From Thelephora terrestris (lineage: Eukaryota; Basidiomycota; Agaricomycetes; Thelephorales; Thelephoraceae), in the NCBI GenBank assembly GCA_015956445.1, contig WIUZ02000004.1, forward strand, positions 124,001 through 188,000: a stretch of 64,000 bases of DNA, read 5' to 3'. A model generated the notes under the pieces. It was not told the DNA's origin. It made no database searches and saw nothing but the letters and a program-made list of their open reading frames with translations. Numbering within the stretch: the stretch's first letter is position 1; the number at the start of each line of letters is the position of its first letter. This document shows positions 1-64,000 of the stretch, one piece after another. Both the position numbers and the translations under genes were made by a program.

Positions 1-2608
1 GTATGCGGAGTGATCCACTTCCCTGCTTGAGAACAATGGCTTCTTCACCTATATCGCAGTAAGTTGGATATCTAGGAGCACGGCTGCGTGGACGTACGCT
101 GACGAGTGGATAAGGAAAAAGTTTCTGCACGCGATTCTCGATGCTCCCCAGCCCAAGGGGTGTTTTAATTGGCCTTGTCCAAGTGTAATCGTCCTCCGAT
201 GAGCAGCCCAGCTTCCCAATGTACTCGCGCATAGTTTCCGGCACCATGAATGGGAAATGAGCATATGCAGAGCCCGGTGGGTAGTACTCTGGTAAATGGC
301 GGAAGAGGAGCTTAGACAGCATCCCCCCAAATGAACCATCGTTCTCATCGACTTGACAGTCATTGTATCCCCAGGTGGTCAAGTTGGGCGCTACACGGCG
401 CTTTCGTCAGTCTAATATCATGCACGTCGACAGATCTACGTACGAGTGAGCTCCGTCGTCATAAAGCGATCGCCCCTCGTAAGACAAATAGCATCTGAGA
501 GAATTGCTCTTGAAATCGTATATCCGGGGCAGAGGCCAGCCCCAGGCATTGGAACCTTAGTTTCCTCAGCTTGTAGGCCAACCTGTAAGCACTTGAGTAG
601 ACTAGAGGTGGGATGGACGAGTGCTCATACATGTAGTTCCAGGTGATCGATGTCTTGGTACAAGTTGGCGGCAGCCTGATAGATCTCGGGGTTCGGGTTC
701 CATTCCTCGAAGCTCTCGTAGGCTACACAGGCATGTCAGCCGTTTGGTTGCGATCTGATAAAAAATGATCCCACGTCTGAGACCAACGAACTTCCTGAAC
801 TCGTTTAGTGAACACGCTCCCCACGCTCTCCCCTGTTCGATTCCCATGATTTCAATTACTCGCAGGACACTGGGGATTCCGCGAGCCTTGAACGCAGATG
901 CAGCCGACTCCGTTGCACTTTGAAGATAGTTCGCAATGTCCGCATCTTCGAAAGAACCGTCTGGCCCACGGTCGAGACTGGGGAGCTTGAGCAACGAACC
1001 CTATGTGGTTCACGAGACCACTTACCCTCCAAAAGTCCACGCTTTAACATCGGGACCAGGCAGCATGGCTTTGCCTGCTGCTACTTGGAATTCTGCAACG
1101 GTAATCTACTACCGGGTTAGAGAATGACGGAAAAGACTGACACTTTTTACCTGATCCCACTCCTTACCCGGGAACAGTTTCTTGAAAACCTGCTCCGTCC
1201 ACGACGTATCTTGCTGAGATGTGCACGCATGCCATCGATACAGAAGGTTGAATTCAATAGAGACGACGTTCCCTTCGCCTCGGGGTATGAGAGAATGGTC
1301 GAAGTCTCTGGCGAACTGGAAAAAGTGAGTTCAATGGCTGGCGAAACATTGTGGCAGTGGCAGTAGTCACCTCCAGCGGGTTCAACCTCCACGTCGACCC
1401 GTCTCGAACCAGTCCGAGGATTACGCCAATATAGTCACGCACAATCACTTGCATGAAGAACGCAGTGTTCACCAATCTCGCGCGATTGAAAATTTCATCA
1501 TCCTGGGCAGTTTTCGCGGTAGGATCAGCGATGGGTAAGGGTAAAAAAGTAGATTTCTCGTTAATGCTTAGCATCTTGTCCGCGATATGCTACGGACTGT
1601 TATGAGGAACACCCTCCTGGGACGAGTGGGAAACTCACGTTGTGATTCCGGGAGAATATGATGAGAAGTGCGCCGACAGATGGTGGCATAGATAGCAACC
1701 TGGGATCTGCGAAAGTATCGTTCCAAATCTTTCCTGATCCATCCAGTCGTCGAACGGAGTTAACCTGCTCCTCAGATCTGCCATACAGGGGGCCGAGGTC
1801 AAGGTAGCTGTTTGCATCATTGATAGACCAATCGGCGTGACTGGTATAAAACACGGTGTGAATTAGCAGATTAGCGAACGCAAAGAAGTGGCTCGATAAC
1901 CCTCCAGGGTGGGCAACGAACTGGTCCCGGCGCAAGAGGGTGTCGAAAACCGTAGCTGCGTCGGGAAGATGCGAGGCTGGGATTGTTGTGCTCGTTGGGA
2001 CGGAACGAGCATAAGGCATACCAGCCATCCCCAGAGAAGGTATGAGGGGGTTGTAGTACGATCCGTTCGCAGGCCGATAGGCATACTTTACTCCTGCGGG
2101 TTTAGGCCACGGAATGGTACCTGCGGGGGGCAACGCAAGATATGGGCCCGGGGGATGCGGCAGATCCTTGTATAGAAGTCCAACAAGGTAGTGCTCGATG
2201 ATTTTCCCATGTTTCGTGCCTTTGGGAAGGCGTGACATGAGCGTCAACAACTTCTCCAACTGTAGGCCATCTAGTGTTGAGAAAATGCTTGTGGCCTAGA
2301 AAAGCGGAGGTTCCCCACCAAAAGCTTCCTATCGTCGATTCCCACTCCATTCATATTCTTCACTGCATCTATATATGCGGGCTGGTAGGAGAGGCCTCTG
2401 GGTCAGGTGATCGCACATCTCATGTTACAACATAAACGCCCACCAGATCACTCAAACTGAAAGGCGAACCTCCTCGACAGACCCTTTCCACTTCGTTTAC
2501 ACCCTTGGTGAGAAGTTTAGGAACGGGCCTCCCAGTCGTTTCATTGAGGTCAACCCGACTTCTTGAGAAGTTGGCGGCCCCAGCGAGTCTTGTCAGTGGA
2601 GAAGGCAT
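1..2608 (-). CDS. Ppo-type fatty-acid dioxygenase (psi-factor-producing oxygenase / linoleate diol synthase family), 5' part only
   Basis: Animal-haem-peroxidase-type dioxygenase that in fungi oxygenates linoleate to oxylipins controlling development. Seen: the block DDRKLL-LEKLLTLMSRLP, the segment SHADWSINDANSYLDLGPLYG, and further on EFNLLYRWHA, the Tyr-Arg-Trp-His element holding the proximal haem His and the catalytic Tyr. The next exons (HFPFMVPETMREYIGKLG, then YTWTRPIKTPL) belong to the link into the P450-like isomerase half. That half, with its Cys ligand, lies beyond the left edge, so I cannot say whether it is intact or which product is made. The chosen start is the ATG at 2606-2608, which opens MPSPLTRLAGAANF; a further upstream exon is possible. 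At least seven introns interrupt the visible part. The family call is firm; the exact regiospecificity is not inferable. Confidence 0.9.
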
Positions 2609-3078
2609 AGAGGAAGGAGAGATGGGTGAAAGAGAGGAAAGTTGCGGTTTGGGCAACAACGGCTCAGTATAAGGATAGACAGGCTGATATAGCCGAACGA
2701 ACAGAGGTAAATCTAACGCGATCCTAGATGGGCGAAATGTTTAGAATCGAACATATTCGCAATCGGTAAACCGCCGCGTTCATTTCCAGACCGTGAATAA
2801 GATGCCCGCGTTAATACATGCACATGACAAGAGAAATTGTCCAGCCTAGAGAATCTTTCACCCGCGGGTTTGACGTCCAGCATTGCTCATTGCCAAGGTA
2901 GGCCTGCAGCAAGACGATAGGTGACCTGCACTAACCAGGAACAGATCACGAGAACAGTTTCACCATTGGCCAGTACGCAATTATCTGTCTCAACAAAGGA
3001 GCACCACCCCATGTGAAGGTGGGATACAGTCCCCGTCACTGCGGTATATAGAAAGGAGGGCAAGCAAGAGAGCATCCA
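2609..3078. other. intergenic: Ppo promoter side and ykt6 3' side
   Basis: No supported gene. Short open frames on the minus strand around 2887-3075 show no recognisable motif and are probably chance. The stretch must hold the Ppo promoter and the ykt6 terminator. Confidence 0.5.
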
Positions 3079-3863
3079 TTACATGATCAAGCAGCAAGAG
3101 TTTTGCTGTCCACGCGGAAGGCGTTGAGCACTCCTTATCTGCGGTATACGATAATGAACATACCTTCTTTGCAGTCTTGTAGAACATCTTGCTCTGAGCT
3201 GACAGCGCTTGGGATCTATCCACCAAATCGTTAATCTTCTCCCCACGTTGCAGTACCGATTCGATCGTTTTATGCTATATGGTTTAGCGTCAACAACCAG
3301 AGCGGTGGTACGACTTGAAGATGAGAAACGCACCAGAACGATCTTGGTTTCGTCGAGCTCCTTCTGCACCTTCATGATCGCATCTGCTTGTCTTGGATCC
3401 TGGTACTTCTGCAAATACGTCGTCACTTCGGGGAAGTCGATTGCAGAAGGATTCCCGAATGAAGATTGAGGTATCTTCGCCGTGAAGTCATCGAGAAGTT
3501 TGGTCAAGAGTGAAAAGGCCGGTCGGACGGGGTATTCGTGGTCGCAAATAATCACCGCTGTATTGAAGGGCGACGTCAGCATCCCAAACGAACGTGGCAC
3601 ATCACTGTAGGCAATCCGGACTAACCGGCCAGCTGCTCAGCACCTCCCCTGTTGTACACGTGAGCGGTGTAAGCATTCTCTTGCACACTTTGGCGTTGTC
3701 CTTGAGGTGTTCGTTCGGCAATGGTCTTGGAGAAAAAGGTGACGAATTCCCCGACAGATCCCCTTTGATAAAACGGAAACGAGGACAAGTCCGAAGCAGT
3801 GGAAAGGATCGTGCAGGCCTTAGCAGGAGGGGCAAGAATTACAGAGAGAGAGTAGACTTTCAT
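3079..3863 (-). CDS. ykt6: v-SNARE YKT6
   Basis: R-SNARE working in ER-Golgi, Golgi, vacuole and autophagosome fusion. Four exons (3863-3626, 3557-3334, 3274-3164, 3105-3079) give 199 residues, the usual family size. The N-terminus [10 protein letters not shown] starts a longin domain. The C-terminal half carries the SNARE motif with [17 protein letters not shown], whose Arg is the central-layer residue, then [16 protein letters not shown]. The protein ends QNSCCLIM, the double-Cys CCxxM tail that is palmitoylated and farnesylated in YKT6, which has no TM segment. The start codon faces the site-2 protease gene only 89 bp away. High confidence. Confidence 0.97.
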
Positions 3864-3952
3864 GAAGGGCGGAGAGGAAGAGTATAGGTGGTGGTAGCTA
3901 CTAGATGGTCTAAGCTGTGCGGTGTTTTGGCTGCGAACGGCCACTACGGGCC
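3864..3952. promoter_or_regulatory. 89-bp bidirectional promoter between ykt6 and the S2P gene
   Basis: The two start codons point away from each other across only 89 bp, so both core promoters and both 5' UTRs must share or overlap this interval. No clear TATA box is seen. Confidence 0.6.
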
Positions 3953-5865
3953 ATGCTCGGGTTACTTTATTTTCTTGCTCTGCTCTGGGCTATCATATAT
4001 GCTCTGAACAGACGGCGACAAGAAACCTCCAATCGTCTCTCATTGCCAGCATACCGTGTCCCACGAACGCAAGCGGCAAAATATCAGGTCAAACTCAGAC
4101 CGCTCCATCTGATCATCGAAACAACCGCGTTGAACCATACCCATGATAAGTTCGCGTGGGCCCTTCTGCGGAATCCGGCGTCGAAGGACGCACTGAAGCT
4201 TTTTTATGGCTTCGGTGCGGTTCTGGGCGTCATTGGAATGTTCAGCGGGATTGGAATGCTCGTATGGACAACTTGGACGCTTTCGTATCTGCTTCTATCT
4301 ACCCCACTTACCGGAGACGGGCTGGTCAAACGCGATGCTACTGCATCACTCTCGCAGGGAGGTGGAATTCCGTTTTACCTCATCGTAAGTCTGTCTTTCC
4401 CATCCGCGACCCAACACGGCTACAACCGCACAGATGCCCGGTGTTACCACTCCTCTCAGCGATCTCCCTGTCCTTTTGTTCTCCCTCTTCATTAGTTTAT
4501 GCTTCCATGAATTCGGGCACGCTGTGGCTGCAGCAGTGTGAGTCGTTTGATCGACCCATGTTCTCAACGATAACTGAATCTCCATTACAGAGACAGCGTC
4601 CCATTGACCTCGACAGGAGCGTCATTGCTCGTTCTGATCCCATCCGCATTTGTCTCCATCTCTTCTGGAGCCATGTCACGACTCCCTGCCGCGGGGAGGT
4701 TACGCATTGCCTCAGCTGGAGCCTACCACAACATCACGATCTTCGCAATTATCTCGCTTCTTGGGCGGACGAGGTTTGGTCATCGAATACTGGCCATCGG
4801 CTACGAAGATGTTTCCCGGTTGGGGAGAGTTGTCATTAGCATTGACGGCGTAAGCCAAGCAAGATACAACCCGAAGGAGTCTGACGAACAAGGAATCCAC
4901 AGGATTCCCCTCTGAACGGACACATCGTACCAGGAGACACAATTACGAGACTAAATGACTTCGCTTTGGGGTCCGATCTCCACCAGGACCTGTGGTCCCA
5001 ATACTTTCTAGAACCAGATACAATCCCTGCGTCTCCCTCAACAGGATGGTGCGTTGAAACAGAATGGTTGCGTGGTAAATTTCTCACATTGCAAGTAGTC
5101 TACCCCTGTGCTCACCGCCCTCAAGGCCAATCAAGCGACTGCTGTTCTGTCGGTGCACCGCGCATGGCTGGCGTCGCTTGTTTTTCCTCACCCCATTCAA
5201 CCACGAAAATGGATCGCTGCCTTGACCCTATACCCATAATGACCGAGAACGACAAAGCAAGGTGTTCTTCCGGTGGCATTTGCATAGGTAATTATACGTG
5301 TGTGACGTATACATCACCGAATCCGCTCCTCAGGATCGGAGTGAGCGAGGGCGAGGTTTTGAAAACGGTCCTTTGGAGCGGTCCTCCGCTGGAGGTCTGG
5401 CAGCAGGGTAACTGAATTTCCTTCGCGCTGTTTCCATCTTTTCACGGTCAACGCAGTTGAAGTGGGCGAGCTTCGTCCACGAGCGTTCGTGTATCCCCTG
5501 TCGTTACCGCGATCGCTGGCGAGCTACATGTCGTGCGTCCGGTCCATGTTCTCATTCGCATAAAATTACCAATCGCAACGCACAGTTACCTGAAGGCGAT
5601 AATGCTCTCCCTCTTCGTCATGAATCTCTTCCCGCTTTCATTCCTGGACGGCGGCCAGGTGCTGCAGGCCACGATAGACCACTTACTCCAGGATTCCGAG
5701 AAAGCTCAAGATCTGGAAGCCGGAGGCAGAGGCTTCAGGGATATGGATGTGAGTGGCAGAAGGGGAAGGCAGAAAACTCTCATCAAAAGCTCGGTCGAAG
5801 TCAGTACTTGGGTGCTGCTAGGAACATCATCCACACTCGGTTTGGTCCACTGGTATCGCTCATGA
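3953..5865 (+). CDS. site-2 intramembrane zinc metalloprotease (S2P, family M50)
   Basis: Cleaves membrane-bound transcription factors, in fungi chiefly SREBP, inside the membrane during sterol/hypoxia and ER-stress responses. Six exons (3953-4384, 4434-4537, 4591-4849, 4903-5407, 5457-5532, 5586-5865) sum to 551 residues. Seen: an N-terminal hydrophobic segment (LGLLYFLALLWAIIYAL), the zinc motif HEFGH inside a TM stretch (LFSLFISLCFHEFGHAVAAA), a PDZ-like and Cys-rich luminal insert (DCC, then CSSGGICIGNYTC), and the distal ligand motif PLSFLDGGQ. A 51-nt in-frame intron may exist at about 5073-5123. Open reading starts at a GTG upstream; the first ATG is at 3953. The Cryptococcus orthologue is Stp1. 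Family assignment is firm. Confidence 0.93.
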
Positions 5866-5987
5866 CAGTTCATAGACGAAGTTAACGTATTTCTTGATGA
5901 ACGTAATGGATGTTACATCATGGGATGCCATGGTTATACCGCTCAAAAGAGCAAACTAGTTGAAACATTCGCAGCGAGGGTCGAGGT

Positions 5988-6400
5988 TTACTTCTTGGAG
6001 ACTTTCTTGACCTCTTCTATTTTCAAGCCTACAGACGAGCGAGGTCAACAAACGCCACAGCCTGAGGTTCGCAGACAGACGCACCAGGTGGTAGACTCTG
6101 CTTCAGCTTCTCCGCCTTTTCTGTGTCATCGAGTGACAGAGTGTACAGATAGCGTGAACACCTGATCTTGAACTTTGTCTTTGCCTTGCCACCAGCCACA
6201 CGAGGAGCGACCTTCTTTATCCGGGCAGCTGTGTACAGTCGTAGTCATTAGCTCTCCTGCCTCCAATGCCAAAGGGTATCCACACACCTGAAGCATCCTT
6301 CCTCCTGGCGATTTCAATGAACTGCTTGATGTCGCGGATCTCCTTCGGCTAGAACGAACCCCGTGAGCTACATCCAACCCTTGCAACATAAGCTTACCAT
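5988..6400 (-). CDS. rpl38: 60S ribosomal protein eL38
   Basis: Small component of the large ribosomal subunit. Four exons (6400-6398, 6348-6288, 6228-6085, 6028-5988) give 82 residues. The first exon is the ATG alone, followed by an intron, a common design for ribosomal protein genes. Seen: [20 protein letters not shown], then [15 protein letters not shown] and [12 protein letters not shown], which are near-diagnostic for eL38, and a basic C-terminus ending KKVSKK. The last intron splits the PPG-LKIEEV junction. It is a few residues longer than the usual 70-78. Tail-to-tail with the S2P gene, 122 bp apart. Confidence 0.95.
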
Positions 6401-7401
6401 GGCAGAGGACTTTCCTGGTTATTACTGTCCGTTCGGGGTAGGTACAGTCGTGTTGATCGAGTGCGTTAGTGCTGTACAGTTTTCCGGAAGGTCGCGAACG
6501 GCGGATTCTCACGCTTGCTACGCTTCCCTGAGCCTCACCCACGATCGCCACGTCCGCAAGGTTCAACCTGGGGCTTTTACGATTCAACGCGTCACGCCTA
6601 CTCTATGTTTGTCTCCACCCACATAAATACCATCGAATTGCTTCACGGGCTCCCGCCGAGCTGTCTGCTCGGGGTAAATTTATCGTTCCCAATGAAAAGC
6701 ACCATTGGTATGGAGACACGTGGGCAAATCACTCGCACCAACGGCTACAGAACATCATTGACATCATTGATTCACCCACCAATACGATGGGCCAGGCCGC
6801 CCTGTTGAGCGGCGGATACTACAGTAGCATTCAGTTCACCCGAGGGTGAAATCACGTCTTGGAGCGCATGTGCATCGACGCTCATCCGTAGGGAGATGTT
6901 GCAATTAGGGGGCGATCACCATCTCCCGCACAGGGGATGAATCTATTGAGGACCGTCCCTGCAGATCCGTCAACTATATTCTGTATCAGATCGTGAATAG
7001 GCTGCACGTACATGTGGAAATGGATACACAGGCGTTAGGGTGGACCTACTTGGCACCATTCGCATTCAACAGTCTCAGGGGAAATGAATTATGCGAAAGA
7101 AGGTCAGCCCCGGGTGCAAACTCGGGAGGGTCAAAGTAACACACAAACTTATCATCAAGAGCATCCGAAGGAGCTTGTTGGGCTCAGATTGTCTGTTTGA
7201 TAGCCACCGCGCATGTTGTACACGTTCTAATCGTCCAGGCCTTTGGGGTTTATCGTGTATATTTCGGCACGATTGTAAACAGACATGCGCTGTGTTAGAA
7301 CAATGAAGTACTAGATAAGTAGATGGCGTGATATGATATATGTAAATGGCTGGCACAGAATAAGATTATGATAAGAGATCAGAAGGGTTGGGAAACATGG
7401 C
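6401..7401. other. 1-kb interval without a supported gene
   Basis: Holds the eL38 promoter and the 3' end of the next minus-strand gene. Minus-strand fragments near 6850-7150 can be joined by one plausible intron but stop quickly and match no family I know. They may be decayed coding sequence. Confidence 0.4.
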
Positions 7402-8264
7402 TCAGAACTGGAAGCATTCTACAACAGCCGCAAATCGGACTTTTTTTGGCTTCTCCGGGTATGTTGCTGTGCCCTTGCCAATTGTTTGCGCCCGGGATTC
7501 AGAAACAGCCCCGGGATGGTCGGTATGGAATCTCAAGCCATGAGCGCGAACGTCCTCATATCCCAACTCGCCAAGCCCACCGAGATGAGCATCTCTCTCC
7601 ACGGAGTGAAGTGGCTCAGTGGGACATTGGAGTGGACGCTGGCTGATCGCAAATTGGCGTTGGAGCTCCCCACGCGACTCGGAGTAAGGTGTGTGGGAAT
7701 CGTGTGTAGTAGAGGTTCGGTGGGGGAGGTTAGGGGTAGTAAGGGGGGAATTGGTGCTGAGCGTATGATCCCCTTTGGGTTCATTTTGGTAAGAAGCTTT
7801 ACTAGTGGGTTTGAGACGTTGGTTGTAGACTTCGGAAGTGGTGTAGGGAGGTGATGGTGACTGAGGCTGCGAGCCACCAGTGGGACTGGGGGGCTCCACT
7901 TCATACGAATTCTGAGCGATGGTCAGTAACGAGTACACCTTTTGCCCAGGCATACTCACACAAGCTGCAGTCCGGGCTTTAAGGGCGGCTAGTCTTCTGA
8001 GCCTACGCTGCTCACCACGCACTTCTGCGCGTCGGAAGACCTCGTCCTTGCGGAGCCGTTTCAATATTTGTCTCTGCGAGACATCTAGAAGAAACTCACC
8101 AAATTTGGTACGAATGGCACATCAATCGCAGGCTCTCTACCGCACTTTTGGATTCTCAACGGGCGAGCAGACCAGACAGCACAGTCGTCATTGTTTCTAT
8201 GCTGAGGCGGAGAAAGGGTATATTGGAATGGGCCGCATGCAAAGTCGAAGAAATTGGTATTCAT
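7402..8264 (-). CDS. hypothetical basic/Ser-Pro-rich protein
   Basis: Not recognised. Three exons (8264-8141, 8084-7960, 7911-7402) join cleanly to 252 residues. The N-terminus is MNTNFFDFACGPFQY. A strongly charged stretch follows (RLRKDEVFRRAEVRGEQRRL, probably helical), then a long Ser/Thr/Pro/Gln-rich and probably disordered region. The extreme C-terminus is short and basic-to-hydrophobic (KPKKVRFAAVVECFQF); its KKVRFA element resembles the basic [KR]VxF docking motif for protein phosphatase 1, but this is only a pattern match. No TM segment or signal peptide is seen. The exon joins are my inference from splice sites and phase. Confidence 0.6.
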
Positions 8265-9398
8265 TTTGTGAGCTGGATGGGTGTATGTGAAGGAGAACGA
8301 TGGGATATGTGTCGTCCATCCGCGTGTGATGGCCTCTTATAGATCCCCAGACCATTAGATTAGTGTGGTTCGGCGCGGGGGACGGAGGGAACAGGATCGG
8401 AACGGAAGTTCGGGATTTCGGAACCTGGGGGTGTCATGACGTCAATAAGAACGGTGGCCCGCTCTACATCTGCACCTCGGTCCTCGGACGAATCTGCGGC
8501 AGTGCAATGTATGGTGACGTCGTCGTTCACTCTGGCCATATGCACTTCCGGAAATCGTGGGTATAGAAATCGGTGTGTTCGCACGATAGCCCAGTCGGAC
8601 GTGCTTGCGGCTCAAGGCAGCCTAGGCCAAGAACGGGAAAAATTCTAATACATCAAAATTCCATCGCAGTGCCAACTCTGGGCCACCGAAGTTATGAATG
8701 GATCGTTCAGTTGCGCAGTAAGCCATCTGGCCTGTGCTTGTGATCCGTGAGCACCTCTCCCATACGAGAAGTATGGAAGGAGATCATGACGAGGCAAGCG
8801 AATATCGTAGGCGGAATCCCGAGTTAGGGACGATTGTAATGAGCATCAAATGACCGTCGGCAGCACCCAAGTGCGCCAACCTGAAGTCCCAACCGGCGGC
8901 CAAAATCACAGGATCAGGCGGTATGTACGTCATCCACGCAGAATTGAGTGATGCTCGAATCCAGCTCGTTCAGAAGGGGAACCAACGCGAAAGAAATTCG
9001 CTGGTGCAAGAGAACAGAGTGTGCAGACCCGATACTCCTTCGCCCGGGAAGATCCCGAATCTCAGGGGTTTGAAAACCGAGAAACACTAGAAGGAGCGTA
9101 TCCAAGCAAGGGTCAGGGGGGCCGCTTCGCACGCGGGGGACATGATGAGGCTGAACATTTCAGATTGAGTGCTGTATAACGACGGACAACGGACAGGATA
9201 GAAGAGGCGGATCAGCTCACGGAAAGGGAGACAGAGTGGAAAGTGCAAGACCAATTCAGATCACCCTCGGCTTTCGCTTGTTTTCCTGCTTCTGACGACC
9301 TTGTTCCGAAGTGCCTTTTCTTTAAGTTCGCTTTCTCTTTTGTCTAGGTTATCACCGCGCGGCTGTTCAGTGCGACGGCCCTGCGAGATCACGATGCG
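8265..9398. other. 1.1-kb interval, possible minus-strand relic
   Basis: No gene can be built. Minus-strand open segments at about 8914-9132 and 8360-8584 look mildly protein-like but switch frame without convincing splice sites. They could be a decayed gene or the unresolved exons of a fast-evolving one. Confidence 0.35.
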
Positions 9399-10844
9399 TT
9401 AGGTTTGACGAGTTTTGGGAGTATGATTACAGACCTCATGGCCTTGCCTCTCCTTTGCCTTTTCGGCTTGGGCTTGGCCTTTAATCTTCAAGCCACCACG
9501 ATCGACATCCGTGCGGTTTCTGTCGCTGGGAGATTTACTGCGAGTGCGGCTGCGACTACGGCTAGGACTTCTTTTGCGCCTCCTACCTTCTGGGGAAGAA
9601 GATCTAGAGACGCTCTTCTTTCGGCGCCGCGGAGGGGAGGGGCTCCTACGGCGCCTGCTTGACCCCCGAACAGGGCTTCGACTACGTGACCTGGATCGGT
9701 CATTCGGTGAGTACCGCCTTCTGCGGGGAGGTGGGCTGCGGCTATCGCGTCTCTGGCCACGAGGAGCGGGCTGGCGTTCGCGAGGCGGGGTGGAGGAGAC
9801 GGAACGCTGCCGCCTACGGGATGGGGGAGAGCGGGATCTCGAGTGTGACCTCGAGTGCCGTCTCGGAGAGCGGTATTTTCGGGTAGGACTGAAAGAGCGG
9901 GACCGAGAACTCCTTGTGCTGAAAGGGGATTCGCGAGAAGGGGGACCACGCCTTCGCGGTGACCTGGACCTAGATCGTGACATGGGCCGGGGGCGCTGAT
10001 GCATGGCGTCAGTTTAGTTGTAGCTTAGAGTGCTCGAGACTTACTCCGCCCCTGCCGCCCCAGCCACTGTCTCGAAGACGTCCACCACGATCGTCATCAA
10101 AGCCTCCTCCCCGACCGCCCCTGCCCCGTCCGCGACCTCTGCCGCGCCCGCGGCCCCGGTCGTTCCGCTCCACTCTTTCCCGTTCTCTGATCTCGTCAAG
10201 GCGCATGCGCCTATCTCTTTCTTCCATGGCGCGCGCGTCACCCTCACGTGCCTTACGCATTTCCTCTTTCTTCTCCTCAATAAAGGTGCGGGGTACCCCA
10301 CCCTGGGTTTCTTGGGCTTCCACTAAGAGAGTCCAGAGCGCTTCCATAAAGGCCGGCGTAGAGCTAGTCAGGAAGCCGGTGAGATTTATTTGCATCTTCC
10401 TTGGATCTGGAATCTATCAGAATGGTAAGGCGACCGAGTTGGAATTACCGAAGTGCCGACTTACCGGATGAGCTGAATCTTCGAGCAAACCCATGGCGTA
10501 TTCAACGACCACTTCGTCATCGAAGCCAAGAAGTTCGATAACCTTTTTCACGATCCAAGGTTTGATGACCGGGAGGTTTACCTTCCTCATGTCGACCTGA
10601 AATCAGAAAACACGTCATTACCTCACGGCTGACCATAGTTCAGTGTTAGCTGCATACCTTTTTGTCAAAATTTGGCGGAAATTTCATGGTTCTCAAGAGT
10701 TTGAGCTCTTTGTCGGAAAATCTACGATCCTGGTCGGCAGATGTGCCCTTGAAGAACCCTGAACCAGGTAAGCAAGAGTCGTGGCGTGAGCGGACCGAGA
10801 GAATACCGTGGTATGTATCCAGTTAGCTCACCAGCGTCGGCCAT
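9399..10844 (-). CDS. SRRM1-like splicing factor with PWI domain and RS tail
   Basis: Serine/arginine repetitive matrix-type splicing coactivator, nuclear. Five exons (10844-10832, 10758-10658, 10596-10465, 10413-10045, 9995-9399) sum to 403 residues. The N-terminal third is a PWI domain: FPPNFDKKVDMRKVNLPVIK, then the signature PWI in KPWIVKKVIELLGFDDE, and GFLTSSTPAFMEALW at its end. A charged helical linker (EEKKEEMRKAR) leads into an RGRGRG block, then a long Arg-Ser-rich tail with SRSRSRSP-type repeats. The tail makes long but meaningless open frames on the other strand. The usual PWI position at the extreme N-terminus supports the chosen start. Confidence 0.92.
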
Positions 10845-12396
10845 TTTTACTGGTTTGACAGAGATACGGTCCTGGAAGGGTCAACAGCGGGTCGTGGTGG
10901 CGGTAACGGACAGGTGAGACGCGCCACGTGAGTGACTCCGATCGCTCTAGCCACTCCATCACACACTATCACACAGGGCGACCGCTGCTGGAAGTTTTGG
11001 GTCAGTCGCCGCGTTGAATGATTTCCTCGACGTCAGTGGTAACTAAATCCCCTCCCCCCCGGAGGCTTATGGGGTCATACGGATACAACGTGCCTCCGCG
11101 CCTGAAGGGTCAGGCGATGCTCCTCTTTTGCCTCCATCGGACGGAACAAGCCCACGCTCGGCTCTCCCGACTGTGGCACACTCGCCATCCTCTCAGCTGA
11201 TCATGACAGACGCTGGACGTCTTACTGGATGGGGGTACGCGATTATCATTCCTGTTTGCAATGCAGCCACTCTCCGGGAAGTTTGGGAATTCGGCTGTCG
11301 CTGATTCGTAGTGAATCGCCTCCGTGGCCGCTCTAACGGTGCATGGCAGGCCATGAGTTTGATGTCCCATTGTTCGGCATTCTGTTGATACCCTGGCCTG
11401 GGTTATACAAATGGAGGAGAGGTTCCAGACCCTCAGTGTTACTTACCCAATCATTTCATTTCAATGCCGTGTGCACGGCACAGAATTCTGGCCTTATCTC
11501 GCCGCTGGCCGGTTTCCTGTCATTTCGTCGATGGTTTTTGATGGTCCTAGCCTCTGTGTGGGTCAGAGTTGGTGCGACTAGGATCAATGAGCTCATCGCA
11601 TTATTTAATCGCCTTGCTCTGCGTGACCGCACGTACTAAATCACTCACCACGGGTCCAACAAGCGCGTCAAGTGGCCATTCTCGCTCTCAGTATGAAGGC
11701 GTCTAGTTTCGTTCGCTTCGAGAAAGTTAGCACATGCTCCTGTTCCGATGGGATTGATTTCGAACAACGTGTTGTAAACGGCCGCTAATACCTCATAATT
11801 TTACTTGTATCTCTCCCCCTTGCCTCCGATCACGGTCAGCATTCTTTCAACCTTCATTTTTGCCGTGACTGAATCTAGATGCAAGCGCCTTCTCGTAGGA
11901 AATTCAACGCCACGTTTGCGTACTTTTTGTGGCCATAACGTGACGGTGATACCCAAGTCTTCACCATACATTCCCAGCTGTAAAACCCTCGGCGGGAGCG
12001 CCACATTTTCAATCACAATCTGGCCAGATCTACTCCCGGGGCCTTTAGGGTTCTGAAGTTGTCACACGTCATGCATTCTGTATGGCAAAGGGCACCACCA
12101 AACTCCGTTCAGAACCCCCATCCGCCCCATCCTTGGGGCTGGCGCCGAGCCAGGTGCGGACTTCGAACCGACGGAGAGGGTCACACATCGAATGGTGCTC
12201 CGGAGATGGCAATGATGATCTATGGGAGATGAGGGTATGTAAAGCACAACACAAAGCATAAAGATGTACGATAAGGCGACTGGGCGATAAACGATGTACG
12301 TGATGCGAACGATGGAATGACAAAGATTATGAGGCGACAGCTATACAACAAAAAAAGATGAAGCAAGTCCACAGTATGGAAGAGGGAAACTGGGAC
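10845..12396. other. 1.55-kb interval with minus-strand gene relics
   Basis: No intact gene found. On the minus strand between about 11680 and 12057 two open stretches lie in the same frame, separated by a single stop: one includes LPPRVLQLGMYGEDLG, the other ends near ENGHLTRLLDPW. They look like former coding sequence but I do not recognise the family. The segment 11000-11640 is equally uninformative. Confidence 0.35.
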
Positions 12397-13697
12397 TCAT
12401 GAAGAGCCCACGATGATTTTGAGAACCATATTGCCGCTGTCATCCTTGCCTTGTGAGAGAAGACTGAACGCCTTCGCGGTATCTATAAGCGACATGCGAT
12501 GGGAGATCAGTTTTTCGACGTTCTCAAGTTTCCCTGAACTGAGCAACTCGATCGCCGTGGGATATGTATTCGCGTAGCGGAATGATCCATGAATGTCGAC
12601 CTCGCGGAGGGCTGCTGTTGATAGAGGTAGTAGGACATTGCGGGACCCCATCCCTATCAGCATAACCTTGCCACCGGTGATTGCCGCCTACAGAGTGAAC
12701 GGTGGGTTAAAGACAGGCAACTCCGCAAACACGAGCAAACGTACATGAATAGACATCTGAATGCAAGGCTCAGCACCAGTACATTCAAAGATCACATCAA
12801 ATCCTTCCCCTTCACCAAATTTCGAAAGTGCGGATGTAATCTTCTCTTTCGCTTGTTTGAGTCCCTCCTCTGCGGTCTTCGCTCTTTCTCCCACCGGGAG
12901 GCAATGAACTTCTTCGGCAAATCCGTTGGATTTAGCGAAATCTAGCCGAGTTTGATTGATGTCAATGGCCACGACTTTGGAAGCGCCCTTGGATTTGGCG
13001 AGGGCGCATGCCAGGAGGCCGATGGAGCCAACACCGAAAACGAGAACGGTCTGCCCCTGCTGTAGATCCGCTCTTGAGGCCGCATGTAGGAGGACGGAAA
13101 GAGGTTCGGCAAGAGCCCCAAGTTCATATGAACAATCATCGGGAAGGCTAAGTAGAGCCGATCAGCCGTCAGCTCGGGTGAACAAGGTGAGGAAGCTTAC
13201 GGGTGGAGAACGTGGGCTGGGTGGTTCATGTATTGTTGGAGGGTCCCGTCGAGGTGGGGGAAGGTCTTGGCGCTGCTGGCAAACCGGAGACCCTTGCAGA
13301 GGTTGTAACGACCCTTGGTGCAGTAGCCACATGAGTTGCACATGACACCGGCCTCGATGGCTACTCGCTGGCCGACCACAAGGTTCTTAACACCAGAACC
13401 AACCGCGGTCACAATGCCAGCAGATTCGTGACCGAGGACCAAGGGTGCCTGAAGGGCGAAGTCGCCGTTCCGTCCGTGGACATAATAATGGACTGACAAA
13501 TATAGGTGAGCATCCGAGGACAGAAGAACGGGGATGGGGCAGGGTGGAGACGTACGGTCGCTTCCACAGAGGCCGGTGGCGACGACCTTGACCTGAGCCT
13601 CATTTGGACGTGGGGGCCAGAGGGTACGCTCTTCGTAGCGGAGATCCTTGGGTCCATAGAGAACGGCGGCGTGTTGTGTCTGGAGGAGAGAAGACAT
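12397..13697 (-). CDS. zinc-containing polyol dehydrogenase (sorbitol/xylitol dehydrogenase family, MDR)
   Basis: NAD-dependent oxidation of a sugar alcohol to a ketose. Four exons (13697-13556, 13492-13201, 13147-12745, 12687-12397) give 375 residues. Seen: the catalytic-zinc Cys in GLCGSD, the second ligand region LVLGHESAGIV, four clustered Cys for the structural zinc (CNSCGYCTKGRYNLC), and the Rossmann motif GVGSIGLLACALAKSKG followed by VVAIDINQ, whose Asp at the end of beta-2 indicates NAD rather than NADP. Closest groups are sorbitol, xylitol and L-arabinitol dehydrogenases; the substrate cannot be fixed from sequence alone. It is divergently paired with an SDR gene at 14061. Confidence 0.93.
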
Positions 13698-14060
13698 GAT
13701 AGGGGGGACGGGAAATTGAGGATAAAACTTACGACGGCGAGCACGGTATTTAAACTGTTGTGGGTATCATAACTCTCCCCACGATCTTGAACAGGAGCTA
13801 ATCCCGGTCCGACTCGCCGGTGGAGGGTGGGGGGATGGGAACGTGACTGAGGTATTTCCAAGCATTTCCCGTCACAGCCGTGACAAATTATGGGGTGCCG
13901 CTTCCGCGCGTGGTCAATCGCTGATACCCATCCCTCGGAGTGCTTTCCGGCGCGAAAAGCCCGGTCCCTTTCGGTTGCCCGCTGCCTTAGAATTACAACG
14001 GCGAGGTACAAATAAAGCCTTCAGGGACACACGAACCGTTTGCTGCTTCCCTCGTCTGGC
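13698..14060. promoter_or_regulatory. shared upstream region of the two dehydrogenase genes
   Basis: 363 bp separate the outward-facing start codons. A pyrimidine-rich tract precedes the SDR start. No operator could be identified by eye. Confidence 0.5.
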
Positions 14061-15179
14061 ATGGATCCCACCCCTTCACTGGCCGTTCCGAAGCTGTTTG
14101 ATCTTTCTGGCAAGAACGCACTTGTCACGGGTGGTACGCGAGGTAATCTCGATACAACCCTGATCAAGTTTCTATCACATTGTTGCTGACGCGTGCGAAC
14201 TGCCAACCCTGTGATCCAGGCATCGGTGCTGCGTGCGCTCTTGCTCTTGCAGAGGCTGGCGCCAACGTATGTCTCGTTCAGAGGGAACCCACAGATGGAG
14301 CCTCGCCGAACCTGGAAACTCGCGATGCAATTCTCGCGCTGGGGGTGCAAGCAAAGATCGTTCACTGCGATCTGAGTGATATACCCGCAGTGAGATTGTT
14401 ATTCCAGAGCGCGCTTGACGCTATGGGCGGTCGCATCCATATCCTAGTGAATTGTGCTGGTGTTCAACGGCGATCGCCGTGTGTAGATTTTTCGGAGAAG
14501 GACTGGGACGATGTGCGTCTACCTTGATTACTGCTTGGGCTCGTGATGAGTGGTTATTAACCCTTGTCCACCCCTTCGTTCGGTGTTCCCCCCAGGTCAT
14601 CGACGTCAATCTCAAGTCCGTCTGGCTGTTGTGTCAAGCTGCTGGCAGGCATATGATCCCTCTCCGTGAAGGGAAGATCATCAATTTTTGTTCTCTGATG
14701 TCATATCAGGGCGGGCTTACCATCCCGGCTTATGCTGCAGCCAAGGGTGCCCTCGGTCAGCTCACGAAATCCCTCAGCAACGAATGGAGCCAACACAACG
14801 TCCAGGTCAACGGTATCGTTCCTGGGTATATTGCCACCACCATGTGAGTGTGATAAGCTCCACGGCCCGTTCCGCCGATCACCTGGAAAATATTCGATCC
14901 TTGTCCCTGAGGCTATGCTAAAACATTGCACATTCCCGGCGCACTAGGAACGAGAGGCTGCTAAACGATCCCGTGAGGCTGCAACAAATTTCTGAGCGGA
15001 TTCCCGCTGGCAGATGGGGACAGCCGAAAGATTTCGCAGGTCCTATAGTCTTCCTCGCTAGTAACGCTAGCCAATACGTTTGTGGTGAACTGTTGGTCGT
15101 CGATGGAGTAAGTGTTTCATACTCGTTTTCACACTCGTATCCGTATCTTACACGTCTCAAGGGATGGTTGGGCCGGTGA
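14061..15179 (+). CDS. short-chain dehydrogenase, KduD / 2-deoxy-D-gluconate 3-dehydrogenase-like
   Basis: NAD(P)-dependent sugar-acid or sugar dehydrogenase. Five exons (14061-14142, 14220-14512, 14596-14843, 14948-15107, 15162-15179) sum to 266 residues, normal for a classical SDR. Seen: cofactor motif TGGTRGIGAA spanning the first intron, NCAG, the catalytic Ser region ([12 protein letters not shown]), Tyr-x-x-x-Lys in [13 protein letters not shown], and PGYIATTM. The protein ends VVDGGWLGR, the typical KduD C-terminus, with the last exon only 18 nt. Head-to-head with the polyol dehydrogenase, suggesting a joint role in use of a plant-derived sugar or polyol; that link is inference. Confidence 0.92.
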
Positions 15180-17143
15180 ATGTAGATCCGCCACTCCTGA
15201 ACTCACCTTGCCCGTTTCGTACAAACATTTTGATCGTGAGGTCCGAAGTCTAGACCGCGTTGATCGAAGTAGTCGGATTAAGGCGTAAGCCGAAAACCGC
15301 GTGTCGTCTTCCTCTTGTACCCTTGTGTCACAGACAATCCAATCTACCATTACAGTTGGATCCTGTACGGTGTCGTGAAGGTGTATTCGTACGTCAGCAA
15401 TTCGAAATCGTGGAAGCACCAGGGGAGGGAAACAAAGTTTCGGAGAAGGAGAAGGACAGGGTTATCTGATGCACCTGATGTGGGGTATGAGTGTAATGCT
15501 CGACCTGTCTGGTGACTTTCTGTAAGACGGGCCGGACACGGACCGTGCCACCAGAAATTTATCTGGCTCTTAACCAGTAATGCCTACCCAGTTTTGCGGG
15601 TTCTCTATCACTTGCTCATGAAGCTCAACCTTCTTCAACCTTCGTTGGTGAGGAAGCGATCTTGAAGATTATCCTCTCTTCGCCCCTATTGATCTCGCCA
15701 GGCGCGGTTTTTGGGGTGTCTTTTGCCGACGGTTTTTTTTTTCACATGTACTTCGGATAGGATGGCTCTAAATATTTTCTGAATCCAGCGAAATTGATAA
15801 ATTTGACCCTTGATGTTCGCCCGACCCATTGCTGTAATCCAGGGCGAACTCCGATGCTTGTGATAACTCGGGTGGCCCCGAAAAGTGCCTCCTCGCGCAG
15901 CAAAGGGGATGGATGTCCATGTGAGCAAGATCGTCCACGGGTCTGGATCTTCGTGGGGTCACGTTCCATCCTCAATCGCACCAGATAAGTACATAAGCAT
16001 GGGAGAAAGGGGGAGAGACAAAGTTCGGGTTGTGGATAGTCGGGGTAGCATGAGTTTGAAACTATTCACGAATCATGCCCACGCTCATTCCCCCCCGTCC
16101 GGCGTCGAGATATCGGCCAACTGGTAAAAGTTTCAAATTCAAATTTCATGCCCCACGGGACTCAATCTACGAAGCTTCCCAAATAGCATTTGGTGAGCTC
16201 AGCAAATGATGGTGAGTTTTCCGGACATTCCGCTGGCGTTGCCGATCAGTCTGATGTTGCAAACAGGCGTGCAGCTACTTGTACTGGGAAATATATGACG
16301 ACAACATGTCTAAAATAATAAGTGGCCGTCGGTGTAGGTGCCCGCCGTCACAGTTAACCGTCATGAATAATCGTCATCGGGGAAAGGTAAACGATCTGGT
16401 GACGATAGCCCTCGTGGAAAGGCGCAAATCCCTGATCCCGAAGATGAATACGGGCATCCAACATCCATTCGGGGGGCCCATTCTGGACGATCTAGAATTG
16501 GTATGACATAGATTCCTGGATCACAGGACCTTCGTCCTATATCTTTACGGAAGCCCTGCAACAGGTGATAGGGGAAGTTTGAACAGCAAAGTGAATGCAT
16601 GAGGACCCATCTCGAGAGGTTCTCGTCCGCGTGTAGAGGAACCGAGGAACCGGCTAATACAAGCTAATCAACATCACCCTGGATCTTACTCCCACAACCA
16701 ACCCCTCGGGTAATTAATGCTTGCACCCGACTAAACGCTCCAGCACCTTGTGTGACCATCTTACGTGACTGTCATCTGGACGAGAATCGCAAATAGTACA
16801 CGCTGTGACCGGAACATACTTAGCGCCCAACACCGAAGGTCGTATGACGGATTGCATTTTCAGGGGATCGGTTTGATTCAGGGTACACGTCTTACGGTCA
16901 GCTGGATAACTCGTGGGCTGGAGGATCCGAGAGAATCTCGTAAGTGAGGAGGGATAGTTACGATCTCTGGGGGGGGGGCTATCCTTCCAAGGGACCTCGA
17001 TATCCCCGCAGGGAGAAGTCGTGTGTTTGGATCACAGGCCGTAGCCAAACAAAGCCACGTGCTGTCACGACCATGCGATCGATTTTGATCTGCCGAAGCT
17101 GCCAACACATCCCTTCAATTTCCATCTGTATCCGGTTCCGAAA
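15180..17143. other. 2-kb interval without a supported gene
   Basis: Contains the SDR terminator and the mam33 promoter. A minus-strand segment around 15140-15420 has protein-like composition and one possible splice pair (acceptor near 15330), but no start, no continuation and no recognisable motif. Nothing convincing was seen from 15.5 to 17.1 kb. Confidence 0.4.
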
Positions 17144-18261
17144 ATGACCACCTTCCGTATCCTCCGTTCCCTTGCTGCTTCCACCTCGAGGACAGCCTCG
17201 ACTCGGGCTTTTACTCGCTCTATTCATGTTCCCCGTCTGGGCTCCCAGCTCACCCCTCGGACTTTGGCTCCGGCTTCTCGTTGGTTTTCCGCCTCCGCTC
17301 GGGTTATGGGTGACGGTTCAAGTAAGTGGTGTGACCTACTCGTGGTCTGCCCTGCTAATTTGACGCAGCCGACTTGGCTTTGACCCAAAAGCTGACAGAA
17401 GAGCTCAAGTATGAGCAGGAGGCTAACACTGAGACTGGGGAGCCTGAATTCTTGACCGCATTCAAGAAGCGCGGTGTTTGGGAGGTCAACGAGTATCTGT
17501 TGTTTCATCTTATATTATATTAACGCCTTGTAGGTCGAGAGCATCGATGGCAGCGATGAGGTCGCGTTGACGCGAAAATTCGGAAACGAGAGGTGCTTGT
17601 CCAGCCATCCGCACCCCCGCCATTCGGACTAACGCGAGACTAGTGTCCGAGTGATATTCTCAATCTCCGACCTCCAAAATGACCCCGAGCAGGAAGACTT
17701 TGACGGTGCTGAGGGTGAAGAGGGCGAAGCTGACATTCCTCAATCCTACCCGGTTCGGTGCTCCATCTCGGTTACCAAGGTCAGTCTGCGCGGATCAGAA
17801 TGACGTGGCCTCATGTTGAGAATCTGGTGCATTTAGGAGGCCGGTGCCGGTGCCCTCACATTTGACGCAATGGTCCAAGAGGGTGTCTTCGTCATCGAGA
17901 ACATTTCCTTCTATGCTGATGGCAAGCTCGGAACGGAGATGACTGCCGAGGCAGACTGGAAACGTCGCGGTCTCTATATTGGTCCTCAGGTCTGTTTCAA
18001 ATCACCGTAACGCCGTTTACCAATTCTAATGACAGCGCACACAGTTCGAGACTTTGGACGTTGGCGTTCAGGAAGAGTTCATCCGCTACCTTCAGGAACG
18101 TGGCGTCAACGACGATCTTGCTTTGTTTATCCCCGAACTTCTTGAGCACAAGGAACAGAAGGTTTGTAAATCTTTGGTAAATCGGCGATTCCAAATCTGA
18201 CGATGCGAAATAGGAATACGTCAAGTGGCTGGGCAAGGTCAAGGGATTCGTTGATGCGTAA
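17144..18261 (+). CDS. mam33: mitochondrial matrix acidic protein MAM33 (p32/C1QBP family)
   Basis: Trimeric doughnut-shaped acidic protein of the mitochondrial matrix, needed for mitochondrial translation and ribosome assembly. Seven exons (17144-17321, 17369-17484, 17534-17592, 17644-17779, 17837-17989, 18045-18161, 18214-18261) sum to 268 residues. The N-terminus is a clear mitochondrial presequence, rich in Arg/Ser/Thr (MTTFRILRSLAAST, then RAFTRSIHVPRLG). The mature part shows RVIFSISDLQ, an acidic loop (EQEDFDGAEGEEGEAD), ENISFYADGK, LYIGPQFETLDVGVQEEFI and the terminal helix EYVKWLGKVKGFVDA, in family order. The start is the only in-frame ATG before the presequence. Confidence 0.95.
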
Positions 18262-18703
18262 GACTGCTTGGCCACAGCCGGGCGCCCACTCTAGACCCCA
18301 ACTCACTTGCTCAATTTACTGAAAGTACATTACCCGTTTCGCCGTATAATCCATTAGCAACAATCTCCGCTTACCACATGCATCCGCTCTCACCGGCCTC
18401 ACTTGGACGCGAACGAAATAAGTGGTCTCCCAGAAAAACTCACGTGCAGGCAGAGTTTTGGCCGAAGGTTCTAGGATGTTCCGATTCCAGCGCCTTCTCG
18501 TATGATCTCGAGTAGCGGCGCAGCCTCTGGCTGCTGATGGCTAACTCACATCCTGGAGAGCCACGTTTCCTAAGGATGACCCGACGGCTCAGTCATCCTG
18601 ATATAAAGACTCAGCTAAAGTCAAAGTGACTTCCTCAGTTTCCTCTGGAACAACTCATTCGGTCCACTCAGTACATTCTTCTGTCGAAGTCTCGATCTCG
18701 CCA
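18262..18703. other. intergenic 440 bp
   Basis: Downstream of mam33 and upstream of the next plus-strand gene; no gene seen. A frame open from a GTG at 18626 leads into the next gene but has no ATG before 18704. Confidence 0.5.
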
Positions 18704-19348
18704 ATGTCTTCCCCTGCTGCTATTTCAGAGTGTGTCAATGCCGAGAAATATGTGCCTGTTCACAAGAGATCATCGGGCCCTACATCATCTTCGCCCACGA
18801 GGCAAACCCTAGTTTTGGACGAAGGCAGGAGACGTGAGTCCAATGCAGTCGATCATGCATCACACGATCTGCGACGAGTGCTGATTCGACCCCACATAGT
18901 TCCAGCCCCAGTCTACTCCATCGCGGAGTTGCTGCAGCTTTCTAAATCATCACTTGTCCAGACCTCCTTGACTTCCGAACAGAAGACAGGGATTGCTGAC
19001 GTCATGGCATATATACCCCAGTCCCAACGACGGACGAAGAGCAGATCTCCTTCTCCTACCGAGTCGAACAGGTCCTCCTCACCGACGAGCAAGTCGAAGA
19101 AGACATCCTCCCCCACAAAGAAGGCAAGGAAGTCGCCTTCTCCCGAAAACGTTTCGTTGCCAAAGGTCGATACCCCGTCGACCCCGCGTCGCAGATCCAG
19201 TAAACGCCGCCCGGCAGAGCCCAGCTCAAACTCGAGCCCGGATTCTGGCCACCAACATCATAGAAGAAAGCAGTGGGGTTACGCTCCCTCCTTACACTGC
19301 AACGAAGACAATTGGAGGACTCACCCGAGCGTTGTCATCGCAGCTTGA
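18704..19348 (+). CDS. Ser/Pro/Lys-rich protein with possible eIF4E-binding motif
   Basis: Intronless, 214 residues, starting at MSSPAAISECVNAEKY. Two short blocks look conserved in fungal proteins of this type: YVPVHKR near the N-terminus and VYSIAELLQLS in the middle. The latter fits the eIF4E-binding consensus Tyr-x4-Leu-hydrophobic (Y-SIAE-L-L). A later segment IADVMAYIP is followed by a long Ser/Pro/Lys/Arg-rich tail (RTKSRSPSPTESNRSSS), probably disordered and a kinase target. I infer a possible translational repressor of the 4E-BP/4E-T kind, but a seven-residue motif is weak evidence. The last 25 residues could be altered by an unseen intron. Confidence 0.6.
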   Translation: MSSPAAISECVNAEKYVPVHKRSSGPTSSSPTRQTLVLDEGRRRESNAVDHASHDLRRVLIRPHIVPAPVYSIAELLQLSKSSLVQTSLTSEQKTGIADVMAYIPQSQRRTKSRSPSPTESNRSSSPTSKSKKTSSPTKKARKSPSPENVSLPKVDTPSTPRRRSSKRRPAEPSSNSSPDSGHQHHRRKQWGYAPSLHCNEDNWRTHPSVVIAA

Positions 19349-20606
19349 TATCCCCCTAGCCTCCCCTTCCTTTCGTAATATTGATACTCACGCACCTATA
19401 CGATATCCCTCGTAACGCTCGCCGGCTTGCAATATAATGTCCTCGCCAAATCTCACGCGCAGACGATCTCTGAAACCTAGAAGGATTGCCCAAGCAAGGT
19501 GATGTGATTCAGCGCTCATATTACCAGAAAACCTCGAAGATCGAGTCCACATTGCATTTTATTCGGACTCACTGGTCCAGTATTGATGTCAAACCGATCA
19601 GGGGAGGATCAACGTTGCCTCCGCGACGGCCACCTTCGTCCCCGTGATGACGGGTGAAGCTCTGTGTATATGCGGTAACCCCGTCGTTGTGCATCCATTT
19701 TGCAGCGTTTACCATGGCGTCTATCATGGCGCTGTTCCGAACCGGCCTGTCCATTCCTCGCCCCAAAAGCCCCTGCCGCTAGTTCGGTGAAAGTGCGTGT
19801 TGGTCTTGGCCTACCGATTTCATTCTAGGGCCATCGGTTCCCGTATTTACGCAGCCTCGAGTCTGCATTCTATAAGGCGTCACCTTCCCAAGACACCTTC
19901 TCAACTGCTTTTGACGCTCTGGACACACCTCCGAATAGTTCCGGTGAAAGTGAAATCAGATTTGTATATTCCATCTCCCTTTCAGATGAGTATGAGAGTA
20001 CTTTTATCGAATCGTTTCTCGGGTTCGCTAATTGTGGTCCATCTCAGTAGTCACCATTATGTGCCCATGTACAAGTATCTGCGCATGCCAGTGGTGAGCG
20101 TGTTGACCGCCAAGACTGTCTTGAGTGTCTGAGGAGCAGATCAGAACGTGGCGCTCGGTCGCATCCCAAAATACTGTTTTGCTGCAACCGCAGGGGCTGC
20201 ATACCAAATCCTTTGGCTACTGCTCGTTGGTCTGAAGCGGGTAACTTGTATCCTACGCTCTTCAAGTTTCCTAATGACGGCTGATCAAAGGACAGACTCT
20301 GGGATCTGAACGCTTAGGATATGCTCTGTCCTTGTCTTTGCACGGCCGTTGCCCAGAATTCCTTGGCCTATGCTACCATTATGGATTCACCCCACATTAC
20401 TTACTTCTATGGCGTCCGCAGGACGCGTACAAAAGCCAGGGACAAGCTTTCGGCAGGCGCATCCTTGTTTCCCTTCCTTCTCCGCTCTTATCTTCTTCTA
20501 TTTTCTGGGTTGCGTGGATCGCCCCCACCCCTCAATCTTTATCTCAGTCCCACCTTTGCAGCGTACTCTTGCCCCTTTCTCACCCGGTCTGATCCTTCAT
20601 TCCGAC
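19349..20606. other. 1.25-kb interval without a supported gene
   Basis: Short minus-strand open frames (about 19569-19766 and 20044-20265) and plus-strand ones show no motif and no splice partners. The stretch holds the promoter of the carbonic anhydrase gene. Confidence 0.4.
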
Positions 20607-21755
20607 ATGTTTCTCATTTTTCTGGCTTCGCTCGTCGCTTTCTTAGCCGTCGCAGCTCCGGTTAGCGGTCGACCCACGGTGACTCGACGTGTATACTATA
20701 AGCAATTACGGCAGGAACCAGTGCGACTTGAGAGCCTTGCTGGGGTGGTCGGAAGCTTCCCCGAGATCAATGTTCTTGTAGAGGGGAACCAGCGCTTCCG
20801 GGACTCGATTGCCAGCTCCATCAACCCAAATCTATTGAAGGAACAGACCGATGCAGGGCAGAGTCCCACCTTTTTGTTCTTGGGCTGCAGGTGTGTTCCA
20901 TTTGCTGAAATCCCTGGTCGTGAACATTCAATTTCGGCGTTCGACCCATTCCAGCGACTCTCGTGTATCTGAGGGCACCATCTTCAACGCTCTTTACAGA
21001 GCGAAACATAGCCAACCAGTTTGTTTCCAACGATATAAATGCGGTCAGCGCCTTGTCGTACCCAGTCTCTGAGCTGGGTGTCGAGCACGTGATTGTAATG
21101 GGCCATTATGGATGCGGCGGCGTTGGCGCTTCCATATTGGCGAGACCTGCGGAAAATATCAGCTACGCTGACGGTGCCGTGCAAAACTGGATCGAACCGA
21201 TCAGGCACCTGTTCCAGACTTCGACCCGGTAGGCTACTTCCCTTACACTATCACTTGTCCGCAGGTTTGTTCACGCTTACTTTTAGCCCGGAAATTGTAA
21301 AATTGAGGGAGTTCAATACCGCCAACAACGTTACCGAGGAGCCTGAGTTCGGGGACCCAGGATACCGGGCTCTTGTTGAGGAGAACGTCAAGGAATCTGT
21401 TTGCAACATCGCTAATGATCTGGTCATGCAGGCGGTATGTTTGTTCCCTTATCTCAACCTCTGCCGCCGCTATTCACTTGGCCCTTATAGCATTGGGATT
21501 CTTTTAACTTAGAACAAAAAGGTGGCAGCAACCCTGTTGCTCGCAAGAAACGATCTGGGGGTGAGAGTGGGCCCCTCAGACCTGTGTTTGTCCATGGTTT
21601 GTGCAATCGACCCACCGTGCTCTCTCACCTTACGACCCGCCCCAGGATTCGTGTATGATATCTCTAACGGACAGATTTCCGACCTCGGTATCTCAGTCGG
21701 CCCTCCGGGATTTCCTCCCCAGTTCTGTGGTGAAGCGTCACGCCGACTCCATTGA
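20607..21755 (+). CDS. secreted beta-carbonic anhydrase with a frame break (possible pseudogene)
   Basis: Zinc enzyme interconverting CO2 and bicarbonate. The N-terminus (MFLIFLASLVAFLAVAAPVS) is a signal peptide, so it should be extracellular. Exons: 20607-20890, 20955-21228, 21287-21434, 21491-21596, 21646-21755. Seen: zinc ligands in LGCSDSR and in MGHYGCGG, later PVFVHG-FVYDISNGQISDLG. Between CSDSRVSEGTIFNA and LFTERNIANQF, at about 20985, the reading frame shifts: family members have a short Lys-Pro-Gly loop there, and about 14 nt appear missing. The exon sum, 922 nt, is correspondingly not divisible by three. A 37-nt intron (20963-20999) would restore the frame but would remove the active-site Arg. 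The rest is well preserved, so the break is recent or an assembly error. Confidence 0.85.
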
Positions 21756-22023
21756 ACACGGTCACTGGCACTGAGTGGTGGATTGATGCTTTAGTTTTTG
21801 CGTGTCCGAAGCGTAGCACACCGTTTCATGTAGTTCCATTTCACTCCCTTTTTGTATATATGTGATGGGTCACACACGAGGCTTAAGTACACCCCTCGGA
21901 AGAAATGATAGAATCAGAAATACAATAGGCAGTGTGATCGGTTGATTCTCGGCACCATCCGAGTCGAGGTTTGCTTCCTCGGACCAAGTTGATAAGATCA
22001 CAGCATACCAATTAGTATCCAAC

Positions 22024-23310
22024 ATGCTGCCATACATACCCCGGAACGACCCTTATGCAAAGAACATTTCGATGCTGGAAGGCGGGTTGATCTCCGTGGA
22101 TGGTCAGTGTTTGAATTCTGCACCCACTCAACTGATCCAGGACGACCACCAGGTGCAAGGAAGGCGATCGAGATACTCTCACAGAAAGACACTGTCGCTC
22201 ATTTGGACCTGAGGCATAACAAGCTGGGGGATGAAGGATGTATCGTACTCTTCGAGTACCTCCGCTCAGAGGCAGGACGAAGGCACGAGGTCGCTAGAAT
22301 CCTCTTGGGTGGCAACAACCTCGGGAACGTGGCCTTGGAATCCATTGGAAGTTTTTTAACATGTTATAAATGGCTAAGAGAGTTGTATCTGGCGAACGTA
22401 AGCCTCAACATCCTTACTCATCGTAGTCCTGATCGTAGCACTGCTGACTCTTCGGTTCCATCTACAGAACAGTTTCGTTGGCGACTCGAATGTCATTGAC
22501 TCCTTCACGGAAGCACTCAATTCTTCGTCGCTGATTTTTCTATCACTGACCAGCTGCGCTGGGCTTTCTGATGCCTTCGCGGAAAGGTTCTTTCCTCGCC
22601 TCAATTCTCCTCATCTATCGACCCTCGCATTGTCAGCGACCCGCTTAACACGCACCGCCGTGCCGCACATCATCGAGTATCTATCTTCACCCCGTTCCCG
22701 CCGCCTCGCGACGTTGAAACTCAGCGGAAATAGCCTTAGCGTGCGAGGAGCTTCGAGGGTCGTGGGACAGATAAAGCGGACCAATTTCAATATAACGAAC
22801 CTGGATATGTATGGTGTCCGCACTCATCTGGGCGGCCAAGACGACTCTAGCGAAGGTACCTCCAGCGATAGTTCTGCATTTGCCATAAAGTTCGAGGAGG
22901 ATCTACGGCACACCCTTACCAGGAATGACCTTCTGCAGAGGCACACACACGCATCAGCTTTCCGGTTACTGCGGTACTCAAGGGCATTGTTGTTGAAACC
23001 GAGGAGAAACGAAGACGAGGCCAGTGGAACCCCACTCCATATACAGCACCTCCCCACGGAGCTCCAGCTGCATATCCTATCCCTCACCGTCGACGGCTTG
23101 TCCGCGAACCAACGTATTCGTATCTTCCAGTTCGCTTCGGACCCCAAGACCCTTCCCGAAATTCTCCCTAATCTCCGGCGAAGGCAATCAGAAGGGATTC
23201 CTGGGCCTAGCCTTCGAGAGAAAAGTATTGCACCGTTTACGTTGTCTCCTCGTGATGTAAATCGTACTAAATGGTTACGAACCGTTGGTTGCGACCTTTA
23301 CGAAACCTGA
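22024..23310 (+). CDS. leucine-rich-repeat (RNI-like) protein
   Basis: Three exons (22024-22102, 22141-22397, 22468-23310) sum to 392 residues. The repeats are of the ribonuclease-inhibitor type: AHLDLRHNKLGDEG, ARILLGGNNLGNVALES, LRELYLANNSF, STLALSATRLTR, LATLKLSGNSLSVRGAS and ITNLDMYG. After the repeats comes a charged stretch, then LPTELQLHILSLTVDGLS, which resembles an F-box-like Leu-Pro-x-Glu-hydrophobic motif placed unusually at the C-terminal side. The protein is likely an adaptor for protein-protein contact; substrate or partner is unknown. It ends 118 bp from the stop of the convergent amidotransferase gene. Confidence 0.8.
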
Positions 23311-23428
23311 TAAGCATTCGCTCTCCCTATTCCACGTACGGGCCGAGGTCTACGATTGTTATCAGTTGCCACCTATCCGACCTGCAACGTTCCATGTATC
23401 TCCTCCGTTATGCATCATGATTCGTATT

Positions 23429-24400
23429 CTAATTCTCGGGACGAATCGCTCCGATGACTTTCCAAACCGCCCGGCCTACCACCTCTGGGGCCTCGTTGCT
23501 TAGTTCATTGCGCTTGATTGCATCCTGGGCGCACTCTGGCGTTAAGATACCCCTCTCGGCGCGAATTCCGACCAGCATGGCAACGATCCTTTTCGTGAAC
23601 TCCGGATGTCCTTGTACGGTGAGAATTTGAATGTCGGATGGCCTGGCGAGCTTCCCGGATTCATCGGGAATGTACTTGACCATTCCCTGGTTGTAATTTA
23701 TATCCGTAGATCCTAGCAGCTCAAAACCGGGAGGAACCGTAGGTACGTGATCCCTGTTCATCTTTTGAATGTTCTGAAAGTCATGGGTTTCAAATAACGC
23801 AATCAACACGCCAGTGAGCTCGGGGATAGATTTCATCGATTCTTACGAGTGCCTTTGTATCGAATATGCGTTGGCCGATCTCGGTAAGTTGCACCTCGGT
23901 AATGCCGACGTCCCATTGAGAGCCGCGAACGCACGTTCCACCAAACGCTCTTCCGATGATCTGGTGGCCGAAGCAAATCCCTGAGAAGGGGATCAGCGGA
24001 AAGCTTCACTGACAGATAAGCTCAGGGTAGGACATACCGATAATTTTGGCGTCTGGCTTCGACCGTGGAAGGTTCGAGGTGTAGTCCACCAGCTTGTTGA
24101 TCCATTCAACGTCTTCATATGCAGTAGCAGCTGCGATACGACGTCGGACCGGAAGGTCGTGGCGATGCAGATTCTGCGCTTACCAGAGCCAGTGAGGACG
24201 ATTGCGTCGTACTTGACATCATCGGGAGGATATTCCATCTTATGGACGACATCGAAGGCATCGAGAGTAAAATTGCGAGGGGATGTGATTCTCAACCATC
24301 TGTAGAATATTGCCTGGTAGTCACCGTGCTCCTCAAGGACTGGTGGAAGGGGCGTGTCGCAAAGCAAGAGAGCAAGGCGGAATGCTGGTGTCTCAGTCAT
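23429..24400 (-). CDS. class I glutamine amidotransferase-like protein
   Basis: Stand-alone GATase1-domain protein. Four exons (24400-24184, 24130-24038, 23980-23847, 23773-23429) sum to 262 residues. The nucleophile elbow is seen in GICFGHQIIGRAFGG, and the His-x-Glu pair in VQGHPEF, so the Cys-His-Glu triad is complete. N-terminal features are AFRLALLLCDTPLPPV and YDAIVLTGS. No synthetase domain follows, so it is not GMP synthase. Fungal relatives are annotated as putative glutamine amidotransferases with unclear substrates; the fold would also suit gamma-glutamyl peptide hydrolysis. A TTG upstream keeps the frame open, but the first ATG is at 24400. Confidence 0.88.
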
Positions 24401-24834
24401 GGCTAGACCCGGAACATGGACGCCCAGACTGATTGTGTGCTGTTCGATCAATTGGGGAAGGTTGACCCACCGATTTGTTTGTTATACGCATCAGCACCCG
24501 AAGGTTGGAATATTAGAGGACGAGCATAAGCGTGTTCAAAAGCCTAGCAGTCAGAGAGTTAATCGAGGCTGCGCGGAAAGGGCCTGAACGGCTTTGGCGT
24601 TCATCTCGGGGAACCCGCGGCCCTTCCGTTGGACAGAAAATGACCATCTCACCCCCAAACCACCTCTAAATGTTGTAAGGACCGAGCCACAGGCTCTCTA
24701 CTCCCGCCTTAATCCAGAACAAAGCAGAGATTCTCTTCCAGGGAGAGCTTTGATGTACGTGCGATGTGTCGTGCGCCCCGAACAGCATTACGGCCTCAGT
24801 GGGCGCGTCACTCGCACATCCGTCTCCATCAACC

Positions 24835-25697
24835 ATGTCGCTCGCGAAACTCACCTCCCTCTCGACGCAAACACTTTCTCTTTTGTTAGAACGCCAGCGC
24901 ATACAGTCATTACCAACTTCCCCTGGAGCATCCGCATCTTCATTACATCTACGACAAATCACAAAGAACCTGCAGCAACTGCGGGCCGGAATTCTCGAGT
25001 TGCGCCAGACCGATGGGTCTTTCTCTGAGGCAGCGAACCTGTTATCTGGTCAATACGACCGTATGAGGGCCATGCTTGGCCCAGATGCGGACGCCAATGG
25101 TATAACAGTGTACGTTTCAAATTCGGTGCCCGTCCATCAGCCGTGTTGAGCGTGTCTAGTTTGGAACGGCCGATCCCAGAACCACCCACCGCTTCTTCAC
25201 CTCCAAGAGCACCATCTCCTGCACCAGGTGATATATTCACCCCCTACACGGACGACCCAGATGGCTCGGGTTATGAATCAAACGAGATGATGCTCCATAG
25301 TCAGCGGCGCATTATAGATGGTCCGTAATCGCTCCACGTGTTGTTCTGCTGCATGGTTTAAAGTTACCTCCCAGAGCAGGACGGCCATTTGGAGCACTTA
25401 TCGCAATCAATATCACGCCAACATCACATTTCGCTGCAGATCAACGATGAGCTAGATACGCACACCGGGTTGCTCGAGGGACTCGATCACGATTTGGACC
25501 GGACTCAGAGCCGGATGAGTAATGCGAGGAGAAGGTTAGAACGCGTGGCAAGAGGTGCCAAAGCAAACGGTTGGTTTCGCATGGCAATACATGTTCCCGC
25601 TTGAGCTTATTTTACCGCTATCCTCACAGGCTCATCGGTTACAATCGCTCTCCTGATTCTGATATTGTTGTTGTTGATAATAATCCTCAAAACGTGA
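24835..25697 (+). CDS. Qc-SNARE, syntaxin-8 / Syn8-like
   Basis: t-SNARE light chain of the endosomal/vacuolar fusion machinery. Four exons (24835-25109, 25160-25320, 25375-25569, 25630-25697) sum to 232 residues. An N-terminal helical region (LTSLSTQTLSLLLERQRI) and a Pro-rich linker precede the SNARE motif: HLEHLSQSISRQHHISLQIN, then LLEGLDHDLDRTQSRMSNA, where the Gln before SRM is the likely zero-layer residue. The protein ends in one TM anchor (VTIALLILILLLLIIILKT) with no luminal tail. It is tail-to-tail with the nucleotidyltransferase gene, 101 bp between stops. Confidence 0.88.
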
Positions 25698-25798
25698 TTC
25701 GTGTTCCTTGCGTTGAAGTTTCGTGGCCAGTCGGCAGGTCTCCACCCTCGAAATGTCATGTTCCGACAGCATGTATCAGATGTACAGTGTAATTAATG

Positions 25799-28700
25799 TT
25801 ATGAGCGGTTCGCTTGGATTATAGCTGGTGCTCCTCTCCTCCCTCCTCGGCCGTTCGGGCGGGCGTTACTGCTACCTGCACGTACCCCAGAATGTGGAAT
25901 TCCAGGTCCAGGCCGTACATTCGGTTTCTCAGCAGGTACCCTCTTCTCCTGTTCCCGCTTGTCCTGGACGTTGTTTGTTTGCTTCTTTCCCTTGGCCTTT
26001 TTCGGACGACCAGTAGGATTGTGCCAGACTGGATGTTCCCTTGATAGAATCGACTCCAGGGATATTCCCAGTTGCAACATTCCCTCGGTGTTTCTGCATT
26101 CGTGAACGAACCGAGTAAAGACAAACTTCTTGATCTGACCAGCGCAGTTCTGTAGCAAGTGGGCGCTGAGCGAATATCACTGCGATCGAAGGATCCTCAC
26201 CTTCGCGACGATGAATGGATCCGCCACACACATAATATTCTTGGACCAGTCAGCGTCGAACGATTCGTCTGGCATAACGTCCTCGTCGACTTCTTCATCC
26301 TGTTCATCGTTCAACAACCCTTTCTCTTCGATCTGCTTTGACGTCGAGGCGACGGGGTTTGGTTTTTGTAGGGCACTCTTTCCCTTGCGTGGGACTATCC
26401 CGCCCCTTCGTATGCACGCTATAGATTCGTCGTAATCAAATTTCCAGCCCCAGAACCTAAGGTCACTCAGTCAACGCCAGTTTAGAGGAATATAGATAGA
26501 CGGTACCCGAGCCATTCAAAAAACAGCTCTCCTGCTGATTTTCCAGTGTGGACCGACCAGTCTTCAACTTTCTCGAACCTAGTATCACATCTAAATCTCT
26601 CTCCCTTCCTATTCTTTACCCAAAAGTGGTCTGTGGGAGAAACGCCCTTTGTGGACACGTTATCCTGGAGGTTCGGGAGCCATCCTAATGACTTGTGCGG
26701 GACTCAGCCGGTGTAAACTGTTCTTGTATCGGCGACCTTACTTGAAACCACGCAATCGTCATAAGCGTAAGCGCATAACTGCTGAATGACGCCGGCCGCT
26801 TGCTTGGGTAGTTTAATCCTGTACTTTTCGCCCAACGTTTGATCAACCGCAAAAGGGGGATCAATACCGGTTGTAGTGACACGTAGTGCTTCATCAGGGA
26901 TGTGTTGATGAAGCCAAGTTGGTCATTGACGTTGATATCGCACTCCAGCCCTGTACTAGGGTCCTTGAACTTCACTGGGAAGAATGGGTTCGACTAGGGA
27001 AGCGGGAAAATGAGATGAGACTTGCCTATCGGGACGTTTGCGCTTGGTATCGGCAAAACGTTTTCGAGGCCGGCCCTCTGTAGTGCGCGAGCTACGTTCC
27101 TGTAATGTGGCATTTCAGTCCTCCGATGGGGGGAGATCCCGGATGCGACAGACCTTACATTATAGATAACTTGCGAGCTGAGTGAGTCCCAGGTTCCCAG
27201 ACGATCCACAAGATGTAGGATACACTTACAAGGTAATTTTGTCAGATCAAGACTCGGTGAAAATCCATCCATACGGTTCAGGTCCTGGTTGAAGTTCAAT
27301 GAACAGGATGGGCTCAACTAAAAGCCAGTCCTTACCACTATCACAAGGTCGAGGTCGCTTGTGGGGGTATCCACCCCGTAAGCGGTGCTTCCAAAGAGTT
27401 CAACTCGGTAGCGGTTACCGTAGCTCCGAAGGACCATGTCTTGTACCTTGCGTATGGTTGCAGACCTTGCACGTATCACATGAGGTCTGGTAGGATTCAT
27501 CTAAGGGTCAATCATTAGCGGTCTCACCTCATAGCTAATCGGACCTTACCTCGTCTGGGAGTATCAGTCTCTGCAAGGCATCCGCCGGACCGCTTGTTTC
27601 GATTCCGAGTATCTCTATCAGCGAACGGCCTGCGTCTATCTTTCCGGTTGCAACCTGGGAGTTATGCGCAAGCGTATCGACGGTGTGAACGGAGACGAAC
27701 TCTGCATGATTCTGTACAGGATGGTTAAAACTTTATCCAGTATCGAGCGGTGAAGCCACTGACGTGGGTATACATGAAGGGATCTTGGACGACCAGTGGG
27801 TGAATCTTCCACAGCTGAGGAAGTTGCATAGAAGCGTAAGGGATGTCTGCCAACTTGGACAGCAAATCGGGAAGCGATTCGACTGTTGATCCCAGGTAGG
27901 GGGCCAAATCTCTCGGAATCTTCTTCCTAGTGCCAACGGAAACGACAGAAGCCTTGTGGTTTTTGGAGATACGATTAAGGTAACTGGGTGTCGACAGTCA
28001 GCTACGGCGCGTGCGCACCGGCATGAGGTACATACTTCATGAAGTTGCGCAGCAGACGAGATTTATCCGGCTCGGTATACTCGGCGCTTTTCGTTATCGA
28101 AAAATCCGTCTCCAATGCTACAACCTCATCTTCCCATTGGCCATTACCAAGTGAGATTTCGTGGACTGCCCATTTGCACCCGGTTTTTGAAAGGTGGTAC
28201 TGTTTGCTGTTGTAGTCGCTGATGCCACTTGTGGGAAATGTGATGCCAGGCGCCCCAGCGGTTTCCTAACGGTTATGCTCAGATGATAAGAAAAGGGATG
28301 GAAGATGATCATACCTGCAGGAACGAGACGAACAAAAGCGCTAGGCATGTGGGGGATATTTCGTTCATCCCCAGGGAATGACACCAGAGGTATGAAATCG
28401 AGACCAGATCACGAAAGGCAGGGGAGAGTTCGGAGTACTTTTCAAGCATCCGTACGAGGGGCACAGTGGCAGGGCCAGGGAGAATCAGATCAAATGCAAT
28501 GGGATGTTCAATGTGGAGACGCTCCGGATAAACCAGGCCTCTCCTGTTTAACCAGAGCCAGTCCTGGTCCTTGATATCCTCCGTCTGTGGACGAAAATAC
28601 TCCTTGGCAGCTGAGAACTTTCTCGTGGTGGTTCTTGATAAAGAGTGATTGCTTATGTATCCATGGAATCCTTCTTTTGCCAAAGCTCTTGCAACTGTCC

Positions 28701-29142
28701 TGGAAGCATCGTTCGACTTCAAGTATAGTGGGACGGGAAACGAACGTACAAAGGACAGTATATATCAGGAAGGTCGCTTGTGTAGTCTCTGCCAACGGTC
28801 CCGAGCTCACTCTGTATATCCTGCGGGGCAATACGTATGTCAGTCTTGTCAAGTAGAAAAAACCAATACGTACTATGATGGCAACCTCAAACGGTGCTTG
28901 CTTTATGTTTCTGGCATAACGGCCAAGGCCTACGTATTCGACATCAAACCCAGAGCCGAACCGTTCACCCACTACCTCGACCAAGTGGCCCAGGAGCTCA
29001 TGTCGTGCTTGCACGACCGCTTCTGAAGGTTTGAAATGCTACGAGATCAACATGAGATGGTATTCAGATGGTCGAACAATGGGCTTACATCGAGGAAGAG
29101 ACGAATATCTGGGCTGTGATCGGGCTTCAAGCTACGGTTCAT
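25799..29142 (-). CDS. Cid1-family nucleotidyltransferase with tandem catalytic modules, the first inactive
   Basis: Non-canonical poly(A)/poly(U) polymerase adding nucleotides to RNA 3' ends. About 14 introns. The second module is canonical: VELFGSTAYGV with SDLDLVIV (Gly-Ser and two catalytic Asp), IYNVRNVARALQRAGLENV, third Asp in ECDINVNDQLG, LIKRWAKSTGLN and the PAP-associated part ending ADPFIVAKNCAGQI. Upstream in the same reading frame lies a second, diverged module: VEYVGLGRYARN with APFEVAII in place of the Asp pair, LPDIYCPLTVARALAKEGF, then LPGPATVPLVRMLEKYSEL and SPTCLALLFVSFLQ, and its own PAP-associated part (QLWKIHPLVVQDPFMYTH). A Lys/Arg/Gly-rich tail suggests RNA binding. 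The start is the ATG at 29142 (MNRSLKPDH), 249 bp from eIF3l. Confidence 0.87.
26975..27025 (-). other. GC-AG intron in the nucleotidyltransferase gene
   Basis: The join ANVPI-VKFKDP demands a 51-nt intron whose donor reads GCAAGT rather than GTAAGT and whose acceptor is CCCAG. GC-AG introns are a known minor class, about one percent in fungi. Confidence 0.75.
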
Positions 29143-29391
29143 AATGGTCTGGAAGCCACGCGAACTACTTTTCCAAAGATACGCCACGGCACGCCTGGCA
29201 CGCGAGAGTTGATACGTTTTGAGCGTATTGGCGTACAAACCTCCTAGGTGTTTCCCTTGTGTAGTTCTAGTCCGTAAGTCGGTGGCAGGCGGGTGCCGAT
29301 CGGCGCGAGCGGGGGTGATGGTTTCACGTGACTCCCTCTTCCGCTAACTCAAAACTTTTCTTATCTACCGACGGCTTGCTTGAAATTGGCG
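29143..29391. promoter_or_regulatory. bidirectional promoter, nucleotidyltransferase / eIF3l
   Basis: 249 bp between outward-facing start codons of two RNA/translation genes. GC-rich in its centre; no TATA box seen. Confidence 0.5.
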
Positions 29392-31644
29392 ATGGACGGT
29401 CAACGAGTTGCTTATTGGGCTGCTGAGGCCGAGGTCGACGAGGACCTTGAAGATGTAGATCTTAACCTGGCTATCGGCAATTTTGGCCAAACGGACCAAT
29501 ACGAAGACGGTACGTCTAAAAGACAAAACCATGCATTTGTTAATGCAACCAAAAACTCGCAATCTAGCCAAGTCGCACATCGACGAGACCACGCTTCTTG
29601 CTGTCCAGCAGCAAATGGCGCAACAAGCTTTTGCCCAAATACCAGACGTCGTGAAGAGGGTACGTGTGGGAGTGTTTCGCGCGGATTCACGTACCGATGC
29701 CACAACAGTTCATCGTACATTTCTACCAAGCCGTTCAAGAGAATAATCTTGCGGAGATCTCGGTGTCGTACGAAAGTGGATGGAACCGTCTGACGGAGAA
29801 ATACTACGCCAAGACAGAATGGCCAGAGGCTGAACTCATCGCTCCCCTAGTCAACGATGGTACCTACTCTCATCTCGTCCTTTCTCTTTGCGACTCATGT
29901 CATTGCTTCGCTTAGATCCTATTTTCCTGATTTTGTATCGGGAGCTGTACTACCGGCACGTCTACTCCCGACTGCAGCCAAATCTTGATGATCGGTTCCA
30001 TTCCTATGAGAACAGCTGCGAACTGTTCAATTACCTGCTCAGTATGCGAATTCCTGAAACTCAGAGCGCTCTGTGCCCTAAATCTGTTCTGCCAGATTCC
30101 GATGGACCAGTAACATTGGAGCTCCCCGAGCAATGGCTATGGGACATCGTCGACGAGTTTATCTACCAATATCAGTCCTTCAGCGTCTGGAGATCCAAAG
30201 CCGGATCGAAAACGGAGGAAGAGCTCACTAGTCTGGGAGATGGTGGCCAGGTATGCCATAAAAAAGCGACCAAGGCATTGGACCTGAACGTTCCTTCCAA
30301 CAGCCGTGGTCCTCGTACAGCGTGTTGAACGTGTTATACTCCCTTATCCAAAAATCCAGGGTACATGAATACATCAACGCAGTCCAGGAGGGGAAGACCC
30401 AGGAGGAGATAGGGTACGTCTCCCATAGTTCACTCCTGGCACTAAGACCGACCTGCGTGAATCAGCGAAGTAGTTGGGGAGTTTGGCAGCCTCCCATTAT
30501 ACCGCATGCTCGGATATTTCAGTATCCTTGGTCTACTCCGTGTCCACACCATGTTGGGTGACTTTACTCTCGCCCTAAAATCGATGGAGAACGTAGAATT
30601 GAACCAAAAGGTATTCACGTCTCACGATTCTTGACTGTTCGCATCTGACCCAGATAAAGTCTTCACTCACCCGAGTGACGGCATGCCACGTCTCCACCTA
30701 CTACTACGTTGGCTTCTCCTACATGATGCTCAGGCGATACACCGACGCCACGCGCACATTCGTGACAATCCTGAACTTGATCCTCCGAATGCGACAATAC
30801 CACACACGGAGTTACCAATACGACCAAATCAACAAAACTGCCGATAGGATGTACGCCCTGTTCGCCATCTGCAACGCCTTATCTCCCAGCAGATTGGACG
30901 ATAATATCTTGAACATCGTCAAGGAGCGATTCGGCGAGCAGGTCACTAAGATGTCGAGGGGAGAGGAGGGTATCCCGGCATTTGAGGAGTTGTTCACGTA
31001 CGCTTGCCCCAAGTTTGTGGCGGCAAATCCACCACCGTATGAGGATGCGGACGCATTGGCTGCTTACCTCGAAGATACACACATCGACCCTGCCCAGCGA
31101 CATCTGAAAAACTTCATCGCTGATGTGAGGGCCCGACTCTCCGTTCCCACTCTTCGGAGTTTCTTGAAGCTGTACACTTCGTTGGGAACAAAAAAACTTG
31201 CCGGGTTCTTGGACACCGACGAGGAAGAGATGGTCCAGCAGCTGATGGTTCTTAAGCAGGCGAGTAGGAGCATCGGACGCATGGGTAGTGAGAAGGGCCT
31301 GTTGGACGGGTCGACCGTCTCCAACAACGATTTGAACTTTGTTATTGACGAGGTGATGTCAAGATTTTCATGGATGCTTTGACCGTCGCTGACCCTGCTT
31401 GCGTTCTCTGCAGAATATGGTCCACATCACCGAGTCGACCGTAGGTCGTCGTTATGCCGGGTGGTTCATTCGAAACACGGAGCATGCTCAGCGTGTGTAC
31501 GACGGTCTCAAGAACTCTCCCCTCCCGCTTCCAATCAAGCCCGCAAACACCCAACCGCAACAACAGCCTGGCCAACCCCAACAGTCCCAACCACCTGCCC
31601 AAGTCAAAACCGTTGCCTGGGGCGGAGTAAAAACCTTGGGTTAG
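29392..31644 (+). CDS. eif3l: translation initiation factor 3 subunit L
   Basis: Non-core eIF3 subunit with a PCI domain, cytoplasmic. About nine exons. Seen in order: an acidic N-terminus (YWAAEAEVDEDLEDVDLN), QFIVHFYQAVQENNLAEI, PIFLILYRELYYRHVYSRLQ, ELPEQWLWDIVDEFIYQYQS, VLNVLYSLIQKSRVHEYINA, YYYVGFSYMMLRRYTDATR, the PCI part LRSFLKLYTSLGTKKLAGFL, and the winged-helix end HITESTVGRRYAGWFIRNTE. The C-terminus is a Gln/Pro-rich tail finishing VAWGGVKTLG. The frame is open from a TTG upstream, but the first ATG (MDGQRVAYW) fits the family. Budding yeast lacks this subunit, whereas filamentous fungi keep it. Confidence 0.95.
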
Positions 31645-32249
31645 ATTCAGATCACCAAGTATCGCTGGTTCCGAGTCCTTCCCTTTGCTGTGTCCCTTAA
31701 TTGAATTGCAAGTCTCCATTCTTGTCCTGAATGTGGGCGACCACTTGAATAGTGGATTTGCGTTTGGACCTCCTTTGTAGCATGAGTCACTGTATGTGTG
31801 TATTTTCTCCGTGGCATCCGGACAAACAAGTTTCTAATACAAACAAAACCTTCCACATTGCGATAAACCGAAAACACATGGGCGATACATACAAAAAAAA
31901 CGGGTAGCTTCTCAGAATGGAGAAATATGTATGAGGTGGGGGTAACGAAGGAAACAAAAGGAGTGGGGAGGGCGATCCGAGCGTAATGAACAGTCAAACC
32001 AACACAAACGGCAACTATTGTAGAGCGACACAGTCGCTCGCGGACCTTCCGCGCTACATCGAACCAAAAGTACAACGCACAGTGGGGGTACATGGAGAAA
32101 TGAAGAACACCGAGGACAATCAGATGGCTGGGACGTGTGTATGGGGGATGCTCAAAAAGGCCGAGTAATTGTATGGAGGGTGGGGTGAAGGGGAGGGGGT
32201 TAGCAAAGCAAGAAACGAAAATGTCACATATCAGAGTCCTTGTGCTTTC
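31645..32249. other. 3' intergenic region between two convergent genes
   Basis: About 600 bp between the eIF3l stop and the Ypk1 stop. No gene seen; AT-rich 3' UTR-like sequence on both sides. Confidence 0.6.
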
Positions 32250-34502
32250 TCAAGCCATCGTCCCGTACTGATTGACACTCTCGCTCAAGTGCTCGTTTGC
32301 AGGGTTGTAGGTGAATCCTCTGAATTTGTCCTGGACAGTCTCAGAAAGGTGTGAATCCTCGACGACCGAATCTTGCGCCATCTCGTTTGTGAATTCCGAG
32401 TCAAAGTTGGCAACGTCCAACACAGATTCCTAGGAGAATGGGGCGCAAAAACATGAGAATAGATGTTCCTCCACAGATCAGACCGACTCACAACGCTGGG
32501 TTTGAACGGTGGCTGGATCTTCTTCGCCATCAACCGACTCCAATCGATGTACCTAGCAAAGAACGGGTGCTTCTTGATCTCGTCTCCGCCGTGATTACCC
32601 AACCTCCTCTTAGGGTCCCTCTGCAACAGTCCGGTCATCACACTCTTCGCTTCGGAGGAGATGTCAGGAGGGAAGTTGAGGGGATCCGAGAGGATCCGTT
32701 GGTACATAATGTTCACGTTCTCGTCGTAGAAGGGAGGTAGGCCCGTCAACATCTCGTAGATCAGAACACCGAGAGTCCACCAATCAACGGTTTTGGTATA
32801 TCCTTGGCTTTCTAGGAGCTCCGGGGCAATATATTCCGGTGTACCACAGAAGGCTATGGGAGTACGGTCCGGTTAGCCGTACAGCGAAGAGACTAGATAG
32901 TGACCCACTCGTGGCCTTCTCCGTCTCCGACATGTTCAGTTTGCACAAACCAAAATCACAGAGCGCAATGTGCCCGGTGTAGTCTAGCAGGATGTTCTCC
33001 GGCTTCAGGTCCCGATAGACGACGTTGAATCCATGAAGATGTTCCAGGGCGCAAAGTAGCTCGGCAGCATAGAACCTGCTCCTGTGCTCGTCGAACTTCC
33101 CCTCCCTCTGCAGATGGTAAAACAGCTCTCCACCGTTCACGAAACTCATTACGAGGTACAGTTTATCGGGAGTTTGAAAGGAGAATTTGAGGGGGACGAT
33201 GAACGGGTTGTTCACCAAGGCGAGAACGGTTCGCTCAGCGAGAATATGAGTAATCTCTCCGGGTCGGGAGGCGATATTGGCCTTTCGGATCGTTTTGAGA
33301 GCGTACACCCGCTGGGTGTCTTTCTTCCGCACTTGCATAACCTTTCCAAAGGAACCCTTGCCAATCACTGTTAGAAGGTCGAAAGTATCGATCGTGAGGG
33401 GCACGTTGCGGGTTGGTTTATAATCTATTTTGAGGTGGAAGGAGCCCGACCCAGCGGTTGCGTTATACCATTGGTCGGATGCATGCTAGTATCCCAGGGA
33501 GAAAGAAAAGAAACATGTGAGTCCGATATGTAAGGATGACGGAGATTGTGGTGATATAATGTGTCCAATGCGGAAGAAGGAAGGAAGAGACCTACGTGTG
33601 TGTCGAGAACGGGCACGAGGTCTACCCTGGCCATCAACAGGTCGTTGCCCATATCGTCTTGGCGTTGTACGCAAGGGGTGGTACGGAGATAGGCGCTGAC
33701 GGCTATATTGGAAGTACGAGAAACATCGCTGCGTTATCCAAGACATAGGAGGGGATTGGGAGGCGGGATCAGCAATCGACAAATAAGCAGAGCGAAAGAC
33801 GGTATTTTGACATACAAATCAGCTCGGTAATTCCAGATTGGGCTTGAAATATCTCCCCCGAAAGCGTCGATGAGAATCTCGTTCTTATCGAATTCGAGAA
33901 CGACATAGGGCAACCACCAAGATCGGAGTCTTTGGAAGCTCTCCCTGTTGCTGGTGGACCTTCGTGTAGTGGGGTTTGATTCTAGGGCTTTCTTGATCAC
34001 CTCCGGGATCTCTTGACCTGGAGGTAAAGCTAGTCCTCGTCCTGGATGGTTTCCGAGTAGCACAGCGAGTCAGGAGTAGTTGTCAGATCAATCGCGATCA
34101 CATTCAGTGTACGAGTTGTGGGTGAAAAGGGGTAATCGGGGACGGTGGCGAGACGAAGATGATAAAGTAGCGAGTGAGAATATGTCACAGGGAGGTAGAG
34201 TGAGGATGGCTGTGGATGCGTACCTGAGAAAATACGGATGGTAAGCATCCCAGAGCGGAAGCTGGACTCTGCTTCATCATGTGGCGGTTTGGGAGTCGTC
34301 GACCTGGAAGGGATAGGCGTCATGGACCTGGAGAACCCATTCTCTTTGTGGTCCTTTGATTCTAGGGAGAAAGTTCTCGGTTAATCCGTGGGCGATCTTA
34401 GGCCGGGAAGGAAGAGGGCGATCCCGACGCAAGGCACAGAACGGCAAGGGGCGCTCGAGGAAACTGGTACGTACTTTTTGACGCGCCGAGTTTTCCTAGC
34501 AT
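32250..34502 (-). CDS. ypk1: AGC kinase of the Ypk1/Gad8 group
   Basis: TORC2 effector kinase controlling sphingolipid synthesis, actin and cell-wall stress. N-terminus MLGKLGASKKSK, then a C2-like region: GMLTIRIFSGRGLALPPGQ, WWLPYVVLEFDKNEILIDAF, WNYRAD and DMGNDLLMARVDLVPVLD. Kinase domain: FDLLTVIGKGSFGKVMQVRK (Gly loop), YALKTIRKA (Lys), VVYRDLKPENILLDYTGHIA, CDFGLCKLN, then EYIAPELLESQGYTKTVDWW. The C-tail carries the hydrophobic motif FRGFTYNP with its phospho-Thr, preceded by NFDSEFTNE. Activation-loop Thr sits at the end of exon KAT/FCGTPEY. Sch9 has a related layout, but the kinase core and YRDLKPENILLDY fit Ypk1/Gad8 better. Confidence 0.92.
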
Positions 34503-34707
34503 CTTACGACGACGACGACGATGGAGGGATTTGGTGAAAGAGAGGAGGAGAGGGTGAAGGGTGTGAGCGAGGGACAGTGACTTGTTGCGATCAAGCAAAG
34601 CGGGCTGATCGCAGGCGAGGTTGATATTGAGCAAAGTGGTATGTGCCAGGTATGTGCGTACAAGTAGATATGGCTAAGTACTATATACGGAATCGTAACG
34701 CAGCGGT

Positions 34708-35513
34708 TTACCTGTCCTTCTTCTTACTTTCCATACCCTTGGTGATCCTGAGGGAGGCAGCGATATCCTTACCGAGCCGGATAATGATCAGGGTGGGGAA
34801 GACGATCCAAAGGCTGGGAAAGCAATCAGCGTTTCACTCGAGCGGGATAGGCGGACACGCTCACGAATTGGTGCAGAAGTAAAAGAAGAAGAGATCCTTG
34901 GGAGTATTGTGGCCAATGTTGCAAAAGCTGCAAAAATACTCCTGAGCGAAGTAGAGGACGGTCTTGGAGAGCGTCATGAGGTTTGTAGAGAAACCAAAAA
35001 GTGGGGCGATGGGGGAATCGAGGACATAGGTGGAATACAAGTAAAGAGCGTTGATAGCGAGTTCCACGAGATTTAGAGCAGCTAAGGAACAATTGTGAGT
35101 GATTTTTTGGGATGGGGTGGTTGAGGGGATACCAACTTTGAGCACTTGGGAAACCGTCGCCGTTTTGGAGAGCTTTCAGACCATAGACCTGTTCAAGTTG
35201 CGGAAAACCGATTGCGTCAGCGCTTCAGCTCCTCGGTGATGGGCCTAAAGGCCGGCGGTGCGCGCCCTTGGGTGATACGAAAAGGACGCACATAGTCGAC
35301 CTCTTGGTAGATTTCATAGCCAGGCCAAATCCAGTGGAGGTCCCCACCTGCCATGGATCTCGGACTGGAACACGAAGGTCAGTGCGAGGGTGACAAAAAC
35401 GGAGGTGAGACAACAGACCGGAACAGGATGTAGGACGTGTCCCAGAGGATAATTGGGAGGCAGATGAGGGCCCATGCGGTGGCCCAAGTGTAGGTCTTGG
35501 AATTGCGTACCAT
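34708..35513 (-). CDS. EXPERA-domain membrane protein (emopamil-binding/TMEM97-like)
   Basis: Small multi-TM ER protein. Four to five exons give about 190 residues. TM1: ATAWALICLPIILWDTSYIL, with the Trp-Asp typical of EXPERA proteins. Then LHWIWPGYEIYQEVDYVYGL, TM2 LNLVELAINALYLYSTYVL, a third hydrophobic stretch (LMTLSKTVLYFAQEYFCSF) and TM4 LWIVFPTLIIIRLGKDIA, ending KKKDR, a dilysine-like ER-retrieval tail. The family includes sterol isomerases and TMEM97; this fungal branch has no assigned reaction, so I give none. The start may be 35513 (MVRNSKTYTW) or an in-frame ATG at 35588 that would add 25 basic residues. Confidence 0.8.
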
Positions 35514-35610
35514 TTCGCTGTACCCACCTCTTCGTTTCGGGTGGGGAAAGCACGGGTGTATTTTTGTTCGAGTTCTCACGCGTGACATTTTGGCGCTCGT
35601 CCCCCCGAAT

Positions 35611-35620
35611 CTATATAAAC
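35611..35620 (+). promoter_or_regulatory. TATA box of the small secreted peptide gene
   Basis: CTATATAAAC stands about 75 bp upstream of the ATG at 35687 on the same strand, a good spacing for a fungal TATA-driven, strongly regulated gene. Confidence 0.6.
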
Positions 35621-35686
35621 CCGGTGCCTGTCAGACACAGGATCCTCACAAATTCCCCTCCCACCCTCCCTCCAAGCCAAACAACA

Positions 35687-35868
35687 ATGCGTTTCTTCTC
35701 CGCCGCCGTTGTCATCCTCTCCGCTCTCATTGCCTCTTCCATCGCTGTTCCAGTCAGTGCTCACCGTTGCTCAAACTCACTCCACAAGCTCATCCCCTTC
35801 GTTCTCTGCAGGTACAGCAACCCGATCTTATCAAGAAGGAAGAAGCAGCAAGGAACGTCGACTGGTAA
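35687..35868 (+). CDS. very small secreted peptide precursor (about 40 residues)
   Basis: Exon 1 (35687-35752) encodes a complete signal peptide, MRFFSAAVVILSALIASSIA, ending VP. A 59-nt intron (GTCAGT..CTGCAG) is followed by exon 2 (35812-35868), giving VQQPDLIKKEEAARNVDW and a stop. The mature part would be about 18-20 residues with an internal Lys-Lys, a Kex2-type processing site. A TATA box, A-rich leader and a second well-formed intron downstream (GTAAGT at 35887 to CATCAG at 35941) support a transcribed gene. Alternative splicing could join the frame ending ARALHDLINVPPFVL instead. No Cys pairs and no CaaX box, so it is not a mating pheromone. Function unknown. Confidence 0.6.
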
Positions 35869-36249
35869 ACAACCCAAACCAGCCCGTAAGTCGTCACCCT
35901 GCATACGCATTCTCTCAATGGTAGACTAACCATCCCATCAGGCACGTGCTCTCCATGATTTGATCAACGTTCCGCCCTTCGTCTTGTAGACGCTATTGGA
36001 CAGTTACCCACAACTCTCTTTATGCTTTTTCTACTGTTGTTGTTCTGTACTTGATTTATACGCGCAATTGTGATAATTCACTCGATTATTTTCAGCGCAT
36101 CTTCTGTGCCTTGTTATAAAAAGTTGAAATTTGAAAATTAACTTGCCGACCCGGCGAGTCGTCACACCACGTCACAATCGCGTCGCGTAAGAGTGAGTAC
36201 CCCTGACACCTCGCGTAACTTGCCCCCATTCCCATCTCCCATAACAAGG

Positions 36250-37916
36250 ATGGCCATACTTGACGACGGTCTCTCTCCTGAAGCAATGCTGGCATTCTAT
36301 CAGCGCTTGTATCCATTCAAATCCATATTCCATTGGCTCAATCACGAACCGGCTCCCTCGAGACTTTTTGTCAATCGAGAGTTCGCGTTTACCCTCCAGG
36401 GCGACGTGTATCTTCGATATAACTCCTTTGCCAACGCGGATGAACTGAAGAAGCAAGTATGCACTCTCAACCCAACTAGGTTCGAAATCGGACCCATGTA
36501 CAGTGCAAGGGTGAGTTACCTCGATCCATTTCGACGGCCGGGTTTGTAGTGATAAATTCCACGTCGGTTCAGCCGAGAGACAAGAAAACGGTGCGGCCGG
36601 CCGCCTTTAAACCGCTCCAGCGCGAGCTCGTTTTCGATATCGATATGACAGATTATGATTCCGTCCGCCGTTGCTGCTCTGAGGCCAACATCTGTTCCCG
36701 ATGCTGGGTTTTCATCGCCGCAGCGGTCAAGGTCCTCGATTGCTCCATTCGCGACCAGTTTGGCTACAAACATCTCCTTTGGGTCTACTCCGGTCGACGT
36801 GGAATTCACTTATGGGTCAGTGACCAAGAGGCGATGGAATTGACCGATGAAGAGCGCAGGGCGATCGCCAATTATCTGACCGTCGTTGGAGGAGGAAAGG
36901 AGACCAAGAAGAAAGTGAATGTCAGGCAAGGTTCGAAACCTTTACCTCCGGGTATCGGGTGAGCCTTAGTCAACAGTCCACCTTCACGTCCCGCTCAATC
37001 CCCTTAGGGAATTCATCAACTTGTTGCAAGGTGTATTCCCTCCGCTGATTCTCCAGGATCAAGATTCTTTCGCTGGTGAAGCGGGTGCAGAAGAGCTTCT
37101 CGCCTTGTTACCAGCGAACGCGCAAACCGAACCTTTACGGAAGAAATGGACGGCCAACCCGGATAAGTCATCCGAGGAGAAATGGGACGATATAAGGAAC
37201 CAGGTGAAGATACTCGGCAAGGCGACGGCATCTGGCGTGAGTTCTCTCGTCGATGCTAACGAATCCGATAACGACGTTGCCCCTTTATCACAGAAACTTC
37301 TCTTGGCTGCGATGGAGGACATCGTTCTCCAATACACTTGGCCTCGAATCGACGCAGAAGTCTCGAAGCATCGGAATCACTTGCTCAAGGCTCCGTTCTG
37401 TGTACACCCAAAGACTGGGCGAGTTTGTGTGCCTGTGGACCCGACGAGGATTGATGAATTCGATCCGGCCACAGTGCCAACAGTGGGACAATTGTTGAAG
37501 GAAGTTGACGAGGCGATGGTAATCAACAACGAAGATGGCGCAGAAGGGGCTCAACACCTCCCCGGTAAGTCACTCTTTAGTCAACATCGCTCGCCCCGCA
37601 AGGCTGTTTCCTCTCACGAGCTTGGCGAGGGAATGTTTTCCCTACACGATCTCCAGCCCTCCGAGTCCCGTTCGATGTCCGCATACGCGTTTACTGATCG
37701 TTTGCCGGCCTTTTTCCCATCGCGCCGCTGAAATAGACTGGGAAAAGACGTCGTTAAAACCCTACGTCGCGTTGCTAGACGCGCATAATAAGGCTCTAAT
37801 GGAGGAGACAAGACGGAGGAAGCGAGGCGGGCAGGACAAGGATATTTCAACGAGTGAGTTTCTATCCGCCATCTGTTTGCAAGACAATCTTACGAGGCTC
37901 GTACTTAGGTTGGTGA
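36250..37916 (+). CDS. pri1: DNA primase small (catalytic) subunit
   Basis: Makes the RNA primers for DNA polymerase alpha. N-terminus MAILDDGLSPEAMLAFYQRL then FVNREFAFTLQGDVYLRYN. The catalytic Asp pair is in ELVFDIDMTDYD; the zinc site in CCSEANICSRCW; the nucleotide-binding segment in WVYSGRRGIHLWVSD. Later blocks: LQYTWPRIDAEVSKHRNHLL, KAPFCVHPKTGRVCVPVDP and the C-terminal WEKTSLKPYVALLDAHNKAL. First exons are 36250-36510, 36573-36958 and from 37007; the last ends at a TGA at 37916 after the short tail ISTSW. All primase signature residues that I can place are present. Confidence 0.95.
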
Positions 37917-39265
37917 CATGCCTGGATCCTGTCGAATACTGCCGATTAATAGTCAGGTGAGCAGCCGGCCCTGTAGACTTTGGTTCTCGGGGTGTTTCCA
38001 TCGGAAATGTGGGAAAATGAACTTGAACCTTTCCGGATACGCCGTCAGACGTCTCGAGGGAAAATATCTTTGCCTCGAAGTTCATGAACGTTCATTTCCC
38101 GTCATTTCCAGTCTCATGAGCAATCGCTAAGATGGGCGGGGGCCACCCTGGGCCACCGGTTGAAGCCCTTCACGCATCATGAGACATGTCCCTGCCAAGG
38201 TGTCCAACCTAGGCCGTGCGACATTTGCCAAGCTGGTTGTTGCGAATTTGGTCCCCGCTCCCGACTGACAGCTCGGGACTATTGAGTTTCAGGTACAAGA
38301 GAAAAAGTTGGATTGTATGTATGTGCCCGAAGGTTACGGGGCTATTACGCCTTCCAGCTCCGGACGTGTAATAATTCCGAGATATCTGTGTCAACCTGGC
38401 TACATTCCTGCTTGTGTACATGTATGTGGCTCACGCGGTCCATTCAAGCTATTCGTGGACAGACGCCGAGCGCAATAGATCCGTGACGGAAGTCTACAAA
38501 AATGTGCGGCTTTTTCAATCCGCCATTCATATCTGCAGCCCTCGTTGAGAGGAACGGCTTGGAGCTTCCCCTGTGCGCCTGAATAGGGTTTACTTGGCCC
38601 AGAGGCACCGATCGTCTGCTGTTCGCTTCTGTGCCTGTGAATTGCCTTTTTGGGGTGTTCTTGGTGTGACTTTTCCCTCGGGTTCGCCTATATCGCTTGG
38701 GCGGCCCAGGTTTATCGATGTTAATTCCCACTGGCCCGGGCATTTCCAGATGTCTTAAGGTCGCAGAGCGAAGGAGATGACGGAGAAAGCATGGTGTTTG
38801 ATAAAATGGACTGTTGGGGGCCATCGGGTCATCTGCCCTTGACGTCGGGGATAGCAAACAGCTCATACCCTACAACACCGATACGAGTATCCGCAAGAGC
38901 TCCTTGTCCATTCCCACGGCCCCCATACCTCGTCGATCATCGAGTGTAATTCGGGATACTGACCAACGTCTCCTCTGATTGGCACGGGGACCTGTGTCCA
39001 ATTATAATCGGTGAGATCTCTCCCAGGAACCCGTTCGGATCTAAATCCGGGGTGGTTATCGGTTCTGTCCCCTGCTATTTTGGGGGTGCTTCACCAGGCA
39101 AATCGCCTAGTCGATCGTTCTATATCTAGTCCTTTCATCTCCCTTGAGGTGGCTCTTCCATGGGTCTGAACCCACTGTCTGCATGTATACTGCTGCGGAA
39201 TTCATCGGCGGAGGTTCGCCGGTGTTCCCGGCGTTTTCGGGGCAACGTTTTTGCTTCACTCAAGA
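37917..39265. other. 1.35-kb interval with possible decayed minus-strand coding
   Basis: No supported gene. Minus-strand open stretches at about 39060-38830 are protein-like in two frames (TDYNWTQVPVPIRGD in one, ALADTRIGVVGYELFAIPDV in another), as if exons of one gene, but no consistent splice joins, start or family could be found. A longer minus frame at 38444-38866 is Arg/Pro-rich and unconvincing. Confidence 0.35.
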
Positions 39266-39448
39266 ATGGCTTCTGAGGCTGAACGGTCCGTGTTGACGAC
39301 GCCTCAACGACTGAAAGATTTCATTTTAGGAACGTCTGCAGATTCGATACTGGCCACGGTGGTTGATGAGGTCGTTCTGGAAACGTACCGATGGCGAATC
39401 AGACGCCCATATCTCCGACTCCCACTCCACCTGCCTCAACCCTCTTGA
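39266..39448 (+). CDS. short ORF, doubtful
   Basis: Starts MASEAERSVLTTPQRLKDF and runs 60 residues; the first 40 have good amphipathic composition, the rest is Arg/Pro-rich. Just downstream a second ATG frame reads MANQTPISPTPTPPAS then LLILRNLVPAAISGGGFRAH. The two could be exons of one small gene or chance. No family recognised. Confidence 0.25.
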   Translation: MASEAERSVLTTPQRLKDFILGTSADSILATVVDEVVLETYRWRIRRPYLRLPLHLPQPS

Positions 39449-39967
39449 TACTGCGCAATCTGGTTCCTGCTGCGATTTCGGGCGGAGGTTTTCGCGCACA
39501 CATCTTGACCAACTTTGATACTGGGGGCTGAGCTATCTTCGACCAGTGACTAAGCAGTTTGGAACAGAGATGGGACGATGCGTGACAGGAGTTGGCGACG
39601 GCCTCGCCGCATCTCTGAGTTCGAGGTTGACGTTGATATAGTTCTCCACTCCCTCTCGTGACACGTGATGTTCGATTGGGTTGACAAACGTCTAGGAGAA
39701 TTTTACTCCCGCCGCGGGAATCCTCGTCTTGCGCAGCTGTGGCTTGTTCCCTTTGGCCCCTATTTCGACTCTTCCTCGACCGCAGCCATCGCACTAGATT
39801 CGTTCCGCCTGAGGTCATTCTCGCTTTTCGGAGGCGGATCAGTGACGGATTTCCTGTTTTCTATTTCCGTTCGCTCTGATCGCGCCCCTCGGGAGGGAAT
39901 AAAGCTTGACGGTCTCCACTCCCTTTCCCTTCTCCACCTGACCTACTTCGCGCATTCGATTTACCCC

Positions 39968-40788
39968 ATGGCTGCCGTCAAGGTCTTGTTCATGCCAGCT
40001 AGGTTGGCTGCTTCGGTTTGCTGCTTGACTGTGACATCATTGTTTGCTGCGTCGGGGTCCATTGGGTGGTATTATTTATGGGGTGAGCCTAGCATCGAGT
40101 CCGATGAAATGAATCTCTAATGTCCGATGCTTTACAGCATCTCTCCACATAGAACCATACAAAAGCGAAAACAGTCGTGCGGCCATTATAGCTGCAACAG
40201 CAGGTGCCCTCTGTTCCCTCGTCGTCTGCGAGTCGGTTTATGGGTGAGCACTTGGCGACGACCGCTCCACTTCGGTTCGAAGCACTAACGTAGGGAACAG
40301 CTTCATCTCCCTGCTCTCGAATCGGAAAGGACTGATCAGGTGGTACCTCTGGCTTTCGTGGATGACCTTTTTCCTTGGGTGCATCGCCACCGCAGGGACT
40401 GCGCTTTTGATCTGGGTCTTCCGCTTCGGTGCTTATGATTGTACCACAAGCTCCTCTGGTCAGGTCACTTGCAAGGATCTCGATCTCGCGCTCAAGATAA
40501 TCCTCACCGTCGTGGCCGCCTTGAGCTGTTGGATTCTGTCATGTGCGTACCGACGACTTGTAGGGATTTGCCGTGGGAGTGACGTATTCTGATATTTGGT
40601 ATAGACATGCCGACGGTCCTGAGACTGGTCTATTCTCGATTTGCCGTGCAGGAAATCCTGTCCGGCAAGCTGGATCCCGAGGAGCAGGCACCGCCCCCCG
40701 ATGATCACGAATATGTGCCAGTGGAACTTGAAATGGACACAGTCTCCCAGACCGATCAAATACCCGGCAAGCCCGTGGAGGTGTGAGC
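39968..40788 (+). CDS. four-TM membrane protein (tetraspan type)
   Basis: About five exons. TM1: LAASVCCLTVTSLFAASGSI; TM2: AAIIAATAGALCSLVVCESV; TM3: MTFFLGCIATAGTALLIWVF; then a short loop with two Cys (YDCTTSSSGQVTCKDL) and TM4 IILTVVAALSCWILS. The C-terminal cytosolic tail is acidic (KLDPEEQAPPPDDHEYVPVE). The loop Cys pair, about eight residues apart between TM3 and TM4, and the layout recall fungal MARVEL/SUR7-like proteins, but I cannot assign a family. The frame is also open for 300 nt upstream from an ATG at 39668, which would add 100 soluble residues; I prefer 39968 because it opens directly on TM1. Confidence 0.7.
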
Positions 40789-41479
40789 CTCGGGCAGGCG
40801 TCGGGTTATTTGTGTGTATATAGATCTCGGACTCGGAACAAACGGACTCTTCGTATTGCGCACGGACGTTCACTATTAGCACTCGTTTCGTATACTTGAT
40901 GTAATGCTTTACCACAGCATGGACTTTTTATACCACTGTTACTTTTTGACCGACGGTCGGCCTTCGGTTGTCCCAATGTTACTGTATGTAGTTCCCTCGA
41001 CAGACGCTTATGGAGGCTACGTGCTGGAGCAGCGATCCCATCAATTCCGCTCGGCTTGGCGTCCTCACCATTCGGGGGATTCCGAGGGGATCAGACCGCT
41101 TGGGGTTTTGCCAAGTAACACATGCAAGAGAGGGGTATACATCGGTGCTGCACCTGGTGTTGTGCGTAGTCAAGCTGGGCAGAGGCAGTACACTGACAAC
41201 TGGATGGGTGTTTGTTCAACCTCACGCAGTGGAATTGAGATTCGAAGCAGCATCGGTTGAAGGCAGTGCGCACGGCGGGGCATCGCCTTGAAACGCGAAA
41301 TAAAACCAGGGCGGCAGCGCTCATCAGCTAGTTTATCTACACCCTTCCCCCCTTTCTATTCTCCCTCCCTCCATCTTACGTTCCCTCATCCATCCACGGA
41401 TCGGCGCACGCTCATCTTCAACGAATTTGCTAACGAACCCTCACACCCCACTCCAACTAACTAACGAGTTTTTGACAAT
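40789..41479. other. intergenic 690 bp between two tetraspan genes
   Basis: No supported gene. Pyrimidine-rich tracts from about 41345 to 41460 look like a fungal core promoter and 5' UTR for the gene at 41480. Confidence 0.5.
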
Positions 41480-42282
41480 ATGGGCAGTCGCAGACACTTC
41501 TGTTGCTGCATCCCCGTCAGGGCCGCCGTTTTCCTCTCCTCTTTGCTGTCCCTCATCGGTAGCGGTCTTGGCGCTGGTGCATTTTTCTGGCTCGTCCACA
41601 GTGAGTCGCTCGTCTCACGAGGGCTCTTCCTCGCGTTCTAACCACGTCAATTAGCCATCGACACACGACCGGATCTCTTGAACGAAAGTCAGGTCAAAAT
41701 CACGTCTGGTGCCAGGATCGGTCTCATCGTCGCTGGTGTCGTTCTCGCTATCGTCGCTCTCATCTCTCTCTTCGGGTTAGTTCCTGCGCTCTCTTCCGGA
41801 TCGCCCTTTTCGTTGACAGCGCGATCTCGCTACAGATTCGTCGGCTCGGTGGTTCGAAACCGTCGCATGGTCAAGGCCTACTCGATCCTCGTTTGGACCG
41901 GCTTCTTCTCCTCTCTCGCATTGACCGCGTTCGCATGCTACCTCGTCTTCTCCAAGAGCACGTTGATCGAGTGCTACAATGGCGAAACCGAGGTCCCTTG
42001 TAGCTCGATCTTTAGTACGGGTAGAAAAGTTGGCTTCGTCGTCAGCAACGTCGTCGGTCTCTTATTCCAGCTCTGTAAGTCAATATCACCCCTGTGGGTG
42101 GATCCGTCTAATCGTTTCCTTTTCTCCCAGATGTCTGTGTCGTCATCAGGCGATACGTCGACCAGCTTGAGGACGAACAGGTCTACAGGAATGACTTTGG
42201 TGTCAACAACAAGAAGAACACGTCATACTACCCCTTCCAAAGCATCGAGAGCAACCGAGGCTTGCTGGATAGCAAACATTGA
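41480..42282 (+). CDS. second four-TM membrane protein
   Basis: Four exons (41480-41600, 41655-41775, 41836-42073, 42130-42282) sum to 210 residues. The N-terminus MGSRRHFCCCIPVRAAVF has a Met-Gly start and a Cys triplet, a candidate for acylation. TM1: LSSLLSLIGSGLGAGAFFWL; TM2: IGLIVAGVVLAIVALISLFG; TM3: ILVWTGFFSSLALTAFACYL; a loop with two Cys (LIECYNGETEVPCSS); TM4: VGFVVSNVVGLLFQLYVCVV. The tail is polar (DQLEDEQVYRNDFGVNNKKN). The layout matches the protein at 39968, with the Cys-pair loop between TM3 and TM4. Confidence 0.75.
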
Positions 42283-42669
42283 TTGTAGCACAGATTTATG
42301 CCCTGCTCAGACGAATGACTGTACCTTTCGATTTCTCTTACTCAACTGTGTCTCCGTGTGCTTTTCTTCTCGCTTGTGTTTCTCGCCTGGAATATATAAC
42401 TATTGTCACCAGCGACACCTTTGGTGTGAAATGGTTTTCTGTTTCAACGATGTCAAACCAGGAAGATACGTGTGCATAGAGCGGACGGTGGGTACATGTA
42501 GCATACAGCATATGAGTAACGGGAAAAAGGAAGGAGAAAGAGGTAAACAAGTCTCAAAGATCGCAGCGTGGAGGCTGGAAGTCTCATCGCTGCCTACGTC
42601 CCCTGTGTCTGTCCGTCACCGGAAACGAACGAACGCAGAGGTGTCAACATTCTGAAAGCCGGGTCCCCA
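42283..42669. other. intergenic 387 bp between convergent genes
   Basis: Downstream sequence of the tetraspan gene and of the minus-strand gene at 42670. No gene seen. Confidence 0.55.
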
Positions 42670-43223
42670 TTAAGGACCTTTTGCACGACGCTGTTCAATG
42701 ATGGGTACCGATTTATCCTGCGCCCGCTTGACATCGTTGACGTGTACCGGTAGCTCCTGCACCTGGACCTCTTCCCAAGGCTGTCGTATTGTTGGTAACT
42801 CGGTTGTGCTAACGACGGGCTCCTCCCTCCAGAAGCCGTCGGGAACCCACGTACCCTGAGGGCCAAGGCGTCTGACACCGACTGGGAGTTTTGGTCCCAT
42901 CTTGACTTGTGTTTCTTTTGCCCTCGCGTTGTCCTGTCGATTTGGATGGCTCTCGCGTTGCTTTTGGATTTTGGCCTCTCCTTCCATCCTTGAGATGATG
43001 AGCAATTTTTGACCTTCTAACCTGGCCATCTCGCGTCTCGCGATGTTCAGTTCTTGCTCGATGTAAACGGGGTCTTCGAGGAATGCCAGAGCCCGCTCTA
43101 TTGCGTTGGTCAGGAGATGATAGAGACTTCTTGGACGCGGGTTTACTTACCAGTGGCAGCAGTGTTATCGGAGGATTCTTCGAGTCTTCTACGGGCCGCA
43201 CTGCGGGTGTTGTATGGTGACAT
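42670..43223 (-). CDS. hypothetical basic protein
   Basis: Not recognised. Two exons (43223-43151, 43097-42670) join to 166 residues. It starts MSPYNTRSAARRRLEESS, continues with a helical charged region (FLEDPVYIEQELNIARREMA) and a Lys/Gln-rich segment, then a short hydrophobic-aromatic stretch with GPQGTWVPDGFW. No TM, signal peptide or catalytic motif. The N-terminal SPYNTRSAARR resembles the starts of some fungal nuclear proteins, but that is only a resemblance. Confidence 0.6.
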
Positions 43224-43756
43224 TTTGTTGGAGGTGGGTTGGGCAGAGAGGAGGATGGGACGGGGGTGAGAGGTTGCTCGAGAGTAGGGGACGAGGGGGT
43301 TTGGCTTATCGTTTTGTCTCTCTTCCCTTGGTCGAGCGACTTTTAAACCTGCCTCCCACTGCGGGGAGATCACAGTGTGGTGACCATGGGATGCGTGTTC
43401 CGTCACACACGGTCAACGATAGATGCGCGGATTTGTAGACCTCCGCAACATGGCGCGAGTACATGTTTATCTCCCGATTATCGATTCGAATCGCTCATCG
43501 CGGGACCATGAGCCATGAGCCTGGAAAGGGCGGTTTGATTGACCGAGAGTGATCCAGGAGAAGACACCTCAGAATTTTTTTCCGAAACGGTTCCGGGAAA
43601 GAAGTCTGTGGCTTGTTAGCTACGACAGCCAGCATGAGATCACCAAGCCAGCGCGGTGGGAGGTGTAGTTAACTTAGAACCAACAGTGATCGACTTGTAG
43701 GAGACGCCCAAAGAATCCATACGGGACAACGGCAAGCGTCTCAACGCTCCTCCACC
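43224..43756. other. 533-bp divergent promoter region
   Basis: Lies between outward-facing starts at 43223 and 43757. No gene seen. Confidence 0.5.
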
Positions 43757-45028
43757 ATGGCGTGCGTTTTCCCTCAAGAAATCATCGACGATATCATCGA
43801 CCATTTCCGGAACGACCCTATTCCCGAGAACCTCCAGATATGCTCGCTCGTTGCCAAGTCGTGGGTTCCTCGGAGCCGACGCAGCCTCTTCAGAGACGTC
43901 TCCTTCCCAGGAAAAAATAGGTTCGAGCGTTGGTGCAAGACGATCCCCCCGGGGTCGGACGGGATCGCTTCGTACACGCGTGTATTGAGGTTCTCTGACC
44001 CCTTGGGGAAGCTGATGGATCCGACTCTACTGGAAAAGCACCTCCCCCATTTCACCTCATTCAGGTCGCTTCAAAGCTTGGTCTTCTTCCTCGTAGACCT
44101 CTCTGCCTTCGACCGTGTCTCCATCACCAACTGCTTCCGCCACTTCGAGTCCGTCCAATCCCTCATCTTTTACAACGTGGCGTCTCCGATCACGAATATC
44201 TTGCTCCTCACATACCTGTTTCCCAACCTGAAACGGTTGGACATCGAGGATCTGAAACCGCCCAGAAACATGGTCGTCATGGACGTGCCCATGGAGGCAG
44301 AACCTTACATGGTTCGGACGCTCGAGACCGCCCCGACTCTTCGGGGTTCCTTCCGCATGGCCAACATTCCGGTCGGAGCTTCCCAACTCCTTTCTTGGTT
44401 CCTCAAATTTCCCCTCGATTTTGAAGATCTCCGCTTGACGGATTGCGATTGGACGTCGATTGTTCCGCTCTCGAAACTTATCGATGAGTGCGGGCCCAAG
44501 TTGCGTTCGTTGGAGATCTATGTGCCCGCTGGTCTGTTCGCTTCCATCAACACATCCGTTTAATTGGTTTACCTGACGCCTCTTTCCTTAGTCGGAGGCA
44601 GGATCGCTTTGCCTACTCCCTTAGCCCTCAACTCTTGCACCTCCCTCCAGCGAATTGCGCTGACTTTGACTTCACTCTGGCGTCCGACGCCAACCAACGA
44701 CGACCTTCTATCATCTCTCACCTCCTCGAGTGTATCACACGTCATGTTCAGCCTCATCCGTGACACGACGCAATCGACCGAGAACGCGTTGTCGGTCGAC
44801 GTTCCAGGTTGGTCCACGACGGACACGACCTTGTACCGCCTCGCCCAGAGGTACGCCGACTCCGGCTCCGAGGGCAAGGTGCACGTTGCGTTCAAGCTCG
44901 GTAAGGAGTTTGACCCGAAAGAAGTGGCGGATAAGCTGGAACCGGATGGTTTCCTGGCTAGTTTCCGCCAAAAGGGTATGGTTACGATTGAGAAGGAAGA
45001 GACGGTCATCACGCTTTCGGGGCTGTAG
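43757..45028 (+). CDS. F-box-like protein with LRR-type C-terminal region
   Basis: Two exons (43757-44531, 44592-45028) sum to 403 residues. The N-terminus FPQEIIDDIIDHFRNDP, then LQICSLVAKSWVPRSRRSLF, is the usual divergent agaricomycete F-box form (Leu/Phe-Pro-x-Glu-Ile...Leu-x-x-Cys-x-Leu-Val-x-Lys-x-Trp). The rest alternates hydrophobic and polar stretches of LRR-like spacing (FRSLQSLVFFLVDLSAF, FPNLKRLDIEDLKP, FEDLRLTDCDW, KLRSLEIYVPA). Such genes are greatly expanded in mushroom-forming fungi and presumably act as SCF ubiquitin-ligase adaptors; the target is unknown. The donor GTCTGT at 44532 is weak but preserves the frame. Confidence 0.8.
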
Positions 45029-46513
45029 AGAAACCTCCTGCTGTTTTAGATCCGCTGGGCGTCGTCCAGTGTGTTCCCAGTTCTCATCATCTACTGACTA
45101 TCTTATTGCAACTCCTTCATAGTCATTAACTTAGCGCTCGAGCACTATTCCACAGGCATTTTCGCCTATATACCATTTGTTCCAAGACGCACAGTTGCAT
45201 ATTTAATCGACTATTCGATCTTCGCGCCTCCGCCTTCCCTATTTTCGTTGCGTACAGTTTATGGCTTGAACCGTTTACATTCTCCATTTCAATTGCCAGA
45301 TCGCTTCTCAGATCTGAGATTGCCTCACATTGTTCTCCATTCTGTGTAATCCCTTCTCCCGACTCATGCGACCACAGAGAAGGAATCGTAGATATCGCTG
45401 TGCTATGGACTGCAAAAGGCGAGTGTAGAGAGTCCGCAGGTACCGGGGTGCAAGAAACGAAAGCGAGTCCTAGGAATAGATTGGGGAATAGAATGTCAAA
45501 TGTAATGCGAGTGTGGCGAACAGGCATAGCAAGGGGCTCTTTGGTTGAGATTGAGATTTCAGCCAAGATGTCGTGGGATGCACTATAGCACAAGAGAAGA
45601 ACTTCGTGCCGAGGAGCGGCGGACGGGAGAGGGTAGGGGCAGGGATGCCGCGGGAGCAGGAGCGGGAGTAAAGGTGGAGGTGATATAAACGTTGACGGTG
45701 GAGACCGGCGGATGGAAGGAGTTATAACACACCCCGGGCAAGATGGCTTGGAAGGTCAGGAACAGAGTCGATATACCTCGTAACAGATGTGCAAGATCGT
45801 GCACTCCGTCCATAAGAGGGGTATCTTGGATAGATAAACCGAAGAAGAGAATAAGCAGTGGGAGCCACAGGTGGCAGGAACAGTGAGAGGTAGGTTTAAT
45901 AAACGACAACGAGCTGACAGAGTAGAAGGAGACGAAGGAACACGACAATCTTGTCGATTCCTGGGTTATGAGGCAAGCAGATCGGTGATCCCATGAGCGA
46001 GCAGGAACATCCCCTGCGAGACTCATAGATCACGATGCATGTGCGAAGGCCCCAGGTAGAGTCTCGAGAGGGAATCCAAGAATGGGACATCACAGATTAG
46101 ATGTGCATTCGAAGGACGGTTCCTGAGCGCTGAGCCTCCGACATTCGTCTAGATTCTGGTGCCTGCCTGCCAGCTGCACAGTGTCTGTATGAGATATTGC
46201 AACCAGCAGCCTCCATTCAAGGGAGCATCGGCATCGTAAAAAGTTTGTGACTGGGGGGGATGATGCTAGAGCGCAAACACGGGCTGGAATCCAGCCTCAA
46301 CTTCAGAGGAGCTGACAGAGCGTCATGGCGAGTCGCACATTGCCGCGATAGTCACGTGATGAGAACCGTGATCGGGAAATGCCGAGGCATTGTTGAAGTC
46401 CTGGGATTGGTTTGTTTGTCCGAAGTTGGTTTCGCCTATTCACCTCCCTCCTCCCTTCTATCCCCCAGTCCACCTTCCACTCATCTGTTCCCCTACGACA
46501 TCCTCACGAGAAT
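45029..46513. other. 1.5-kb interval, unresolved minus-strand ORFs
   Basis: Two overlapping minus-strand open frames (46026-45583 and 45593-45126) contain hydrophobic stretches such as HLWLPLLILFFGLSIQ but lack an obvious start, splice plan or homologue. They might be one small membrane-protein gene; I cannot support a model. Confidence 0.35.
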
Positions 46514-47753
46514 ATGCCTAAAGTTGTCATGAGGGAGACCCCTCCCCTCGAGAATAACGCCGCTAAGACAAGGACGCTCAAGCGAACCTCGTCCAATGCT
46601 TCGCTCGCCTCGTTACCGACCCCTCCAAGAACAATCCATAAGCGCAAAAGATCGGGGTCCCGCGTGTCTTCCGCTCATGACTCTGGAGATGAATCCGATG
46701 CCAGTGTTTCTGAGAGACGCGCTCTTGGGAAGCGCAGGAAGATCGTTCATACCCAGGAGGCCGAGTTGAAGGAAGAGGAGTTATTCTGGACAGGCGTCAC
46801 ACCACCTGCCAATAAACCCTCTACTTCTGCTAAAGCCGGTCCGGTGACGCGCTCTGCTACAAGGAGCCCTGAAGAATCGCCCAAGATCATGACGAGGACT
46901 CAATACAAGGAGTCGCGGAGTGTGGCCATCACTGGGTTGCAGTCTCCTCCACCTTCGAGGCGTCAGCCACCCCGGAAAGTCAAGAAGCCGGTAACCCCCC
47001 AACCTCTTGTTGCTCCAAGGACACCGCGAACTCCTAGGACTCCCCGTGTTACGGTGCGGAGCCCGGGGAAGACAGTCGGCAAAGGCAAAGGCAGGGCCAC
47101 GAAGGAGATGCCCGTTCGGGACTCCCCCAACAATCCGTTCTTGGACGAGGAGGATGGTCCCAAACCTCTCATTGCTCCGCGCTTCAAGACGCCTGAGCCG
47201 AAGGTCCCTATTACCCCCCTTGAGAAGCGAAAGACGGTAACCTATGTGTTGTAAGTGGGATCTACACGGCTGCCGACATTCTTAGCTGAACCCTCCTCCT
47301 AGCCGCGGCCATCGGCAAGAGCTACTGAATCCGCTGTACGGTTATAAGCCGTCAGAGCAGAGCAAGCTTCCACCAGAACATCCCGATTTCTCTCCCGATC
47401 TTGCTCTCCCGGCCAAGTTATTGTTCCCGACCACTCCTACCAAACGATCTCTACGAAGCGCCACACGCGGGCGATCTCCTTCCCCCTGCCGAGATGACAT
47501 TGCTCCCCTTGTGTTCAAGACTCCAAAGAAGCAACTTCGATTCGTGGCCACCGCTGAGGAACCCCAGCTTCCCAAGAAAAAGGCTGAGGTAGAGCAGGCG
47601 TCCTCATCAAAGGACTCTGCGGTCAAGACCGCGCCAAAGGGGAAAGTTTCTCTCATGGATATGACTCTCGAACACAGAGAGAAGAAAGGGCAAGCGTCCA
47701 CTACCGCAGCCACCACTTCTGGAAAGGGCGTCGCGAAAAACAAACGGCTGTGA
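46514..47753 (+). CDS. hypothetical basic nuclear-type protein
   Basis: Two exons (46514-47250, 47303-47753) sum to 395 residues. It is rich in Lys/Arg/Ser/Pro/Thr with many TP and SP sites (LVAPRTPRTPRTPRVTVRSP) and bipartite basic clusters (HKRKRSGSR, GKRRKIVH), fitting a nuclear, CDK-phosphorylated, largely disordered protein. Short ordered blocks are NNPFLDEED and the splice-spanning KTVTYVFRGHRQELLNPLYG. I recall no named family. The exon join restores TYVF-RG, which supports it. Confidence 0.7.
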
Positions 47754-48291
47754 AATCGACTTTGACGGCATTCTCATGTTCACTGGGGAACAACTCTCGT
47801 TCCTTTCATAAACCCATATAATCATCTATCTTCACCGCACAGTCTCCGTTGCTTTATCTCATTTGCGGTGGCATCTATCCGTCGACCCATGACTTTCAGA
47901 TCTAACTCGCAATTTGTATCGTCGGTTCTTCATCGTTCTTTCTCGCATTGGCTTTTTTAGTTGTGTCCCCTGCCCATGTTCTCCCATGCTACTACTATGA
48001 CTCCCCGACAGCGACACCCTATCCCCCTCTATTCGCCGCTCTTTTCTCTTTTGTTTGCGAAGCCCTGAACCATCCACACTACGATTCCTCGTGAATCACC
48101 GCTCTTCTCTCCTTTTTGAATCTCTGTCTTAGTAGTAGCATGATTTGACTGCTCTTGATTTGCCTCGACGTTGTAGATATGGTAGTAGTCGTTCAACTTG
48201 TTATACAAACCTTTGAAATTCGAAGCCATGGCTGACCAGTGAAAATTTTGGAATCGCTTGTTTAGGTCGTTACATAACCCATACAACAGAA
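47754..48291. other. intergenic 538 bp between convergent genes
   Basis: 3' flanks of two convergent genes. A minus-strand open frame at 48029-48340 overlaps the end of the next gene in another frame and is probably a shadow. Confidence 0.5.
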
Positions 48292-50117
48292 TCAGGCCCC
48301 ACGCGGGCACCAGGTGACGAAAGGAATCTCTCCGTTCCATGCATCAACACCGCCTGCGTACTCCGGATCTCGGTACACGACACCACAGCTCTCCAACCCG
48401 AGGATACCCCAGAGTTGGACATCGAGCGCCTTCCGCTACTGGTATGAGTGACAGCACAGATTCGCGCGAGAATAGGTCAAATGGTACAACACGGAACGAA
48501 GGTCCCCGTTGAATGGACGTACCTGACGGATCTTCGCGCGAACGATCTTGTAGCGAGTGGACACGCCATCTGAATCGAATTGCACGGAAGGGGTGGGTGA
48601 GCTCGGTGGGACCGTTTCGTCTGAGGGTGGAGGGGAAGGTAACCCGCTCGTCCGATTTCGAGGCGCTGGAGGAAGAGAAGGTAATAGTGTGAGAGAAGGA
48701 ACTGTCGGGGAAAAGGAACAGTGAGATCGATACAGCTAATTGCTTCGACATCTGATGTTCTTGGATGCAGCCCCTCCACCGTTTTTTGTTTCTTTGAAGG
48801 CGGGGGTGGGAGATACGTGACCACCCTCACTTTCTTTTGCGGCGGTTCATTTGGTGTTGCAGTTCCGAAGCTCAACGGGAGTCTGAACTTTCCGCTCTTC
48901 GCGTCCAGCGCCTTCAGTTTAGTCTTGCCGTTGGCCTTGCGGGTCTGCGGCTTCAGAGTCGACCACTCCGAATCTGGGGATGGCGGAAGTTGGTCGTATG
49001 GATCTGCACGTTTCCTCGGAGGGGTTGTGGTTCGGGGGCGAGGGAGTGATTCTTCTTCTTTGAAAGATGCTGGTTCCGGCGATAGACGATTGGTCGTGTT
49101 TACCGGTGGAGGGCCATGTTCAAAGAAACGGCGCGCCTGAGCGAAGGAGGGGGAATGAGGAATTTCCTCGGACTTCGGAGTGGCTTTGATGAGTTTGTTG
49201 GACTGGAGCCGGGGGGAAATCCGGATGTTTTGACGCGGGTACGGCGATACCGTCTTTGCTTCCAATTTTGCGGGGCGGCGTGCCGGGGAAGGGTGTATGA
49301 GACTCTTGTCGACGGCCGAATGTTCATTGCTGGAAGTGTTGGTAGGCTGGGGCTCGAATATATGCGGCCCAAAATGAGCTGAGGCCTGTGGGGGCGCCAC
49401 ACGCGGTCTAGAAATAGTGGGATTAAAGCGTTGGGGCTGGGGGGATAGATGACCGGGACTGGAGAACGGTAGGACGCAGTTGAGGCTAGGGGTGAAGTGT
49501 AGGTTTGGGGACCTAACAGTCGATTGTCTAGGATAGGAAGCAGGGTAAGCCCTACCGGGCAAGAAAGGTGACAACGAAGGACCTTGGTTTTGCTGCAAGG
49601 TTGATGGTTGTGATGGTATTGGTACACGGCCCACGCCAGAGGTGGCTATATGCGCAATTGGAGTAGCAGAACAAGCAGTAGCAGGTGCAAGATTATTAGG
49701 AACGCCAATAACAGAGGTCGAAGCAGGGTATTCCGATGAAGTTTGCGGCAGATCATCCTGAGCAAGAGAGTTTGTCGTAGCCTTTGGTTTCTGAACCTGT
49801 CTCTTGAAAGCGTCCACGATGGCTCCCTGCGGAGGTTTCTTTGCAACAGCCTTTTCCGATACAGAGTTTACAGAAGCAGTAGGTTGTCGAGGGCGAGATG
49901 CAGCATTGACTCTAGCAATAGACCATGGGTTTGCTTTGTACTGGGCGCTATCCTCCCTAGCAGCCAGATCGATCTGCTGCAACATCTGGGAGCTTGAAGA
50001 CAAGTGAAAGGAGATTCCTGCGTTCCCGAGATTCTCTTCGTTTTCGTCATCGCTGTCCGCGCCGTTGAAGAATCCAGTACCAGAGCGCAGGCTGAAGGAC
50101 CAGTCCGCGTCCGCCAT
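48292..50117 (-). CDS. hypothetical Ser/Pro-rich protein with conserved ends
   Basis: Three exons (50117-48734, 48665-48523, 48429-48292) sum to 554 residues. N-terminus MADADWSFSLRSGTGFFNG followed by an acidic patch (ADSDDENEENLG), a helical segment (MLQQIDLAAREDSAQYKANP) and NPWSIARVNAASRP. The middle 350 residues are Ser/Pro/Gln-rich and probably disordered. The C-terminus becomes ordered: STRYKIVRAKIRQALDVQLW, then ILGLESCGVVYRDPEYAGGV. I do not recognise it. The acceptor of the last intron is my weakest choice. Its start is 111 bp from that of the ATP synthase subunit j gene, on the other strand. Confidence 0.65.
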
Positions 50118-50228
50118 GCACGCGGCAAAGACGGAAGAAGCGGTTACTCCCGATCGCCATTCCCTCCCCTTCTCACCAACGTCGACCACCAAATTTACCA
50201 GACCTCTCTTCCAACCCTCAGTCAACCC

Positions 50229-50537
50229 ATGAGCTTCCTCGGTCTCCGTAAGTGGCCCACCCCCGTACGTCCCTCCTTTCCAACTGTTCGTGGTGGAACC
50301 TGGTCCTTAACCCAGGTTTTGTTACTCGTAGGTCGCTAGGCCTCTCTGGCCGTTCATTGCTGCTTCCACTGTCACCTTTTACCTGGTCTCGAAAATGCAA
50401 GATCTCGCTGTTCGATGTACGTGACGCGTTCTGCCGCGATTCCGAATACGTCTCATTACTGGACAATAGCGGAGGAATACGCTAAGGATCCTCGTAACCC
50501 CTACAGCGCTCAAATCGCGAAAGAGGCGCACCATTGA
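50229..50537 (+). CDS. atp18: ATP synthase subunit j (ATP18)
   Basis: Small inner-membrane subunit of mitochondrial F1Fo ATP synthase. Three exons (50229-50264, 50332-50416, 50470-50537) sum to 62 residues. It reads MSFLGLRKWPTP, then VARPLWPFIAASTVTFYLVS (single TM), and ends in SEEYAKDPRNPYSAQIAK. The N-terminal Met-Ser-Phe-x-Gly-Leu, the Pro-x-Trp-Pro-Phe before the TM and the Asp-Pro-Arg-Asn-Pro near the C-terminus are family signatures. Too short and intron-split to show as one open frame. Confidence 0.92.
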
Positions 50538-50554
50538 GTTACCGGAGGGGTGAT

Positions 50555-50794
50555 TCAGGACCGTTGGTAGATTCTAGACACGGAATGAAAGACTTGTCCA
50601 CATAGGACGCCAACCGAAACATCCGCCTTGCCCAACCATGAAACGTCTATTTTGGCTCCAACCTTGCGTGCCCCAAACTCGGAGAACGTTGGGTAGTCGA
50701 CCCTATTAGCATTATACTGTGTCTGTGTAGGTTTACCAAATTCCGCCTGCCCTGTCAAGACGGTCGAACGAGTGCAGTCAGGTGTTGAGGACAA
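50555..50794 (-). pseudogene. diverged partial duplicate of mL54 exon 2 (tentative)
   Basis: An 79-residue open frame without an ATG, immediately downstream of the mL54 gene on the same strand. Its segment RSTVLTGQAEFGKP...DYPTF lines up with PSTVLTGLNYLKGQP...DYPPW of mL54 at similar spacing. The remainder (FGARKVGAKIDVSWLGKADV) does not match. It looks like an old partial tandem copy, but the similarity is short and could be coincidence. Confidence 0.35.
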
Positions 50795-50822
50795 GTAAAT
50801 AATCTTCGTTCCAAATGGTAAA

Positions 50823-51237
50823 TCACTGAGTCTTGAGAAGATTTTGGTCTCGAATCCGTTGCCTGTTCTCCTTCCTCAGTCGAACCTTCTCCGCTTTTCC
50901 TCCAGGACCGTCGTCAACCAAATACTTCGGCTCAAGTAACTTCCAAAGCCATGGAGGGTAGTCTTCATCCGGGAGCGCAACAACTGGCGGTTGACCCTTT
51001 AAGTAATTAAGGCCCGTCAAAACGGTACTAGGCAGACACGAAGATGTGCCATCTAGAAAATATCAAGTATAAGCACGCGAACGGAACGGCGGAACGGGGT
51101 TGAGTACTATATGTTGTTTCTGGAGGAGGTAGACTCGTGGGAGAAGGAGTGGTAGACTTGGCTGCGTACGTTCTAACTCTGCATGGCGTGCAAACGAAGG
51201 CTGCGGACTGCCGTCGGACAGCAGCGAGCAAGGACAT
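50823..51237 (-). CDS. mrpl37: mitochondrial large-subunit ribosomal protein mL54
   Basis: Two exons (51237-51108, 51052-50823) sum to 119 residues. The N-terminus (MSLLAAVRRQSAAFVCTPCR, then VRTYAAKS) is a mitochondrial presequence. The core GLNYLKGQPPVVALPDEDYP followed by WLWKLLEPKYLVDD is characteristic of the mL54/MRPL37 family, and the C-terminus is basic (LRKENRQRIRDQNLLK). Convergent with atp18, 285 bp between stops. Length fits the family. Confidence 0.9.
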
Positions 51238-51651
51238 CGAAAGCGGGACAGGCAGACAGTATAGGTGACAGTCACAAGTTCGTGACCTCCTGCTTTCCGG
51301 GCTTGGCCCGAGTCGATCATCCTTTCTTCAGTTTTTGGAGTCGGTCGTCCATCATCTCTTTCTTTCCATCTCCTTAGGCGACGACCGAGGGTCCTGTCAG
51401 TGAGGTGAGTGAACGTACCTTAGACTCCCCTCTAGGGATGATATTTGTTGCCGCCCCAGGCGTAATACATTTTGACGAATGGTCAAGCACACAGCCAAAC
51501 TCTTGTGCCCACTGAATCTTTTCTCTTCCTTATCGAACGTCTAGAACGAAAGACTGACCGAATCACCTTAGGTTAGGGCATTTGTGCTTTGAAGACACTC
51601 CAGTGATGCTACAATTTACATGCTTCGTCGTGGACAAATTTACGCGCGTAT

Positions 51652-53631
<1,980 letters not shown>

Positions 53632-53796
53632 TCATTGTGTCGTTATCCGTTGGTTTATATACACGAGGGGATCGACATCGGATTGGGTATGTATGACATG
53701 AACGTGCAAATTATCTCGGGCAAAGACGGCCTGATTACACATCAGTGCCGTTAAACCGATCCATGTATACCTTATATGTACCCATAGCCCGAAGCC

Positions 53797-55579
53797 CTAA
53801 GTATCAACGTTGTCAACCTCCGGTTCGTCTGCCGGTTGGGAATCATCCTCATCGCTCTCGTCATCGTCCTCATCTTTCGCTTCTAGCTCAGATGGCCCTG
53901 AAGCGGACGTGAGCTCCTCCTCTTCATCCTCGTCATCTTCGTCCTCGTCTGCAATTCCTGGTGGAGCCTCGACCTTTTCCCGGGGTTCCGAAGCCTCGGG
54001 TATCAATTGTGCTGGCTCTGATACATCCATTGGTTCTGGTTTCTTTTCCTCTGAGACGCTCTCTGACGGTAGGGGTTCGGTGGCGGTCGTGGACGGCAGT
54101 TCCGGGGGCGAGATCTCCGGCGGCACTGGCGGTTCAATCACGGCTGGGTCGAGGATTTCTTCCTCGGGAACCACCTCTTCGTCAGAGTCCTCGCAGGAGT
54201 CTTCAGGAACAACGAGTTCCGAATCCGTGACAGCAGGAAGGGGGATATCCTCCGCTTCATCCGTAGGAATGTGGTCGGTGGACCCTAGCGAAGGATCGCT
54301 TGGCGCGGCACTTGTGTTATCGGTCAAGGGGATGACTTCCGATATGAGAGGCACTTCAGCGACCTCCTCGATCGGTGGAATCTCCATTAATGATGTCGAC
54401 GCCTCAAGTTCCTCCTCCGTTTGCGCCTTTGCTAAATCCTCCGCAATGTTGACGGCTTCGCTAAAGATCATCGTGTCTGTCCTGTTCCGTCTTCTTTGGC
54501 CATCGGGTCCGGCTGGACTCCTTAGCAGGTCAGATGAACCTTCGTTGTTAGGCTCGAGGGACAGTTCCTCGAAATCTTGTTTAGAATTGGCCCCCCTCTC
54601 CTCGCCGACTTCCTGTCGCCCCTTGTGAGGATCGAGAGCCGCTCCCAGCAGGCGCGGGGGTTCAACTTCTTGCTGTGGTCCGGCTCCGTCAGCGTGTGAA
54701 AGAGGTATAACCAAGAATTCGGGGGGCACAAGGTCGAATTTTGATGTCAAAGCGAGGAATCGCGCGTACAATGAACTTTCTGCTTCGGCCTGCTCGAATG
54801 CTTCGCGGTGGTGGAAGTAGGCATGAGCAAAGATGCGGCCAAGCCGGCGGGCGAGGGAAGAGAAATGACGATATGAGCTCGGAGGTATTGAGAGACTGTG
54901 ATCTTAAGTCAGAATGATCCTATTAAAACAGTTCGAAAAGCCGCTAACCGAGATGGGAAGGCTCTAGGAGAGTTCAATAAAGCGGTCGCGCTATCGACTG
55001 TGTGAATGATATAGTCTATAGCACAACATTGCTAGGGAAGAAAATTCAGCAGTTGATCCAACCCGCGTCGCGCGATGCACGCACCTCCATCGCCCCTTCA
55101 TTCCCGTGGGCAACGCACAGATACAGCCATTCGCCAGCTTTCATCTCGGGGCATGTCTGGCGCGTGCACTCTTCTTGTAATGTTGTTATAAGTGGGTGAG
55201 AGAGGTCCTGGGCGAGGCGCCTACGGTAGCCTGGGCGTGAGCGTGCCGTCTATGACTCGGAAGCGAGTAAGCAGACGGACCGTAGTTGTTCGTAAATCCA
55301 GCAGGGTTCCTCAACAGTGACATCACCCTTCCCGTCCCTGTCTGAATCTTTTTCCTCGTCCTTGAGCTCTTCGAGAGGCGTACCAGTATCCTGAGTGTTG
55401 GAGAATTTTCCAGGAAGAGAGATGATCCTCTGGACGTCGTGTACATCGAATCGAATGAGGAGTGAGATGTATTCCTGTAGCTGAAACGCGCTGTCCAGCG
55501 AAGAGAGAGAAGGGAGACTTTTTACAGGGTAGAAAGAAGACAAGCGGGATCCCTTGAGAGGCCTTTGAATGACGGTCAT
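53797..55579 (-). CDS. mob4: MOB4/phocein with a long acidic C-terminal extension
   Basis: MOB-family component of STRIPAK (striatin-PP2A) signalling complexes. Exons read MTVIQRPLKGSRLSSFYPVK, LDSAFQLQEYISLLIRFDVH, EEPCWIYEQLR, then LQEECTRQTCPEMKAGEW (zinc Cys pair), CAIDYIIHTVDSATALLNSP, and RRLGRIFAHAYFHHREAFE (zinc His pair), LYARFLALTSKFDLVPPEFL. This is the whole MOB fold. Human MOB4 ends shortly after; here the same frame runs on for roughly 280 residues of Glu/Asp/Pro/Ser-rich sequence ending in an almost purely acidic tract. The extension shows no globular motif. Start is the first ATG; the gene is head-to-head with IKS1, 250 bp apart. Confidence 0.9.
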
Positions 55580-55829
55580 GGCAGTCGTGCTCGTCGAGGC
55601 CGGAGTCGACACTGGTGAGGGTGATCCGAGCCTGAGAACGTATAGCGAGCCTAGGTCGATCGAATGAGCAGTCTGACGACACTTGTGCCGCCAAATCACC
55701 CGATTGTGCACACAGACGCTGTGCGTGTCTTCGGCTCTGCTGCAATCACAGCGGAGGCTCAATGTGACAGAAATTGCGCAGGAGAAACACCTCGTTACAG
55801 TTGTTCACCTAGGGTGGCACCCGGTTGCG

Positions 55830-58280
55830 ATGTCCCACCAGGAAGAAGGCTCAAGGGCTCTAATCACAGTCGTTAACCCCTCCGTCGACCACGGGTGGCG
55901 GACAATTCTCCAGGCGCAGAACCAGGTTGTTCTCTATAACCCCACCTCGCACGCCCTGTCCATCCGACCGTCGGTTGTGCACAAAGATCACCTTCCAGAT
56001 ACCTCGCTCTGTCCGTATTGCAACCGCCCGCTGCCAACCGACAATTTAGATAGAGAAGATGCTCAAGACCGTGCATCCAATTACTTTCAGCTGCTAGAGG
56101 TCTCGAATGAAGCATCATCTCGACCATCGACACCACCCGGTATTGAGCCCAGGTCTCCTGCGGGACAAAGTTCTACTTTTGCGGCAGAAACGATGGCTCA
56201 AGGATACTTTAATACTTTCTTCGAAGAGGAGTGTAAGCTGGGTATGGGGGCAAACGGGAGCGTCTTTTTGTGCCAGGTGCGTCTCCAGCAGTCGTTTCGT
56301 GTGACACCACACTCACGGATTGCATCTCCAGCACGTCTTAGACGGGAATCGTCTCGGTATGTTACACCGACATTTGACCAAACTCTCTGTGACAACGAAC
56401 TTGTGTCTTCCAGGCCGTTTTGCGGTGAAGAAAATTGCTGTCGGTGAATCACACGCCTACTTGGTAGATATCCTCAGAGAGGTCCGCTTATTGGAGGCGT
56501 TACGTCACCCAAACATCATAACATATCATCACTCATGGCTGGAGACCACCCAATTTTCCTCATTCGGGCCAAGAGTCCCTGCCTTGTTGTACGTCTCGTC
56601 GTCGAACCCTTCATCGCGCTCACACCCTTCACAGCATGCTTATGCAATGGGCTGAGGGCGGGAGGTTTGTACTCAACTTTTGCATGTAAATCCGGACCTC
56701 TGAAGATCACCAGTCTGGACGAGTTCATAGATGCAAGGCTCGGCCGCAACCACAGCTTCGACATGCATCAATCTGGCCCATCAGATCCCGATGTTCATCA
56801 GCCAGAGGACATCCGCTCGCGTTCTGCGAGAATTCGCGCATTCCGTGCACAACAACAGGCACACAAGCAGAATATTTCTAGGCCCTCCAGACCATCAGCA
56901 TCTCTCAAGGCTGTTCATCTACTGAGCGCGGAAGAAATAAAGAGTCTATTCCACGACGTGACATCAGGACTCGCGTTCCTGGTACGAGTGCCATCTCACA
57001 AAAGATCCTCAATACTGACTATCCCGAAGCACGAAAAGTCCATATTGCATCTCGACCTTAAACCGGGGAACGTTTTGTTGACATGGGATGAAGGCAAATT
57101 GATACCCCGTGCTATGCTTTCCGACTTTGGCACATCCCAAGACATGCTGAATTCCCGGACACGGTCGGGAAACACCGGGACGTTGGAATATGCCTCGCCC
57201 GAGTCACTGCCCTCTCCCCAGACGGGTAAACTGGCACAAATGGACTCAAAGTCGGACATCTGGTCGCTCGGAATGATTCTCCACAAACTCCTCTTTTTCC
57301 ACCTCCCGTATATATATGCATCTGGGGGGAATGGTAATAGCGCCGTAGGGGAAAGCGACAAAATGCGAAGACTTGAGAGGGAAATTCTGGAATATTCGGG
57401 GTACTAGAATTCCGCCACAGCGCTTCACAGATACCAACCTCCTTCTCTAGGTTTAGGTCGACGCAGGACCTTGAGGTGAAATTCAAGACCAGGCGGCTGT
57501 CGAAGAACTTTCTGGGGCTGTTGGAGAGTTTGCTGCACATTATCCCCTCAGTACGCCCATCTTCGGAACGTGTCTTGATGGGAATCGATGAGGGGAAGGT
57601 ACGACGATCTCTGGCGCTCAAGTATCGTCCATCTCACGCCCCGTTTCACAGCTTGACCCCCTTCCGGAGGCTGCGAGCTTGGCACAAACTGCAACCTCTC
57701 TAATACCTGTGTCACTGAAGGGGAAAGTTCAATCACCGATGACTCCGGAAAATGTTGAACCCGACACGATCCTACCCGCCCCCATCTCACGCAGGTCCCC
57801 GTCACCCATCCCTTCTCGACCCGCGGAGGAAGGCAAAGCGGCATCAACATCACAGCGGTCGAGTCCGACTTTACCGCCGCTTTTGACAAAGCCGGAACGG
57901 AAACTGTCTGAAGGGGAGGCGCGGCACAACTACCACAACGCGGCGTGGGTCTTTTCTGCACCGTTGCCTGGTGGAAGGGCTTTGCGCGTGGTTTTTCCCA
58001 AGTCTATCGTTGTGCGGACCGTGAAGTCCGTGATATTGGCTGCCAAGGTAATCCCCCCTTTTACTAGACGCGTCCGAGGGTCTCATAGATCCGCTTCCAG
58101 GTGCTCTCTCTTCCTTCCGCCTGCCATTCTGATGGCACGTCATATACTTTGAAGACCTCCTTTCTCATGCTCCTCGCTATCTCTGATACCTGGTTTGAAA
58201 ACTGGAACATCACTGTTGGGTTAGGTGCACTCCATTTTGTACTTCTCCGGTTAGGGTACCACCCCTGCTCCCACCTGTGA
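55830..58280 (+). CDS. iks1: protein kinase of the IKS1 family
   Basis: Putative membrane-linked Ser/Thr kinase, function poorly known in yeast. Order: LITVVNPSVDHGWRTILQAQ, NQVVLYNPTSHALSI, LCPYCNRPLP (zinc-like Cys pair), Gly loop KLGMGANGSVFLCQ, RFAVKKIAVG (Lys), EVRLLEALRHPNIITYHHSW, LMQWAEGGSLDEFID, then ILHLDLKPGNVLL with Leu in place of the usual Arg of His-Arg-Asp, LSDFGTS, and NTGTLEYASPESL. The C-terminus after VRTVKSVILAAK continues through an intron into a hydrophobic segment (TSFLMLLAISDTWFENW) that probably anchors it. One exon, 56332-56356, is only 25 nt. His-Leu-Asp is usual for this family. Confidence 0.88.
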
Positions 58281-58467
58281 AATCCGAAATCCGAACACTT
58301 GAACACTGATCACGAAGCAGATGACATGCATCCTATCTATTCTAATTCTACCGAAAAACAAATACAGTTATACTACACTAATAAGTAACCAGCCGCCATG
58401 TATTATCTACGCGTACATCACATACTCACTATGCCACATCGAAATAATTATCCGGAAGCCCCCCTCG

Positions 58468-59648
58468 CTATCCCAGTGATGACTGGACGTGCTCAACTCT
58501 GTGCGCACGGATAAAAGGCAGAACTTTCCGGGCGTGATGTAGGAGATTTTTGGCGGAAAATGGCATGTGGTGGTGGTGGTTGTGGTGGTGAATTTCATTG
58601 GAGCCCAAGGGTTTGGACACGGTCCCTTCTTCGAGCTGAGTGCGCCCCCTCTCGACGTAGGCGACCCAGACGGCTCTCACTGTGGGAGGCGCATTGGCAA
58701 GTTCCTTTTTTGTGAGATAGAACGTGGGCATATCCGCGACCCGTTTCCGGAACTGCTTGAGGGTAATGCGCTCTTCGGTTTTCTCGACGAATACATCATT
58801 CAGCAAGACACGCAGATCCCTAGAGATCGGGAAGCGTTCCTTCCAAAACAGGTCTGGATTGGTGCGGTAGCGATCGTAGTCGGGATGCTGGATGGACGTC
58901 CAGGCACAGTGACCAGTGACAAGGGCGAGGAGAATCATGCCAAGTGACCACACGTCAGAGGCTTTTGCGGAGAAGGTAGCGGGATCGCCGACGTGATGTG
59001 TTGAACATTCTTGATCGAGGATTATTGGGGCGATCGTCAAGCAACAAGGGTTGGAATCTACTCACCCCAGCTCATATACATAGGGCTGCCACATCGACAA
59101 TGAACCATGTCCTCCGTTGTAGCGAGCCCAAAGTCGGTGAGGAATACATGACGGCCGTCCTCACTGCAGAGGATGTTCTCTGGTTTAATGTCTCGATGAA
59201 AGATCCCATGGTCGTGACAGTACTCGACGGCAGAAAGCACTTGCAGAAATGTGTCGCGAATCTTGTCTTCCTGAGCTCCATAGTGGTAGGAAGCAATCGC
59301 GGTAAAAAGATCGCCACCACGGTAGAGGTCGAAGACGAGAAGGTCCCCAGTGAAGCTGGTGTGGATGCCGTGGTGACCGAGGCGGGCGTTAGGATAGAGG
59401 GCGATGGTATGGGCAATGTTTTCATGATCCTGGACGTCCTGTTGTTTGCGGAACTCCTCGGCTGAACAGTCGGCAGACTGGATACTCCTAGGGATCACTT
59501 TAACAGCGACCTGCCTGTGAGTCTTCGTGTATTCAGCTATGTAGACGGTGCCTGACGATCCCGAAATAAGACGCCGTTGTAGTTTGAGTGGTCCATCAGT
59601 GGTGTCTACAGTTCGGCCGGTGAGGCTAGTACCGACGAAGAGAGCCAT
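58468..59648 (-). CDS. Ser/Thr protein kinase, Ran1/Ksp1-like
   Basis: Two exons (59648-59066, 59009-58468) sum to 374 residues, mostly kinase domain. Seen: ISGSSGTVYIAEY (loop with Ser in place of two Gly), VAVKVIPRS (Lys), VLSAVEYCHDHGIFHRDIKP, ENILCSEDGRHVFLTDFGLA and KASDVWSLGMILLALVTGHC. After the kinase comes a basic tail with a His run (EIHHHNHHHHM) ending VEHVQSSLG. It resembles fungal Ran1/Pat1-type kinases linked to nutrient control, though closer placement needs a tree. All catalytic residues are present. Confidence 0.85.
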
Positions 59649-59954
59649 GGCAGATATGAGAGGGCGAGGCCTTGAGGTGGTGAGTAAGAGGTTGAAGTTT
59701 GGGACGGGAAAAAAAGGAGAGCTCAAATACTCACCAACTGTGGTACTGGAAACTACGATTACATCATGATCCCCGGGAGAAGCCCGAATCTTTAAATATC
59801 TACCGGTTCCCCCTGAGGATTGGCGATTACAAATCTACCGGCCCGGAACCGGGCGGGCTATTTTAAGGACGGCGTTTGGATGCCGATCAGATGCCGAGGC
59901 CCGAGGGACCCAGTTGGGCACTTTGCACCGGAACCTTGAAAGCGTGCTGACAAA

Positions 59955-61953
59955 ATGGACGAGTTTCAGGTAAAGGATGTGCCGCCGGATTTCAGCATCG
60001 TGTCTCATGCACATGGCTTGCAGGATGTGGAATCCATCCAGACTGCTATTGAGGTAATTGTGCAGAAGGAAGGCACCCAGAGGTCGCTTGCGCAGCTATG
60101 TGCAGTGCTGGAAGCATCTTCTCTCACACCATCGTTGGTTCGTCCGATGATCATTGTTTATGCTACCATAACCCATATGCAGTACACAGGATCCTCTGGT
60201 GGTCATGCCGCTCCTGATACCGTACCAATGCACCCATGCCGTCCGGGCGATAAGGGTAGTCTCCGAAAAGGCGAACGCCAAAGAGATCCTGCTCGTTCTG
60301 CAAGAGATCTTGGAACGCCTGAGCCACGACGACGACCAAGAAGACGAGGAGGAACAAGAGGAAAAGTCCGAGAGATTATCTCCGACTTTGCAGCTGGAAC
60401 GGGTCGTTTTCTCCTACACTTACAGTAAGACAGTCTCATGCTATGCTGCTGCGATAAATCATCTCACGGGGCAATCAGTTCTGCCACGAGTGCTGCCCAA
60501 GGAAAAAACCACAGGGCAGCGTCTCCAGGGGGTGCTCCACGATCTCGGGGAACACGTCCAGGCCCTGGTGCCGCACTCGCACCCACGCGAGGGACAAGCG
60601 GTGCTCCACTCCGTGACCGCCTTGACTAACAACCTATTGGATTACTTCGCGGATCACCTTTCCGATGCCACGCAGCTGACGCCATGTGTCGTGAGTAATA
60701 ACGGCCTTGAGAACCGGTCGGGTTTTGACCACCGAAAAGGATGCACTCTTTTCGTTGCTCGACGTAACTCTTGCGGCGAGCGTAAACCACTTGCACACGT
60801 ATCTAGCTCAAAGGACTTTTGAGGCTTTATACCCGAAATTGGTGGTAAACTCTGCCATAGATCCAGATTGGAACACTGGAGAGAGGCTGGTCTTGGGAGC
60901 ACTGGTACTTTTTTCTGTCTTGACATTTCAAACGACCCGACTGACCAATGTTTTAGGCTGCCGCAAACCGACTCGGTTATGACACCACTTCGCTTTCGAG
61001 TAATCCTACACTCGGGAAGCTGACACTCTTGGCACATATCGACCTGCAGGATACTGATCACTTTGCACTCCTCGAGACATACTCACCTATTATCCTGGCT
61101 TGCTTAAGATCAAATAACGGCATGGATGAGGCATCGGCGTTTCTGCTCGCCCATATCTCGGCAATGACTCTAGTGAAACCCCATCCCCCCTCCCTCCCTT
61201 TTGACTTCATGATCAAGTTCGCTTTCGTTCTCCCGTCGTTGATGGGTGTCCACCCAGACCCACCAACTCGACACATGCTATTTCGCCTGACAGCCCTCAC
61301 TCTATCTCTTACAGAACCCTCATTGCGAGCGCAGATACTGATGGACATGCTGACAGACTCCACATACTCGCCACAAACTCGAATAGCAGCGATCAGCCTG
61401 GTGAAGGAGAGCGTTCTCCATGCTTTAAATGGGACCAGCGTTCTCCCTGTCTTATCACCGCTCGAGGACGTGTTTGGGACCTCGTTATTCCTAGAAATCC
61501 TAGGTCCTGTTCTCTTCCGGTCTAACCCTCACGATCTATTCGACAGCCCTACCTTCGATCCGGACGAGTTCCTCTTCTCGCCAGAGCCAAACCGGTTAAT
61601 CGAGTGTCTGTCTTTCTACTACGTGCTAATTCAACGCGACACGGAAAACAGAGTCGGTTTCTAATTATGCCAAGGAGAGAAGTGGCGCGCTGACTTGGGC
61701 TAGACCGGGATACGTGACAGGATCAGAGTCGCAGATATGGAGCATAAGCTTCTCCGGCCGCTGCGGGGCTTTTTAGAGCGATACAATACCCTAAGTGAGT
61801 AGTAGACAATCGATGCAAGGAACATCCATGATAACGCCAGCGTTAGACAAACCCGAAGTTATCCTGGCGTTTGCTGGGTTGCAGACAAGCCTCGAGAGGG
61901 TTGACAGCGCGCTGAAGGATCTGTTGAAGGGCTGGGGTTATCAATCGCTTTAG
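59955..61953 (+). CDS. YAP-binding/Alf4/glomulin-like helical-repeat protein (tentative)
   Basis: About seven to eight exons, all alpha-helical. N-terminus MDEFQVKDVPPDFSIVSHAH, then LCAVLEASSLTPSLVRPMII. Middle exons include VMPLLIPYQCTHAVRAIRVV, LVLQEILERLSHDDDQEDEE. The C-terminal half is the most regular: LETYSPIILACLRSNNGMDE, FMIKFAFVLPSLMGVHPDPP, LMDMLTDSTYSPQTRIAAIS, EFLFSPEPNRLIECLSFYYV and finally EVILAFAGLQTSLERVDSAL. The pattern of HEAT-like helices and the PRTRHMLFRLT-type segment suit the Ybp1/glomulin family, which regulates redox signalling in yeast or cullin ligases in animals. I hold this assignment loosely; the gene itself is real. Confidence 0.7.
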
Positions 61954-62639
61954 ATATCGGATCTTTTCGTGTGATGAACTGCGAGACTGGGTATTCGTCA
62001 ATTGGATAAGGAATACAGATCACCACGAGTGCTGCACTTGTGGATACTATGTGGGAATATGTGGCTGGGAGGATTGGCGCTTTAGACACAGCATTGTGTG
62101 ATCGAGAAGACCACGTTCCCCAAGTACACTGGATCCGGGCTTCAAGTTGTGCTGTTCGGGCTTCTCCTGCTGCCGGAATGTCGTTTACCGGAAAACGAGC
62201 CTTTTGTTCGATTCAGTTGGCTGTGCAGATATTGAGGCTTCCCTATCTAAATTTCCACAACGGACGTGCGGTTGTTTGGAAACCAGTTAACGGGAATACT
62301 AGTATTAGTCTGCTATTCACCACCAATGACACGCCTCCAGTCACTGCGGCGTTATAACTCTTGGGTTCTCATATTTATACCTCGCGTCGGTGCTGGCAGG
62401 TTCTGCACACAGATGCAACGGTCCTTCGAACGCACCCACTCTCTGATGCTCGTCTTCAAATTTGGGGACCACGATACCTCACAAGCGTCCAGGACGAAAG
62501 ACGACTTGGAAAGGTTGACTTCTTTGGGCACCATGGTATCTTGCATCGTATACGGTTCGTCCCGATAGGCTTATGAGCCAACACCAGCATTAACTCCCAC
62601 AGATGCTCAGGCGCGCACGCCGCAGTTTACTTCGTCGCG
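61954..62639. other. 686-bp interval upstream of a multi-TM gene
   Basis: Probably holds the first exons of the following membrane protein, which I could not resolve. Open stretches near 62270-62570 on both strands are inconclusive. One phase-compatible join is a donor GTTCGT near 62551 to the acceptor CCCACAG at 62603. Confidence 0.4.
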
Positions 62640-63895
62640 ATGAAGTACCTGTTCCACGCATCGTCGCTTCTAACTCCTCAAAATCGGCTATGGTTGATCA
62701 TCTCAACCCTCTTGCTCATGAACGCGACCGCAAACCTAGCGCTCCAGGTTCGTTGGAGTTGGAACGTGGAGCGAATAATTGAAGGCCCCGATTCCGCTCT
62801 GAGCATCGCGCGCGTCATACTGTCAGGCTAGCGTTCAACCCCTGTACGCTCTTTGAGAGTACTAACTTTAACTATAGATTCATGACCATGAACTGGATTT
62901 CCGATTCCATTCTCGTGAGTGCCCCCTATGTCGATACTGATACGCAAATCTAAACTGTTCTAGCTCTTCAGGTTCTACGCGATCACAGGTCGCAAGCTCA
63001 ACAGGATGATCATCCCGGCTGCGATGATCATATCCTCAATCGGTACATCTCGCGATCCACAGCTTCCCCCTACCTTGTCTCACATCTCTAACATAGCCGT
63101 ATCCTCTACCTACATTCAGGAGATCGCTGCAGCATATACGAATTCGTGGTCAGACTCTCCCAATGTCCCAATAATCGTCTACCTCTCCATATCGTGCGGG
63201 ATCAATGTTTACCTGACGACCCACATCGTGTGCCACATGGTGCGATTTGCTCCAAGAATCAGTACGAGTCGAGCCCTGTGTCACCGGATCGCCTCGCTAT
63301 TTGTCCAAAGCACCCTTTTGTATCTGGTCCCCACGTTCGTCTTCATTGCCCTCTCTGCGCGACGTAACCTGGGTCAGAACCTGCTCTTCCCGATCCTGTG
63401 TCAACTCCAGGTGAGTTTCGTCTCGGATACCCGCGTCCGACTTATGTGAAGGCCCGAGTTGATTTCCTGTTGGATCATCCATAGCCGCTTTCCCCACTGC
63501 TCGTCATAATGCGGGTAGCGCAGAACCGGGTTTTGAACAAGGAGGGCGCGGTGGTCACGGCGGACGATATTCTTTCCTCTTCTGCTCCCCACAGGCCCCG
63601 TCTCTCGCTAAAATTAAACTTCAGACCTATCGACACCTTGGATCTCGAGGAAGGAGAAAAAGAGCCAGAGACACCAATGGCGCCAACGACGCCCAAGCTA
63701 CCGGTACGACTACCCTTTGTGAAAGTCAAGTCAGGTCCCCCTTCTGCCATCGAAATGCTCGACTCGGAGCAGATAGACGGACTCTGGAAGTCCCAAGACT
63801 CGAGACGAGTGCCGTGGTTGACTTCTCCATCTTCTTCGACCTCAAGTTACCTTCCGACTTACTCGTCTGCCCGAGAAGACCTGGTGGTTGATTAA
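62640..63895 (+). CDS. basidiomycete multi-TM membrane protein, 5' end unresolved
   Basis: Four to five exons. TM segments: LWLIISTLLLMNATANLALQ, MNWISDSILLFRFYAITGRK (short aromatic-rich), MIIPAAMIISSIAVSSTYIQ, VPIIVYLSISCGINVYLTTH, SLFVQSTLLYLVPTFVFIAL and NLLFPILCQLQPLSPLLVIM. The order, the Phe-Arg-Phe-Tyr after TM2 and the run Pro-Leu-Ser-Pro-Leu-Leu-Val at the last TM match the large agaricomycete family of seven-TM-like proteins of unknown function. The C-terminal tail of about 120 residues is Ser/Pro/Glu-rich. Start ATG at 62640 is provisional, as the exon continues open upstream (CSGAHAAVYFVA) and a first TM is probably missing. Confidence 0.7.
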
Positions 63896-64000
63896 CCACA
63901 CCCACGCGATCCTCCGGGGGAGGCAAACACACCGAATGGCCACGGCCACACCATACCCTAGCGACACATCCCATCCACAACGACCTCGCAAACTTCTTGT

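Follow-up and report, generated by a model that had tools for sequence, protein, structure and literature searches.

A predicted dead-plus-live tandem nucleotidyltransferase gene of the Cid1/TUT type in the basidiomycete Thelephora terrestris

A gene in a 64,000-nucleotide stretch of Thelephora terrestris DNA (the window; contig WIUZ02000004.1, positions 124,001 to 188,000) encodes two Cid1-like nucleotidyltransferase modules in a single predicted reading frame. The first module has lost the catalytic Gly-Ser and Asp pair, and the second retains the full set of catalytic residues. This tandem architecture is real and well supported at the level of sequence, from which the gene model, the modules, the residue changes and the introns shared between the modules are all read. 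We hold with moderate confidence that the gene product is a Cid1/TUT-type member of the non-canonical RNA terminal nucleotidyltransferases, made by duplication of an exon block, in which the C-terminal half would be live and the dead half would serve for docking. The dead-active layout is already known from animal TUT4/TUT7; what is apparently new is the set of introns that the two modules have in common.

Gene model and the two modules

The gene runs on the minus strand from position 29142 to position 25799 of the window in 15 exons, and its predicted spliced coding sequence specifies 874 amino acids. Each of the 14 predicted introns is 49-59 nt long; 13 have GT-AG ends and one has GC-AG ends (27025-26975). 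On one side the neighbor is a divergent eIF3l/PAF67-like gene (PF10255, 1.2e-82), and on the other side it is a convergent SNARE-like gene. The features discussed in this report are listed below in window coordinates. The five-row alignment mentioned there contains module 2, TUT4, TUT7, and the Cid1 and Trf4 proteins of the same genome.

25799..29142, minus strand: whole gene, 15 exons with two nucleotidyltransferase modules; hand-built splice model, 12 of whose 14 introns are also placed by a homology-blind model
27550..29142, minus strand: module 1 (aa 1-429), exons 1-7; dead as judged from its residues, aligns with module 2
27550..29038, minus strand: exons 2-7, the block that would have been duplicated; flanked on either side by a phase 0 intron, with intron positions that match module 2
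28925..28930, minus strand: module 1 G55-L56 (VGL), where Gly-Ser is lost, from sequence and alignment
28874..28897, minus strand: module 1 APFEVAII (aa 66-73) with P67 and E69, replacing the Asp pair when aligned to SDLDLVIV
28489..28491, minus strand: module 1 D167, which may be what is left of the third catalytic Asp, although alignments disagree
27764..27766, minus strand: module 1 H375 in DPFMYTHN, equivalent to the Cid1 His336 position by alignment columns
27501..27549, minus strand: linker intron connecting the modules, 49 nt, phase 0, with an in-frame TAG, CTAAT at -18 and a TTAG end
25799..27500, minus strand: module 2 (aa 430-874), exons 8-15; predicted active, with Pfam and PDB matches
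27387..27392, minus strand: module 2 G466-S467 (in FGS), invariant in the five-row alignment
27336..27359, minus strand: module 2 SDLDLVIV (aa 477-484) with D478 and D480, Asp columns invariant in the five-row alignment
26937..26939, minus strand: module 2 D546 (in ECD), third catalytic Asp, invariant in the five-row alignment
26201..26203, minus strand: module 2 K758 in DPFIVAKN, equivalent to the Cid1 His336 and CutA Arg557 position in the five-row alignment
25799..26068, minus strand: basic Gly/Arg-rich C-terminal tail, with 19 Lys or Arg against 6 Asp or Glu in the last 89 aa

The splice joins are predictions, and some of them were picked with the nucleotidyltransferase family in mind, hence an independent splice test. 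The homology-blind dynamic-programming model used for this purpose takes codon use from 24 other long open reading frames (ORFs) of the window, a generic splice consensus, intron length, and the given start and stop. In its output 12 of the 14 introns come out identical, and these comprise all six within module 1 as well as the linker intron. Two module 2 introns are placed elsewhere, and one extra intron is called that would delete a stretch conserved in the family. The proposal of the first-pass annotation that two Cid1-like modules share one reading frame at 25799-29142 is borne out at these coordinates, on the minus strand.

The linker intron is also where a reading as two adjacent genes would divide the sequence. 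Module 1 would stop at the TAG four codons past aa 429, and module 2 would start from its own ATG (27500), which directly follows the predicted acceptor. Read-through into the linker does stop after four codons, such that module 1 terminates at the internal TAG if the intron (27549-27501) is left unspliced. However, the gap from stop to start would then be 34 nt only, and the linker has a donor, a branch-like CTAAT, an acceptor and the usual 49 nt length, and it is called an intron by the homology-blind model. It also sits about where the first module 1 intron sits, with exons 2 and 8 both measuring 165 nt. We consider a pair of separate genes scarcely plausible.

Module 2 is predicted to be catalytically active. 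Its central palm and PAP-associated domains both score above the Pfam cut-off, with PF22600 (MTPAP-like central) at 2.1e-25 and 89.8 bits (cut-off 27) and PF03828 (PAP_assoc) at 1e-7 and 32.6 bits (cut-off 22.6), and PF01909 (NTP_transf_2) matches at 1.7e-5. An NCBIfam search with the whole protein gives a weak MntA-like match, in module 2 only (E 0.04). In the PDB, 39 distinct sequences match module 2 to E 0.001, headed by human TUT4 (3.4e-26) and TUT7 (6.4e-24) and followed by Arabidopsis URT1 and Aspergillus CutA. The residues expected of a Cid1-type palm, Gly-Ser, Asp-x-Asp and a third Asp, are all found here (G466, S467, D478, D480 and D546), in agreement with what had been reported for the second module when the sequence was first annotated.

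In module 1 the catalytic Gly-Ser and Asp-x-Asp of the Cid1 type are missing. The replacement of SDLDLVIV by APFEVAII and of Gly-Ser by Gly-Leu, which had also been pointed out at the outset, is confirmed by the aligned positions. Lys and Ser-Tyr positions that are common to module 2 and the family are altered as well, as judged by eye in a MAFFT alignment. The third Asp may survive, since its column holds D167 in the MAFFT alignment; the hhalign result, read off the printed alignment, has P163 there instead.

Recognition of module 1 as a member of the family depends on the comparison with its partner. No Pfam family scores over its cut-off in module 1, and a PDB sequence search with it finds no chain up to E 10. 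A DUF4688 match (E 0.044) is below the Pfam cut-off and was taken as chance. Compared directly with module 2, module 1 gives a blastp E of 4e-4, and the identity of the two in alignments is about 18-20%. Against a family profile that includes module 2, hhalign gives E 7e-5 over 314 columns with a score of 40.9, whereas the best of the 24 control ORFs from the window scores 21.8. When module 2 is left out of the profile, the match falls in the expected place at P 0.011 over 64 columns, and because this match is weak, module 1 is tied to the family by way of module 2. Global alignment of the whole modules under four sets of parameters yields z scores of 7.5, 8.2, 9.2 and 7.8, and alignment of the trimmed modules yields 11.1 and 11.6; among the 24 control ORFs the maximum is 1.8 against module 2 and 2.7 against module 1. 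The statement in the first-pass annotation that both modules keep the central and PAP-associated regions holds for module 2, where Pfam detects them, but is too strong for module 1, where these regions are recognizable only via the module 2 alignment.

So low an identity, together with the failure of Pfam to detect the module, might be taken to mean that module 1 is a functionless, decaying relic that is carried along in frame. Its 429 codons nevertheless extend over seven exons with no stop or frame break, for which the random-codon chance is about 1e-9, and its splice sites are usable throughout. Its GC3 of 0.555 equals that of module 2 (0.549). Given the open codons, the usable splice sites and the matching GC3, a relic is probably the wrong description of module 1, and we regard such a reading as very unlikely.

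Shared introns and the origin of the tandem

The two modules share intron positions. In intron-blind hhalign alignments with the family profile, five of the six module 1 introns coincide in codon and phase with module 2 introns under two of three settings. Random placement of six introns gives at most two coincidences, and five of six is reached in 0 of 200,000 draws. Pairwise alignments with four parameter sets find 4, 4, 3 and 3 of the six introns shared (0 of 200,000 draws in each case). Fewer coincidences are seen with the profile without realignment (two of six, reached by 21 of 200,000 draws) and with hhalign against module 2 alone (2, 4 and 2 of six, reached by 9, 0 and 10 of 200,000 draws); the hhalign settings that give fewer shared introns have lower coverage or are noisier. 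The sixth, which lies where module 1 begins, is either unaligned or 1-2 residues off, even though exons 2 and 8 are equally long. Module 2 has two extra introns, at its own codons 74 and 105, which were either gained in module 2 or lost from module 1. Of the ten introns examined in the Cid1 gene of the same genome and the one examined in the Trf4 gene, none lands at the site of an intron in module 2; the nearest is six codons off, and some of these joins are approximate.

Because the introns of the modules coincide, tandem duplication of an exon block is the simplest reading. The proposed block has a phase 0 intron on either side, so that its duplication preserves the frame. Module 1 probably arose through tandem duplication of this phase 0-0 block and lost its active site later. 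The ancestor would have been a single-module gene that already had the present exon pattern, and the duplication, for which the shared introns argue, would have placed two modules in one frame.

Whether the resemblance to TUT4/7 reflects convergence or descent was also considered with a tree of 10 rows, built from a MAFFT alignment, in which the module 1 branch is 3.6 changes per column. The first modules of TUT4/7 (NTD1) branch together with the catalytic modules of the same proteins (83/87, not starred). Modules 1 and 2 pair at 60/29, which is no real support, and a placement of module 1 with the TUT4/7 NTD1 is not rejected (p-AU 0.21). With module 1 placed so weakly in this ten-row tree, the argument about origin leans on the introns.

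If the origin were ancient, the fungal gene and TUT4/7 would both descend from one dead-active tandem that predates the animal-fungus split, and module 1 would be a very diverged NTD1. The p-AU value is compatible with this history, as are the best PDB matches of module 2, which are TUT4/7. Module 1 also aligns to TUT4 NTD1 with a z of 3.7, the top of eight comparisons after module 2, where the best of the 24 unrelated controls has 2.7. However, the z of module 1 against module 2 is 11.1, and the introns that the modules share are not seen at those positions in the Cid1 gene. The clustering of the TUT4/7 NTD1 with the catalytic modules is what a separate duplication would give, although that cluster is not starred. 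The inactivating changes differ as well: TUT4 NTD1 has Asp412, Asn414 and Arg468 (PMC6488673), whereas module 1 has Pro, Glu and perhaps Asp and has in addition lost Gly-Ser. Module 1 has exon boundaries in common with module 2 and resembles it most closely in sequence, and the residues missing from it are not those missing from TUT4 NTD1; a single tandem ancestor of the two layouts is therefore improbable. Convergence is thus favored, not proven, and we consider a common ancient tandem unlikely.

Nucleotide choice and proposed role

His336 of Cid1 selects UTP, and its replacement by Ala or Asn turns the enzyme into a poly(A) polymerase; CutA has Arg557 at this position (PMC7498324). The His that would mark a UTP-selective enzyme is not found at this position in module 2, which has Lys758, and occurs only in the dead module (His375). 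Because Lys758 replaces Cid1 His336, UTP specificity of module 2 is doubtful. With Lys in place of the uracil-selecting His, the nucleotide added by module 2 is probably not strictly U, and tails of A, of C or of mixed composition may be made. A uridylyltransferase or TUTase label for this gene is premature and not established.

Under the duplicated-block explanation, the C-terminal module would have stayed the catalyst, with Gly-Ser and the three Asp binding Mg-NTP and untemplated nucleotides being added onto RNA 3' ends, as is expected from the family. The N-terminal module would have lost its metal- and NTP-binding residues yet remained open and spliceable, which suggests that it was kept for another role. 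Most likely it serves for docking and for holding RNA, and in the manner of TUT4/7 NTD1 picks the substrates or partners of the working half. The parallel drawn in the first annotation, with vertebrate TUT4/TUT7 and their factor-recruiting dead half, agrees with the present results in its dead-first logic; recruitment by the fungal dead half would follow by analogy.

The genomic context may hint at a pathway. In the 40.6 Mb assembly (60 contigs), we found three Cid1-family loci, namely the tandem gene, a Cid1 orthologue (contig C59) and a Trf4-like gene (contig C23). An RNase II gene of the same genome has the active signature DPATAKDLDD, the wording of which we take to be a mark of DIS3L2, and there are two further RNB genes, which presumably resemble Dis3 and Dss1. 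Searches also matched 13 Piwi exons and 20 RdRP exons, and the genome has 43 matches to DUF6533, a family characteristic of agaricomycetes. The general form of the active RNase II signature is given elsewhere (PMC8097288). The targets of the tandem enzyme might be aberrant or repeat-derived RNAs, within RNA surveillance or RNAi.

One version of an RNAi role would equate the tandem protein with Cryptococcus neoformans Rde4, as its equivalent in agaricomycetes. Rde4, a basidiomycete factor, is predicted to be of the same enzyme class and is needed for siRNA production, and out of five deletions those of rde4 and rde5 deplete siRNAs most severely (PMC6643885). RDE4 also belongs to the group of RNAi genes that RNAi-deficient C. 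deuterogattii lacks or carries in shortened form (PMC8022950). The Piwi and RdRP exons and the three Cid1-family loci in the T. terrestris genome fit such a role, but a priori the C59 Cid1 orthologue and the Trf4-like gene qualify just as well, and we view the equation with Rde4 as doubtful.

A wider proposal, which we put forward tentatively and rate as possible rather than probable, is that agaricomycetes re-invented the TUT4/7 plan. An exon-block tandem would have left the front copy as a non-catalytic reader of RNA or partners that keeps the His, and the His to Lys change in the working copy would have altered its nucleotide choice. The outcome would be a two-part machine for marking RNA, perhaps one that feeds RNAi.

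If the duplicated-block explanation is true, then RNA-tailing enzymes with a dead and a live half in tandem evolved on two or more occasions, and a non-catalytic twin would be a good route to substrate choice for a tailing enzyme. The shared introns provide a testable record of how the tandem was made. Lin28 and let-7 are animal factors, and the fungus would offer a non-animal system for asking what the dead half does.

Comparison with known systems

No description of a dead-active tandem of this kind in a fungus was found in the open-access literature, among the matches listed, which agrees with the initial impression that the layout was undescribed in a basidiomycete; orthologues may sit unnamed in fungal databases. 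A metazoan survey places TUT4 in most animals, and the words fungi and fungal are absent from its main text (PMC5509036). Cid1/Cid16-like TUTases are noted in most basidiomycetes by a paper on fungal RNase II, in a passage that makes no mention of a tandem (PMC8097288). In viral contigs, the search with module 2 gave no match and the profile of the five-row alignment gave 12 pattern matches, none of them a relative. In prokaryotic genome contigs, the module 2 search gave 21 pattern matches and no relatives, where a single-protein scan reaches close relatives only.

The closest parallel is with human TUT4/TUT7 (ZCCHC11/ZCCHC6), which likewise have two modules, the first inactive and the second active, with the fungal assignment resting on sequence. 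This shared logic had been recognized in the first-pass annotation, and it is corroborated by the lack of catalytic carboxylates in TUT4 NTD1 (PMC6488673) and by the rank of TUT4 and TUT7 as the top PDB matches of module 2. The authors of that work proposed that TUT4 NTD1 is a duplicate of NTD2. It has lost the second and third Asp (Asn414, Arg468) and keeps Gly-Ser and the first Asp (PMC6488673), whereas fungal module 1 has lost Gly-Ser and the Asp pair. TUT4 NTD1 is still recognized by the Cid1/TUT profile with 95.6 bits, in contrast to just P 0.011 over 64 columns for fungal module 1. The domain list of TUT4/TUT7 includes a C2H2 finger toward the N terminus and CCHC knuckles toward the C terminus (PMC6488673); in contrast to these zinc domains, neither pattern has a match in the 874 aa of the fungal protein, which contain ten Cys in all. 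The active module of TUT4/7 has the uracil-selecting His where fungal module 2 has Lys. Finally, fungal module 1 differs from the TUT4/7 case in sharing introns with its own module 2.

Other known enzymes share features with the tandem protein. S. pombe Cid1 and Aspergillus CutA are both PDB matches of module 2 and, like it, combine a catalytic core with a PAP-associated region, but their solved chains have a single module instead of two. The Cid1 orthologue of this genome is a separate gene on contig C59 (PDB Cid1 E 9e-67) and hence not the tandem gene. C. neoformans Rde4 is, like the tandem protein, a predicted terminal nucleotidyltransferase from a basidiomycete (PMC6643885). Arabidopsis URT1, a plant enzyme with one catalytic module in its solved chains, has the top pairwise similarity to module 2 among the compared rows, with 29% over 224 columns and a z of 30.6, in a comparison that favors URT1 because its letters were taken from the module 2 alignment.

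The tandem gene and its neighbours

One intron of the tandem nucleotidyltransferase gene has a GC donor (GCAAGT ... CCCAG), and it was also picked by the homology-blind splice model, which works without family information from a given start and stop. The genes on either side and a further open frame lie on the opposite strand.

22402-23307, plus: open frame of 302 aa
~24835-25697, plus: small SNARE-like gene, convergent neighbour
27025-26975, minus: GC-AG intron of the tandem gene
~29392 onward, plus: PAF67/eIF3l-like gene, divergent neighbour

Judged by eye, only about 250 nt separate the start codon of the tandem gene from that of its PAF67/eIF3l-like neighbour. The SNARE domain of the convergent neighbour scores slightly below the Pfam cut-off (E 1.3e-5; 25.5 bits against 26.8), and the C-terminus encoded by this small gene is hydrophobic on inspection. 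No Pfam match at E 0.001 was found for the 302-aa frame.

RNA-processing genes elsewhere in the genome

Contigs C1, C34, C45, C56 and C58: several RdRP-like loci
Contigs C6, C9, C12 and C34: several Piwi-domain loci
Contig C9, 334809-335928 (L024): RNase II gene
Contig C59, minus (L012): Cid1 orthologue

The RdRP-like and Piwi-domain loci, whose matches were counted exon by exon rather than per gene, suggest that the RNAi machinery of this genome is well stocked. The RNase II gene carries the active-site signature DPATAKDLDD and resembles an active DIS3L2. In the alignment, the Cid1 orthologue has Phe (in DPFETDFN) at the position of the UTP-selecting His336 of S. pombe Cid1, where module 2 of the tandem gene has Lys758, so the nucleotide choice of this orthologue may differ too.
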